NCBI GenBank assembly: GCA_030834695.1
Contig: JAUQXK010000041.1
Location: 1-53,084 of the forward strand
DNA: 53,084 nucleotides
Origin: Desulfobacterales bacterium
GTDB lineage: Bacteria > Desulfobacterota > Desulfobacteria > Desulfobacterales > SpSt-501
Direction of reading: 5' to 3'
Of this stretch, positions 1 through 53,084 are shown piece by piece. The notes under the pieces were generated by a model. The model worked only from the letters and a program-made list of their open reading frames with translations, was not told the DNA's origin and ran no database searches. The position numbers and the translations under genes were made by a program. Position 1 is the stretch's first letter, and each line of letters begins with the position of its first letter.

Positions 1-43
1 TCATAACCAGCCGCCGGGACCGGATCGATCCCGGCGGCTGGTT
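1..43 (-). terminator. Hairpin terminator after the selenocytochrome operon
   Basis: A perfect 15-bp inverted repeat (AACCAGCCGCCGGGA at 5-19, complement at 29-43, 9-base loop) begins three bases beyond the cytochrome stop codon. It is placed to end the minus-strand operon that starts near 4580. The bases following the stem on that strand run off the window, so a U-tract cannot be checked. Confidence 0.7.
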
Positions 44-45
44 GT

Positions 46-2157
46 TTATTGCGGCTTGTATCCCATGGGCAGTTTCTTGAAGCGGCCGCCGTGAATGATC
101 GGATCGCCTTTGTAGCCCAAGCCCTTGAAGTCGATGTAGTCGGTCTTTCCGATCAGGTGGCTGACGTCCCGGCCCTTGCCGGCCATGAAGCTGAAGTCGG
201 TGCCTTTCTGAGCGATCTTCTTGAAGTCCACGTTCTTGTTGTCCTGGTGGCAGCGGTTGCAGGTGAGCTCGCCCTTCAGGCTTTCGTGGCACTGCACGCA
301 GGAGAGCGCCATGTCGGCCGGCATCACCTCGTGCTCGATGCCCCAGTACATGCGAGTGTTGACCCACTTGTACTTGCCGCTGTACGCCAGATGAGCTGCC
401 TGCATGCCGGTGGTGTAGGCTTTCTGCCAGTCCAGGTGTTTCCAGTAGGCGGTCGTGTCTTCCTTGTTTTTGGGGAACAGGTGCGGCACCATGATGTGGC
501 GGTGTTCGAGATCCACTGCGTTGACGCCCTCCATAAACTTGAACGGTGAGATCTTGGAGCCGGGGTCCTTGATCGAGCCCACTGGCTCGGTCAGGTTGAG
601 GTAGGCCGTGTCGGGGTCCACCTTGTCGCCTAAGAGCACGCGCTTCATGGAGCCATTGTACCAGGTGTAGATCGGCTTGCCGGATTCGACCCAGACAAAC
701 TCGCCCTTCATCCAGTTGTAGTCCTCCATGCCGTACTTGTCCTTCTTGGGCTTGCGGCTCTTGTCACCGGCCTTGGACCAGTCCCAGGAAACCACCGTCG
801 GCTTGCATTTGGCATACACCGGCGAATGGCAGGTGTTGCAGGCGATGGTTTCGGCGTGTTTGTTCAGATGATGGATCAGTAACCCCTCGCCATAATGCGG
901 CTGTTCGCCGTGGCAGCGCTCGCAAGTGAAGCCGCCCTCGGACACCGGCACCGAGGTGCTGCGGCCGGCGATCTTGTGGTTGCGGGTGCGGTGGCATTCC
1001 GAACACTGAAAGTCATAGCCACCCATGTGGACGTCGCAGCTGCGCTCGGGGTCGAGCAGCTGGCGGGACATGTCCGCGTGCTTGACGGCCTCTCCGCCGC
1101 CGCCGTTGAAATGGCATTCGCCGCAGGTCATGCGGCTGGAGCGGCCCACACTCTTGGCCACCTGGACCAAATCCACCTTGGGGTCGGGCATGCCGGCCTC
1201 GGTCGGCACTTTCCTGTAGGTTCCGGTCCGGTCGTGGCAGACCAGGCAGTCGATCTTGGTCATGTCGGTAAAATCAAAGGTTTCGTCTCGATAGCCGTAT
1301 CCGGCGTGGCAACTGGTGCAACGAGCCTCGTTGCTGTGGATGCTCACTCAGAAATTGTTCACGGCCGAAGTTGCCTTGCCGTGCTCGACGTGCTTGCTGC
1401 GATTGAGGGTGTAGGGCGACGGTCCCTTCCACAGCCAGTGGGCGGTCTTGAGCATGTCCTCCCCGGCAGCCTTGTGGCAACGCAGGCACTCCTGGGTCAC
1501 CTGGGTCGGCTCGGGCTTTTCCGGCAGCTTCACCAGTTCCTTGTGGTCCGGCACGTTCTTGCGGTGGCAGCCCAGGCAGTCGGTCGGGCCCTTCTGCATC
1601 TCCTGGTGGCAGCCGGTGCACTGCTGGTGAAAGGCGGCTTTCAAACCGAGGCGTTCGGGCTGGTCCGAACGGAAGGCCTCTTGATGGCAGGCCGAACAGC
1701 GTGTGGTCTCCTTGGCCTTGGCATCCAGGGGTCGGCGATGATGGCAAAGCGCGCAGTCCTTGAGCTGGGACGCATGCTTGCTGTGCTTGAAGCGCACCGG
1801 GCCGTAGAGGTCCTCGGTCTTCTTGATGATGGGGCTGTCCAGCAGAAAATAGCTGTTGGTGATGTCTTTGATCCCCAGTCCGGTCTCCCGCAGCCGCATC
1901 TGCCGGCACAGATCGCACTCCTCCATGACGGCCTCGACGAATGGGACAAACTCCTGCGCCCGCTTCTTGGCGGCCTCCTGGTCCGGGGCGGTCCATGGTG
2001 TCGCGCTGGTTTGTGGCGGCGCCGGAATTTTCTCGGCGCCCTCGGCCGCCGCGACCGCCTCCGAAGGCGATGGGACGCCGCCTTGGAACCCGATCAGGCC
2101 GCCGATCGCCGCTATCGCCGTTAGAAGCGCAATGGCTAGTGACAACCGCTTGGTCAT
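46..2157 (-). CDS. Selenocysteine-containing multihaem cytochrome c, octahaem tetrathionate reductase (OTR) family; TGA at 1348-1350 read as Sec
   Basis: Reading through the TGA at codon 270 gives 703 residues. Residues ~1-27 form a signal peptide or anchor, so the protein is periplasmic. Four CXXCH motifs (CALCH, CSACH, CTGCH, CLGCH) make a c3/c7-like front module. Nine more follow, from CLRCH to CNRCH, thirteen in all. From CLRCH on the protein resembles the OTR family as I remember it, where the pattern is NNF-C followed by RCTSCH; here that Cys is the TGA (AVNNF-U-VSI). Frame and haem spacing continue unbroken. A 7-bp hairpin lies 18 bases after the TGA, and no ribosome-binding site precedes the next codon (GTG). 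The start at 2157 has AGGAGG upstream and overlaps the NrfD gene by ATGA, so the two are translationally coupled. The electrons probably pass between the quinone-linked NrfD/HybA partners and a periplasmic substrate, perhaps a sulfur oxyanion. The alternative is a gene split by a nonsense mutation. Confidence 0.82.
1318..1334 (-). promoter_or_regulatory. Candidate bacterial SECIS hairpin for Sec at 1348-1350
   Basis: The mRNA just after the UGA folds as GCAACGA-GGC-UCGUUGC: a perfect 7-bp stem with a GGC loop. The loop starts 20 bases after the UGA, inside the range known for bacterial SECIS elements, and has G in the first loop positions, as SelB recognition requires. For comparison, the E. 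coli fdhF loop (AGGUCU) begins 17 bases after its UGA. The hairpin lies within coding sequence for the next CXXCH region, as expected for an in-gene SECIS. Confidence 0.72.
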
Positions 2158-3359
2158 GCGGACACCTCCTGTCCTGGTCTGTTCAAGACCGGTAAATACG
2201 TTACGAGAAAGCGGTAGAGAAACATCAGACCGGCGATGAAACCGACGGTGATCAGAATCTCCGTAATCGACGGGAAGTAATAATTTTCGCTGACCGGCGG
2301 GCGGTAGCCGACGACGAACACGTTGACCCGGTTGAGCAGCACGCCGCCGACGATCAGCGTGCAGGCCGTGAACAGCCAGCGGCGCGAGCGGCGCACCGCG
2401 GGCGAAAGCAGCAAGACCCAGGGCACGATCACTCCGAAAATCATTTCCACCAAGAAAGAATTGGTCTGGGCCGTGCCGTCCAACAGATAGACGTAGGTGC
2501 CCCGAATCACCATGTCCCCGATTTTCAACGCGAGGTAGCTCCCCAGCAGAAAAATGGTGATGCGCGTCAGCGGCGAGAGGACCTGCATTTCCGGGTCGAG
2601 CTTCAGCGAGGTGGTGGCGAGCGTGGTTTCGAACACCACCATGGGGTAGCCGACCGCGACGGCCGAGGTCAGAAACAAGAGCGGTAAAATCGGCGTGTAC
2701 CAGAGCGGGTGCACTTTGGTGGGTGCAATCAGCATCAGCGAGCCCAGGCTCGACTGGTGCATGCAGGAGAGCACGACACCGGCGATGATGAAGAGCCACA
2801 TCAGTTTGGAGAGGAGCGTGTCGGCCAGGCTGAGCAGAGTCTCCGCCACCCCGTTGAGGGCGGAGAGCAGCCCGGGCAGGTTCACGCGCCCCTTGAAGCG
2901 CTCCACCACGATGGGGATGAATTCGATGTAGAGCACGTTCAGGTAAAACATCACGCACATGGCCACTTCGAACAAAACCGAATGAAAGTTCCAGTAGACC
3001 ATCGGCTTCCAAATGGCCCAGGAGCGGCCGATGTCCACGATCAAACCCAGAACGACAAAAGTGTACCCCAGCATGGCGGTCAGAAGGGCCGGCCGTGCGA
3101 CGGGCTCATAATAGTGGCGGCCGAGGATGTGCGCCAGGAAGGCGGTGGTGAAGCCGCCGGCGGCGAGGGCCACGCCCGAAGCGACATCCACCCCGATCCA
3201 AATCCCCCAAGGGCGGGCGGTGCTCAGGTTGGACACGTAGCCGATGCCGCCGATGAATCGTGCCAGCACCGCTGCGGCACCGGCAGCCATTAGAATCGCC
3301 AGCACCAGAACTCCGGGGCTCCAGAACTTCGCCCGCATCGGGGCGGCATGGGCGCTCAT
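2154..3359 (-). CDS. NrfD/HybB-family integral membrane subunit
   Basis: A 401-residue polytopic protein with about ten hydrophobic segments, spread from residue ~15 to the C-terminus. Its length and pattern fit HybB-type members of the NrfD/PsrC family, which bind menaquinone in the cytoplasmic membrane and pair with a periplasmic four-cluster Fe-S protein. Here that partner is the upstream HybA-like gene. AAGGAGG precedes the start, and the ATG overlaps the stop of the upstream gene by ATGA; the same overlap links it to the cytochrome downstream. All three products are therefore likely made in fixed proportion and form a membrane complex that exchanges electrons between the quinone pool and the multihaem cytochrome. 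The direction of electron flow cannot be read from the sequence. Confidence 0.9.
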
Positions 3360-4276
3360 GGTTGTCCTCCTTTTTCACGGGTGTCGCGGTCGCCCTTGTT
3401 GCGGAAGGCCCACATGACGCCGCTCAGCATGCCGAAGAGCACGATCGGCGACCACATGTAGCTGAACAGGGAGCTCTGAATCGACTCGGCCAGCTGAGTC
3501 AGGGGCCGGTGCGGCACGTCGATGAAGCCGACCCGGTCGAAGGGCACCCCGGAAAGGTACAGCCAGGACGTCCCTCCGGCCTCGTGCTCACCGTAGACGC
3601 GGTCGACGTAACTGGCAGGGTTGCTCTTGATCCTGTTTCTGGCGATCTTCAATAGCGTACTGCGGCGGCCGAAGGTAATGGCTTCGACCGGGCAAATTTC
3701 CGCGCAGCCAGGCCGTTTGCCCTCCTTCTCGACCCGCTCGTAGCAGAAGGTGCACTTCATCACGCGCGGGGTGATCGGATCGCGGTATTCGTAGGCCGGA
3801 ATTTCGAACGGGCAGGCCACCATGCAGTAGCGGCAGCCGATGCATTTGGTCACATCGTAGTGCACGGCCCCGTTTTCCTTCTTGGTCAATGCGCCCACGA
3901 TGCACGCCGAGGCGCAGGCCGGATCCTGGCAGTGCATGCACTGGACCTTCACGAAGGTGGGAACGAGCTGATCGCGCTCGTCCCGCCGACCCGGGTAGTA
4001 GCGGTTGATCACTGTATAGGTGCGTTCGTCCGGCCGGCGCTTCTTGTCCAGTACGGTCAGGTCGTCGAAGGGCTGCTCGGGCGCGGGCAGGCGGTTGACC
4101 GTCTGACAGCCCTGCTCGCATTTGCGGCAGCCGATGCAGCGAGTGAGATCGACCAGGCACCCCTGGGGATCCGCCGGTGCCCGCGACTGCCACGCCTCGG
4201 CAGGGCGGGTGGACGCAGCGACGCCCGCTCCTGCAGCTCCCGCCACCTTGAAAAACCCTCGTCGGCTCAATTGCAT
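3356..4276 (-). CDS. HybA-like periplasmic four-cluster ferredoxin subunit with Tat signal and C-terminal anchor
   Basis: 306 residues from the ATG at 4276, which has AAGGGAG eight bases upstream; a longer reading to 4348 lacks this support and would bury the signal. Residues 4-10 are a twin-arginine motif (SRRGFFK) followed by a hydrophobic stretch. Four Cys groups follow ([39 protein letters not shown] plus CAEIC), the set that holds four [4Fe-4S] clusters in HybA/NrfC/DmsB-type proteins. A hydrophobic segment near residues 270-292 would anchor it beside the NrfD partner. It is the electron wire between the membrane quinone site and the multihaem cytochrome. It is second in the operon, after the TusA-like gene, and overlaps the next gene. 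Confidence 0.9.
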
Positions 4277-4301
4277 CTGAATTCTCCCTTGCTTTGCCTT
4301 G

Positions 4302-4565
4302 TCATTCGGTTGCGCCTTGGATCGAGTCAGTCTCTGCGTGTCGATCAATCTTCAGCCGGTGCACGCTGAGCCGGTAGCTCCGGGAACCGCGGTGCTGCCG
4401 GAACCTGAGATCCGGGCGGCTGTTGATCAGAAGAACGATATTGTCGGCCACATCGGGATCGGATACGATAATGGTCAGATCTTCTCCCGGTTCAAGCCGC
4501 GTGAGTGCCTCGTTGCATTGGATCACGCAGACCGGCCAAACTATATCTCTTAGATTGATTTCCAT
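4302..4565 (-). CDS. TusA/SirA-fold small protein with altered Cys motif
   Basis: 87 residues from the ATG at 4565, preceded by GGAGGGG; an in-frame ATG five codons upstream lies before that ribosome-binding site and is less likely. The N-terminal pattern (beta strand MEINLRD, then [12 protein letters not shown], then a second strand and helix) matches the TusA/SirA/YedF fold. The usual first CPxP cysteine is replaced by Trp, with Cys three and seven residues further on. Canonical TusA relays sulfane sulfur through that cysteine, so classical sulfur transfer is doubtful here, although a shifted Cys could serve. It is the first gene of the cytochrome operon, directly behind the sigma-54 promoter, which links the operon to sulfur chemistry or to a partner-binding role. 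Confidence 0.72.
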
Positions 4566-4582
4566 CGGACTCCCCTCCATTC

Positions 4583-4598
4583 AGCAATAAACCTGCCA
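4583..4598 (-). promoter_or_regulatory. Sigma-54 promoter of the TusA/HybAB/selenocytochrome operon
   Basis: On the minus strand the sequence is TGGCAGGTTTATTGCT, with the invariant GG and GC ten bases apart as in the -24/-12 consensus TGGCACG-N4-TTGCW. It would start transcription near 4572, just ahead of the TusA-like gene. A sigma-54 activator gene is divergent, and palindromes lie 80-140 bases upstream. Confidence 0.85.
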
Positions 4599-4679
4599 CC
4601 CATAAAAGTTCCTTAAAAAAAGCTAACTATTTGGTTTAAAATGAATAAATAAAAATTGATAAAACGCTGTGAGCGGTAT

Positions 4680-4720
4680 ATATGTTTAAACAGCCTAAAC
4701 ATATGCTTAAACGATTAAGC
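4680..4720. promoter_or_regulatory. Paired palindromes, probable activator-binding sites
   Basis: ATATGTTTA at 4680-4688 and its exact complement TAAACATAT at 4696-4704 flank a 7-base spacer. Immediately after comes GCTTAA-ACGA-TTAAGC (4705-4720). The pair lies in the AT-rich gap between the sigma-54 promoter and the divergent activator gene, at the distance expected of enhancer sites for a sigma-54 activator. Binding by the 4777 product is inference. Confidence 0.65.
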
Positions 4721-4776
4721 TATTTTTATCTCCCACTGTTCAAAGGTGAAGAGAAGAATTATGAAAGCAGGACGAC

Positions 4777-6156
4777 ATGAAAGACACTGACTTAAGCCAG
4801 CACTGGCACCGGATCCTCAATACCATGAACGAAGGGCTCATGCTGGTCGGCCCCGAGGGCTCCATCCTGATGGTCAACCGGTCTTTCGAGCAGCTTACCG
4901 GGTACAGTTCCGAAGAGGTCATCGGGCGCTCCTGCAAACTGATCGGATGCGACGCCTGCGAATCGATGCTCACCTGCGACGATATGGGATGGTGCAAGCT
5001 TTTTCATCCGGATCAGGTGGAATTGCGCCGCTGTCGATGCGGCATCATCCGCAAGGACGGAAGCCTACTGCCAGCCCTCAAGAATGCATCCGTGCTGAGG
5101 GACGAGGCGGGGAACGTGATGGGTGCCGTGGAAACTATTACGGATCTCAGCGAAATTGACCGGCTGGACCAGAAGGTCGAAGTGCTGGCGCGCCAGCTGG
5201 GCGACTGCGAGCACCTCGGGATCATCGGGGCGTCCCCCGCCATGAAGAAGGTGTTTCAGCTCATTGAAAGGGCGGCCCACAGCGATTCGCCCATCATTAT
5301 TTTCGGCGAGAGCGGCACCGGCAAAGAACTCGTGGCAAGGGCCATCCATGAGCAGGGCCGGAGAAAAAGCGGCCCCTACGTGCAGCTCAATTGCGCCGCC
5401 TTGAATGCCGACCTGCTGGAGAGCGAACTGTTCGGCCACATTAAAGGTGCCTTCACCGGAGCCTATCGGCACCGCATGGGACGCTTCGAGGCGGCCCATG
5501 GGGGGGACCTCTTTTTGGACGAGATCGGCGACATTCCGCTCTCCGTCCAGGTGAAACTCTTAAGGGTTCTGGAAACCCAGCAGTTCGAACGGGTCGGCGA
5601 CCACCACCCGGTCAGCGTCGATGTGCGCATCATCTCGGCCACCAATAAAAATCTGCTGGAGATGATTGCCCAAAAGCAGTTCCGCGAAGACCTGTTCTTC
5701 CGCATCAACGTGATTCCCATCTACCTGCCGCCGCTGCGCCAGCGCAAGGAAGACCTTCCCATTCTTGTCAGCAGCTTCATCCAGCGCCTGCAGCGCATCA
5801 CCGGCAAGGGCATCAACGGGTTGACCCCGAGCGCCCTGATGCTGTTTATGGATTATTCCTGGCCGGGAAACGTGCGCGAGTTGAAAAGCGTGCTCGAGTA
5901 TGCGTTCGTCATCGCCGAATCCGGTTTGGTCGACGTCGAGCATTTGCCCCCGCAATTTGCTCAAGGCGACGCAGCGGCGGCGCGCGGCATGTCCCCGGCC
6001 GACGGCTCCACGGAAAAAACCGCGCTGATCGAGGCCCTGCGCCGGACCAACGGCAACCAAACCCAGGCGGCCCGCCTGCTCGGCATCAACCGGGTCACGG
6101 TTTGGAACCGCATGCGCAAGTACGGCGTTGATCTAAAAAAAGTACTGCAAGCATAA
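4777..6156 (+). CDS. Sigma-54-dependent transcriptional activator with Cys-rich PAS domain
   Basis: 459 residues: an N-terminal PAS domain (~5-125), an AAA+ domain (~150-380) with Walker A GESGTGKE near residue 177 and the sigma-54 contact loop GAFTGA near 224, and a C-terminal Fis-type helix-turn-helix (~415-455). It has no receiver domain, so the PAS domain itself is the likely sensor. Residues ~50-90 contain seven cysteines (within GRSCK, GCDAC, LTCDD, GWCKL, RRCRC), an arrangement that could bind a metal or Fe-S centre or respond to thiol oxidation. It is divergent from the selenocytochrome operon, whose sigma-54 promoter it most likely activates through the palindromes at 4680-4720. Confidence 0.93.
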   Translation: MKDTDLSQHWHRILNTMNEGLMLVGPEGSILMVNRSFEQLTGYSSEEVIGRSCKLIGCDACESMLTCDDMGWCKLFHPDQVELRRCRCGIIRKDGSLLPALKNASVLRDEAGNVMGAVETITDLSEIDRLDQKVEVLARQLGDCEHLGIIGASPAMKKVFQLIERAAHSDSPIIIFGESGTGKELVARAIHEQGRRKSGPYVQLNCAALNADLLESELFGHIKGAFTGAYRHRMGRFEAAHGGDLFLDEIGDIPLSVQVKLLRVLETQQFERVGDHHPVSVDVRIISATNKNLLEMIAQKQFREDLFFRINVIPIYLPPLRQRKEDLPILVSSFIQRLQRITGKGINGLTPSALMLFMDYSWPGNVRELKSVLEYAFVIAESGLVDVEHLPPQFAQGDAAAARGMSPADGSTEKTALIEALRRTNGNQTQAARLLGINRVTVWNRMRKYGVDLKKVLQA

Positions 6157-6157
6157 T

Positions 6158-6260
6158 GGCTTCGTAAATAGCCCAATCTCTGCGTTACGCTTCATCCCGT
6201 TGCCGCTGCGGCGTACGGCCAGTACGCCGCGCGGCGCGAGATTTGCGCGCGGCTTGAAGG
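6158..6260. repeat. Dispersed intergenic repeat with strong hairpin
   Basis: The stretch starting GCTTCGTAAATAGCC just after the activator gene contains GCGGCGTAC-GGCCA-GTACGCCGC (6208-6230), a perfect 9-bp stem. From memory, very similar 'GCTTCGTAAA...GCGGCGTAC' elements recur between genes in Desulfobacterota genomes. It may also act as a transcription stop for the activator gene. Confidence 0.5.
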
Positions 6261-6429
6261 CCTGTTCGATCTCAAGCCGGTGCAGGCGGATCCGCCGGCC
6301 AGGGCCAGGGTTCTCTCAAGCCTGACCTGCGATTGCTGCGGCGAAGCGGTTATGGAGAGCCGTTTGCAAGCGTACCGAAGCCGTCGGTTGTGTATCGCCT
6401 GCTTCAGCGCACAGCCTGCTGACACATAA
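6238..6429 (+). pseudogene. C-terminal remnant of an FmdE-like/zinc-finger protein
   Basis: One frame ending at TAA 6427-6429 reads EICARLEGLFDLKPVQ, then a CDCCGEAV and CIACF pair, a treble-clef or zinc-ribbon end like that of FmdE-family proteins (formylmethanofuran dehydrogenase subunit E). No start codon or N-terminal domain is present, and the frame merges upstream into the repeat at 6158-6260. It reads as a decayed gene tail. The family assignment rests on the two CxxC pairs only. Confidence 0.45.
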
Positions 6430-6573
6430 AAAAGGTTATAGCGTAATGTCGTGCACGTTGCGGATTGATCAGCTATCTATAGTTGCATAATGCACGTCTA
6501 TTCCCTGGAGCCGTGCGCTGATAAATACGGATTATACCTTCTTTTCAAAAGGTTATCGTCAGTCATCCCGTGC

Positions 6574-6589
6574 TGGCATGGTGATTGCT
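6574..6589 (+). promoter_or_regulatory. Sigma-54 promoter upstream of the GAF gene
   Basis: TGGCATGGTGATTGCT on the plus strand, with GG and GC spaced by ten bases as in the consensus. The predicted start is near 6600, leaving a leader of about 180 bases before the GAF gene. Apart from the promoter, 6430-6781 holds no convincing gene. Confidence 0.8.
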
Positions 6590-6781
6590 CAATTGTTGTA
6601 TGTGAGCAGGCTTTCGCCCTTTTCGCTCCAGTTCCATCGATCCGGAAACGGACCCTGGATTAACTGAACCACCACAGTCCTCATCCTCCTTCTCACATCA
6701 ACGGCGAGCTCCGATCGATACAAAAGTTCTCCGGCCGATCCAGCCGGTTTGACCCTAACCACCATCCCAAAGGAGGACGGC

Positions 6782-7402
6782 ATGGAAAAGCATTCGATGC
6801 ATTATGCAACCCTGCTGAAGGTGACCGAGGCCATATCGATGAGCAAAGACCCTGAGGACGTCGTCGTGACCACGGTGGAAGCCGTAAAAACTGCACTAAA
6901 AGCCAAAGGGGCGGCCCTATTGCTGGTCAATCAGAAGTCACATGAACTGGAGCTGGCCGCCGCCAACGGCCTGAGCCGCGAATACCTCGAAAAAGGACCG
7001 CTCAGCGCCGTCAAGTCGATCGCCGAATCCCTTCAGAAAGGGCCGGTGGCCATTTACGACGTCGGCGACGACCCGCGCATTCAGTATCCTCAGGAAGCCC
7101 GAAAAGAAGGCATCGCTTCCATTCTGTCGGTGCCGATTGCGATTCACGGCCAGGTGATCGGGTCGCTGCGGGTTTACACTGCCGAACCATGGGAATTCAC
7201 CATCGACGATGTCAATCTGGTTCAAGCGGTGGCTCAGATCGCCGGGATGGCGATTGACATGGCCCGGCTTTCCCGGGGCTATAAACACAGCATCGAAATC
7301 CTCAAATCGATGCGGGACCCGAAACAGCGCAAGTCAACCAAACGAACGCCCTACGAGGGGGTTCCGGTGAGTGTTCCAGGAAGCCGGGCGACGACCGGCT
7401 AG
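6782..7402 (+). CDS. GAF-domain protein
   Basis: 206 residues from the ATG at 6782, which is preceded by AAAGGAGG. Residues ~10-165 form one GAF domain (a motif like VTEAISMSKDPEDVV, then a KGAALLLVN strand, SVPI and GSLRVY). GAF domains bind small ligands, nucleotides or haem and usually sense. There is no attached output domain; the last ~40 residues are basic and look disordered. It would therefore act through a partner or by buffering a ligand. It is expressed from its own sigma-54 promoter, and its stop overlaps the end of the convergent NifX gene by four bases. Confidence 0.8.
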   Translation: MEKHSMHYATLLKVTEAISMSKDPEDVVVTTVEAVKTALKAKGAALLLVNQKSHELELAAANGLSREYLEKGPLSAVKSIAESLQKGPVAIYDVGDDPRIQYPQEARKEGIASILSVPIAIHGQVIGSLRVYTAEPWEFTIDDVNLVQAVAQIAGMAIDMARLSRGYKHSIEILKSMRDPKQRKSTKRTPYEGVPVSVPGSRATTG

Positions 7403-7908
7403 TTGAATCTGCGTTCCATGGAAAAGCCGCAGGCGGGGCACTTCAGTTTGAAGCAAGGCAGGCCGGAATCGTCGTCGGTCTGGTGTCCGCAATGCCGGCA
7501 GAAACAATATCCGGCGGGTTTCCGGCCGGCATCCGTACCGAGAGTCTTCTCGCCGGAGCGCATGGAGACCGTCGCCCGCGGATCATCCGTTTCAGGGAGG
7601 CATCCCGCAGCGGGAAGGTGGGCGCTGATTTTGCCGGATTGGCCGGTAACGCTGACCATGCCGGCGGCTTCCAACAATGGTCTGGCGTTGGGGCCCACGC
7701 TGCCCGTGACGAGTTTGTCGATGCCCAGCCGGATGAGCGTTTCCGCCGCCTGGACACCAGCGCCGCCGGCGGAGGCGGCGCCGGGATTCGGTACCACGCG
7801 GACTGCACCGCTTCCGGACTCAACGACCAGAAAGTTTTTGCATCGGCCCAAAGCCGGCTCGATATAGTCCTGGATGCTGGTCCCGTTGGTGCTGAAAGCC
7901 GTTTTCAA
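7399..7908 (-). CDS. NifX/NafY-family protein fused to a C-terminal zinc ribbon
   Basis: 169 residues starting at TTG 7908 with an AGAGGTG ribosome-binding site. Residues ~1-105 have the dinitrogenase iron-molybdenum cofactor-binding fold seen in NifX, NafY and NifB tails (PALGRCKNFLVV strand, a Gly/Ala-rich helix AGGAGVQAAE, then VTGSVGPNARPLLEAAG). The C-terminus has CFCRHC and CPAC pairs, a rubredoxin-like zinc ribbon or redox-metal site. NifX-type domains carry Fe-S or FeMo-type cluster precursors, and the added ribbon suggests metal hand-off or partner docking. It shares the gap at 7909-7954 with the divergent small gene at 7955. Other NifX proteins occur at 12379, 12818, 47309 and 50012. 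Confidence 0.82.
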   Translation of the reverse strand: MKTAFSTNGTSIQDYIEPALGRCKNFLVVESGSGAVRVVPNPGAASAGGAGVQAAETLIRLGIDKLVTGSVGPNARPLLEAAGMVSVTGQSGKISAHLPAAGCLPETDDPRATVSMRSGEKTLGTDAGRKPAGYCFCRHCGHQTDDDSGLPCFKLKCPACGFSMERRFN

Positions 7909-7954
7909 AGCACACCTCTAAACGCCGTTTGGTTACAAGAAAGAGAGGGCCGTC

Positions 7955-8218
7955 ATGTATGCGATCATTTTTGACGAGCACGACTTGGGAAAACCCGCGA
8001 AAAAAGTCACCTCCGTTCATCGGACACGGGACAGCGCCGAAACCGAACTCAGCGAACACAGAAAAACCCACGGGAAAAAAGTTGAAGAATGCAATATGCG
8101 CGTCGTCTGGGTCGAGAAAAAAATCAAAACCGGGGATTCGGTGACCCCCGCTCAGTTCGAAACCTGGCGTCCGGGGGAACCGGTTCCGGAAGGTGAAACC
8201 CACGCGGACGAAGACTGA
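7955..8218 (+). CDS. Small hypothetical protein, 87 aa
   Basis: The ATG at 7955 follows GAGAGGG. The product is highly charged and soluble (MYAIIFDEHDLGKPAKK start, many Lys and Glu, a VVWVEKKI strand, acidic C-terminus), with no signal peptide or membrane segment and no family I recognise. It is divergent from the NifX-zinc ribbon gene, with which it may share regulation. It was accepted because of its ribosome-binding site and because no opposing gene covers it. Confidence 0.6.
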   Translation: MYAIIFDEHDLGKPAKKVTSVHRTRDSAETELSEHRKTHGKKVEECNMRVVWVEKKIKTGDSVTPAQFETWRPGEPVPEGETHADED

Positions 8219-8325
8219 AACCCATTACCGCCGCTGGCTGGCATCACCACCGCGTGATGGTCGGGCGGCCGCCCGCAGGATCACGACCTGAGACGCCGTT
8301 TTTTCATACCCTGATGGAGCCTCCC

Positions 8326-8691
8326 CTATTTCACGAGCCGCAAATGACACTTCTTGCTGCGCCATTCATCGAATGCCTCCAGATGCGACAGCAGATCCCG
8401 GCACTCTAATCTCAAGAACTTCAAGTTGCAGATGCTGGAGGGCGACACGCGATCGCAATAAAAGTGGAAAATGCTTCCCTGCTCGTGGCAACCGATGCTT
8501 TTCAACAGCGCCACCAGCCGCTCCGCCGTAGCCGGGTAATCCTCGATGTCCAGAGGCTGGGCGATGATATCGGCGGCGAGTTGCTTGATCTCGCGATAAA
8601 CTTGAAAATGCGTGGCCACGGCTTTATCGGTGCAATGCAGCGCATTCTCCCATCGTCTTCCAAGTTCCTCGACCGATAATTTCTCATTCAT
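8326..8691 (-). CDS. Hypothetical protein, 121 aa
   Basis: A mostly helical, soluble protein (MNEKLSVEELGRRWENAL start, then IKQLAADIIAQPLDIEDYP) with five cysteines scattered through it; no recognised domain. It lies downstream of the seleno-HdrD gene on the same strand but beyond a strong hairpin (8726-8758), so it may be only partly co-transcribed. No function is proposed. Confidence 0.55.
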   Translation of the reverse strand: MNEKLSVEELGRRWENALHCTDKAVATHFQVYREIKQLAADIIAQPLDIEDYPATAERLVALLKSIGCHEQGSIFHFYCDRVSPSSICNLKFLRLECRDLLSHLEAFDEWRSKKCHLRLVK

Positions 8692-8725
8692 TTTGCAGTG
8701 CGGAAATCATCCGGACGATCCCGTC

Positions 8726-8758
8726 GGCCGGAGAGCACCGATCGAGGTGCCTCCGGCC
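8726..8758 (-). terminator. Hairpin after the seleno-HdrD gene
   Basis: GGCCGGAG-A-GCACC (8726-8739) pairs with GGTGC-CTCCGGCC (8746-8758) around a 6-base loop, with one bulged A. It lies 11 bases beyond the stop at 8770. No U-run follows, so it may be a stabilising or partial terminator. Confidence 0.55.
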
Positions 8759-8769
8759 TCAACCGGGCG

Positions 8770-10089
8770 TCACTTGCCGCTTTCCGGGTGAAACACGTTG
8801 ATTTCTCTCAAATCTTCACCCAGGTAAGTCCGTTCGTTCGGGCCGAGAACGCCCAACGCAAGGCAAATAAGGGTCCACAGGTGAACGACAGGGTACCCGC
8901 CGCCGAAATGCTCGCTCAATTCATGGATCTGGGCATGGCAGTTGTGGCAGCCTGCGATGCAGTAGCCCGCTCCGGTGGCCTTGATCTGTTCGTCCTTCAG
9001 CTTGCCGAAGGCCAGACGCTGCTCCTTGAAGCCGGACTGCAGGAAACCGCCTCCCCCGCCGCAGCAGTAGTTGTTGGAGCGGTTCGGCTGCATGTCGATG
9101 AAGTTCTCTTCGCCGACCACCGCTTTGACCACATAGCGCAGGTCTTCGGCGATCGGGTCCCCGTAGGCCTTTCTAACGATCTGACAGGGGTCCTGCACGG
9201 TGAACTTGATCTTCAGGTCCCGGTTCCAGTCGGAGTTGACCTTGAGCCGTCCCTCGCGGATCCACTTGGCGTAGTATTCATAGATGTTCTTGACCACGAA
9301 CTTGTGCTCGATGTTGAACTTTTTCAGTCCCTCCAGGACCGAGAAGGTGACGTGCCCTCACTCGGTGTTGAGAAAGACCTTGCACCCCAGTTCGTCCGCC
9401 TGTTGGGCCGCCGTGCTGGTTATATGTTTCCAGGCTTCGCTGTCGCCGAGGAACATGCAGTAGTTCTCCCCGCCCCAGCCCTTGGATCCATACGTCCAGT
9501 CAACCCCGGCCAGGTGCAGGATTTTCCACAAGGGTACCATTTCATCCGGTTCCGTAACCGGCTCTCTTGAATTTTGATTCAAAATGAATTCGGCACCGAC
9601 TTTATCAACGGGGGCCTGCATCTCTGCGAATTCCGGCTGGGCTTCCCGGTATTCCTCCAGCACATCCCCCACGACAAATTCGAAATCTTCAGGGGATGCG
9701 CCCATGGCGCTGCAGCTGGCGTTGCGGAGTGCCATGTCGCAGGAGCCCAAGATGCCCTTGGGCCGCTTTTCCCGGGGCCAGCTGGCACGCGCGTTGTAGA
9801 CCAGCCGCGGGATGTCGATTTTCATGGGGCAGACATAAATGCAGCGCTGGCACTGGGTGCACATCCACACCCAATTGGAGCTCAGGATCTCCTCGTCCAT
9901 GCCGAGTGCGGCCATGCGCAGGAACTTCCGCGGGTCCATGCCCTCCAGCCCCGTGGCCGGACAGCCCGAGGAGCAGGCCCCGCAGGTCAGGCATAGGTTC
10001 AAGTTGCCGCCGTCCGGCAGCAGCTGCCTGACCTGGTCCATGAAGGTCGATCGCTTTTTCCCTCCCAACCGAATCACCGTTTCATCCAT
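8770..10089 (-). CDS. Selenocysteine-containing HdrD-like Fe-S oxidoreductase (two-cluster plus CCG domain); TGA at 9358-9360 read as Sec
   Basis: 439 residues if codon 244 (TGA) is Sec. The start at 10089 has GAAGGAGG. Residues ~30-90 hold an HdrC-type pair of cluster motifs (CLTCGACSSGCP, CTQCQRCIYVCP). The second half is HdrB/HdrD-like, with DPCQ, then YCCGGGGGF and CIAGCHNCH, a complete CCG half-domain that in heterodisulfide reductase binds a non-cubane [4Fe-4S] cluster. Just before it the frame reads LNTE-U-GHVT, where relatives have ECGH. The frame continues for 195 codons after the TGA with the catalytic cysteines all on the far side, so termination would leave half an enzyme. A hairpin with a GGU loop start follows. 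It is second in a sigma-54-driven operon after the PilZ gene. The partner and substrate are unknown; disulfide or persulfide reduction is plausible. Confidence 0.87.
9329..9347 (-). promoter_or_regulatory. Candidate SECIS hairpin for Sec at 9358-9360
   Basis: After the UGA, UUCUC (9345-9341) can pair with GAGGG (9333-9329) around the loop GGUCCUG. The loop starts 18 bases downstream of the UGA, and its GGUC resembles the E. coli fdhF loop AGGUCU. An alternative pairing, CCUUC with GGAGG, shares the same loop core. The stem includes G-U pairs and is weaker than the one at 1318. Confidence 0.6.
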
Positions 10090-10215
10090 CGTGGTTCCTC
10101 CTTCTCGGGGTTGCTGATTATTTCGAATCCGCGACTAGTTCATTCGCATTAGATGTCCATAGCGCCTCCGGTGGAGCTGTAGCATGGCCATTTCATTCGG
10201 AGTGACGGATACGCT

Positions 10216-10590
10216 TCAATAATACGAATAGTACCGAATTCCGATGCGAAATCGCCGCACGGGGCCCTGCTTCAGGGCCCGGCACCACTTCACCTCGCCC
10301 AGTGCCGTCGTTCGGAAGCAATGGCAAACGGCGCTTTCCGGTGCTGCGGCAAGGCGTTCATCAACGCGCAGATGAAGACTCGTCCCCGGCAGGATACACT
10401 GGCAGGTCTCCGCGCAAACGCCGTCCGGACTGTAGTTGACCATACGGGCTTGAAAAATCGTGTCCTGGTTGAACACGGAGAGGGTCAACGGCAGGCTCTG
10501 CGCATGCCTGCAGATCCTGCGCCTTTCCTCTGTTTGGGTGATGACTCGCAGCCCGTCGTCCCCATCGGCGAGAGAATCTGGAGCGATCAT
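10216..10590 (-). CDS. PilZ-domain protein
   Basis: 124 residues; the start at 10590 follows GGGGAGG. It has an RRRICRH-type N-terminal basic motif, then a NYSPDGVCAET segment resembling the D/N-x-S-x-x-G part of PilZ domains, and beta strands ending in GIRYY. PilZ domains bind cyclic di-GMP, although the degenerate motif (DGVCAE) makes binding uncertain. It is the first gene of the sigma-54 operon that continues into the seleno-HdrD gene 126 bases later; no promoter was found in that gap. It could couple the redox enzyme to a second messenger or surface state. Confidence 0.68.
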   Translation of the reverse strand: MIAPDSLADGDDGLRVITQTEERRRICRHAQSLPLTLSVFNQDTIFQARMVNYSPDGVCAETCQCILPGTSLHLRVDERLAAAPESAVCHCFRTTALGEVKWCRALKQGPVRRFRIGIRYYSYY

Positions 10591-10658
10591 GGTGCCTCCC
10601 CACGACTTCGCAATAAGTTACGGCCCGGCGTTAAGATGCAGCTATCTGCCCGCATCTT

Positions 10659-10674
10659 CGCAAGGGGCATGCCA
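10659..10674 (-). promoter_or_regulatory. Sigma-54 promoter of the PilZ/seleno-HdrD operon
   Basis: The minus strand reads TGGCATGCCCCTTGCG, with GG and GC ten bases apart as required for -24/-12 recognition. Predicted start near 10647, leaving a leader of about 57 bases before the PilZ gene. The activator gene at 10800-12161 is immediately upstream on the same strand. Confidence 0.82.
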
Positions 10675-10799
10675 TGATGGCTAAAACGGTCGCTTAAAAG
10701 CATATTAATTTTAATTTCGATGGGTTGAAGTGTTCGAAGAGACGCAGACGGGACGGGGAAAAACGGCTGGGAATCAGTCTAACATTGCAAAGCGCAAGA

Positions 10800-12161
10800 C
10801 TACTTGCGGCGGTTGCGGCCGTCGGTTTCGGGTACGTCCACCTTGAGACGCTTGATTTTTCGATACAGAGTGCTGGCGTCGATGCCCAGATCATTGGCCG
10901 CCTTGCGTCGGTTGCCCTGGTGGCGCCGGAGGACTTCGGTGATCATCAGGGCTTCCATGGCTTGGAGGCTCATGGGACTGAAGCTTTCCGAAGGGCCGGC
11001 GGCCGCCGGCCGCAGCTCGGGCGGCAGGTGGTGCAGTTCTACGATGCCGCCCCGGCACAACACAAACGCCTGCTCGATAATGTTCTCCAGCTCGCGGACA
11101 TTGCCCGGGAAGTCGTGCTCCATCAGGCGGGCCAAAGCCTCCAGCGACACCCCGGCGATGTCCTTGTTCTGCAGGCGGTTGAACTTGGCCACGATGTGAT
11201 CGATCAACAGCGGAATGTCTTCTCTGCGCTGCTTCAAGCTCGGCAGCTGCATGTGAACGACGTGAATGCGATAGAAAAGATCGTCGCGGAACTTTCCTCC
11301 CCGGACGAGTTTGGCGAGGTCTTTGTTGGTGGCCGCCACCACGCGGACATCCACCGGGATCGCCCGGACCGATCCCAGCGGCTCCACCTGCCGTTCCTGC
11401 AGAACCCTCAACAGCCGCACCTGCAGGGCCGCTGAAATATCGCCGATCTCGTCCAGGAAAATCGTGCCGCCCTCGGCCAGGACGAAGCGGCCGGCCTTGT
11501 CGCGCCGGGCGTCGGTGAACGCTCCGGCCTTGTAGCCGAAAAGCTCGCTCTCCAGCAGCGTGTCCGGCAACGCCGCGCAGTTCACGGCAATGAACGGTTT
11601 TTTTCGACGCGGCGAAAGATTGTGGATCGCACGCGCAAACAACTCCTTGCCGGTTCCGCTGGGGCCTTCGATCAGCACATTGCTGCGGCTGGCCGCGATT
11701 TGCGGCAGCAGCTCAAACAGGCGCATCATGGCCGGACTGCGCCCGACGATGTCTTCAAAGGTGTACCGGCTGCGGAGTTGCTTCTGGAGCTGTTCGACCA
11801 GGCTGAGGTCCTGAAACGTTTCCACCCCGCCGATGACCTTGTGGTCGTCATCCTTCAAAATGGCGGTGGAAATACGGATCGGTACGCGCCGGCCTTGCTG
11901 GTTGATGATGTGGGCCGTGGCATTCACGACCGGTTTGCCGGTCTCAAAGGTTTTTCTCAGCGCACAGTCCTTTTCACAAATGCTAGCGTGAAACACGTCG
12001 CAGCAGGCTTTGCCGATGGCATCCTTGCGCACGACACCGGTGATCCGCTCGGCCGCCCGGTTGAATGCGGTGATGCGCCATTGCGGGTCCACCGTAAACA
12101 CCCCTTCGTTGATCGAATCCAGGATGACATCCTGCCTGCGTCCCATGATGGCGTCCTTCAT
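10800..12161 (-). CDS. Sigma-54-dependent transcriptional activator with PAS domain
   Basis: 453 residues from the ATG at 12161 (GGGAGCG upstream); in-frame starts up to 12233 are possible but have weaker ribosome-binding sites. A PAS domain (~5-115) carries the cysteine set ACCDVF-x3-IC-x3-C. The AAA+ domain has Walker A GPSGTGKE, and its loop reads GAFTDA instead of GAFTGA. A Fis-type helix-turn-helix ends the protein. The Gly-to-Asp change lies in the loop that touches sigma-54; variants of this kind occur in the family, so loss of function should not be assumed. It is flanked by two sigma-54 promoters, one at 10659 on its own strand downstream and one at 12350 facing away upstream, and probably controls both. 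Confidence 0.92.
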   Translation of the reverse strand: MKDAIMGRRQDVILDSINEGVFTVDPQWRITAFNRAAERITGVVRKDAIGKACCDVFHASICEKDCALRKTFETGKPVVNATAHIINQQGRRVPIRISTAILKDDDHKVIGGVETFQDLSLVEQLQKQLRSRYTFEDIVGRSPAMMRLFELLPQIAASRSNVLIEGPSGTGKELFARAIHNLSPRRKKPFIAVNCAALPDTLLESELFGYKAGAFTDARRDKAGRFVLAEGGTIFLDEIGDISAALQVRLLRVLQERQVEPLGSVRAIPVDVRVVAATNKDLAKLVRGGKFRDDLFYRIHVVHMQLPSLKQRREDIPLLIDHIVAKFNRLQNKDIAGVSLEALARLMEHDFPGNVRELENIIEQAFVLCRGGIVELHHLPPELRPAAAGPSESFSPMSLQAMEALMITEVLRRHQGNRRKAANDLGIDASTLYRKIKRLKVDVPETDGRNRRK

Positions 12162-12349
12162 CCACGCTCCCGTGCAGCTATGAGGGCAATCTTTCCAAAA
12201 ATGCATCCGGTCATGGAGGTCTGAATCGTGCACCTTGCATCTAAGTTAGCCCTTAATATTTGCATATTGCATTGTTTGCGTCAATGCCATTTCCTGCCTC
12301 AGATCACTTAAATTGCCTTTTTCAATGAGTTGGCCACTGCGGGACCAAT

Positions 12350-12365
12350 TGGCATGACGATTGCT
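12350..12365 (+). promoter_or_regulatory. Sigma-54 promoter of the NifX/radical-SAM/Mrp operon
   Basis: TGGCATGACGATTGCT is a near-perfect -24/-12 element. Predicted start near 12376, only about three bases before the ATG at 12379, so the mRNA would be almost leaderless. TTGCAT occurs three times upstream (12235, 12260, 12267) and could be part of an activator site. Confidence 0.85.
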
Positions 12366-12378
12366 CACATTGGTGCTC

Positions 12379-12783
12379 ATGAAGGTCGCGATGGCTCATT
12401 GGCAGGGCCGCGTCTCGCCCGTTTTCGATGTGGCGGATCGTTTATTGCTGCTTGACGTCCAAGACGGCCGGGAAGTGCACCGGGAAAGTCTGCGCCTGAA
12501 CAGCCGCGATTCATTTGATCGCGCAAAGGAACTGGTTGAACTGGGGGTGGACGTGCTGCTTTGCGGGGCCGTCTCCCTGACTTTAGAAAAAGCCGTGATC
12601 GGCGCCGGCATCCGGGTGATCGGATTTCTCGGCGGCGAACTGGAAAACGTCATTACCGGTTTTCTCAATGGAAGTTTGAATGATGGGCGGACTCAGAATG
12701 CAAACCGCATCGGGAAGCGATCCGACCTTGGATCGAAAAACACGAGAAGACTGTCCGCGCGCGGATCCGGCCTGCGTCGTTGA
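12379..12783 (+). CDS. NifX-family (dinitrogenase cofactor-binding fold) protein
   Basis: 134 residues. The start MKVAMAHWQGRVSPVFDVA fits the usual beginning of this family; an internal ATG at 12391 has a better-spaced AAGGT. The fold pattern is SPVFD, strand LLLLDV, then LVELGVDVLLCGAVS and a helix, ending near residue 100. The last ~30 residues are basic and look disordered. It probably carries or protects a metal-cluster intermediate. It is the first gene of an operon with a second NifX protein, a radical-SAM enzyme and an Mrp-type ATPase. The start is almost at the predicted transcription start. Confidence 0.78.
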   Translation: MKVAMAHWQGRVSPVFDVADRLLLLDVQDGREVHRESLRLNSRDSFDRAKELVELGVDVLLCGAVSLTLEKAVIGAGIRVIGFLGGELENVITGFLNGSLNDGRTQNANRIGKRSDLGSKNTRRLSARGSGLRR

Positions 12784-12817
12784 ACCAAAACACGAGATGC
12801 ATGAAAGGTGGATGCCC

Positions 12818-13468
12818 ATGAAAATCGCCGTCAGTGCCGCTGGCCCTTCGCTCGATGATCTGGTAGACCCCCGCTTCGGTCGGTGCGCCTGCTTTTTGAT
12901 CGTTGATAGCGGTACCCTTGAATTCGAGGTGATCGACAATTCCAGCAAAAACCTGAGCGGCGGCGCCGGGATCGAAGCCGCCCAGCGCATCGCGGACCAG
13001 GGCGTGAGCCACGTTCTTACGGGCGCCTGCGGGCCGAATGCCGAGAAGGTGCTCAGAGCCGCCGGTATTGCGATTGTCGACGGCTGCACAGGCACGGTGC
13101 GCGGGGCCATCGATCGGCTTCGTTCGGGGGCGGCTCCTTCCGTTCGACAACAGGCCGGCAGCGGCCGGCCGGGGGCAGGTGCTCTCCCGCAGCCGTCTTC
13201 GGGTAAGGTTGCCGCGGAGCGCTCCCCGCAGGGGTTTGGCGGACGCGGGTCCGGGAGAGGAATGGGCCGAGGGCGCGGCATGGGGCGACGTTGCGGAATG
13301 GGTGCCGGAGCCGGAGCGCGTGGCGAGCCGCCGCGCAGTGCGGCCGCCCCTGAAAGCGCCGTTGTCCGCTTGAAAAACGATGTGGAGCATCTTCGGCAGC
13401 AGCTGTACGAAAAGACACAGCGCATCCTGCAGCTTGAGGCCAAAGACCCCAAACGCCGCTCCAACTGA
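12818..13468 (+). CDS. NifX-family protein with Gly/Arg-rich linker and C-terminal coiled coil (DUF5320-like)
   Basis: 216 residues from the ATG at 12818, six bases after AGGTGG. Residues ~1-105 are NifX-like (LVDPRFGRCACFLIVD, GGAGIEAAQ, VLTGACGPNAEKVL). A linker rich in Gly, Arg and Met (FGGRGSGRGMGRGRGMG) follows, then a heptad-like helix (VVRLKNDVEHLRQQLYEK). The linker and coiled coil look like the small DUF5320 protein encoded separately at 46860, so this appears to be a fusion of two proteins that elsewhere are neighbours. The role is probably cluster carrying with oligomerisation through the coiled coil. It lies 35 bases after the first NifX gene. Confidence 0.76.
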   Translation: MKIAVSAAGPSLDDLVDPRFGRCACFLIVDSGTLEFEVIDNSSKNLSGGAGIEAAQRIADQGVSHVLTGACGPNAEKVLRAAGIAIVDGCTGTVRGAIDRLRSGAAPSVRQQAGSGRPGAGALPQPSSGKVAAERSPQGFGGRGSGRGMGRGRGMGRRCGMGAGAGARGEPPRSAAAPESAVVRLKNDVEHLRQQLYEKTQRILQLEAKDPKRRSN

Positions 13469-13509
13469 TGGCCGTAAGCGTTTCTGCTCGGCCCTCGGGA
13501 TGATCTTCC

Positions 13510-14478
13510 ATGGTATCGACGGATTGGAAATACGTGTATGGGCCGGTGGCGTCGCGGCGGCTGGGCCGCTCGCTCGGGGTGGACCTGGTCCCGTTCAAGA
13601 CCTGCACGTATGACTGCGTTTACTGCCAGCTCGGGCGCACCACCTGCCAGACGACCCTGCGCAGCGAGTACGTTCCTGCGGACAAGGTTCTGGCCGAACT
13701 GAAGACGAAGCTGGCTCTCGGACCGAAGCCGGATTACATCAGCTTGGCCGGCTCTGGTGAACCGACCCTGCACGCCCGTATCGGCGATCTGATCGATGGC
13801 ATAAAGCTCCTGACACGGGTGCCCGTGGCCGTTCTGACCAGCGGATCACTGCTGTGGGTGCCCGACGTTCAGGAGGCCCTGATGGAGGCGGACCTTGTCA
13901 TGCCTTCTCTCGATGCCGGCGACGAAGCTATGTTTCAGCGCGTCAATCGGCCGCACCGGGAGATTCCGTTTCAGGTGATGGTGGACGGCCTGGCCGACTT
14001 TACGGCTCGATTTCGAAAGCTGGTGTGGCTGGAGGTGCTTCTGGTTGAGGACCTCACCGGGAGCGAAAAGGAAGTGGAAAAAATTGCGGCTTTGACCCGA
14101 CGCATCCGGCCGGGCCGGGTCCAGCTGAACACCGTGTCCCGCCCGGCCGCGGAGGCGTGTGTCCGCGCGGTTCCCGTCGAGCGGTTATCGGCTTTGTCCA
14201 GGCTCTTCCCGAAGGCGGTGGAAGTCATCAGCGACTCGCCCTCGCAAAACCCGCTACCGACGGGTCTGGCCGCGGTGACCGATCAAGAGATTCTGGACCT
14301 GTTGGCGCGACGCCCCTGCACCGCGCCGGGCGTCGCCGCCGGTTTGAACCTCCATCTCCAAGAGGCCACCAAACGCCTGCACGCCCTGATGAAAGCGGGG
14401 AAGATAGCCGTTTTGCGAAAGGACGACGACCTCTTCTACCAGGTGCCGATGGCGCCTGCAGATCAAGATTCCTACTGA
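13510..14478 (+). CDS. Radical SAM enzyme
   Basis: 322 residues with the radical-SAM cluster motif CTYDCVYC near residue 31-38, and GSGEPTL in the SAM-binding region. The N-terminus (YGPVASRRLGRSLGVD) is typical of a stand-alone group of radical-SAM proteins often found near MinD/Mrp-type ATPases. The C-terminal ~70 residues form a winged-helix-like region (LLARRPCTAPGVAAGL). The substrate is unknown. Its position between NifX-family proteins and an Mrp ATPase suggests a step in metallocofactor or protein maturation. It lies 41 bases after the NifX-coiled coil gene. Confidence 0.85.
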   Translation: MVSTDWKYVYGPVASRRLGRSLGVDLVPFKTCTYDCVYCQLGRTTCQTTLRSEYVPADKVLAELKTKLALGPKPDYISLAGSGEPTLHARIGDLIDGIKLLTRVPVAVLTSGSLLWVPDVQEALMEADLVMPSLDAGDEAMFQRVNRPHREIPFQVMVDGLADFTARFRKLVWLEVLLVEDLTGSEKEVEKIAALTRRIRPGRVQLNTVSRPAAEACVRAVPVERLSALSRLFPKAVEVISDSPSQNPLPTGLAAVTDQEILDLLARRPCTAPGVAAGLNLHLQEATKRLHALMKAGKIAVLRKDDDLFYQVPMAPADQDSY

Positions 14479-14501
14479 ATCCCAATGACCAAGGAGCGAA
14501 T

Positions 14502-15395
14502 ATGACCTCTCGTCCCAAATCAGACCCGCCCGGCCCCGCCTGCCGCACCTGCAGCAAGACCGATTGCTCGGCCGGACAGCGCCGCCCGGATGAAAACGAT
14601 GCGGACTTCGCGGACCGCCAGAAACTGGAGTCGCGGCTCTGCCGCATCCGGCATAAAATCGTGGTGCTTTCGGGCAAGGGCGGCGTCGGCAAGAGCACGG
14701 TAGCCGTCAACCTGGCGGTGGCGTTGATGATGTCGGGCCGGCGGGTGGGTCTGCTGGATGTGGACATCCACGGCCCCAGCATACCGACCATGCTGGGGCT
14801 GGAGGGTCATATCCTGGGCGGCAGCGACGGCGAGATCGCCCCGGCGGACGTGGAAGGCCTGAAAGTCATCTCGATCGGCCTGTTTTTGCATTCCCCGGAC
14901 GATGCCATCATCTGGCGCGGTCCGCTGAAAATGGGGGCCATCAAGCAGTTCCTCAAGGATGTGGCTTGGGGAGACCTGGACTTTCTCGTGATCGACTCCC
15001 CGCCGGGCACCGGCGATGAGCCGCTCTCGGTGTGCCAGCTGATCGGCCGGTTGGACGGGGCGGTGATCGTCACGACGCCCCAGCGGGTCGCGGCGGTGGA
15101 CGTGCGCAAATCCATCACGTTCTGCCGCCAGCTGCATGTGCCGGTGCTCGGGGTCGTCGAAAACATGAATGGCTTCGCCTGCCCGAAATGCGGGGAGATT
15201 ACATCCGTCTTCCGGTCCGGAGGCGGAAAGTCTATCGCCAATGACATGGGAGTGCCCTTCCTCGGTTCGATCCCGCTGGACCCTCAGATCGGCGAAGCCT
15301 GCGACAGCGGCCAGGCGTTCGTGCGCCGCTACGCCGTATCCCCCACGGCGGCCCTGATGCGCACCATCATCCAGCCGATTGAAGCGCTGTCATAG
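14502..15395 (+). CDS. mrp: Mrp/NBP35-type P-loop ATPase (Fe-S cluster carrier)
   Basis: 297 residues; the ATG at 14502 follows AAGGAG. An N-terminal Cys-containing tail (CRTCSKTDC) is followed by the deviant Walker A GKGGVGKST near residue 57, the switch region DVDIHGPSIP, and a CPKC pair near residue 227 that in Mrp/NBP35 dimers bridges an Fe-S cluster. Proteins of this class load and transfer [4Fe-4S] clusters with ATP. It is the last gene of the sigma-54-driven NifX/radical-SAM operon, where it could supply clusters to the radical-SAM enzyme or pass on its product. Confidence 0.9.
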   Translation: MTSRPKSDPPGPACRTCSKTDCSAGQRRPDENDADFADRQKLESRLCRIRHKIVVLSGKGGVGKSTVAVNLAVALMMSGRRVGLLDVDIHGPSIPTMLGLEGHILGGSDGEIAPADVEGLKVISIGLFLHSPDDAIIWRGPLKMGAIKQFLKDVAWGDLDFLVIDSPPGTGDEPLSVCQLIGRLDGAVIVTTPQRVAAVDVRKSITFCRQLHVPVLGVVENMNGFACPKCGEITSVFRSGGGKSIANDMGVPFLGSIPLDPQIGEACDSGQAFVRRYAVSPTAALMRTIIQPIEALS

Positions 15396-15508
15396 ACGAA
15401 GTCAACAGCAGACCCCAGATCATTTCCAAACCGACCGTAAGTGATGTTGTCGGAAGAATAATGATGGGAGGAGCGCATTGAATTTTGCTGTTCGTGCCCT
15501 GCTGAAAT

Positions 15509-16327
15509 CTAGACAGTCACGGCCGGCATAACCATCACGTCCATTTCAACCCGTTCCACACCCGGTATGCCTCTGATGACTTGCTCTATGCGCTCGCTGT
15601 CCTCGTACTTGTAAATCAGGCCCGAGATGTGCACGATTCCTTTTTCGATCACCTCCACCCTTGCCCCCATCGGCTGAAGGTCGCGTTCCATCAGCGCTGC
15701 TTCAACCCTTTTGGTCTGGGAAAAGCGTTCCATGGCATCTATCGCGTAAATCGTGCAGGCCTTCACCTCGGGCGATCGAGCGGTTGCAACGATGGTCTGT
15801 GATGCCCTCCGTATGCCGATCTTGGCGGGGTTCACGCACAGGTCATACAACGAAGGATCTTCCCAGTCCTTGCGGAATGCGTACTGAAAAAACTCTCTGT
15901 TCTGTCGGTCGCTGTTGCGGATCATCTCTTCTGCTGCGTCTCGCGAAAATGCTCTTTTCTCCATCAAGTTAGCGATGCGCTTCTCTTTGTCGGCAGTCAC
16001 AAGGACATGCATGGCACAGCTGAAATCCTGCAGAAGTATCTGGCTTCCGTGACCGATGATGACACCTTCTCCCCGACGGGCTGCCTCGTAAATTACAGAT
16101 GCTATTAGATTCGCGTACACCTCCGGCTTGTCACCCATCAGCCGGCTGAACCAACTAGGGGCTTTTTCTTGAAACTCATCCAGTTTTCCAGCGTCAACGC
16201 CCATTCGAACCGCTTCGTCCCTGAGCCTGGCATCGTCATAAAGAGCCACGTTAAGATCGTCTGCGACGGATCTCGCCACTTCCATACCGTCGCAACCTAT
16301 GCTTTGAGTGATGGTGATCAAAGGCAT
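15509..16327 (-). CDS. Cytidylate kinase-like protein with C-terminal BON-like domain
   Basis: 272 residues from the ATG at 16327 (AGGAGG upstream). The first ~190 residues match the cytidylate-kinase-like family (ITITQSIGCDGMEVARSVA, GVIIGHGSQ, a DRQNREFFQYAF segment). The N-terminal loop lacks a plain GxxGxGKS, as is usual for this family of uncertain substrate. The last ~70 residues (ARVEVIEKGIVHISGLIYK and IPGVERVEMDVMV) resemble a BON domain, a small fold associated with membranes or ligand binding. A nucleotide or small-molecule sensing role is a guess. It is convergent with the mrp gene. Confidence 0.68.
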   Translation of the reverse strand: MPLITITQSIGCDGMEVARSVADDLNVALYDDARLRDEAVRMGVDAGKLDEFQEKAPSWFSRLMGDKPEVYANLIASVIYEAARRGEGVIIGHGSQILLQDFSCAMHVLVTADKEKRIANLMEKRAFSRDAAEEMIRNSDRQNREFFQYAFRKDWEDPSLYDLCVNPAKIGIRRASQTIVATARSPEVKACTIYAIDAMERFSQTKRVEAALMERDLQPMGARVEVIEKGIVHISGLIYKYEDSERIEQVIRGIPGVERVEMDVMVMPAVTV

Positions 16328-16357
16328 GTTGGCCTCCTGTGTATCGCCCTGTGCCAT

Positions 16358-16884
16358 AGTTGATTAAGGGACAGCATCCTCGACTGCCACCCCAACCCGT
16401 TCAAAATAAGGAATGCAAGCGATCTTGACTCCTCGTCCCGCCCTTATTTGTTTGTCTTTTCCTCGGCTCAGGCGGATAGAATTTGGTCAGGGGTGAGTCG
16501 CAGGGTTTGCTTCCTTTTTGATACCTTCGGCCCTGCGGAGTGGGGAGCAGAAACAGCTTGGTTTGCCTATTCGCCCAGATGAAATTTAGTGATGGTTATG
16601 GCAAAGAAGTTTGCCCTTTTATTGCGGCTGTCAAGCAGCACATTGCAGCCAGTTGTAATTACTATGACCGGCAGCGATATACGCAAAGACCGTCATGCCG
16701 GGCTTGATAAGCCTGCCCCGTACCACGATACGGGGGCATCCACTCCCGCTCTGGATTCCGGCTTTCGCCGGAATGACAAATCTTGGCATATTTAATAGCC
16801 GAAGTAATAAGATGATATTTTTAAAATGTGGGTGCCTGCATCATTATCAAGGCCTCATGTGTAACAGGATTTAGCGGTGCCTGA
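16358..16884. other. Gene-free stretch with one dispersed repeat
   Basis: No reading frame here has a convincing ribosome-binding site or recognisable product. The only clear structure is the hairpin repeat at 16692-16777. Confidence 0.6.
16692..16777. repeat. Dispersed palindromic repeat
   Basis: Outer ends GTCATGCCGG and CCGGAATGAC are nearly complementary. The inner part ATTCCGGC-TTTC-GCCGGAAT (16755-16774) is a perfect 8-bp hairpin. Elements with an ATTCCGGC/GCCGGAAT core are common as intergenic repeats in many bacteria (recalled knowledge). Confidence 0.65.
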
Positions 16885-17262
16885 TCATTCTTTCAGCCGT
16901 CCGCTGCGCTGCAACCGACGCCTGACCCTTCGACGATATGCCTTTGAAAGCCCTGTACGAATAAGGGAAAGCCCAGCTATTTTTGCCAGCGGCTTCAAAA
17001 CCGGCACTTTATTCATCAGCAGGATGTATGCATCGATCTCTGACAGAACCTGCTGTTTTTCATCCCTGACATGAAGCTCCAATAAAGCTTTCTTGGGATC
17101 GATGCCGATTGAGCGCAACAGGTCGTCGTTCCCGGTGATATCAATCCATTGGATGTCGTTCTGTGACTGCCCCAATAGTCTTTCATAATTCCGTCGGTCC
17201 TTGACGCATTGCGGACATGCACCGTCGTAATATACGCAAATTTTGGAATCGCCGGGGTTCAT
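16885..17262 (-). CDS. DCC-family (DUF393) thiol-disulfide oxidoreductase-like protein
   Basis: 125 residues from the ATG at 17262, preceded by AAGGAAAACGTG. The N-terminus CVYYDGACPQC has the DxxCxxC-type motif of the DCC family, a thioredoxin-like fold presumed to act on disulfides. Then come WIDITGNDDLL and a helical basic tail (KAYRRRVRRRLQR). The family substrate is not established. It stands alone among repeats, with no obvious operon partner. Confidence 0.78.
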   Translation of the reverse strand: MNPGDSKICVYYDGACPQCVKDRRNYERLLGQSQNDIQWIDITGNDDLLRSIGIDPKKALLELHVRDEKQQVLSEIDAYILLMNKVPVLKPLAKIAGLSLIRTGLSKAYRRRVRRRLQRSGRLKE

Positions 17263-18080
17263 CACGTTTTCCTTTGACGAGGTGTCTGTAACATGCATCT
17301 GCTATTGGGAGTCTGGTTTAACACATCGGCAACGCTGGTTCGTGCTATTTTCAGCGATGATTCAGGGCTAATCAGTATCCGATTTCAGCAATAGGCATCG
17401 CCTGCAAATTATTTCCACCGAAGGGCGAGCCCTCTCTCAGAAGTTAGATCAACACCCGTGCCGAATATTCTGCGCTCCCTGTTTCCCAAATTGCTTGTGC
17501 CTTGAGCGGCACGCCGGATGGCGGTGCACATGAATGGCTATTGCCTTCTTCCTCGAACCAGGATTGCGCGCCGCGGTTGCCGGCCAGTGAGTTCTAAGCG
17601 GTCTCAAAATTGAACCGAATGGATAGCTGCAAATCCCTCCTGACCTCCCTTTTTCAAAGGGAGTGCAGCTCCTCTTTTTGAAAAAGAGGGGCCGGGGGAG
17701 GTTTATAAACGATAGATCCAGACAATTCTGAGACCGTATATAAGCCCCTCGTTATAGGAGACCCCCAGCAGTCCAAGAATAATATTGCAACCAACATCCA
17801 TCGGGTCAAACTTAGAAGGCTGCCAAAAGGCCACAGAGATTGCATTGCCATTGGTGACGAAATGCTTACCCTTTGATTTAAATTGGCCAAGGAACCCTTA
17901 GCTTCATTCGGCCGCCCCGCCCGATGGGCAAGTTTCATGTCTGCCGTCGGTTGAGATTACAGCTGGCTTTCATGATAGACGATCGTTCCGGGCCTGGGGG
18001 CTGAAGCTGGTTATCTGCACGGACGCGCTGACAAAATAGCGCAGATCACTACACTGATACTGCCAAGCAAGGAGCAACTG
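17263..18080. other. Gene-poor stretch with repeat-derived sequence
   Basis: About 800 bases without a supported gene. A short minus-strand frame near 17440-17600 (ending at TAA around 17446) looks like decayed coding sequence I cannot identify. The 94-codon minus-strand frame at 17654-17938 runs through the hairpin repeat and looks repeat-derived. No RNA gene was recognised. Confidence 0.45.
17634..17703. repeat. Double-hairpin dispersed repeat
   Basis: Two adjacent perfect stems: CTCCCTTT-TTC-AAAGGGAG (17645-17663) and CCTCTTTTT-G-AAAAAGAGG (17671-17689). They are bounded by AAATCCCTCC and GGGGGAGGTTT. This is the layout of the C-run/G-run intergenic repeats common in Desulfobacterota (from memory). 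Confidence 0.6.
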
Positions 18081-19304
18081 ATGAGCGCCTTGCTTTTTTC
18101 AATAATTGCCATGGCGGTGGCTCTGAACGTCTTGGCGTTTGAGGCCCGGTCTGAACAGGATCTGGGGGAGCCAGACGGTGAGCTCTCCCCCTTCGCCCCA
18201 CCTTTGGTCCGAGAAGGCGATTTTGCTGTCAAACTGGCTGAAGCGTTTGGTTTTGGCGAGATCGCTGATGAGGACGATGCCGGGCAGCTATTATCTGAAA
18301 TTGGGTTGTCGCCCCGTAATGGTTGGCTGTCGGACTACCCGGTGACACCTGTGATACTGGCCGAGCTGCGTGAAACGGTGATCGCAAGCTCTGAGTCCGG
18401 AATGCTTGCCATGACCGAACCCGAGGCATTGGAGGCCTTCGACCGCCTGGCTCTGGATTTAGGCCTGTCCGTTGATGAAAACGCTGAGATAGAACCGCCT
18501 GCCGATGGGGTTTTACCTGGAGAAGCGCCCTACGCTGAGTCGAGCGATACTCATGACGATTACACCACCGAGGGGCCGCCGGTGATGACCTATTATCCGC
18601 CCCCCTCGTATTATTCAACCTATTACGATTGGGTGCCTTATCCTTTTTATTTTTCCCGCGGCTACTACCCCGGCTTTTTCATTTTGCATGATTTTCACAG
18701 AGCGCATACGTTCGATCGCCATTTCGACCGTAAACACAAGCACAAGCAGTTCGGCTTCCACAACCGCTTCAAACGAAAATTCATCAGCAACCATCGTTGG
18801 AACATGCACTCAGGTCGAACGGAGATCTTGCGGCCCAACATGGGGGAACGATCTGATAGGTTTGGAAATGACCGGCGGTCAAAGTTCAGAGATGGGGCAA
18901 TAAAAGGAGACAGATTCCAATCTCGCTCTCGTGACCACAGGGACAGTGCATCCTTTACCTTCCGCAGCGCCACCAAACCTGGCGTCCCCAGATCCTTTGA
19001 TGGTTCTGGGCGAATGGACAGCAGAGCCCATGATCGACGGTTTTCGCGCCAGGAACGGGAATTCCGAGACTCGCGGTTGAATAGTAGGCGGGGGCCATCT
19101 ATCCGTTCTTCGACCCACAACCGCCATGAACACGGCGATTACTCGGGATCTGCCGGTCCTCAGCGACGCGGGAACGACGGTTCTTCCGGGTCCTTCAAAT
19201 CCAATGGACGGAACGGAGGGAATGGCGGTTCTTTTCGCTCGTTCAATTCCTCAGGCCGAGGCTTTTCTGGGTCCCGTGGCGGAATCGGCAGTGGCCGGAG
19301 ATAG
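18081..19304 (+). CDS. Secreted low-complexity hypothetical protein
   Basis: 407 residues; GGAGCAACTG precedes the ATG. Residues ~1-25 are hydrophobic (a signal peptide or anchor). Residues ~26-165 are acidic. A striking Tyr/Pro/aromatic patch follows (YYPPPSYYSTYYDW, then FYFSRGYYPGFFILHDFHR). The C-terminal ~180 residues are very rich in Arg, Ser, Gly and His (DRHFDRKHKHK, then many RGG/SGR-like repeats). The order acidic-aromatic-basic suggests a self-associating envelope or surface protein, but I recognise no family. It has no operon partners. Confidence 0.7.
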   Translation: MSALLFSIIAMAVALNVLAFEARSEQDLGEPDGELSPFAPPLVREGDFAVKLAEAFGFGEIADEDDAGQLLSEIGLSPRNGWLSDYPVTPVILAELRETVIASSESGMLAMTEPEALEAFDRLALDLGLSVDENAEIEPPADGVLPGEAPYAESSDTHDDYTTEGPPVMTYYPPPSYYSTYYDWVPYPFYFSRGYYPGFFILHDFHRAHTFDRHFDRKHKHKQFGFHNRFKRKFISNHRWNMHSGRTEILRPNMGERSDRFGNDRRSKFRDGAIKGDRFQSRSRDHRDSASFTFRSATKPGVPRSFDGSGRMDSRAHDRRFSRQEREFRDSRLNSRRGPSIRSSTHNRHEHGDYSGSAGPQRRGNDGSSGSFKSNGRNGGNGGSFRSFNSSGRGFSGSRGGIGSGRR

Positions 19305-19842
19305 TCCTCTCATTGACTATCGCTTGCATGGATGAAAGTTGAAAACAAAAAGGGCGGCCCCAATTGAGTTTCTGAGGTCGCCCGGGTGTTGCATTCAGTT
19401 CAGGAAGCGGATGGGTTATGAGCTGTGCAGTTCGGATGATTTCTCACCCTTTTTGCCGTTGCTCCCCATCCTCTTCCTCAGATCACAGTCTCCCGTGACC
19501 TTAAATCAAAGCTAAGATTTCATGCTTTTGGTGTCAAGTCTCCTGAAGGTCTTTTTTTACCGACCAGACAAACTTTGCAAAGATTACCGACACCGAGGCA
19601 ATGAGATGAATTGAAAACCTGGATGCCTAAAATGAAATAGGGTGGTCCTGTTCCCGGGGCCACCCCTTGTCGACGGTGGTTGAGGCATTCAACCGCATGT
19701 TTTCAGAACTGCTATATGCTGATGGTCGGCGGTCAGCATCGCCGAGAGAGCCGATCAGATTTCTTGGTGATAGGTTGCTGGTGCGAATGTGAAATGGCTG
19801 CCCAGCGAAGAAAACCTTAGGTTAATGGCAGGAACCCACCGC
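19305..19842. repeat. Intergenic region with two similar hairpin units
   Basis: No gene is supported in these 540 bases. Two hairpins, GGGCGGCC/GGTCGCCC (19352-19383) and GGGTGG/CCACCC (19640-19665), lie ~290 bases apart. Each is preceded by an A-rich run and followed by a GTTG and CATTCA sequence, so they may be diverged copies of one intergenic element. The first, read on the minus strand, is followed by TTTTTG and could stop minus-strand transcripts coming from the EamA gene. Confidence 0.4.
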
Positions 19843-20805
19843 TTATTTTTTTGATTTTACGCATACGATGAAACGCCCCGTCATGCTCATACAAGCGGTT
19901 TTTTCGGATACAAGTTGAGAATCTAACAATGAATGAAAATTTGTGCTTTGCGACCGAAATAGTTCTCCAAAGGCCGCTCCGCCAAGAATCAACATAGCGC
20001 CCATGACCTGCACTATAGTCATACTCTCTTGCAGGAAAAGCACGGAGAAAATTACGGCGGACAGCGGCTCCAGATAACCACAGATCGCGACCGTCTGAAT
20101 CGGTAGACATCCAATGGAAGAGAAGTAAAAGTAACAACCGATACCGGTATTGAAAACCCCAAGAATCAGGATCGGGATCCAGTCGCCCGATTCTATATGG
20201 ATAACAAAGCCTTGTTTGACGCCGACAAACACAGCGACCGTCAGGAAACTGGTCAGCAGTTGCCACATCGAGTTTTCCAGGCCGGTGATGCTTTTAGCTT
20301 TCTTATTGAAGATCACCATGAACGCATACATGACAGCGGACATGATGCCGCAGAACAAGCCAACCGTTGTGTTCACTTCTCTCAGAGCCAGCGAGTTCAC
20401 GCCAAACATGCCGACGAGTACCGCAAGGAAACCCGCCATCTTTGGCCATGTCAGCTTCTCTCGAAACAAAATAGGGGAGAGGATCATAACGATAACCGGG
20501 CCGCAGTAGTACGCCAAGGATGCAATACTAACACCGATTCGCTGATATGCTTCATACAGGAACATCCAGCTCGTGCCCATGGCGATACCTGAGATTATCA
20601 AGCAGAGGGTATGCTTTTTATTATTAAGCAGATGCACTGTCTGCCGTGTCAAAGCATAAATTGCAATCAAAAGCAGGCTGCCGATCAGTGTTCGGGTAAA
20701 CACAATCTCATAGCTGGTTAAGGCAATATAGCTTGCCACAATGCCGTTCAGGCCAAACATCAGCAGCGCTGCGAAATACCTGAAGTATGAATTTTTGTAA
20801 TTCAT
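19843..20805 (-). CDS. EamA/DMT-family permease
   Basis: 320 residues from the ATG at 20805; a longer frame upstream has no membrane-protein character. About ten hydrophobic helices in two similar halves, with EIVFTRTLIGSLLL and the second-half segment SAVIFSVLFLQESMT (the E-containing end of helix 9), typical of drug/metabolite exporters of the EamA family. The substrate cannot be told. Base composition is more AT-rich than in the flanking Hdr and cytochrome regions, and it sits among repeats and an integrase remnant, so it may have been acquired by transfer. Confidence 0.85.
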   Translation of the reverse strand: MNYKNSYFRYFAALLMFGLNGIVASYIALTSYEIVFTRTLIGSLLLIAIYALTRQTVHLLNNKKHTLCLIISGIAMGTSWMFLYEAYQRIGVSIASLAYYCGPVIVMILSPILFREKLTWPKMAGFLAVLVGMFGVNSLALREVNTTVGLFCGIMSAVMYAFMVIFNKKAKSITGLENSMWQLLTSFLTVAVFVGVKQGFVIHIESGDWIPILILGVFNTGIGCYFYFSSIGCLPIQTVAICGYLEPLSAVIFSVLFLQESMTIVQVMGAMLILGGAAFGELFRSQSTNFHSLLDSQLVSEKTACMSMTGRFIVCVKSKK

Positions 20806-21060
20806 TTTGTCATCCCAAAATGCCGCACCATGCGTCTGCGGTAACCCCCGTGAACGTTGTAGCGAGCGGACTGCGATCGTTACCTGAGCATGAATGGTTA
20901 ACACAATACCGCTACACAACTCAAGAAGGACACAGAAGGATTCTGCTCGTGTCCCGAATCATCCGGCCGGTGCCCACTCTGTTGGAGCCGACAGTTGCGG
21001 CTTCCTATCCTCGCCTCCGTCGGTCCACCCGTGTCAAACCCTAAGCGAAGGAGGTAAGCT

Positions 21061-21290
21061 ATGAAAGTAGCCTATGCCGCCAAGATCTGGATGGGCTATT
21101 ACCGACCGCATTCAAAAAAAACACCTTACGATCCTACGAGTCAGTAATTGCGTCCTTCTGCCGGGACCATGGCAATCGGGAGCTGGAGGAATTAACGGTT
21201 GATCTGGTCCAAACTTTTCTGGAGAGCATCACCAACCGTCCCAAACCCCAAACCCGGAAAATTCGATTCGCCCATCTGACATCATTGCGA
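21061..21290 (+). pseudogene. N-terminal remnant of a tyrosine integrase, frameshifted
   Basis: AAGGAGG precedes an ATG that reads MKVAYAAKIWMGYYRPHSKK. After a run of eight A (21114-21121) the frame must shift to continue NTLRSYESVIASFCRDHG, then ELTVDLVQTFLESITN and TRKIRFAHLTSL. Together these make the SAM-like N-terminal DNA-binding domain of a tyrosine recombinase. The catalytic domain is missing: beyond ~21290 the sequence no longer matches. This is a dead mobile-element scar beside the flavin dehydrogenase. Confidence 0.65.
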
Positions 21291-21525
21291 GAGCCTAAAA
21301 GCGGTAGAGAACATGAGGTGGTGTTCATTCCTCAAGTTGTGGAGAGGGTTAGATTTTCCGCTTTTGCTTTGATAGGATTATTTTTCGGTAATCCGTTTGG
21401 AGACAGGAACTTGCCTCCTCAATCAGGGCCCTTTACAGAAGCGTATGGAGGGCTTCCGCAAAATTTCACCGGTGGCGTCCTGAGGGAACGTATCGAAACC
21501 GGACGCCCCTTTTCGGAGGTAGCTT

Positions 21526-22923
21526 ATGTCCGATCCGATCCCCTTTAAAACCGTAGCCCGCCACAATCGACCCGGCGATGCCTGGATTGTTATCAACGAG
21601 AGGGTCTATGACATCAGCAGGTTTCCTCATCCCGGTGGGGTCGAAGTGCTTGAACCGTACCTCGGCCGAGACGCAACGGCTGCGTTTTTCAGCCAGCACA
21701 ACATCGATATGCTCGCGATTGTGGAGAAGAACCTGGTCGGCGTCATAGACAGGGATGATGAGGAATGGAGACAGGAGCGCGAGGCGGCAAAAAATCGCGC
21801 CACCGACAACGGCCTTTTGTCGCGGCGCGCAAAGCTTGCGCCGATTTCCCACATCCTTAACACTCGAGATATGGCGCAGGTCGCGGAATCGGTCATGGAT
21901 CCGCCTGGTTGGGCGTATTACGCTTCAGCAGCGGACGATGAGGTGGCCCTTCGCGAGAACGAGGCTGCCTTTGGCAGGTTGTGGCTGCGGCCCCGCGTGC
22001 TCGTGGATGTCTCGAAGGTCGATACATCCGCCGAACTCCTCGGTGTTCCGAGTTCCTTTCCCCTCTATGTTACGGCTACGGCGCTCGCAAAACTCGCTGA
22101 TCCGGAAGGAGAAGTCGCCATCACGCGGGCATGCGCCAAAGCGAATGTCCCATACATGTGTCCAACTCTCTCCTCGTGTTCGCTTGAAGAGATGGCATCG
22201 GCCCGCACGGCCGGCCAGACGCAGTGGTTTCAGCTTTACGTGAACAAAGATCGTGCCGTCACAAAGGACCTGTTGCAACGGGCGGAGACGGGTGGCTGCA
22301 AAGCGGTGTTCGTCACCGTCGACGCACCCCAACTCGGTCGACGCGAACGGGACATGCGGTTCAAGGCGCCGCAGAAAAGCTATGTACAGGAAGGGGATAA
22401 GCAGGTTGACACCTCCCGGGGGACGTCCACCGCACTCTCTTCCTATATTGACCCCTCGCTCTCGTGGTCAGACATCGAATGGATTGCGGGTCTCACAAAG
22501 CTTCCGGTCTGCCTCAAAGGTATCCAATCGGGAAAGGATGCCGTGCTCGCGACCAAACGCGGAGCGAAGGCTATTGTGGTGTCGAACCACGGTGGACGGC
22601 AGCTCGACTATGCGCGAAGCGGGGTGGAAGTGCTTATCGAAGTAATGGCCGCATTGCGGGAGGCCGGCCTTGACCGGCCGATCACCGTTTTTGTCGACGG
22701 CGGTATCCGCCGTGGCACCGACATCTTTAAATGTCTCGCACTCGGCGCAAATGGTGTGGGCATCGGCCGGCCCGTTCTGCACGGCCTCGCCGCCTATGGC
22801 GAAGCCGGCGTCGTCAAAACCATTACGATGCTTCGGGACGAGTTTGCGACGTGCCTTATGATGATGGGGTGCCCAACGGTCGCCGACATAAAAGAAGAGA
22901 TGGTGGTTACCTCGAAGCTGTAG
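21526..22923 (+). CDS. Cytochrome b5-FMN alpha-hydroxy-acid dehydrogenase (flavocytochrome b2-like)
   Basis: 465 residues; GGAGGTAGCTT precedes the ATG. Residues ~1-80 are a cytochrome b5 domain with the haem-ligand motif HPGG and a second His in QHNIDML. Residues ~95-460 are an FMN-dependent alpha-hydroxy-acid dehydrogenase: YYASAADDE, then VTVDAPQLGRRERDMR, KGIQSGKDA, SNHGGRQLD with the catalytic His, and DGGIRRGTDIFKCLALGA. The order is that of yeast L-lactate dehydrogenase, but no mitochondrial leader or other signal is present, so it is probably cytoplasmic. The likely reaction is oxidation of lactate or another 2-hydroxy acid, with electrons passed through the haem. The b5 fusion is uncommon in bacteria; with the integrase scar upstream, acquisition by transfer is likely. 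Confidence 0.92.
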   Translation: MSDPIPFKTVARHNRPGDAWIVINERVYDISRFPHPGGVEVLEPYLGRDATAAFFSQHNIDMLAIVEKNLVGVIDRDDEEWRQEREAAKNRATDNGLLSRRAKLAPISHILNTRDMAQVAESVMDPPGWAYYASAADDEVALRENEAAFGRLWLRPRVLVDVSKVDTSAELLGVPSSFPLYVTATALAKLADPEGEVAITRACAKANVPYMCPTLSSCSLEEMASARTAGQTQWFQLYVNKDRAVTKDLLQRAETGGCKAVFVTVDAPQLGRRERDMRFKAPQKSYVQEGDKQVDTSRGTSTALSSYIDPSLSWSDIEWIAGLTKLPVCLKGIQSGKDAVLATKRGAKAIVVSNHGGRQLDYARSGVEVLIEVMAALREAGLDRPITVFVDGGIRRGTDIFKCLALGANGVGIGRPVLHGLAAYGEAGVVKTITMLRDEFATCLMMMGCPTVADIKEEMVVTSKL

Positions 22924-23194
22924 GTGGTCGCCGACGCCGACAGCCATAAAAACCGCTTCTCCCCTTACGGCCGTAAGTATTATTATCGACGCAGATGCCC
23001 CCGTTGTGGGAGATACAAACCGTCATCCTCACGTTTTAAGAAAGCTGAAATTATTCCCTTCGCTGTCAACACTTGTAGACCGGATGCATCAAGAAGATTA
23101 CACGTATACAAGTTGAATCTGTAGCCTTAAGAGTAGGTCATGTCCAGACACAGCAGAAATCTGAAACATTCATTCACCAGCTTTTTTCATTTTC
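22924..23194. other. Short gene-free stretch
   Basis: I see no gene, strong terminator or promoter in these ~270 bases between two convergent genes. Confidence 0.5.
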
Positions 23195-26100
23195 TTACCA
23201 TTTTGAGAGGGGCAAACTCGTTCTTATCGGGGCGATTCCGTAGATGGCCTTCAGCAGTTCAGCCGGAGAGGCCGTTTTACTCATGAAGATATCAGCCCCG
23301 GCATCGCGCATCTTCTGTGAAGTATTTTCATCGTCGTACATCGAAAGTCCGATCACCCGCACCTCGGGCCATTCGACCTTGATGCGTCGGGTGGCCTCGA
23401 TGCCGTCCATCACCGGCATGGAGACATCCATCATAACCACGTCCGGCTTGAGCTGTCGTACCTGCTCGATGGCCTCTTGCCCATTGGACGCTTCGCCCAC
23501 TACATGGATCACCGGCTGACCGCTCATCAATCGCATCAACCCCTTGCGCATGATGTGATGATCATCGACAAAAAGCACTCGGATGCCGCTGGCATCGGCT
23601 GGTAGCGTAGGTTCGGCTGAAATGGCATCGTGCAAGTCAGTCGCCGGAGGATCTATCTTCTCGGCCTTGGCCAGGCGGGCGGGAACCGTAAGAGTAAAGC
23701 GGCTGCCTTTTCCGAGAGCGCTTTCGATATCAAAACTCCCCCCGATGTAGTTGGCGCGCTCCCTCAGGCTGAGCAGCCCGAAACCGCCCAGTGAGGTGAT
23801 GGAATCCAGAATGCGGGGGTCGAACCCTTGCCCCTGATCGGTGACGCTGACGGCAAGGCAGCCGTTGGAGCTTGAAAGCGCTACTTGAGCCGTCTTCACC
23901 CCGGCATGTTTGACCACGTTAAAAAGAAGTTCCTGAACGGCGCGGAACAGGAACACCTTGAGCGGCATCCGCTCAAACTGCTGCGCCCCGTCCGACTCCA
24001 GCTGGACGTGGAGGCCGAACTGCTCCTTCATCTGCCCGGCCAGCCACTCAAGGGATGCCACCAGCCCGGAGTGGTGCAGCACCGCAGGACTCAGCTCGTG
24101 GGACAGCCGGCGCGCCTTTTTAAGGGATTCACTCAGAATCTGCTCTACATTGGTCAGCACCGGATTAGGCGGCAAGCACTCGCAGGCACCCTGCAGCTGC
24201 ATCCGGGCGGCCGCCAGGCTCTGCTGCAGATCATCGTGCAGCAAGTCCGCCAACCGCCGCCGCTCGCGCTCTTCGGCTTCGATCAGCTCCATCGCCAGGG
24301 CGTGGAGCTGCCTGGCTCGGCCCTCGGCCAGCTCGGTACGCTCGGAAACTCGCTGCTCAAGAGTTTGATTCAACTGCCACAGCGCTTCCTCGGCCTGCTT
24401 GCGCGCGGTGATGTCGAGCACAAAGGCCAGGATGTCAGCCGTATCCCCCGGCATCATGGCATCGGTGATAAGGACCGGCACGCGCGACCCGTCTCGGCGC
24501 ACATACTCCTTTTCATAGGTGTCGCATACGCCCCGCTCCTGCAACTGTTGCAGAGCGCGTTCGTCAGCCGGCAGCCATTCCGGCGGGGTCATCCTGCGCC
24601 AGTCAACTTGGCCGGACAGAAGCTCATCGCGAGCGCAGCCGAGAATGCTGAGGTAGTAGTCATTCGCCTGGAGGATGTCGCCCTTGGCATTGGCGATTAC
24701 GATGCCGATACCGCCGATGCGATGGTCGAAGAAAGTTTGCAGCCGGGCATAAGCCAAACGCAGCTCCTCCTCGGCCCGCTTGCGCTCGGTGATATCGGTT
24801 TGGACACCGTCCCAGATCGTGCGGCCATCCGGCATTCGGCGCGGGCGGGAGTGCAGCCGCATCCAGCGGACCTGGCCATCGGGCCGGCACATCGGCAACT
24901 CCATGTCGAAGTCAGACAACTCGCGTTTGCTGCGGGCCTCGGCTTCCACCAGCCGCTCGATGTACTCCTGGGGAATCTGGCGGTGTAGCGCACCTGGTTC
25001 GCTCAGCACATCTTCGACCCGCACGCCGTTCAGCCGTTCGATGCCGGCGCTGAAATTGACGAATCGAACGCTGCCGTCGGGCTCATGGACATACTGATAC
25101 ACGGCGCTGTCCGGCAGGTTGTCGCCGAGCAGCCGCAACCGTTCCTCACTTTCGCGCAGGGCCTCCTCGGCCTGCTTCTGCTCGGTGAGATTGACGGCCG
25201 CAATGCCGACGCCGATGATCTTCCCGGCGGAATCCCGTACCGGCTCATAGTAGCAGTCGAGGAATACGCGCTGGCCGTTGCTGGTCAGCCAATGCTCGTG
25301 ACGGACCACTTCGTCGGTCTGGATCACCCTGCGTTTGGCTTCCAGGATTGAAGGCATGTCCTCGGGGGCAAACAGGTCCGCGTCCGTCTTGCCGACGACA
25401 TCTTCGGGCCGCCGCGTCCGGGTGTTGTACGCCCACTGGTACACCAGGTTGCTGTCCTGCATCGCCACCAGCACTGGCGAGTTTTTCAGCGCCAACCGGA
25501 ACCGGGCCTCGCTCTCCCGCAGCGCCTCCTCGACCTGTCTGCGCGCGGTGATATCGTGGTATGTGCAGATGAGTTGGTGGAAGTTGCCCTGCGCATCCAG
25601 GATCGGCTCGGTGCTGATGAGCACCCACTTCCGGTCTGTGCGGCCCGGACACTGCATGGCGACGAGCACGTCCCGGACCGCCGTGCGGGTCCGCGCGGCC
25701 TTGCGGACCGGGTGCTCGTCCAGGTCCAGCAACCGCCCGGCTTCATCGAACACCTGCCACTGGCCCCAGTCGCGGCTGTTGATGTTCAGGATGTCGGCAT
25801 CCTCGGCCAGGTCGAACAGACGCAGGAACGACTTGTTGACGATGCTGATCTCGCCGCGCTCATTGATCAGCGCCACCGCCGACACCAGGTTGTGCGTCAG
25901 CACCCGGAACTGCTCCTCGCTATCGCGCAGCGCCTTCTCGGCCCGTTTGCGGTCGGTAATTTCCTCGACCACGATGCTCAGGCCGGTGACTCGACCATCG
26001 GCATCCGTGAGAGGCAGCCACTGCTCCAACCATATTCGCTTGATGCCTGGCTGGGCGGGTGTCTCGCTGACGATTTCGATGTTGAGTCGTGGCTGGCCAG

Positions 26101-27301
26101 TTTCGAGAACGCGCCGCATCTCAGGTTCTACCGTCGCGGCCAACTCAGGCATCAGATCGCGGACGCGTTTGCCGATATGTGCCTCGGCGGGGATTCCGTT
26201 GATCTCGGCCAGGCGCTCATTGATGCGAACCCAGCGAAGATCGCGGTCCAGCACACACAGGCCAACGGGCGCGTTGTGATAGAGATCCTCGATCTCCATG
26301 AGCCGTTGCCGCGCGGTCTCTTCAGCGGCGCGCAGCGCCTCCCCCGCCTGCTTGCGCTCAGTGATGTCGCGGAAGATCAACACGACTCCGAAGACGCGCC
26401 CCTCCGTGTCACGAATGGGCGCTCCGCTGTCGTCAATGGGAATCTCTCCGCCGCCTTTGCGGAGCAGAACCGTGTGGTTGGCCAGCCCGACAATGAGGCC
26501 CGTCTGGAGCACCTTGCTCACCGGATCGTCCACAACCACTCGGGTGTGCTCGTTGACGATGCGGAAGACCTCTTGCACCGGCCTTCCGGCTGCCTCGGCC
26601 AGGCTCCAGCCGGTCAGCTTTTCGGCCACCGGGTTCATAAAGGAGACCCGCCCGTTCGTATCGGATGCGATCACCGCATCCCCGATGCTGCTAAGCGTGA
26701 CGGCCCAGCGCTCTTCGCTTTCGCGCAAGGCCTCATACGCTTTCTTTATGTCAGTGATGTCGGCCCCCGTGGTAATGAAATAGTCCCCCAGGGGAACACT
26801 GGTAAACCGAAAATACTTATCGAGATTGGGGAAATAGTCTTCGAAGGAATAGGGAACGCCTTCGGTCATGATCTTCTGCACGACCGGCATGTAATGATCC
26901 GTGCCACCGGGGCCGAAGATCTCATCGGTGGTCTTCCCCCTGATTTCTTCGGCCGTGCTCCTCCCCCAAGTCTTGAGCGTGGGCGGGTTGACGTCCACCA
27001 GCCGCCAGGTTTTGATCCGGCCGGCCTCGTCTCGCACGATCTGCCAGAAGTGCACCTCCTCGGTCATGTTCTCAAACAGGTTGCGGTACTTGGCTTCGCT
27101 CTCGCGCAGCGCCTCCTCCGCCTGCTTGGTAAGCTTGCCAGCGGCGGAGCGGACCAGGCGCTCGCGTCCGGGCTGCTTCTTGGCTTTCAGAAGGCTGAGT
27201 TCCTCGGACAGTTCCCGGCACCGCTTTTCTTTGGCGGCCAGCTGGGTCCTCACCTCGGTCAATTCCTGAATCAGTTGCTCTTGGGAGCAGTCGGAGGCCA
27301 T
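23195..27301 (-). CDS. Multi-PAS hybrid sensor histidine kinase with C-terminal receiver
   Basis: 1368 residues; AAGGAG precedes the ATG. An N-terminal coiled coil (~1-60) leads into about seven PAS domains in series, each ending with a linker like ALRESEER. A NarX/DegS-type kinase core follows (phospho-acceptor His in [14 protein letters not shown], ATPase domain with [12 protein letters not shown]), and then a receiver domain ([16 protein letters not shown], Lys in MSKTA). No membrane segments, so it senses cytoplasmic cues. The receiver resembles NarL-type regulators without the DNA-binding part, so output must go through another protein. Seven PAS domains is a high number. It stands apart from the kinases at 27864-31353 and is separated from them by a 560-base gap. 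Confidence 0.92.
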
Positions 27302-27863
27302 GGGTACTCCTTAAACAATCAAACTATGCGGTTTTTAGGTTGGCTCCCTGGCACAGCAGTTCATTGAACTGTGCTGTAAAGGCGTTAGCGTTGAAATGAG
27401 TCTAGTGGTGAGTCTTCCCGCCAGCGGCAGATGATCAACTGTCGGATCGAATAAGGAGATGGAGAGGATACCGTAGCAAAATGGTAGCTGGGTTGCAATT
27501 TGTTTTAAGGAAATGTCCGAGGAGCCATGGCTGAGCCGGAGATATGATTCGGGCAGAAGAATGTTCGGGGGTATCGATTCAGGGAATTGCAGTGGCCTCG
27601 TCTCTCGCGGATAAATCACGAAAATAAACATTCGTCGTTTTGTCTATTAAATCATACTCGCAATTCCGCCTAACGCAGGTGCCAAGAAGGCAGATTTGTG
27701 GGTCGATTTTACTCTGGCGTGCAGTCTGATCGGCCGTATTCCGGATATGCCACCGACATGGTCTATTGTGCCATTATCAAATTATTGAACCGGCAACAAA
27801 ATATATTCAATTGCGGCCATATCGCCGGACCTCGGCTAAAGTTGAACCTATTTACTTGCCGCA
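27302..27863. other. Intergenic region with a palindrome near the kinase gene
   Basis: A perfect inverted repeat CAGTTCA-T-TGAACTG lies at 27357-27371, ~56 bases upstream of the multi-PAS kinase start, and could be an operator or stop signal. The rest holds no supported gene. Confidence 0.5.
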
Positions 27864-29075
27864 CTAATAAATTGGCGCCTTTTCAGCCGCTGGGGCCTCA
27901 ACAGGGCGTGGATGATCCTTGCCGGGCCTTCCGCCTCCGTTTTCAGGCGCTGCGGCGCGACTCACAGCCGGCAGGCTGACCCGGAAAAGGCTGCCGCGGC
28001 CCGGGGCGGAGGAGACCGAAATTTCCCCCCCGTGCTGCTCGACGATCTTGTTGGCGATGAAGAGCCCCAGGCCGGTGCCCTTGTCGCCCTTGGACGAAAA
28101 AAACGGGGTGAAGAGCTTCTCCTGCGTGCCCGCATCCATGCCGACGCCGTTGTCGAGAATGTCGAATTCCAGCCGCTCTTTCCGGCGCCTCAGGCTGAAT
28201 ACAACTTTGGGCGTCCGTCTCGTCCCACCGGCCTGGCAGGCGTCGGCGGCGTTCTCCAGGATGTTCAGCAGAGCGGCTTGAACATAGGTGGAGTCGACTT
28301 CGAACTCTCCGCTGCCCGGATCCAACTCCTTTACGAAGGCGATCCCGGCTTCGGTCAGCTTGCCGGCCACCGCCGTCGCCACCTCCTCGGCCAGGGCCGC
28401 CGCATTCATCCGTTCCGGCTTTACTTCGCGTTTCTTCGAGTAGAAAAGAATGTCCAGGACCACTTTGCGGATCCGGTCGAATCGCTGCTTGACGATCTCC
28501 CAGCCCTCGCGCAGCTGCCTCGTATCACCTTTGGCCAGCCCGCCATCCACCAGGTAAACGCCCGCGTCCAGGCCGGTGAGCAGTCCTTTCAGCGCGTGTG
28601 AAATGGAGCCCAGCATGAGGCCCAGCGACGACAAATGGCTTTGCAGTTCGCTTTTTTCAGCCACCAACCGTTCGAGATTCAGCGTATACTCTCTGAGCTT
28701 CTCACGGGTCAGAATTCTCTCGGCCGCCCGCTGGATGGCGATCTCCAGCACGTCGACGTTGATGGGCTTGGTGATGAAATCCGTAGCGTCGTATTTGAGG
28801 CTCTTGACAGCCAGGTCCATATCGCCGTGGCCGGTGATCATGATGACCTCGACCTCCGGATTGGCGCGCTTGACCTTTTGCAGCAGTTCGAGCCCATCCA
28901 TTCCGGGCATCTTGATGTCGGTGAGGATCACCGGCGGCTGCAGACGAGCGAAAAGGTGCAGGGCATCCGCTCCGTTTTCCGCCTCCAGAACCTTGTAGCC
29001 GAGGTCGGTCAGCGGCAGGCGCAGGACCTCGCGAATGTCCTTTTCGTCGTCAACCAATAGGATGGTTTTTTCCAT
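27864..29075 (-). CDS. Response-regulator/histidine-kinase fusion
   Basis: 403 residues from the ATG at 29075. An N-terminal receiver (LLVDDEKD, phospho-acceptor Asp in LTDIKMPGMDG, Lys in TKPI) is joined through a coiled coil to a kinase core: His in LGSISHALKG, N-box ILENAADAC, then DNGVGMD and GTGLGLFIA. No membrane segment. It overlaps the haem-kinase gene upstream by 26 bases, so the two are co-translated. A receiver-first layout lets it be switched by another kinase and pass phosphate on. The likely inputs are the haem kinase and the likely targets the receivers in the Hdr block, including the one inside HdrA (inference). Confidence 0.9.
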   Translation of the reverse strand: MEKTILLVDDEKDIREVLRLPLTDLGYKVLEAENGADALHLFARLQPPVILTDIKMPGMDGLELLQKVKRANPEVEVIMITGHGDMDLAVKSLKYDATDFITKPINVDVLEIAIQRAAERILTREKLREYTLNLERLVAEKSELQSHLSSLGLMLGSISHALKGLLTGLDAGVYLVDGGLAKGDTRQLREGWEIVKQRFDRIRKVVLDILFYSKKREVKPERMNAAALAEEVATAVAGKLTEAGIAFVKELDPGSGEFEVDSTYVQAALLNILENAADACQAGGTRRTPKVVFSLRRRKERLEFDILDNGVGMDAGTQEKLFTPFFSSKGDKGTGLGLFIANKIVEQHGGEISVSSAPGRGSLFRVSLPAVSRAAAPENGGGRPGKDHPRPVEAPAAEKAPIY

Positions 29076-31353
29076 ATGCGGTTTCCGGAACGGGAAATTC
29101 CAGAAGAAAACAGACTCCGCCGCTCGCATGCGGCTTGACCTTGATGCTGCCGCGGCAGTCCTTCACGATGCCGTAGCTGATCGAAAGCCCCAAACCGGTG
29201 CCCTTGCCGGCCTGCTTGGTCGTGAAGAACGGTTCGAATATCCTCTCGGTGATGTTCGCGGGGATCCCAATGCCTGTGTCACAAATCTCGCACGCCACAG
29301 CCTGCAGCGTGACACGGGTCGCCAGAATGATGCGTTTTTGCCCCGGTCCGGCTTCGGCCGCTCCCCACCGCTCCTCGATAGCGTCCCGCGCGTTGATCAA
29401 CAGGTTGATGAAAACCTGCTCCAATCGCCCGGGATCCGCATCGATTTTCGGCAGGTTCGGCTCCGTCTCCCACACCACCTCGATGCTGCGCAGCTTCAGT
29501 TGCTGGCTGAAGATGTCGAACGCCCGCCGCAGCACGTCGTTGACCTGCACCCGCTCCAGTTTCAAGTCGGCTTTGCGGGCGAACTGGCGCATGTGGTCGA
29601 TGATGCGGGTGGCGCGGTCGACATTGGCGTCGATTTTTCTGAGCATGGACCCCAGGGTGCTCTCGTCGATAGCCTGCTGGCGGTCGAGCTTCTTGATGAA
29701 AAAGCTGCTGGCGGTCTTGATGACCGAAAGCGGCTGGTTCAGCTCGTGTGCAACGCCGGTGGCCATCTCCCCCAACGTGGCCATCTTGCTGGCCTGGATC
29801 AAATTTTGTTCGGTCTCCAGCCGCTTGGTGATGTCGCTGGTCGTCACCAGCAAGACGTTGCGGCCGGGGTATTCCCCAGGCGAGATCCGGATGTTCACGA
29901 AAAGCCGGTTCCCGTTCTTGTGCAAGTGCTTCACCTGGTTGAGTTCGGTGGCTGAACGCATGAGTTCACCGAAATGCGGACGATCCTCCGGAACGAACCG
30001 ATCCATGAAGGATTGGTTGAGCACTTCCTCCTTGCTCAGGCCGTAGACGGCCGTGACGCTTTGATTGCAGTCGACCACTTCCAGCGTTGCTCGGTCCAAC
30101 ACGAACACCGGGTTGGGGATCTGGTTGAAGATTTCGTGGTATTTGTGCTCGGATTTTTCTAGCTTCTCCTCCAGCTCTTTTCGTTCGGTGATGTCGAGGC
30201 TCATCTCCAGGACCGCGACGATCTGGCCTTCGTTGTTCTTGATGGGAGAGGTCCTGAAAATCCAGTGCACCTTGCTGCCGTCGCGATTGATACCCGTTTC
30301 CTCTCCCTGGTGCGGCAGACCGTCCTCGAAGGTCCTCTCGACCGGGCAGTGGCTGCATTTTTCATCCCGGCCCTTGTAGGCATGATAGCAGTGCTCGCCG
30401 GGATTCGGGCCGAAGCGGCGCCGGAACTCGCCGTTGAAGCTGAGCAGCCTCAAGTTGCGGTCCTGGACGGTGATCAGGCACGGCACGCGCTCCACGAGGG
30501 TCTGGTATTCATCGCGCTGCTTGTTCAGCTCCGCCTGCTTGCCGGCGATTTCGGCGCTCATCTGGTTGATGGCCACGGCGAGCTGCCCCATCTCATTGGC
30601 CTGACCGAGCTCGATGTGGCTGGGAAGAAGCCCTTGCCCGATGAGATGCGTTTCATCGATCAGTTTGCGGATCGGCCGGTTAACAAAACGCAGCACGAAG
30701 AAGAAAATGATGGCGGAGGGAATCAGGAACACAACGCCGGCAAGCCCGATGGAGGCGGTTTCCGCCAACCGGATTTCATGATCGGCATCTTCCAAAGACA
30801 CGACCACGTCCAAGGCGCCTAAAATCTTCTTGTCGTGGGGGTGGACATGGCACGCATCCGATGAGCAGCCCGGCTCGTTTCCGATGGGGCTGATGATGCC
30901 GAGTAGGCGATAGCCTTCCCTGGAGGTGAAAAGGCGCGTGCGCTGATCCAGCCCGATATCCACCAGCGGCGGTTCGGTGCGATGGCAGATGTAGCAGGCC
31001 TCCGCCTCGATATTCGTGCGGCTGTCCACCTCCGAGATCCGGTTGGAGTATTTGATCTGTCCCTCCTTGTTGTAGATCCGGATGTTTTTGATCTCCCTGA
31101 CCTTGGCGATGTTGTTGATGATCTGGTTGATGTCGTCCCGGGAATTAAGCATCATGGCGTAATGCGTGCCCAGCCGGATGGTGGTGGTCAGGCGATCGGT
31201 GGCGGCCACCACGTTTTCCATCAACTTTTTCTCTTGGTAATTCATGTTGAAGTAGGACCACGTGGAAATGGTGACCAGCAGCGTGATCCCGACGATAAAA
31301 ATAAGTTTGGAGGCCAGACGATGCCTCAGGCTGATAATGAACCGAATCAACAT
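29050..31353 (-). CDS. Membrane histidine kinase with periplasmic c-haem motifs and PAS domains
   Basis: 767 residues; GGGGGGAG precedes the ATG at 31353, which overlaps the HdrA-receiver gene by seven bases. A first membrane helix (~13-33) and a second (~205-228) bracket a ~170-residue periplasmic domain with CYICH and a longer CSSDACH (CX4CH) haem-attachment motif. HAMP-like and two PAS-like regions follow, the first with the Cys set EHCYHAYK, then KCSHC. The kinase core has H in GVAHELNQPL, NLLINARDA and GTGLGLSIS. The covalent haem would let it feel periplasmic redox state or a gas such as NO or O2. Its coupling to the HdrA-receiver gene suggests it controls that redox complex. Confidence 0.92.
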   Translation of the reverse strand: MLIRFIISLRHRLASKLIFIVGITLLVTISTWSYFNMNYQEKKLMENVVAATDRLTTTIRLGTHYAMMLNSRDDINQIINNIAKVREIKNIRIYNKEGQIKYSNRISEVDSRTNIEAEACYICHRTEPPLVDIGLDQRTRLFTSREGYRLLGIISPIGNEPGCSSDACHVHPHDKKILGALDVVVSLEDADHEIRLAETASIGLAGVVFLIPSAIIFFFVLRFVNRPIRKLIDETHLIGQGLLPSHIELGQANEMGQLAVAINQMSAEIAGKQAELNKQRDEYQTLVERVPCLITVQDRNLRLLSFNGEFRRRFGPNPGEHCYHAYKGRDEKCSHCPVERTFEDGLPHQGEETGINRDGSKVHWIFRTSPIKNNEGQIVAVLEMSLDITERKELEEKLEKSEHKYHEIFNQIPNPVFVLDRATLEVVDCNQSVTAVYGLSKEEVLNQSFMDRFVPEDRPHFGELMRSATELNQVKHLHKNGNRLFVNIRISPGEYPGRNVLLVTTSDITKRLETEQNLIQASKMATLGEMATGVAHELNQPLSVIKTASSFFIKKLDRQQAIDESTLGSMLRKIDANVDRATRIIDHMRQFARKADLKLERVQVNDVLRRAFDIFSQQLKLRSIEVVWETEPNLPKIDADPGRLEQVFINLLINARDAIEERWGAAEAGPGQKRIILATRVTLQAVACEICDTGIGIPANITERIFEPFFTTKQAGKGTGLGLSISYGIVKDCRGSIKVKPHASGGVCFLLEFPVPETAYGKNHPIG

Positions 31354-34300
31354 GCTCCCCCCACCGCGGCGTCGACCATCGCCAGCATCTGACGGGCAGG
31401 ATACCCTTGGAGATAAGCGGCGTTGTTCGGGCACACGGCTGCGCACGCCCCGCAGCCCTGACACATGGCTGGGTTGACCAGCAGCCTTTCGGAATCCGCG
31501 TCCAGCATCCGCGCCCCATACGGGCAGGCGTCGATGCACTGCTCGCAGAGGCTGCACAGGCTGTGCCGCACGCAGGCCACGACCTTACCCGTCGCCAGCC
31601 GTTCACGGCCAAGGATACGGAGCGCCCTTTGGGCGGCAGCTTCGGCGGTGGCGATGGACTCCGGGATGGAACGCGGGGAAAGCGCCAGCCCGCACGCGAA
31701 CACGCCCTCCTTGAGACTGTCGACGGGGCGCCACTTTGAGTCGGCCTCCTGGAAAAAGCCGTCCGCGTCGAGGTGGGCGCCGTACGCCTCGGCCAGCTCC
31801 CGCGGAAGCACCGGCACGATTCCCGTGGCGAGCACCACCAGTTGAGCGTCGATGCGCAGCATGCGCTGCAGAATCGGTTCCTCCACCGTTACCGTCAGTC
31901 CGCCATCGACCGGCTGAACGAGCGGTGAACGATCCAGCCGGTAGGGGATGAAGATCATGCCGGCCTGGCGCGCGCGGGTGAAGCCCGCTTCCATGAAGCC
32001 GGTCGCCATCAGATCGCGGTACAGAACGTACACGCTCAGTTGGGGATTCAGCTCCCGCAAGACGAAGGCTTGTTTCAAAGAGGCGGCGCAGCAGACGCGG
32101 CTGCAGTAGTTGCGGGGTTCCTGCCGCGACCCCACGCACTGGATCATCACCACCGCTTCCATCCCCTTGGCATCCAGATGCCCATCGGCCAACTTCCGTT
32201 CGAGCTCGGACTGGGTCATGACGGCCGGGCTGGCGCCCCACGCATACTCCTTGGCAGGAGCCTCCGTGCCGCCCGTCGCCAGGACGGCGACACCGTGTTT
32301 CAGGTGATATACTTGATTCTCGATGCCCTCGATTACGGTCGTGAAAGAGCCGACCTCCCCATGCGCCTGGACCACCCGGGATCGGGCATGCACCAGGATG
32401 CGCGGGTGCTTCTCGACGCGCGTGAGGGTGTCTTCGAGCAGGGCTCGAACATCGTGGCCCTCCAGGGTGCGACGGAGCCAGGTCAGGTTGCCCCCCAGCC
32501 GTTCGCCGATTTCCACCAGATCCACACCGTAACCGTGGTCGGCGATCGCGAGGGCGGCCGTCATGCCGGCAATCCCCCCGCCGACGACCAGCGCCCGGGG
32601 AGCGACCTGAATCACCGGAGCCGGATAGGGGTCCACCCATTTCAGCTTGGCCACACCGCTTCGGAGCTGCACGAGCGCCCCGGCAGCGGCGTCATTTCCC
32701 GAGATGTCGGACCACGGTGCAATGTCGACCGCCTCGACCAGGGACGCCGTCAACCCGGCCTCCGGGCCGAGTTCCCGGAGATGGCGATGATAAGTGTAGG
32801 ATAGACAGGCGCCGACCAACAGACGGTTGGCGTTCGTCTTCCCGACGAGGGTTAGCAGCTGCTCCCGGCCGTCCCGCGTGCACAGGTTTTCGATCGTCTC
32901 AACCGCAGCAACGGCCGGGTCGCCACGCAGCGCGCGCGAGAAGAATTCGGCTGGCGGCCGACTGTCTGCTGTCCGGCTGCAGCGGCAAAGCACGGCCAGA
33001 ATCCGAGGCGGCTCCCGGCTGAGACTCTCCGGCAAGGCCCCGCCAAGGCGGGGTTCCTCCGAGGCGAGGCTTCCTCCGGCCGAATGAATGACCCGGGAGA
33101 TGTTGGCGGCAGCGGCGGATGCCTGGATCACCGCCTCCCCGATGTCCTTCATGCCGCTGAAAGCGCCGCCGATCACGATCCCAGGATGCCGTGTGCGGCT
33201 CATCGAAAAGGGCTCGGGTTCGATGAAGCCCCACGGATTGAGGGGAAGCCCCAGCTGGGTGGCCAGTTGCGCGGAAACGGGCGCCGGCCGCTGACCTACG
33301 GCCAAAACCACCATGTCGAAGGATTCCGCCTGGCACGCCCCGGCGGCATCCACCCAGCGGAGCGCCAGCCCGCCGGAGGCCGGATCGCCCACCAGGGAAT
33401 GCGGACGCGACCGGATGAACCGCACGCCCTGCTGGTGTTCGGCCACGTCGCGATAGCGCTGAAAGGTTTTTCCGAACGTGCGCATGTCCATATAAAAGAT
33501 GGTTGCCTCGAAATCGCCTTCGACCCGCGTTTTCGCCAGCAGGGCCTCTTTGACGGACACCATGCAGCAGATGTTCGAGCAGAAATCGGCATCCGTCTGA
33601 ACATCCCGGGAGCCCACGCACTGGATCCAGGCGACCCGTCGGACCGGCCGGCCGTCGCTCAGGCGGGTGAGGCGGCCGGCGGTCGGCCCGGTGCCGCTCA
33701 GCAGGCGCTCGAATTCGATCTGGGTCAGCACGTTCCGCTCGACCCCGTAGCCGAAGGGGTTCTTTCCGGAGGACGGATCGTAGAAGGCCGTACCTCCGCA
33801 CAACAGCACCGCGCCGGTTTCGACCTGGCGGGCCTCGGCGGCCTGAATGCGTTGGAACACCTGCACGACTTTCGGGATCAGGCTGTCCACATCGAAGGGC
33901 TTGACGAGGTAGTCCATCGCGCCGATCTTCATGGCCCCCACCGCGGTCTCCACCGTGGCATAGGCGGTCATCATGATGACCGCAAGCTCCGGCGACAGCT
34001 GCTTGGCGCGGTCGAGGACTTCGACCCCATCCATGCCCGGCATTTTGATGTCCAGCAGCATGAGGTGATACGGCGCAGCCAGCAGCAAGTCCAGCGCTTC
34101 AGGCCCCGACCCGGCCATGTCCGCGCTGAACCCTTCGGCCTCCAGCCACTCCTTCAATGAATCGCGCACGGCCAGTTCGTCATCCACCACTAGGATGTGA
34201 AACTTCCGGCGCTCGGCCTCCGGCATGCGGATGGCGTCCGTGGGACAGGCCTGAACGCAGGCTCCGCAGCGCGTGCAGGCCGCCGCGTCGAGGACATAGG

Positions 34301-34769
34301 CGTTGGGGATGCTGTGCGGCACCGGCAGGTAGATGGCCTTCCGCCGGGTGAGACCGGCGTTGAACGCGTCGGAAACCTCCACCGGGCAGGCCGGCGTGCA
34401 GCGGCCGCAGCCGACGCAGCGTTCCGGGTCCACCCAGAGCGGCTGCTGTTTGAGCGTCACTCGCAGTTTGCCGGGCTCCCCTTCGATGCCGGTGACCTCG
34501 GTGGCCAGCCGAATATCGATGTTCTCGTGAAAAAGTCCCCGGCGCAGGCAGTGCTGGGAGGCGTCATCGCGTTGCACCAGCGGCAGCATCCGGCACATGC
34601 CGCAGTGATCGGTGGGGAACTGGTAATCGAGCTGGCTCAGGATGCCGCCCAGGTGCGGGGCGCGGTCCACGAGGGTGACCCCGTATCCGTATTCGGCCAG
34701 ATCCAGGGCGGCGCGGATGCCCGCGATTCCGGCGCCAACCACCACTGCTGTGCCGATCCGACGTTTCAT
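31347..34769 (-). CDS. Tandem HdrA-like flavoprotein with an internal response-regulator receiver domain
   Basis: 1140 residues from the ATG at 34769 (AGGGGAGGGG upstream). Module 1: FAD motif VVGAGIAGIRAALDLAEYG, HCGMC, and two ferredoxin motifs (CVGCGRCTPACP, CTRCGACVQACP). A CheY-like receiver sits in the middle of this module (~190-310; VVDDE, phospho-acceptor Asp in LLDIKMPGMDG, Thr in MMTA, Lys in VKPF, all present). The rest of module 1 follows (QCVGSRD with SNICC). Module 2: LCRCSR start, a second FAD motif VVGGGIAGMTAALAIADHG, QCVGSR, CSLCEQCIDACP and CQGCGACAAVCP. HdrA subunits split electron pairs at FAD between high- and low-potential acceptors. A receiver in such an enzyme implies phosphorylation control of electron flow, with the overlapping haem kinase an obvious candidate partner. 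Confidence 0.9.
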   Translation of the reverse strand: MKRRIGTAVVVGAGIAGIRAALDLAEYGYGVTLVDRAPHLGGILSQLDYQFPTDHCGMCRMLPLVQRDDASQHCLRRGLFHENIDIRLATEVTGIEGEPGKLRVTLKQQPLWVDPERCVGCGRCTPACPVEVSDAFNAGLTRRKAIYLPVPHSIPNAYVLDAAACTRCGACVQACPTDAIRMPEAERRKFHILVVDDELAVRDSLKEWLEAEGFSADMAGSGPEALDLLLAAPYHLMLLDIKMPGMDGVEVLDRAKQLSPELAVIMMTAYATVETAVGAMKIGAMDYLVKPFDVDSLIPKVVQVFQRIQAAEARQVETGAVLLCGGTAFYDPSSGKNPFGYGVERNVLTQIEFERLLSGTGPTAGRLTRLSDGRPVRRVAWIQCVGSRDVQTDADFCSNICCMVSVKEALLAKTRVEGDFEATIFYMDMRTFGKTFQRYRDVAEHQQGVRFIRSRPHSLVGDPASGGLALRWVDAAGACQAESFDMVVLAVGQRPAPVSAQLATQLGLPLNPWGFIEPEPFSMSRTRHPGIVIGGAFSGMKDIGEAVIQASAAAANISRVIHSAGGSLASEEPRLGGALPESLSREPPRILAVLCRCSRTADSRPPAEFFSRALRGDPAVAAVETIENLCTRDGREQLLTLVGKTNANRLLVGACLSYTYHRHLRELGPEAGLTASLVEAVDIAPWSDISGNDAAAGALVQLRSGVAKLKWVDPYPAPVIQVAPRALVVGGGIAGMTAALAIADHGYGVDLVEIGERLGGNLTWLRRTLEGHDVRALLEDTLTRVEKHPRILVHARSRVVQAHGEVGSFTTVIEGIENQVYHLKHGVAVLATGGTEAPAKEYAWGASPAVMTQSELERKLADGHLDAKGMEAVVMIQCVGSRQEPRNYCSRVCCAASLKQAFVLRELNPQLSVYVLYRDLMATGFMEAGFTRARQAGMIFIPYRLDRSPLVQPVDGGLTVTVEEPILQRMLRIDAQLVVLATGIVPVLPRELAEAYGAHLDADGFFQEADSKWRPVDSLKEGVFACGLALSPRSIPESIATAEAAAQRALRILGRERLATGKVVACVRHSLCSLCEQCIDACPYGARMLDADSERLLVNPAMCQGCGACAAVCPNNAAYLQGYPARQMLAMVDAAVGGAC

Positions 34770-34790
34770 GATGACCCCTCCCCTTAGCAA

Positions 34791-35948
34791 TCAGCCGGCC
34801 GAAGGACGGCTGATTCCTACGACTTCAGGAAACTCGTTTTCCCGAAATTCGAAAAGCGGCGGCTTTTCGTCGATGCGGCGCCCCGCCAGGTAGCCGAACG
34901 CGGCCTGGGTCCGGTGGGCCACACTGCGAAACAGCTCCATCAGCGACAGGTCGTTCGGACACGCATTGGAGCATTGGCCGCAGCCCACGCACGCCGTGCT
35001 CATATGGGCCAGGCGGGTGAGGTGGTAAAACAGCGTATCCGTCGGCAGCTTGACGGCGCCCCGGTGTTCGGCCCAGCGCAGGTATTGGGACGGCTCGTGG
35101 TCGAATACGTCCGTGACAAAGACGCACTCGCGGCAGTAACACACGGGGCAGGCCACGCGGCAGTTGTAGCAGTTGATGCAATCGGCCAGATAGGTGCTCA
35201 GTTTTTCGAGAGTTTCCGTGGCCGCACGTGTTCTTTGGAACATCTCATCCCGGTAAGCGATGCGTTCGGCGATGAGCTTTTCCAACGCTTTCGGACGCGA
35301 AGCCGGTTCGGGGGCTTCGGCGAACCCGAGTTTTCCGAGCAGGCTTTCGCCCTTCGCCGTGCGGGCCTGAACCCAAATTTCCTTGGCCGTATCGACACCG
35401 AAAAGCCCGATCGCGATATCGGCCCCCTCCGCCGTCGGCGATTCGCAGGCCTTGCAGGCCGGCGACAGATCGACGCCGTCCATGGCGGCGCCGGAGCCCG
35501 TCAGGACCGCACGGCTGAACTTCTGCGTGGCTGCCTCCGGCGGTTCGGTGGCCCACCGAAAATAATCCCGGTTGCTGTAAGCACCCAGGCAGTCGAGGCC
35601 GATGATCACCACGTCGTCGGTCCGGCCCTGTTTGAGTTTGACCAGCTCGACGAAGGCCCTGATTTCGCAAGGCCGCAAAACCGCCGCCACCTGGCCGCCG
35701 CTGGGCTTGCGGGTCAGCCGGGAGAGCAGCCGGGCCGAATTGACGGCAAAGGCCGGTGACAGGGGATCGGCCTGGTCCAACTGCTGCGGATCCGTGATGA
35801 GGGCCGGCATGACCCGGTTTTTCATCGGAAGCCGCCGAGGCGCCAAAACGGCGCTGATTTCTTCCCGGTTGAGAACCGCCTTGAGAAAGTTTCGCAGGGC
35901 CTCCGCAAGGTTCTGATCCATGACCTCGATGCGTGCCGTTTTCGCCAT
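34791..35948 (-). CDS. FdhB/FrhB-like iron-sulfur flavoprotein subunit
   Basis: 385 residues from the ATG at 35948 (GGAGGAGG upstream). The central region (VAAVLRPCEIRAFVELVKL, then IIGLDCLGAY) matches the FrhB/FdhB fold that binds FAD and hands electrons to or from F420, NAD(P)H or a formate-dehydrogenase subunit. Cys groups CINCYNCRVACP with CYCREC, and CVGCGQCSNACP, should hold two or more [4Fe-4S] clusters. No FdhA or hydrogenase large subunit lies nearby, so the electron partner must be a soluble cofactor or an enzyme encoded elsewhere. It lies between FlpD and HdrA-receiver in the same block and is probably a subunit of that complex. Confidence 0.83.
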   Translation of the reverse strand: MAKTARIEVMDQNLAEALRNFLKAVLNREEISAVLAPRRLPMKNRVMPALITDPQQLDQADPLSPAFAVNSARLLSRLTRKPSGGQVAAVLRPCEIRAFVELVKLKQGRTDDVVIIGLDCLGAYSNRDYFRWATEPPEAATQKFSRAVLTGSGAAMDGVDLSPACKACESPTAEGADIAIGLFGVDTAKEIWVQARTAKGESLLGKLGFAEAPEPASRPKALEKLIAERIAYRDEMFQRTRAATETLEKLSTYLADCINCYNCRVACPVCYCRECVFVTDVFDHEPSQYLRWAEHRGAVKLPTDTLFYHLTRLAHMSTACVGCGQCSNACPNDLSLMELFRSVAHRTQAAFGYLAGRRIDEKPPLFEFRENEFPEVVGISRPSAG

Positions 35949-35981
35949 GGCCTCCTCCGCCGAACCGTGAATCAATGAGGT

Positions 35982-36404
35982 TCAAATTACCATTTTCAAC
36001 CTGGCGGCGCTGGGCTCCAGGCGTTTGATCTGCTCCGTCATCTCCCGCATGATCTCGGCGAACCGGATGCCGTCGCTGGCGCCGATCCACGTCAGGCGCA
36101 GGCGCTGCGGTTCAAAGCCGAACTGCTCGATGATCTCTTTAAGCAGTTTGATCCGCCGGCGGGCCTTGTAGTTCCCATTGATGTAGTGGCAATCACCGGG
36201 ATTGCACCCGCTGACCAGAACGCCGTCCGCGCCGTCCAGCAGCGCCTTGATCACGTATTTCGGATCGACCATGCCGGTGCACATGACCCGGACGATCCGG
36301 ATGTTGGGCGGGTAGGCCAGGCGGGAGGTGCCGGCCAGGTCAGCGGCCGTATAGGTACACCAGTTGCAGAAGAAGGCCACAATGGTGGGTTCGAAATCGC
36401 TCAT
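35982..36404 (-). CDS. flpD: FlpD/MvhD-type [2Fe-2S] electron-transfer subunit
   Basis: 140 residues from the ATG at 36404 (AAAGGAGCC upstream); a longer frame inside the HdrA gene is not used. Conserved cysteines: FFCNWCTY near the start, VMCTGMVDPKY, and SGCNPGDCHYINGN. This protein links HdrA to hydrogenase, formate dehydrogenase or NADH-oxidising partners in HdrABC-MvhADG and HdrABC-Flox systems. Positions that are Sec in some homologues are Cys here. It sits 25 bases after hdrA and ahead of the FdhB-like gene, consistent with a FlpD bridge between them. Confidence 0.93.
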   Translation of the reverse strand: MSDFEPTIVAFFCNWCTYTAADLAGTSRLAYPPNIRIVRVMCTGMVDPKYVIKALLDGADGVLVSGCNPGDCHYINGNYKARRRIKLLKEIIEQFGFEPQRLRLTWIGASDGIRFAEIMREMTEQIKRLEPSAARLKMVI

Positions 36405-36429
36405 CGGATGGCTCCTTTCTATCTGATCT

Positions 36430-39400
36430 CTAACCGGCCAGCAGTCCATCGATTTCGGAAAAAATCTGCTTCTCCGTGAAGTGGCGAATCTGGGCGGCGC
36501 CGCTGGGGCAATGCGCGGCGCAGCTGCCGCAGCCCTTGCACACGGCCTCGTTGACCTCGCTGATGCCCGTGCGTGAGTTGAACTCGATGGCCGAGTACGC
36601 ACACAGGCCGATGCACGCCTGGCAGCCGATGCAGATATCCGGGTCGATGGAGGAAATCATCGGGGCCACGGATACCTTGCCGAAGGCGCTCAAGGCCAGG
36701 GCCTCGGCCGCCGCCCCCTTGGCCTGAGCCACGGTGTCGGGGATGTCCTTCGGGCCCTGACAGGTGCCGGCCAGAAAAACTCCGCTGGTGGCGGTGGAAA
36801 CCGGCTCCAGCTTGGGATGCTCCTCCAAAAAGAAGCCGTCCGCTCCGATGGAGATCCCGAACGTGCGGGCCACCTCGGCGGCCGTGGCCCGCGGTTCCAT
36901 GGCCGTGCACAGGATGACCATGTCGACCGTCACGTTCAGCATGGCGGCCGATAGCGTGTCTTCGGCTTTGACGATCAGCCGGCCGTCTTTTTCCTCGACC
37001 TTGGCCGCCTTGCCGCGCACCATGCGCACACCTTCGCTTTGCACGCGTTTGAAGAATTCCTCGTAGCCCTTGCCGAAGCAGCGCATGTCGATGTAGAAAT
37101 TGGTCACCTGAGTGTGGGGTCCGCACTTGTCCTTGAGCAGATGGGCATATTTCAGCGCATACATGCAGCAGGTGCGGGAGCAGTATTCATGGTAGTTCTT
37201 GTCACGGCTGCCGATGCAATGCAGGATGGCGACGCTTTGGGGCGGCTCGGTGAATCGGCTGCGGTCATGCGGGTCGCGTTTCAGGAGCTTGCCGCCGGTC
37301 GGCCCGGTGGCATTGGACAGCCGTTCGAACTCCAGGTTGGTAAAAACGTTGGCGTACCGGCCGTAGCCATACGGACGCATGGACGTCGGATCCAGCGGAT
37401 CAAAACCGGTCGCCACGATGATGGACCCGACGTTGACCTCCTGCATTTCATCTCTCATGGAATGATCGATGGCCTTGGCTTCGCAGGCGTCGATGCACAG
37501 CCCGCATTCACAGCATGTTCCGCAGGACAGACAGCGGGCGGCCTCGCGGCGGGCCGCATCCGCGGAAAAACCCAACTCGACTTCGCGGAAATCCGTTTTA
37601 CGCGCCTCGGGAGCGGCTTCGAGCATCTGGGCGCGCGCCTGCCGGGGGGCATTCTCCGGCAAAGGTTCCCAGCGGTTGCCCTTGGGCCTGGGCGACCGTT
37701 CGGATGCCGGGTCGACGCCTCGCAGGAAACGATCAATGGATAAGGCGGCCTCGCGGCCGGCGGCCACGCAGCGGACGGCGGGCAGGGCACCGGCCTGCAT
37801 CTCGCCGGCGGCAAACAGCCCCGACCGGGTGGTTTGCAGCGTTTCCGCATCCACCAGCACCGCTCCAGTGGCCGTGAGTTTGACTCCCGGGGTGCCCTCA
37901 AAAACCTTTGGATCCGGCTTTTGCCCTACGGCGACCACGACCCGGTCGCAGGCGACCTCGTATGCCGTCGGCTCAGCGGGACCCGGCCCACCGACGCTCT
38001 TTTCTTTCGGAGCTGCCGGGCCGGTTTTCCGGCAGCGCAGCCCGATGGCCTTGCCGCCTTCAACCTGCACAGCGATCGGCTGGGCTTCGGTTTCGATTCG
38101 GACGCCCTCCGCCTCCGCGGCCTTAAGGTCTTCTTCGGCGGCGGGCAGCACATCCTTGCCCCGCCGCACGCGCTGGAAAAACAGGGTCGCCTCGGCGCCC
38201 GTTCGCACGGCGGCCCGCGCGGCATCCACGGCCGTAACCGTACCGCCGACCACGGCTACATGTTTGGCGGCCGGCATGGAATGGCCTAAATTGATCTGTT
38301 TCAGAAAAAGCCCACCGGGGACGATCCCACCGGCATCCGCGCCGGGAATCTTCAAGGGCAGGTCGGCATTCAGGCCCGTGGCCGTAAATACGGCCCGATA
38401 CCCTTCCGTGAACAGGTCTTCGAGGCGATGGCCTTTGCCGATGGGATGATCGACGACAAACTCCACGCCGAGGTTTCGGATCATTGCGATGTCCTGCTCC
38501 AGCACCTCGGCCGGCAGGCGATAGTCCGGGATGCCGATGCGCAGCTTGCCGCCCAGAACGGGCAGGGCCTCGAAAACGGTAACCGGATAGCCGTCACGGG
38601 CCAGAAAATAGGCACAGGCCAGACCGGTCGGCCCCGCGCCGACGATGGCAATTTTATCGGCCGGAGGCTTGGGGTCGCCCTTGGCGATCTGGATCGTGTC
38701 CCAGTCGACCTGATCGGCGGCAAAGCGCTTGAGCTGCCGGATGGCCAGCGGCTCGTCCAACTTGGCGCGGCGGCAAGGCTTTTCGCAAGGCGCCGGGCAG
38801 ATGCGGCCGATCGTGCGCGGCAGCGGAATCCGTTCCAAAATGAGCCGCATGGCCTGCCGGTAGTTCCCCTCGCGGATCATGGTGACATAGCCTTGGACAT
38901 TGACCCCGGCCGGGCAGCTTTGAACGCAGGGTGCACGATCCGACTTGTCGATGGTGTAGGTGATGGGAACCGCCTGGGGGAAGGGTCGGTAGACCGCCTT
39001 GCGCATGCGGGTGCCGACGTCCCATTCGTTCGGTTTTTCGACCGGACAAACCCGGGCGCAGGCGTCGCAGCCGATGCAGGTGGGCTTTACATGCCGGGCC
39101 TTCTTGCGCACTTTGACCGTGAAGTTGCCGATAAACCCGTTGACCTCCTCCACCTCGGAATAGGTGAGCAGCTCGATGTTGGGGCTCTGGCCCACGGAGA
39201 CCATCTTGGGCGTGCCGATGCAGGCCGCGCAGTCCAGAGTGGGAAAAGTCTTGTCGTACTGCAGCATGTGGCCGCCGATGGTGGATTGGCGCTCCACCAG
39301 GTAGGCCTTGAAGCCGGCCTTGGAAATGTCCAGGGCGGCCTGCATGCCGGCAATGCCTCCGCCGACAATCAGGGTGTTCGTACACACCGGGAACGTGGCC

Positions 39401-39807
39401 GGCGTCAGGTCGGCCTGGTGGGCGACACGCAAGATCCCGGCGCCGATCAGGGTCTTGGCCTTTTCCGTGGCCTTCTCCTCGCTGTCGGTGACCCAGGAGA
39501 CGTGCTCGCGCACGCAGACCATGTGAAAGGCCCGATACGGGTTGAGCCCGCCGCGCTGGCAGGCGGCACGGAAGGTTTTTTCGTGCATGCGCGGCGAACA
39601 GGAGGCGACCACCACACGGGTAAGCCGGTAGGCCCGGATATCACTTTCGATGAGTTCCTGCCCGGGATCGGAACACATGAAAAGATAATCCCGGGAGATG
39701 GCGACATTGGGCAGCTGCGCCGCGTAGGCGGCCACATCTTTGACTCGGACCCGGTAGGCGATATTGACCCCGCAGTGGCAGATGTAAAACCCGATGCGTT
39801 CAGGCAT
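36430..39807 (-). CDS. hdrA: HdrA flavoprotein with inserted GltD-like pyridine-nucleotide domain
   Basis: 1125 residues from the ATG at 39807, whose ribosome-binding site GGAGG lies in the end of the upstream gene (8-base overlap). The N-terminal part (IGFYICHCGVNIAY, FAD motif VGGGIAGMQAALDISKAG, CIGCDACARVCP) is HdrA. An insert at ~300-740 matches glutamate synthase small-subunit/NfnB-type domains (CVQSCPAGVNVQGY, CPAPCEKPC, FAD motif IVGAGPTGLACAYFL). The second nucleotide motif is unusual (VVGGTVTAVDAARAA, where GGGNTA is typical). The C-terminal HdrA part has ECGLCIDAC, CIGSRD with SRTCC, and two ferredoxin motifs (CIGCQACIGLC, CKGCGSCAAHC). This layout can bifurcate electrons and exchange with NAD(P)H. 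It is downstream of the HdrC-E-D fusion and upstream of flpD. Confidence 0.9.
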   Translation of the reverse strand: MPERIGFYICHCGVNIAYRVRVKDVAAYAAQLPNVAISRDYLFMCSDPGQELIESDIRAYRLTRVVVASCSPRMHEKTFRAACQRGGLNPYRAFHMVCVREHVSWVTDSEEKATEKAKTLIGAGILRVAHQADLTPATFPVCTNTLIVGGGIAGMQAALDISKAGFKAYLVERQSTIGGHMLQYDKTFPTLDCAACIGTPKMVSVGQSPNIELLTYSEVEEVNGFIGNFTVKVRKKARHVKPTCIGCDACARVCPVEKPNEWDVGTRMRKAVYRPFPQAVPITYTIDKSDRAPCVQSCPAGVNVQGYVTMIREGNYRQAMRLILERIPLPRTIGRICPAPCEKPCRRAKLDEPLAIRQLKRFAADQVDWDTIQIAKGDPKPPADKIAIVGAGPTGLACAYFLARDGYPVTVFEALPVLGGKLRIGIPDYRLPAEVLEQDIAMIRNLGVEFVVDHPIGKGHRLEDLFTEGYRAVFTATGLNADLPLKIPGADAGGIVPGGLFLKQINLGHSMPAAKHVAVVGGTVTAVDAARAAVRTGAEATLFFQRVRRGKDVLPAAEEDLKAAEAEGVRIETEAQPIAVQVEGGKAIGLRCRKTGPAAPKEKSVGGPGPAEPTAYEVACDRVVVAVGQKPDPKVFEGTPGVKLTATGAVLVDAETLQTTRSGLFAAGEMQAGALPAVRCVAAGREAALSIDRFLRGVDPASERSPRPKGNRWEPLPENAPRQARAQMLEAAPEARKTDFREVELGFSADAARREAARCLSCGTCCECGLCIDACEAKAIDHSMRDEMQEVNVGSIIVATGFDPLDPTSMRPYGYGRYANVFTNLEFERLSNATGPTGGKLLKRDPHDRSRFTEPPQSVAILHCIGSRDKNYHEYCSRTCCMYALKYAHLLKDKCGPHTQVTNFYIDMRCFGKGYEEFFKRVQSEGVRMVRGKAAKVEEKDGRLIVKAEDTLSAAMLNVTVDMVILCTAMEPRATAAEVARTFGISIGADGFFLEEHPKLEPVSTATSGVFLAGTCQGPKDIPDTVAQAKGAAAEALALSAFGKVSVAPMISSIDPDICIGCQACIGLCAYSAIEFNSRTGISEVNEAVCKGCGSCAAHCPSGAAQIRHFTEKQIFSEIDGLLAG

Positions 39808-42097
39808 GGTAGACCTCCAGGTCAGCAGTGGCGCGTTCACGGCCTGGCCCCCGGGCATCGTTGCCGACTGTCACCGACATGGCCAGCAGCTCAGCGATGT
39901 CCAAAACGCCCAATCGATCCTCAACCCCGAGTCCTTTGACCGCAGCGGCCAGCATGCGGACACAATAGGGGCAGGCTGTGGCAATGATTTGAGCGCCGGT
40001 TCCGAGCGCCTCCTCGATGCGGTGCCGGCCGAAACGCCGGATGGCCCGGTCCGCGCGCCAGCCGCCGGCGCCGCCGCCGCCGCAGCACAGGCTGTCCTCC
40101 CGGCTGCTCGCCATTTCCACCATCACCAGCCCCGGGATGCGCACCAGCACCTGCCGCGGCGCCTCGTAAATTCCGTTGTGGCGGCCGAGGTAACAGGGAT
40201 CGTGATAGGTGACGGTCAGCGGCAGATTCCGGACCGGGATCAGCCGTTCCTCGGCCAGCAGCCGATCGAGCAGCTCGGTGTAATGCTCGACACCTACCCC
40301 CATCAATCCGTCATAGGACGTCTTGAACGCGTTGAGGCAATGCGGTGAGGCGGTGAGAATTTTCTGGACCTGGGCCCGGGCAAACAGCTCGGTGTTGCGC
40401 CGGGCCAGTTCGGCAAAGACCGCGTCGGCTCCCGCCTGGCGCGCCTGGTCCCCGCAGCAGTTCTCGTGAATACCGAGCGCTCCGAATGAGACTTCCGCTT
40501 TCGTCAGCAACTGAAGGAGGGCCCGGCCGCCGGTATGGTTGCGGCTGTCGTAGGCGGTGGTGCAGCAGGTGAACAGGCAGTATTCGTGATCCGGAGAAAA
40601 ATCCGGGATGTTTGACCCCTGGGCCCATTCCAGGCGTTTTGCGCGGGCGCCGCCCCACGGATTACCCTTTTCCTTGAGACTGGAGAGCGGGGCCTTTAGA
40701 AAAGCAGGCGGCTTTCCGACGCTGACCGGAATGGCGCGCACGGCCTTGATCACATCGATGATCCCGATACCCCTCGGGCAGGCCGGCGTGCAGGCCCCGC
40801 AGGTCAGGCAATCCCAGGCGGCCTGATCGACGGAGCGTCCGGTACCGCTTTCCAGGGCGATGTGGCGCAACACCTGGCGGGGGCTGAAGGATTGCTCCTG
40901 ACCGGCCGGGCAGAGGCTTGTGCAGGTTCCGCAATTCAGGCAGCTCTGAAAAAGTTCGCCGACGTCATCTTTGATCCGGTCGAGGTCCAGGGTGCTGTCC
41001 GGGGAAGCCTTCTGCCGGATCGATGTCAGGAAAATGGCCAGCGGCCGGTAAAACAGGTGAGAGAGTTTTCCGAAGGGGAGCATGATGCAGAGCATGCCCA
41101 CGGCGATGGCCAGGTGGACCACGTAGGTGGCGTAGGTCATCAACGGCCAGCCGGCCAGCCGAAAGCCATGCACCAGGATCCCGGAAAACGCCGTAGAAAA
41201 GAGCAGCATCAGGAAAAACCAGTCCGTGAAATCCGAGTACCGGTGGAGGGTCTCCTTCTTTTGTCTGCGGCTCAGCATCATTTCCGCCGAGATGATCATC
41301 AAGGCGATCGTGGCGTAGTATCCGAAGATCCGGGTGGGGTGCCACATGGGATGGACGACATCGGTTTGAAAAGCGTCTAGAAAAGCGACCACCAGGACTT
41401 CCATCGTAACATAGCCGGAAAACAGAAGCAGATGGCGCACCCACCGACTGCCGCGCTCCGTTCCGCATTTGCGCCAGCGCATCTGAGTCAGGTAATGCAA
41501 GAGGAAGGCCCATGCCTGGGTGATATAAAGCCACGGCGGCGGTTTCACCCCGCTCATAATCCGGCGGTGCATGCGAAACCCGTTGGACAGCAGCAGGGCG
41601 CCGAGAGTGGACAGCATGATTTTGTCGCCCAGCTGGATGGTGGCGACCGGTGCAAAGGTGTTGAGCTCCACCCGCTCGGTGACGATGGGGCCATGGCCGA
41701 AGCAGAAAGCCAGGATGATTCCCAACGCGACCACGCCGAAGGCACCGACCTGCCAGGCCGGTGAACGGTAAAACCGCCGGCTCAGGCCCGTCCAATCATA
41801 CCGGGTGATCAGCCAGCGGCGGGCGGCCATCATCGTCTCGGCCGGCTCGGCGCCCCGGGGACAATCCTTGTTGCATTCGCCGCAGTAGTAGCAAAGCCAG
41901 GGTTCTGGCGAAGCCAGCAGTTTGTCCTCCAGGCCGAGCTGGAGATAGCGATAGATTTTCCGTGGAAACGGGTTGGTGCCGCTGGACAGGGGACATGACG
42001 CACTGCAGGTCGCGCACTGCATGCAGATCTCCATATCCTTGGCCCCCAACTCGGACACTTCCCGAGCCAATTTTAGATCCATGCCGCCACTCGTCAT
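39800..42097 (-). CDS. HdrC-HdrE-HdrD fusion: membrane Fe-S oxidoreductase with b-type membrane domain and CCG domains
   Basis: 765 residues from the ATG at 42097, which overlaps the upstream stop as TGATG. Residues ~20-85 hold an HdrC-type cluster pair (CMQCATCSASCP, CYYCGECNKDCP). About six membrane helices (~115-350) resemble NarI/HdrE. A second ferredoxin pair follows (CLNCGTCTSLCP, CLTCGACTPACP), then two CCG half-domains (CCTTAYD and NCCGD with SPHC; HDPC, LCCGGGGAGGW and CPYC) as in HdrB/HdrD. The whole looks like a quinone-facing HdrDE-type disulfide reductase in one chain, extended at the front. It may pass electrons between menaquinone and the HdrA/FlpD proteins made from the next genes. 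The first half resembles the membrane subunit QmoC (from memory). Confidence 0.9.
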   Translation of the reverse strand: MTSGGMDLKLAREVSELGAKDMEICMQCATCSASCPLSSGTNPFPRKIYRYLQLGLEDKLLASPEPWLCYYCGECNKDCPRGAEPAETMMAARRWLITRYDWTGLSRRFYRSPAWQVGAFGVVALGIILAFCFGHGPIVTERVELNTFAPVATIQLGDKIMLSTLGALLLSNGFRMHRRIMSGVKPPPWLYITQAWAFLLHYLTQMRWRKCGTERGSRWVRHLLLFSGYVTMEVLVVAFLDAFQTDVVHPMWHPTRIFGYYATIALMIISAEMMLSRRQKKETLHRYSDFTDWFFLMLLFSTAFSGILVHGFRLAGWPLMTYATYVVHLAIAVGMLCIMLPFGKLSHLFYRPLAIFLTSIRQKASPDSTLDLDRIKDDVGELFQSCLNCGTCTSLCPAGQEQSFSPRQVLRHIALESGTGRSVDQAAWDCLTCGACTPACPRGIGIIDVIKAVRAIPVSVGKPPAFLKAPLSSLKEKGNPWGGARAKRLEWAQGSNIPDFSPDHEYCLFTCCTTAYDSRNHTGGRALLQLLTKAEVSFGALGIHENCCGDQARQAGADAVFAELARRNTELFARAQVQKILTASPHCLNAFKTSYDGLMGVGVEHYTELLDRLLAEERLIPVRNLPLTVTYHDPCYLGRHNGIYEAPRQVLVRIPGLVMVEMASSREDSLCCGGGGAGGWRADRAIRRFGRHRIEEALGTGAQIIATACPYCVRMLAAAVKGLGVEDRLGVLDIAELLAMSVTVGNDARGPGRERATADLEVYHA

Positions 42098-42549
42098 CAC
42101 GGGCGTTTTTCTCCCCCTGAGCGAACCGCTCGACCTTCAGCTGCCCCTTCGGGCGCCGTCAGGGTCTGGACGGTGCCAATCAGTTCCTCTGCATTCAAAG
42201 GCGTTTTCAGGTAGGCGCCTGGAGCAGGATCAGCATCCTCCGGCAGGGTGCAGTAGGATTTCTGGTACTGTAAAAATGCTTTTCTCCCCACGCTGGAAAC
42301 CATGATCACAGGGATGCCCCTGAGGCGGCGATCCTCCTTGAGATCCCGATAAAGCTGCAACCCGTCTTCATTCGGCATCATCATATCCAGGATGATCAGC
42401 GCCGGCTTTTCCCGCTTGGCCGTCCGCAACGCTTCCCGCCGCTCACCGGCCAGCACCGTGGCATAACCGCAGCCTCCCAAGAGGTTGCATAGAAAAATCC
42501 GCATGTCGGGCTCGTCGTCGATGATCAGTACCTTGATGGGTCTTTTCAT
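42097..42549 (-). CDS. Stand-alone response regulator (receiver only)
   Basis: 150 residues from the ATG at 42549 (GGGAGGAAC upstream). It has the receiver signature: LIIDDEPDM at the start, phospho-acceptor Asp in IILDMMMPNEDG, a Ser/Thr switch in VMVSSVG and Lys in YLKTP. An insertion between the switch and Lys (~95-115) is longer than usual. No output domain, so it acts by protein contact or as a phosphate relay. It is the first gene after the sigma-54-type promoter at 42591 and is coupled to the HdrC-E-D gene by TGATG. Confidence 0.9.
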   Translation of the reverse strand: MKRPIKVLIIDDEPDMRIFLCNLLGGCGYATVLAGERREALRTAKREKPALIILDMMMPNEDGLQLYRDLKEDRRLRGIPVIMVSSVGRKAFLQYQKSYCTLPEDADPAPGAYLKTPLNAEELIGTVQTLTAPEGAAEGRAVRSGGEKRP

Positions 42550-42590
42550 GTTCCTCCCGGAACGATACCGCCGGTGCCGGACCATGCTTG

Positions 42591-42606
42591 AGCAGGGAAC
42601 GTACCA
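42591..42606 (-). promoter_or_regulatory. Probable sigma-54 promoter of the Hdr operon
   Basis: The minus strand reads TGGTACGTTCCCTGCT, with the invariant GG and GC ten bases apart; it deviates from the consensus in TGGT and CTGC. Predicted start near 42579, 30 bases before the response-regulator ATG. A palindrome lies ~150 bases upstream (42753), and a sigma-54 activator gene ends beside it. Confidence 0.62.
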
Positions 42607-42752
42607 AGTCCGTCAATTTTGAATTTTATGAATCGATACGATTGGTTGAGATGTGCGGCAGTGAGCTGCAGAGATGAATTCGGGGAATGGGGTGTTGCAA
42701 ATTATGAAACGGGTTGCCGTCTTTTACTTATTGGAACTTATACTATTTTTGT

Positions 42753-42775
42753 GTTGCACCATTTGGAAGTGCAAC
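42753..42775. promoter_or_regulatory. Palindromic enhancer-like site
   Basis: GTTGCAC at 42753-42759 and its exact complement GTGCAAC at 42769-42775 flank a 9-base spacer. It sits five bases after the sigma-54 activator's stop codon and ~150 bases upstream of the Hdr promoter, the distance typical of an activator-binding site. It could instead be a weak terminator, but no U-run follows. Confidence 0.55.
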
Positions 42776-42779
42776 GCAT

Positions 42780-44504
42780 TTACAACAACTGAAGTTTTTT
42801 CATTTTGCGCCACAGGGTGCTGCGGTCCATACCTAATGCGCGGGCGGCCCGGGAGCGGTTTCCGCTGTGCCGGCGCAGCGCCGCCCCGATGCGGGTCCGT
42901 TCGGATGAACCGGAAATATCGCCCTTTTCATGCCCCCTTCCGGCCGTAGCCGGCCGCTGCCGCAGATAGTCGGGCAGATGCTTGCGTCTCAGGACGCTCT
43001 CCTGGCAGAGGATGAGCGCATGCTCGAGGATGTTTTCCAACTCGCGGATGTTTCCGGGGTAGGTGTAATTCAGCAGCACCTGCATGGCGTTCTCGGAGAT
43101 CTCCGGAGGGGCCACGCCTTTGGACGTGCTCAGGCGGCGCAGGGTGTGGCCGATCAACAACGGGACGTCGGCCGGGCGGTCCTTAAGGCTGGGAAGCTCG
43201 ATGCGGAAAACATTGAGGCGGTAGTACAGGTCTTCGCGGAAGCGCTTGCGCGCAACGAGGCGATCGAGACGCTGGTTGGAGGCCGAAATGATGCGCACAT
43301 CCACCTTGGTGGTCTGCGAGGTGCCGAGCCGAAAGAAGATCTTCTCCTCGATCACCCGCAGCAGCTTGGCCTGCAACGCGAGCGGCAGGTCTCCGATTTC
43401 GTCCAGGAAGATGGTGCCGCCGTCAGCCGCCTGAAACCGGCCGGAGCGGTCCTGCACCGCTCCGGTGAAGGCCCCCTTGACGTAGCCGAACATCTCCGAT
43501 TCGAGCAGGGTGTCCGGGATGGCCGCGCAGTTCACCTTGACGAGCGGCTTTGCGCTGCGCCGGCTGGCCGAATGGATGATCTTGGCCAAAAAATCCTTGC
43601 CGGTTCCGGTGGGGCCTTCGATCAGGACCGTAGCGTCGGTCTTCGCCACGACCTGCACGTTTTCGAAGATGCGCTGCATGGCCGGCGATTTGCCGACCAT
43701 ATCATAGTAAGTGTAGCGGTCCTCGATCACCTGCTTCAACTGGTGGACCAGGGTGAGGTCGCTGAAGGTGGCCAGGCCCCCCACGGCGATCCCGTTCTCG
43801 TTGCGCAGCGGCAGGTAGGTGGCCCGAATGGGTACGGCTATACCCTCGCGGGTGAGGATCCGGCTTTCGATGCCGCTGCGCGGGCTGTCGCTTGCGACAG
43901 TTTCCTTGAGCAGGTCCAAATCGGCGGCGGAGCCCCCACGGAAAATCGCGGCGCAGGGCCGCCCCAGCACTTCCTGACGGCTGAAGCCGGTAATTTTCTC
44001 GGCGGCGGTGTTGAAAAAGGTAACGACCCCACCCCGGTCCACCGTGAAGATGCCGACTTCGAGATTGTCGAGAATGATCTTCAGGCTGCGCTCCTCGTAG
44101 TGGATGCGGTTGACGAGGTCGGCGATGGGCGCATGGTCCTGCAGGATGGTGAGGCACCCCACGACCTGCCGCGCCGCGTCATACACGGGCGTGGCGATGC
44201 GGGTCACCAGATAGCTTTCATCGCCGTCGCCCGGAAGCCGCAGCATTGGCTCCGGCTGCTTCGTTTCATCCAATCCTCTAAACGGGCAGGAGACCAGGCA
44301 GGGCACGCCGAGGAAAATTTCCCGGCAGTCCCGGCCGACGGCGTCGTTGCCCCGCACGCCGATCATGGCCTGGGCGCTCAGGTTCAACGCCTCGATGCGC
44401 CGGTCCCGGCCGACGATGAAGGCGGCGATGTTGAGTTCGTCGAGGATCGCCAGCCAATCCTGGCAGGCAATGGTCTTCCCCGAAAATCCAGGCGTGCGAA
44501 ACAT
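42780..44504 (-). CDS. Sigma-54-dependent transcriptional activator with two PAS domains
   Basis: 574 residues from the ATG at 44504 (AAGGA upstream); an earlier TTG at 44522 is less likely. Two PAS domains (~15-130 and ~140-260), both with Cys groups ([17 protein letters not shown] in the first). AAA+ domain with GPTGTGKD and an intact GAFTGA loop, and a Fis-type C-terminal helix-turn-helix. No receiver, so PAS signals rather than phosphate probably control it. It lies between the receiver-kinase gene and the Hdr operon on the same strand. Its likely target is the sigma-54-type promoter at 42591, through the palindrome at 42753. Confidence 0.93.
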
Positions 44505-44540
44505 GCCGAATGTCCTTGGCAACCCGAGCCGGCCTGCGAA

Positions 44541-46091
44541 TCAGGTCGGACCGGCTGCCGGAAGCGTGATCACGAACAGCGCCCCGCCCCCTTCGAGATT
44601 GCGGGCTTCGACGGTTCCGTGATGCCTGTCCACGATCCCGTAGACCGTGGACAGGCCCAGGCCCAGGCCGTGGCCGTCGCTCTTGGTGGTGAAGAACGGC
44701 TCAAAAATGCTGGGCAGGTGTTCGGCCGGGATCCCCGGCCCCGCGTCCTGGACGCGGATGGCCACCGTTTGCGCCGGATCGCCGGCCCGGGCGTCCAGGG
44801 TCAGCGTGCCGCCCTGGGGCATGGCATCGATGGCGTTGAAGATCAGGTTGATCACGCACTGCTGCAGCTGGTTGAAATCCCCATCGACTGCGGGAAGGCC
44901 CTGCGGAATGCGGGACTCCAGCCGGATATGGCTAAGCTCCAGTTTGTGCTGGCTCAGCAGGATGCAGCGCCGCAGGAGTTCGGCCACATCGACCGCCGCG
45001 AAGGCCGCCGGCGACCGGCGCGAAAAGCTGAGCAGGTTGGAGACGATCTGGGAACAGCGGCTCGTCTCGGTTTCGGCGATGCCCAGATAGCGCTGGAACT
45101 TGTCGCGGCGCTCGTCCGTAAAGGCGCCCTCCTGCAGGAGCCGGGACATCAGCCGGAGATAGTTCAAGATGCCCGACAGGGGGTTGTTGATCTCGTGCAC
45201 GACGCTCGCCGCCAGCCGCCCGAGGGACATCATCTTGTCCTGGTGCAGAATGCGCGCCTGATCCGCCAGTTCGCGCTCCAGCCGTCGAAATTCCCGCAGG
45301 TCCCGGAAGAAACCCACCAATCCGCTTTCGCGCCCGTCGTCCATCAAAACGGCGGCCGAGACTTGCACGGGTATCTCCCGGCCGGAGCCGGTCTTCAAGA
45401 GCGTTTCGAAAAGAAAGAGCCGGTTCGTGCCTCCGAAGCGCTCTCCGCGAAGCTCCGATTCGAAACGCACCGCCTCGTCCGGGCGGAAGAACCGGGAGAG
45501 GGCCATGCGATGCAGAACCTGGTCCCGGGGAATGCCCAGGAGCTGCTCCATGCTGCGGTTGTAAATCACCACGACCTGCTGCTCGTCCACTCCCAGAATG
45601 CCGTCCATGGAGCTCTCGATCAAATTGCGTTGGAAAGCGATGGTCTTGAGCAGCTGCTGGCTGGTTTCGGCCTTCTCCTTCTCGAGCAGAAGCGTGTAGT
45701 CCTTCAGCCGGCGGCGCGACGTGTAGCGCTCCCGGGCGCGGTGCAGGGCCAGAAAAAGGTTGTCGCTGCCGATCGGTTTGCTGATGAAGTCGGAGGCATC
45801 CAGTTGGAGCGCACGAATGGCCAGCTCCATCTCGCCGAAGGCGGTCGCCACGATGACTTCGGTATCGGGGAATTGATGCTTGACGCGTTCCAGAACCTGG
45901 AGGCCGTTCATGCCCGGCATGCGGATGTCGGTAATGACGATCTGTGGCGGGGAGGCCGTGCACATCCGCAGTCCGGCTTCGCCGTCGGGGGCCGTTCGGA
46001 CGTCATAGCCGGCGTCTGCCAGAGCCAGCGACATGACTTCGCGGATGTCCTCTTCATCGTCGATGAGGACGATGGCCCAGGTTTCGGACAT
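44541..46091 (-). CDS. Receiver-PAS-histidine kinase hybrid
   Basis: 516 residues; GAGGAG precedes the ATG. An N-terminal receiver (LIDDEED, phospho-acceptor Asp in [11 protein letters not shown], Lys in SKPI), a coiled coil and a PAS domain (~165-280) lead into a NtrB-like kinase core (His in [13 protein letters not shown]-box [19 protein letters not shown]). No membrane segment. It is the first gene of the Hdr regulatory block and sits 37 bases before the sigma-54 activator gene. The receiver-first layout matches the kinase at 27864; both may take phosphate from a common sensor or from each other. Confidence 0.91.
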
Positions 46092-46291
46092 GGCCGTGTC
46101 TCCTCGACCGGCTGGACGGCGACGATTCCGGCCGGAGCCTGAAGGTCGAATGCGGGCAATGGCAAACCGATAGGAAGATGACGGTTCATATCACACTTCC
46201 TGAAAAAGAAAAACCGTTGGCATCCGGATGCTGCCTGGGTGAACAGTTTCTGCGCGCCGGAATTATTATGAAATTATGTTCAAAATAATTG

Positions 46292-46341
46292 TTGACATAG
46301 AAAATATAAAATCTTATGTTTTGAACAAATGTTCATAACAT
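46292..46341 (+). promoter_or_regulatory. Sigma-70 promoter with autoregulatory palindrome upstream of DUF134 gene
   Basis: TTGACA (46292-46297), 17 bases, TATGTT (46315-46320). A 26-base near-perfect palindrome, ATGTT-T-TGAAC-AAAT-GTTCA-T-AACAT (46316-46341), overlaps the -10 and the start region. A related half-palindrome (ATGTTCAA ... TTGACAT) covers the -35. The DUF134 protein encoded next is a helix-turn-helix protein and is the likely binder. Confidence 0.72.
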
Positions 46342-46350
46342 GGAGGACCT

Positions 46351-46848
46351 GTGCCCCGCCCTAGAATGAACCGCTGGATTCGCCATCAGCCCGTTGCGCA
46401 ATTCTATACGCCTCAAGGCGTGCCTCTTGGACGATTGCGGGGGGTCACATTGACCCTGGATGGACTGGAGGCGCTGCGCTTGGCCGACGCGGAGGGGATG
46501 GAACACGAGCAGGCCGCGGAGTTGATGGGCATTTCCCGCCCTACCTTTTCACGTCTGCTGGCGGAAGCGCGAGGAATTGTGGCCAGGGGGTTGGTGAACG
46601 GCTGGGCCATCCGCATCGAGGGCGGCAATTACGAATTTGCCGACGAAGCGCCGCCCTGCGCCCGCGGCCGCAGACGCTGCCGGAGAGGCAGAGACGGCGG
46701 GATGGCGGCGGCGCAGCACGAATTGTCGAATTCACCGGATGAATCCGGGGCGTCTGATGAGAGGGACGCCTTCTCCGGCGCGGAGTCGGTGCCCGGGCCG
46801 CAGGCGGCGCCGGCGGCCGAATCCCCGGGAAGACCCAAATCACAATAG
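46351..46848 (+). CDS. DUF134 helix-turn-helix protein
   Basis: 165 residues starting at GTG 46351 with GGAGG ahead. The first ~95 residues match the DUF134 family (MPRPRMNRWI, LEALRLADAEGMEHEQAAELMGISRPTF), a sigma-factor-like HTH of short DNA-binding proteins usually beside NifX/MinD genes. The C-terminal ~70 residues are low-complexity and Arg/Ser/Pro-rich, longer than in typical members. The palindrome over its promoter suggests it regulates its own expression. It is the first gene of the metallocofactor island. Confidence 0.85.
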   Translation: MPRPRMNRWIRHQPVAQFYTPQGVPLGRLRGVTLTLDGLEALRLADAEGMEHEQAAELMGISRPTFSRLLAEARGIVARGLVNGWAIRIEGGNYEFADEAPPCARGRRRCRRGRDGGMAAAQHELSNSPDESGASDERDAFSGAESVPGPQAAPAAESPGRPKSQ

Positions 46849-46859
46849 GAGGTGTCATC

Positions 46860-47213
46860 ATGCCAGGATACGATCGAACAGGGCCATGGGGCCAAGGATC
46901 GAGGGCCGGCGGCGGCTTTGGGTATTGCCGAAATCAAGGACAGGAGGCCGATGCCGCTGCCATGACTAACGGCAGAGGTTTCGGACCCGGCGGCCGCGGC
47001 CTTCAACGCGGCTTCCGAAGAGGCTCGTGTTTCTTCGGTCGCGGGAGGAGCGCCGTCGGCTACGGACCGCGCTGGGCTGTTGAAACGGTTCAACCGCAAA
47101 CTACCAAGCCCGGCCTCCAGGCCGAGGCGACGGATCTCCGGCGCAGGCTGGAAGCCATCGAACAGCGCTTGGCTGGAATGGAAGGGTCGGTTACCGAACC
47201 AAAGGAGGCGTGA
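46860..47213 (+). CDS. DUF5320-like small protein
   Basis: 117 residues; AGGAGG before the ATG. Gly/Arg-rich first half (MPGYDRTGPWGQGSRAGGGF, later FGPGGRGLQRGFRRG), then a helical end (EATDLRRRLEAIEQRLAGM). This is the pattern of DUF5320 proteins found beside NifX/MinD-ferredoxin genes; no activity is known. The last part would form a coiled coil. The NifX fusion at 12818 ends in a similar segment. Confidence 0.72.
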   Translation: MPGYDRTGPWGQGSRAGGGFGYCRNQGQEADAAAMTNGRGFGPGGRGLQRGFRRGSCFFGRGRSAVGYGPRWAVETVQPQTTKPGLQAEATDLRRRLEAIEQRLAGMEGSVTEPKEA

Positions 47214-47249
47214 CGGAGTAATTACGGTATAATGATCATAAAATAATAA

Positions 47250-47278
47250 TTGACAATAAATACCGATGAACTTATTAA
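47250..47278 (+). promoter_or_regulatory. Sigma-70 promoter of the DUF134-NifX operon
   Basis: TTGACA (47250-47255), 17 bases, TATTAA (47273-47278) in an AT-rich gap 30 bases before the ATG at 47309. It gives this operon a second transcription start independent of the 46292 promoter. Confidence 0.62.
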
Positions 47279-47308
47279 TGAGCATAAGACCATTTTAAGA
47301 GGAGCTAA

Positions 47309-48061
47309 ATGCCACGCCCGAAAAAGTGCAGGATGGTGGACACCGTTCCAGGTGTGCGCCTTTTCAAGCCGCAGGGGATCCCGGCCCGTCAGTTGGAGGA
47401 GATCTATCTGCCCTTTGAAGGGTACGAATCCCTGCGGCTGGCGGACTTGGAGGGCCTGCGCCATGATGAAGCGGCCGAACGCATGAAAATTTCGCGCCAA
47501 ACGTTCGGCCGCATTCTTTCGGAAGCCCGCAAGGCAGTGACGGAAGCCATCGTCAAAGGCCTGGTCTTGAGAATCGAAGGCGGAGAATACCGTATGAACG
47601 ATAGCGGCGTTGCTCATCCTGCGGCCTGTAATTTCCCCGAGGCGTCCGTGCGAGATTCCGATAGAAAACGACAAGGAGATAAAAAGGAAATGCACAAAAT
47701 TGCGGTAAGCAGCGAAAGCCCCGACCTGGACGGCCCGGTGGATCCGAGGTTCGGACGGGCGGCGGGGTTCGTCATCGTCGACCCTGACACCATGGCCAAT
47801 GAGTACGTCGAAAACTCAGCTTCGCAAGGGATGGCCCAGGGAGCGGGCATTCAAACGGCGGAGCTCATGACCCGCCACGGGGTGGGCGTGGTCCTCACCG
47901 GCTATGTCGGCCCCAAGGCCTTTCAGGCGCTGTCGGCGGTCGGCATCAAAATCGGGCAGAACCTTGAAGACCTGTCGGTACGCCAGGCACTGGAAAAATA
48001 CAAGAATGGCCAGGTGTCCATGGCCGAAACCCCCAACCGCGGCGGTGGAGGACGGAGATGA
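47309..48061 (+). CDS. DUF134-NifX fusion protein
   Basis: 250 residues; AGAGGAG before the ATG. Residues ~1-100 are a DUF134 helix-turn-helix (PRPKKCRMVDTVPGV, RLADLEGLRHDEAAERMKI). After a polar linker, residues ~130-245 are a NifX domain (IAVSSESPDLDGPVDPRFGRAAGF, QGAGIQTAELM, VLTGYVGPKAFQ). DUF134 and NifX are usually separate neighbours, so this joins a probable DNA-binding domain to a cofactor-binding domain, a layout for a transcription factor that senses its cofactor (inference). Its TGA overlaps the next ATG (ATGA). Confidence 0.85.
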   Translation: MPRPKKCRMVDTVPGVRLFKPQGIPARQLEEIYLPFEGYESLRLADLEGLRHDEAAERMKISRQTFGRILSEARKAVTEAIVKGLVLRIEGGEYRMNDSGVAHPAACNFPEASVRDSDRKRQGDKKEMHKIAVSSESPDLDGPVDPRFGRAAGFVIVDPDTMANEYVENSASQGMAQGAGIQTAELMTRHGVGVVLTGYVGPKAFQALSAVGIKIGQNLEDLSVRQALEKYKNGQVSMAETPNRGGGGRR

Positions 48062-48945
48062 TCGTCGCGGTAGCCAGCGGCAAGGGCGGCACCGGCAAGA
48101 CCACCGTGGCCGCATCCCTGGCGTGGGTGTGGGACCGGCCGGTTGCGGCCGTCGATCTCGACGTCGAGGAGCCGAACCTGCACCTGTTTCTGAAACCGGA
48201 TATCACCGGCCGTGAAACCGCCTTCATGGAAGTGCCGGTGGCCGATGAATCCAAGTGCACCTATTGCCGGGCCTGCGCCGATCTTTGCCAGTTCAAGGCC
48301 ATCAGCGTGCTCGGATCGGTTTTGCTGACCTTTGCGGAAATGTGTCACGGCTGCGGAGGCTGTCTGGCCGTGTGCCCCGAGAAGGCGTTGTCTCCGGGCT
48401 CCCGGGAACTGGGCGATGTCTCATGGGGAACGGCCGGCGGCCGGATCGGTTTCTTTATGGGGCGGCTGCGCGTCGGCGAGGCCATGAGCCCTCCCCTGAT
48501 GCGGGCCGTCGTCGCGAAGCTCAACCAAACTCCCCATGCGGCCGCCGGAGACGTGATCATCGACGCTCCACCGGGCACTAGCTGCCCGGCGATCAACGCC
48601 GTTTTGCCGAGCGACCTGATCCTTCTCGTCACCGAGCCGACCCCTTTCGGCTTCCATGATTTCCGGCTGGCCCACGCCGCCTTCGCCCCGCTCGGAAAAC
48701 CGATGGCGGCGGTGATCAATCGGGCCGGTCTGGGCGACCGCTCCGTTCAGGACTTCTGCCTCAGCCGGCAGTTGCCTATTCTCGCCGAAATCCCGTTTGA
48801 CCGCAGCCTGGCCGAAGCCTATTCGAAGGGACGGGTCGTGGCCGAAGCCCTCCCGAACATGCGCAAGGTCTTCGTGGAGTTGATGACGGCATTGCGCGGG
48901 CTGGCCGAGACCCCACCGCAACGGAAGGCGGCCGCCCATGCCTGA
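48058..48945 (+). CDS. MinD/Mrp-type ATPase with inserted 2[4Fe-4S] ferredoxin domain (1 of 2)
   Basis: 295 residues. Deviant Walker A GKGGTGKTT near residue 8, DLDVEEPNLHLFL switch, then an inserted ferredoxin with CTYCRACADLC and CHGCGGCLAVCP (~65-115). The motif DAPPGTSCPA follows in the ATPase. This class occurs next to NifX genes and is thought to assemble or deliver metal clusters. Coupled to the DUF134-NifX gene by ATGA and overlapping the next ATPase by eight bases. Two near-equal copies suggest a heterodimer. Confidence 0.9.
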   Translation: MIVAVASGKGGTGKTTVAASLAWVWDRPVAAVDLDVEEPNLHLFLKPDITGRETAFMEVPVADESKCTYCRACADLCQFKAISVLGSVLLTFAEMCHGCGGCLAVCPEKALSPGSRELGDVSWGTAGGRIGFFMGRLRVGEAMSPPLMRAVVAKLNQTPHAAAGDVIIDAPPGTSCPAINAVLPSDLILLVTEPTPFGFHDFRLAHAAFAPLGKPMAAVINRAGLGDRSVQDFCLSRQLPILAEIPFDRSLAEAYSKGRVVAEALPNMRKVFVELMTALRGLAETPPQRKAAAHA

Positions 48946-49828
48946 AATCATCATCATCAGCGGAAAAGGCGGAACCGGTAAAACCTCGCTGACGGCGGCC
49001 TTCGCGCACATGGCGGCCGATGCCGTCATCTGCGATCTGGATGTGGACGCACCGGATCTGCATCTGATCCTGCGGCCCGAGATCAAAGTACGCGAAGACT
49101 TCCATTCCGGCCACGAAGCGCTGATCGACCCGGCGGCCTGCACCGCCTGCGGGCTCTGTGCGGAAATGTGCCGCTTCGGGGCGGTCTCCAATCCGCCGAC
49201 GGGATATCGCATCGATCCTCTGAAGTGCGAGGGCTGCAAGGTCTGCGTGCAGTTTTGCCCGGCGGCCGCCATCCGATTCCCGGAGCGTCATTGCGGCGAA
49301 TGGTACCTTTCCAGCACTCGTTTCGGCCCCATGGTTCACGCCCAGCTATTTCCGGGTGCTGAAAATTCGGGACGGCTGGTGGCGCTTCTGCGCCAAAAAG
49401 CGAGAGATCTGGCGCGGGAATCCGGGCGCCGCCTGGTTCTGTCCGACGGTGCCCCCGGAATCGGCTGCCCCGTGATCAGCTCGCTCAGCGGAACCGATTT
49501 TGCCGTCCTGGTGACGGAGCCCACGCCGTCCGGGCGGCACGACCTCGAACGCGTGGCCGATCTCTGCCGGCACTTTAAAATACCCACCGGCGTGATCGTG
49601 AACAAGGCGGACTTGAACCCGGAGAACACCAGGGATATTCAGCGCTGGTGCGAGACGGCCCGGACCGAATTTTTGGCGGCGCTGCCTTACGATCCGGCCG
49701 TGACCGAGGCCATGGTCCAACGGCAGACGGTCACCGAGTTCAGCGCCGATGGGCTGTCCACGGATATCCGCCGCACCTGGCGCCGAATCCTGGAACTGGG
49801 CAGCCGCAAGAAACATCCTTCCCAGTAA
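48938..49828 (+). CDS. MinD/Mrp-type ATPase with inserted 2[4Fe-4S] ferredoxin domain (2 of 2)
   Basis: 296 residues with the same order as its neighbour: Walker A GKGGTGKTS, DLDVDAPDLHLIL, inserted ferredoxin with CTACGLCAEMC and CEGCKVCVQFCP, and DGAPGIGCPV. The last ~90 residues (VNKADLNPENT, LPYDPAVTEAMV) complete the fold. It probably dimerises with the 48058 product and uses ATP to move a cluster to a target. It ends 14 bases before a repeat-filled gap that separates it from the second half of the island. Confidence 0.9.
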   Translation: MPEIIIISGKGGTGKTSLTAAFAHMAADAVICDLDVDAPDLHLILRPEIKVREDFHSGHEALIDPAACTACGLCAEMCRFGAVSNPPTGYRIDPLKCEGCKVCVQFCPAAAIRFPERHCGEWYLSSTRFGPMVHAQLFPGAENSGRLVALLRQKARDLARESGRRLVLSDGAPGIGCPVISSLSGTDFAVLVTEPTPSGRHDLERVADLCRHFKIPTGVIVNKADLNPENTRDIQRWCETARTEFLAALPYDPAVTEAMVQRQTVTEFSADGLSTDIRRTWRRILELGSRKKHPSQ

Positions 49829-49842
49829 GTTAGTTTTTTTTC

Positions 49843-49982
49843 TGGGAGCGGCTTTCCAGCCGCGATGATCGAGGCTGAAAGCCTCTCCCACAAAGGAACT
49901 TTCTTGCTGACAAAATGGCGCTGCGCGCCATGGCTTGCTTTAAAGCCAATTTATAAACCAAACCGTCGGCATAGACGCCGAC
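49843..49982. repeat. Cluster of hairpin repeats between operon halves
   Basis: TGGGAG...CTCCCA (49843-49890) encloses GCGGCT-TTCC-AGCCGC and GAGGCT-GAAA-GCCTC. Then come ATGGCGC-TGC-GCGCCAT (49915-49931), GGCTT...AAGCC (49932-49947) and GTCGGC-ATAGAC-GCCGAC (49965-49982). At least the first looks like a known-type dispersed repeat; the others may be mRNA-stabilising stems or an attenuator for the next gene. Confidence 0.55.
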
Positions 49983-50011
49983 CCATCGAACGTGAAAGGA
50001 GAGTTTAAAGA

Positions 50012-50407
50012 ATGAGCACCATCGTTGCCGTACCGTCCGAATCCCCCGGAGGCCTGGATGCCGGCCTGGGAGCCCATTTCGGTCACTGCGAGCTTTACAC
50101 CCTCATCACCCTCGACGACGGCAAGGTTTCCGCCGTCAACGTCATCCCCAACGTCCCGCACGAGCAGGGCGGCTGCATGGCGCCGGTGAGCCATTTGGCC
50201 CAGAACCGTGTTCGGGTGCTGCTGGCCGGCGGCATGGGCATGCGGCCGCTCATGGGGTTCCAGCAAATGGGGATCCAGGTCTTTCATTGCGGACCGGCCC
50301 GAACCGTTGGCGAGGCCGTGCAGGCTTTCAGCGAAGGACGACTACCGGAATTCAGTCAACAGCATACCTGCGGCGGTGGCGGCGGGCAGCAGCCGGGCGT
50401 GCGGTGA
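50012..50407 (+). CDS. NifX-family protein
   Basis: 131 residues; GAAAGGAGAG before the ATG. Fold pattern: AVPSESPGGLDAGLGAHFGHCELYTL, a strand ALLAGGMGMRPLMGFQQMG, then IQVFHCG. The C-terminus ends HTCGGGGGQQ, a His/Cys/Gly-rich tail that could hold a metal. It is the fifth NifX-type protein in the window. It lies 24 bases before the NifU-like scaffold gene, which suggests it receives or stores a cluster made there. Confidence 0.85.
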   Translation: MSTIVAVPSESPGGLDAGLGAHFGHCELYTLITLDDGKVSAVNVIPNVPHEQGGCMAPVSHLAQNRVRVLLAGGMGMRPLMGFQQMGIQVFHCGPARTVGEAVQAFSEGRLPEFSQQHTCGGGGGQQPGVR

Positions 50408-50431
50408 GACTGCCGAAAACCGAGGTCCGCC

Positions 50432-50866
50432 ATGGATTTCAGCAAGCTTAACGACCGCTTCATCCGACACGTAAACGTACCGTCCAATCTTGGCACCATC
50501 GAGCTTCCTTCGGGGCGCGCCCTGGGCGTCGGCCAGTGCGGAGATTCGGTCGAGGTGACGCTCAGGGTCATCGATAAGCGGATTGCCGGCATCCGCTGCC
50601 AGCCTCGCGGCTGCGCCTTCACCATCGCCTGCGCCAGCGCCATGAGCGAACTCGCCTGCAATCGCACGCTGGAACAGGCCCTGGAAATTTCTCCGCAGGA
50701 TGTGGAAGCCGAGTTGGGCGGCCTCCCGGAAGATCACCTGCACTGTGCGCGCCTGGCAGTCAACACCCTGGGGGAAGCCATTGCCGATTGCTACCGGCAG
50801 CGCGCACCTTCCTCTCCTGCGGACAACTCAACCATTGAGGAGAAACCACGCGATGCCCATATTTGA
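50432..50866 (+). CDS. NifU/IscU-like Fe-S scaffold protein
   Basis: 144 residues. The three scaffold cysteines are present: GQCGD near residue 32, RGCAFTIACAS near 58, and HCARLAV near 104. A stretch of ~20 disordered residues ends it. This fold assembles [2Fe-2S] or [4Fe-4S] clusters. Alone, without IscS here, it would depend on a sulfur donor elsewhere. It overlaps the zinc-ribbon gene by 14 bases. Confidence 0.85.
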   Translation: MDFSKLNDRFIRHVNVPSNLGTIELPSGRALGVGQCGDSVEVTLRVIDKRIAGIRCQPRGCAFTIACASAMSELACNRTLEQALEISPQDVEAELGGLPEDHLHCARLAVNTLGEAIADCYRQRAPSSPADNSTIEEKPRDAHI

Positions 50867-51104
50867 CATTCACTGTCCCAGCTGCGGCTACCAGGGAGAG
50901 GTGCTGGTATTGTCGCCCGGCGAGCCCCTCATGTGCCCGTCCTGTGGGGGGGCTCAACCGGAAAAACAGATGTCGCCGACCAGTTCGCTCAGCGGCAGCG
51001 CCCGCCGTCATACGCCCGGCCCCCGCGACCACGGCTGTTGCGGCAGCCGGCCGGCGGAAGCTGGTTGCGCCGGACCGGGGTCGTGCTGCGGGCGCACGTC
51101 ATAA
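50853..51104 (+). CDS. Small FmdB-type zinc-ribbon protein
   Basis: 83 residues from the ATG at 50853 (GAGGAG upstream). IHCPSCGY and MCPSCGG give a four-Cys zinc ribbon like FmdB; the tail carries more cysteines (DHGCCGSRPAEAGCAGPGSCC). It may bind metal or regulate. Overlaps the end of the NifU-like gene. Confidence 0.72.
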   Translation: MPIFDIHCPSCGYQGEVLVLSPGEPLMCPSCGGAQPEKQMSPTSSLSGSARRHTPGPRDHGCCGSRPAEAGCAGPGSCCGRTS

Positions 51105-51131
51105 GGGCGAATTGCACTGGAGGCTTTCAGC

Positions 51132-51524
51132 ATGCATCGAATTCTGATCGTCACGCTCCACCGCAGCTCCTTTTTATCACTGGCCGAATGCCTGGAAGAA
51201 GATCAGGATGTTCAGGTGTCGTGGGCGGATAGCGGGCAGGCGGCTATCTCCGATGTCATGAAGCACCCGCCGCTCGGTGTGGTCATCGATGAGAACCTGC
51301 TCGACATGCCGGGGCTCGACCTAGTGCGCCGGCTTCTCCAAATCAACGCACTGATCAATACGGTCGTGATCAGTGACCTGCCACCGGAGGCCTTCCACGA
51401 GGCCAGCGAAGGCCTTGGAATACTGGCCCAGCTGCCGCCTCAACCGACGCCGGAAGACGTCCGCACCATCCTGGCTCGCCTTAAACGAATGGCCTTGATG
51501 ACGATGGCCCCACAACGGGCATAG
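51132..51524 (+). CDS. Degenerate response-regulator receiver
   Basis: 130 residues; GGAGG before the ATG. Receiver-like: HRILIVTLHRSSFLSLAECLE and GVVIDENLLDMPGLDLV, where the Asp of VID aligns with the phospho-acceptor. The usual N-terminal acidic pair is replaced by TLH and the conserved Lys region is LAQLPPQ, so normal phosphorylation looks impaired. It ends the cofactor island and may act as a docking or pseudo-receiver protein. Confidence 0.7.
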   Translation: MHRILIVTLHRSSFLSLAECLEEDQDVQVSWADSGQAAISDVMKHPPLGVVIDENLLDMPGLDLVRRLLQINALINTVVISDLPPEAFHEASEGLGILAQLPPQPTPEDVRTILARLKRMALMTMAPQRA

Positions 51525-51571
51525 GCGATCGGCAAGGCGCCAGGACAGTCAGAATTTACACATCTCCAGAA

Positions 51572-51622
51572 AGCATAAAGTGACAAGTTCTACTTGACAC
51601 TTTATGCTTTTTAATTTACTGT
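51572..51622 (+). promoter_or_regulatory. Promoter overlapped by long palindrome, upstream of MerR-type gene
   Basis: AGCATAAAGTG (51572-51582) pairs with CACTTTATGCT (51598-51608), and the inner CAAGT-TCT-ACTTG is also palindromic. The site covers TTGACA (51594-51599), which stands 17 bases before TACTGT (51617-51622). The layout suits autoregulation by the MerR-type protein; the stem followed by TTTTTAA could also stop transcripts from the island upstream. Confidence 0.62.
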
Positions 51623-51733
51623 AGCCACATTTGCCATTGAGCATTTGGACGGGCATCCGCCCTTTTCGGCTCAATCCGCCCACTGATGGATCGGACCAAT
51701 GGCATTCGCCATCCGCCCACAAACGGTCTGAAC

Positions 51734-52483
51734 ATGCCGAAACGCCTCACAAACCGCAAACCAACCACATCGCCCAGCGGGCTGAAAATAAGCGAGCTTG
51801 CCGCTGCCACAGGCGTTCCGAAATCCACCATTCTTTACTACCTCGGCCAGGGGCTCCTGCCTGAACCGCGCAGGACCAGCCGCAACATGGCCTATTATGA
51901 TCCGGACTGCGTCGAGCGCATCAAGCTCATCCAGCAGATGCAGGAACGCCACCGGTTGACGCTCTCTGAAATCAACCGCTGCCTGAACGACACGGAGCGG
52001 GGAGCCGAACTCGGGGTTTATCTTGAGCTCAATGAGGAGGTTTTCGGCTCCATCGAACCCAGGCGGCTGCTCGACGCCAAGGCATTTTGCCGCGAAACAG
52101 GTCTGAGCGCCGGCCAATTGGAGGATCTGCGGCAGGCACGACTGCTGCTGCCGCTTGAAGAAGGTCGGTTTGATGCGGAAGACGTCGGCATGGGACGAAT
52201 GTATCTGGGCGCGTTCAAATTCGGCATCCGGGCGATGGACCTGTCTTACTATGCGGAGCTTGGCGAAAAGATTGTCGACCGGGAGATGACGCTGCGCAAC
52301 CGGATGACGGGCCGTCTGCCCTACCAAAAGGATGCAGCGGCCACCATCAAAATGGTAAAGAACGCCCGCATGTGCCGGGCTTACGTCATCGACCGATTGT
52401 TTCAGCACCGCGTCGCGGCCATGAAAGACCTCAAAGATGAGCCGCTGCCGGAGCGAGAGGAACCGGAACCCTGGCTCGACTGA
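51734..52483 (+). CDS. MerR-family transcriptional regulator
   Basis: 249 residues from the ATG at 51734; an earlier in-frame ATG at 51686 is possible, and neither has a strong ribosome-binding site. Winged helix near residues ~16-80 (ISELAAATGVPKSTILYYL, then YYDPDCVERIKLI) is the MerR DNA-binding domain. The long C-terminal part (~90-249) contains a second region reminiscent of a MerR-like helix (ETGLSAGQLEDLRQARLL), no metal-binding Cys pattern and no membrane segment. The effector is unknown. It is coupled to the membrane protein downstream by TGATG, which makes that protein a likely partner or target. Confidence 0.85.
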   Translation: MPKRLTNRKPTTSPSGLKISELAAATGVPKSTILYYLGQGLLPEPRRTSRNMAYYDPDCVERIKLIQQMQERHRLTLSEINRCLNDTERGAELGVYLELNEEVFGSIEPRRLLDAKAFCRETGLSAGQLEDLRQARLLLPLEEGRFDAEDVGMGRMYLGAFKFGIRAMDLSYYAELGEKIVDREMTLRNRMTGRLPYQKDAAATIKMVKNARMCRAYVIDRLFQHRVAAMKDLKDEPLPEREEPEPWLD

Positions 52484-53084
52484 TGCGCCATGCGCCGGCC
52501 GTGGCATCGGCCGGCTGGATCCTTCTGGCCAAGCTGACCGGCTTCATTTCGGTGCAGAACCGGCTGCTTGCGATCCTGCTGTCGGCGGCCGGTTTCTACG
52601 CCATCCGTCGTCTATCGGCCGGAAACGAGGCATCTCCGATCCACAAGGCGATGGTGTGGTTCACGGCGGCCGCAACGCTCAGCGTATGGATCGGACCTGC
52701 CTTCGCCTGGCCGGCGCGCTATCCGGTCGCAGCGTTGTATGCGGTGCTGTTCATGGTGGCGGTTCTGCCGAGCCTTCTGGGCCGGGAGGTATTTACCGCC
52801 TACTTTGCCCGCAAAAACACGCCGTCGGCCGTGTGGCAGACCGATGTCTTCCGTACGATCAACCGCCGCCTGACGGCGTTGTGGGCGGTCCTGTTCGCGG
52901 CAGGGTGCTGCTCGGCGCTCGTTCCCGGTCTTTTAAAAATCCACGGGTTTCTATGGGAAACCCTCTTCGAAGCCGTCGTCCCGGCCGCACTCATGCTCGG
53001 CATCGGGGTCCCGGCCAACAAGCGCTACCCAGGCTATTATCAGCGCCAACTCGGACTGGTACCGGTCCAAGACACGGGCACCGC
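52483..53084 (+). CDS. Integral membrane protein (cut by window end)
   Basis: At least 200 residues, open at the window end. Start ATG 52483 overlaps the MerR stop as TGATG. It has about five hydrophobic helices (GWILLAKLTGFISV; LLAILLSAAGFYAI; a Trp/Ala-rich segment with WIGPAFAWPARY; LYAVLFMVAVLPSLL; LWAVLFAAGCCSALVPGLL) with polar loops. I do not recognise the family. It is probably controlled by the MerR-type regulator. Confidence 0.72.
   Translation, partial: MRHAPAVASAGWILLAKLTGFISVQNRLLAILLSAAGFYAIRRLSAGNEASPIHKAMVWFTAAATLSVWIGPAFAWPARYPVAALYAVLFMVAVLPSLLGREVFTAYFARKNTPSAVWQTDVFRTINRRLTALWAVLFAAGCCSALVPGLLKIHGFLWETLFEAVVPAALMLGIGVPANKRYPGYYQRQLGLVPVQDTGT

Follow-up and report, generated by a model that had tools for sequence, protein, structure and literature searches.

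A probable selenocysteine at the conserved NNFC column of an OTR-family multihaem cytochrome c, with candidate SelB hairpins beside it

The cytochrome gene and its neighbours

The window analysed here, 53,084 nucleotides in length, is a whole contig from the draft genome of a Desulfobacterales bacterium (149 contigs, estimated contamination 4.96%). At its very end lies a gene on the minus strand (2157-46) whose translation yields a 703-residue periplasmic cytochrome c with a sole internal stop, the TGA at 1350-1348. An earlier, sequence-only reading had given the region as 1318-2157 without a strand; this interval reaches from where the hairpin described below ends to where the gene starts. 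The principal features are as follows:

46..2157, minus strand: cytochrome c of the octaheme tetrathionate reductase (OTR) family, 703 aa, probably containing selenocysteine (Sec) (translation, domain profiles, alignment with 1SP3, positions of CXXCH motifs)
1081..1083, minus strand: Lys359, candidate axial ligand of haem 2 (alignment column)
1306..1320, minus strand: CTSCH at residues 280-284, the second haem motif within the OTR domain and equivalent of catalytic haem 2 (alignment)
1318..1334, minus strand: SECIS-like hairpin of type A, 7 bp with a GGC loop, or 6 bp with an AGGCU loop (folding, homologue comparison)
1348..1350, minus strand: UGA codon, predicted Sec270, aligned with the Cys of the OTR NNFC motif (alignments with 1SP3 and homologues)
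2154..3359, minus strand: NrfD/HybB/HmcC-like membrane subunit, quinone side (PF03916, 83 bits)
3356..4291, minus strand: HybA/HmcB-like periplasmic Fe-S subunit of the ferredoxin type, with a probable start near 4276 (HybA, 264.2 bits, cut-off 263)
4302..4580, minus strand: TusA-like small protein, start probably at 4565 (PF01206, 25.9 bits, below the cut-off of 28.6)
4583..4598, minus strand: candidate sigma-54 promoter TGGCAGG-N4-TTGCT ahead of the operon (pattern search)
4777..6156, plus strand: divergent regulator of the PAS/sigma-54-activator/Fis type (profile search)

As judged by eye, the N-terminus of the cytochrome resembles a signal peptide. The protein contains 13 CXXCH motifs, four of them in a c3-like domain that matches PF02085, eight in the OTR domain (positions 224, 280, 304, 345, 385, 412, 440 and 620) and one beyond both. 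With 494.1 bits against TIGR04315 (octaheme_Shew; curated cut-off 375), it belongs to this family, and it aligns with the OTR of Shewanella oneidensis (PDB 1SP3) at E 3e-112. The catalytic haem of OTR is haem 2, which is described as Lys-ligated (PMC11024163). Going by the alignment, Lys359 is likely to be the structural ligand of this haem, and residue 270, ten positions before the haem-2 CXXCH, would touch the haem-2 site.

The nearest named relatives are Desulfobacterales records, with values of 93% and 87% for two contigs from isolate Prado118. The gene is patchy in its distribution, since at E 1e-150 no homologue turned up in five of the six genomes of the same genus that were searched. 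Two further OTR-like paralogues are found in the source genome (L002 on contig C30 and L003 on contig C106), both of them Cys forms, the former adjoining a b561-type cytochrome gene.

The active-site motif of TusA proteins is CPxP; in the TusA-like protein of the window, WPVC seemingly takes its place. The sigma-54 promoter candidate owes its support to its place, because the pattern matches the window 11 times, against 10.2 matches expected. A candidate at this place was found in the window and in two of the 10 relatives examined, and a second, differently written sigma-54 pattern put a promoter here in three of 11 loci, all from the nearest clade of the window. The divergent PAS/sigma-54 activator is a possible regulator of the operon.

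A UGA codon at the column of the NNFC cysteine

To obtain homologues, 395 genomes of the phylum were searched at E 1e-60, with at most two candidates scored per genome, which gave matches in 69 of them; a scan of the contigs of named genomes gave 26 loci. After removal of L001, a duplicate of the window, and of L065 and L071, fragments that do not cover the relevant column, the 104 aligned rows were reduced to 101, all different from each other. When one 60-base stretch was compared per locus, it was shared only between L047 and L048. The Cys, Cys and His residues of each OTR-domain CXXCH are kept in all covering rows (100-103 of the 104), and the column of Lys359, which corresponds to the conserved Lys of the OTR family, holds Lys in 103/103 covering rows.

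The NNF-[TGA] of the window gene lies opposite the NNF-C of 1SP3, as the sequence-only reading had proposed. Among the 101 homologue rows, this column contains TGA in 47, Cys in 53 (38 TGC, 15 TGT) and Thr in one (ACT). Trp, another residue or a clean stop, which the same reading had named as evidence against itself, do not occur in close relatives; the single Thr belongs to a distant homologue. The Sec form is present in 30 of the 69 matched genomes. Its rows include the cultured Desulfosarcina widdelii, D. alkanivorans and D. cetonica, and the TGA also occupies the column in two complete chromosomes, those of D. widdelii strain PP31 (L051) and D. alkanivorans strain PL12 (L053). These two species share the hairpin of the window as well, and in D. 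widdelii the sequence around the predicted Sec reads ATVATNNF-Sec-VSIISNEAR. An error of sequencing or assembly, or a pseudogene whose frame is broken by a normal nonsense codon, might be suspected in a draft, partly contaminated assembly with the gene at a contig end, but this explanation is refuted by the TGA in the same column of 46 other rows, all differing (L047 and L048 are nearly alike) and some from complete chromosomes, as well as by the otherwise open frame of the window gene, and we regard it as practically eliminated.

The Thr homologue, L029 from genome G293, reads NNTT in a frame that also holds an NrfD-like part, and it suggests that this position can dispense with both Cys and Sec. 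A similar arrangement recurs in L025-L029 and L066, in which an NrfD-like membrane protein and the OTR cytochrome are joined in one frame of about 1,000 residues.

If the TGA were a true stop, the locus would encode a five-haem protein, followed by a separate cytochrome that begins at the GTG directly after the TGA. Five CXXCH motifs do precede residue 270, but the downstream part shows neither a signal peptide nor a ribosome-binding site by eye, with no purine-rich stretch ahead of the GTG, in agreement with the earlier assessment of this codon. Such a division would also sever OTR haem motif 1 from motifs 2-8, although 53 relatives run continuously through a Cys, and in eight of the 20 rows with a type A hairpin the codon after the TGA is ATC, ATT or GTC rather than ATG or GTG. 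Two separate genes are thus very improbable, and the uninterrupted frame on both sides of the TGA, already pointed out by the sequence-only reading, extends through the whole of 2157-46.

The source genome has the equipment to read the codon as Sec. The selA/selB/selC/selD set, whose presence had been suggested as a check, is complete, with SelA (615 bits), SelB (375 bits), two SelD genes (contigs C65 and C5; L127 and L128), each with one internal TGA, and a tRNA-Sec with the anticodon UCA. The SelB gene supports the capacity of this genome for Sec decoding. Its presence hardly discriminates Sec from Cys forms, because 75 of 80 genomes have SelB: 28 of the 30 with a Sec form, 38 of the 39 whose listed matches include only Cys or Thr forms, and nine of the 11 without OTR. 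The two Sec-form genomes without SelB are assemblies of 610 and 370 contigs.

The source genome additionally contains a second, divergent SelB gene on contig C11 (L140, 4806-6342), which lies directly behind a second tRNA-Sec(UCA) and is cut by the contig end. Near second SelB genes of other genomes, ARAGORN called a tRNA-Sec(tca) in L131, L132, L135 and L139, and a 90-92-nt 'tRNA-Cys(gca)' beside the gene in L134 and about 1 kb upstream in L136, L137 and L138; no such tRNA was called by ARAGORN nearby in L133. These tRNAs bring to mind published recoding tRNAs of the selC* type.

A search of the window for long frames that continue on both sides of a TGA returned 29 candidates including the OTR gene, and four others were examined. 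The TGA codons at 35982, 34791 and 44541 look like ordinary gene ends, each followed by the next gene. The remaining one is a second selenoprotein candidate, encoded at 8770-10089 on the minus strand with a TGA at 9360-9358. This protein resembles the Fe-S (CCG) proteins HmcF, TmcB and DsrK but scores below the cut-offs of those families, and matches at E 1e-60 were found in 33 of 40 related genomes (its own included), many of them with one internal TGA. The fold of the 61 nt after the TGA is not unusual (z -1.5). Its context, TE-U-GH, fits the entry 'Fe-S oxidoreductase-like protein, UGH' in Table 1 of PMC13188914.

The UGA might alternatively be decoded as Trp, or as Cys by mis-decoding. Genome-level reassignment of UGA does occur in some bacteria, but the codon serves as an ordinary stop elsewhere in this genome (for example at the end of the 8770-10089 gene), which also has the complete Sec machinery; moreover, Trp is found in no row and 7-bp Watson-Crick hairpins are confined to UGA rows. 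We therefore give this possibility very little weight. Judging from these comparisons, UGA codon 270 is very probably translated as Sec in this OTR-family cytochrome.

Hairpins downstream of the UGA and the residues beside haem 2

The perfect 7-bp hairpin with a GGC loop that the sequence-only reading had described is indeed present (GCAACGA-GGC-UCGUUGC), although its first base is the 14th after the TGA, with 13 intervening nucleotides rather than 18. Its sequence occurs at only one place in the genome at up to two mismatches, and the fold energy of the 63 nt in the window is only moderately unusual (z -2.3). The same hairpin, designated type A, starts at base 14 after the UGA in 20 rows, including the window. 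The codons that form it, AAC GAG GCT CGT TGC, are identical in 19 of these rows, the exception being a TCT for GCT in the loop, and the codons beyond it vary.

The other 27 Sec rows have a different hairpin, type B (CUGGUGC-AGGU-GCACCAG), which starts at base 18 and is unchanged in 22 of them. In L032, both sides of its outer pair have changed (C-G to U-A); L089 and L102 contain one G-U pair, and L032, L033 and L035 have the loop AGUU. Hairpin B presumably resembles the signal of E. coli fdhF.

When all rows were scanned for perfect Watson-Crick stems that start at base 8-25 after the codon and enclose a loop of 3-8 bases, a stem of at least 7 bp was detected in 46 of the 47 Sec rows, and none of the 53 Cys rows had one of at least 6 bp. 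With G-U pairs allowed, all 47 Sec rows reach 7 bp and four of the 53 Cys rows reach at least 6. When synonymous codons were redrawn for the peptide downstream of the UGA in the window, 62 of 20,000 draws contained a stem of 7 bp or more. For one type B peptide (L112), the corresponding number was 4,721 of 20,000, indicating that the type B stem is favoured by the encoded peptide itself. A later test set of 58 closer genomes provided 16 new loci, or 13 after the removal of three copies of earlier loci; hairpin A was found at base 14 in 5/5 new Sec rows versus 0/8 new Cys rows. Both hairpins lie within about 40 nt of the UGA and are SECIS-like elements and putative targets of SelB. Together with the Cys/Sec column and the complete Sec machinery, they strongly support the Sec reading of this OTR-family cytochrome.

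Two positions ahead of the haem-2 CXXCH, 40 of the 53 Cys rows have Pro, as against none of the 47 Sec rows, which have Cys (27 rows, TGC), Ala (19 rows, GCT) or Ser (one row, TCT) instead. In the fused clade, the residue preceding that site is Trp in 15/16 Cys rows and Glu in 17/17 Sec rows, and the codon of this Glu falls in stem A. The hairpin thus appears to dictate the residue beside the haem-2 motif. For the extra Cys of type B, the RNA is a better explanation than a Sec-Cys redox pair, because type A needs no Cys there, and we infer that this residue is owed to the RNA. A test with independent pairs, relating Sec to the loss of Pro, could use four pairs on starred branches; across 200 random pairings, an average of three pointed in the expected direction, none in the opposite one and one showed no difference, numbers too small for significance.

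A quick tree was computed from the 101 rows, with the trait columns removed. It requires at least five changes between Sec and Cys, and the starred branches force four for the Cys group, with the Thr row uncounted. The two residues have therefore swapped places at least four to five times on this tree, in which deep placements are unsure because of eleven long end branches. Topologies that unite all Sec rows (p-AU 1e-80) or all type A rows (p-AU 2e-73) in one clade were rejected, each group having been named from the trait. A gain of Sec is favoured in the fused clade, since its 17 Sec rows group inside Cys rows; elsewhere, gain cannot be distinguished from loss.

It is tempting to go one step further and propose that Cys and Sec were exchanged repeatedly and that two different types of SelB hairpin, required within the coding sequence, rewrote the protein beside the active haem of OTR cytochromes, a reading to which these patterns incline us slightly. 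Type A would have turned Pro into Ala and, in the fused clade, also Trp into Glu, which we favour by a similarly narrow measure, and the same modest preference applies to type B, which would have turned Pro into Cys and thereby introduced the extra Cys eight positions past Sec. If true, this process would represent a natural example of an RNA signal that steers the evolution of an active site in a respiratory enzyme.

Predicted function and relation to known systems

Among the fetched loci of the fused clade, 11 of the 17 Sec rows and 15 of the 16 Cys rows include an NrfD-like frame. Five of the six Sec rows without this frame begin at or inside the cytochrome gene; the sixth, L057, has neither a HybA-like nor an NrfD-like gene in 6 kb of upstream DNA. 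A TusA-like gene (E 1e-5) is present in eight of the 11 fused Sec loci that have a HybA-like gene, the window included, and a sigma-54 activator in all 11 (in L050 as a fragment only). Three fused Cys loci with a HybA-like gene and several kilobases ahead of it (L060, L061 and L066) contain no TusA-like gene and no sigma-54 activator at that place. For the short forms, whose flanks differ and often extend no further than 1.5 kb, the locus includes a b561-type cytochrome gene in 26 of 30 Sec rows and 21 of 37 Cys rows. The NrfD-like and b561-type partners suggest that these cytochromes exchange electrons with the quinone pool.

These observations can be combined into a single scheme, in which SelB and tRNA-Sec would read UGA codon 270 as Sec, directed by the hairpin 13 nt downstream. 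Electrons would most likely come from menaquinol via the NrfD-like membrane subunit and the HybA-like Fe-S subunit and then travel along the four haems of the c3-like domain and the chain of OTR haems as far as haem 2, which would reduce a small sulfur (or nitrogen or selenium) oxyanion or an S-S compound, with the selenolate serving as a nucleophile or an electron-accepting group. As one explanation of the locus, a 13-haem OTR cytochrome with a hairpin-specified Sec270 and a menaquinol-linked reduction at haem 2 has, in our opinion, a high likelihood. Taken individually, the assignment of the protein as a reductase linked to the quinone pool is reasonably likely, as is a catalytic role of the Sec270 selenol, and the reduction of a sulfur compound is our best guess for the function.

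A different role of the protein, either as a conduit for electrons or in the oxidation of sulfur compounds, with the incorporated Sec protecting the site or tuning haem 2, is possible but less likely. OTR has been termed an enzyme of cryptic function (PMC11024163), the operon showed no additional catalytic subunit, and the Thr homologue suggests that Cys or Sec is not strictly required. However, no covering row deviates from haem motif 2 or the Lys, as expected for an enzyme, whereas MmcA, a relative that acts as a conduit, has lost both (PMC11024163).

In the scheme of a quinone-linked reductase, selenium chemistry would take place next to the catalytic c-type haem of a respiratory enzyme family that anaerobes use on an uncertain physiological substrate. 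The question 'why selenium?' is directly testable in this family, since Cys and Sec forms coexist, even within one genome (the Cys paralogues on C30 and C106). Another question posed by this arrangement is how cytochrome c maturation deals with a selenol in the vicinity of a haem-binding CXXCH.

Selenoproteins of this kind have been listed before. Table 1 of a May 2026 review (PMC13188914) contains TIGR04315, represented by WP_331457571.1, with one Sec, annotated in GenBank and without a motif, and it also lists the multihaem cytochrome ExtKL (NF040886), with one Sec. The Sec reading of a multihaem c-type cytochrome is supported, but the remark of the sequence-only reading that it knew of no description of such a combination does not stand. 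In the literature searched, TIGR04315 was named as a selenoprotein only in this review, and a fuller description may exist elsewhere; the terms cytochrome, tetrathionate and heme are absent from the main text of PMC5029168.

WP_331457571.1 and the window protein both belong to TIGR04315 by the curated cut-off and have one Sec each; the former appears in a single table row, without a motif or discussion. ExtKL likewise is a multihaem c-type cytochrome with one Sec, and NF040886 is absent from the five NCBIfam matches of the window protein at E 0.001. The closest structural reference, 1SP3, has the same order of eight CXXCH motifs, the NNF-Cys/Sec element, the Lys and the haem-2 motif, but the window protein differs from it by Sec in place of Cys, an N-terminal c3-like tetrahaem domain, a 13th CXXCH and the HybA- and NrfD-like partner genes. 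Like the Hmc and Hyb complexes (HmcA-B-C, HybA-B), the operon combines a multihaem cytochrome with a HybA/HmcB-like Fe-S subunit and an NrfD-like subunit. Unlike in Hmc, however, the cytochrome is an OTR rather than an HmcA, and the membrane subunit stays below the cut-off of the HybB type (NF008133). Membership in the Hmc complex was rejected, with 76.4 of 400 bits for HmcA, 359.8 of 420 for HmcB and 269.6 of 550 for HmcC. What was already known is the listing of the family as a selenoprotein; what is new is the position of the predicted Sec, the candidate hairpins, the apparent repeated switching, the 13-haem form and the putatively quinone-linked operon.
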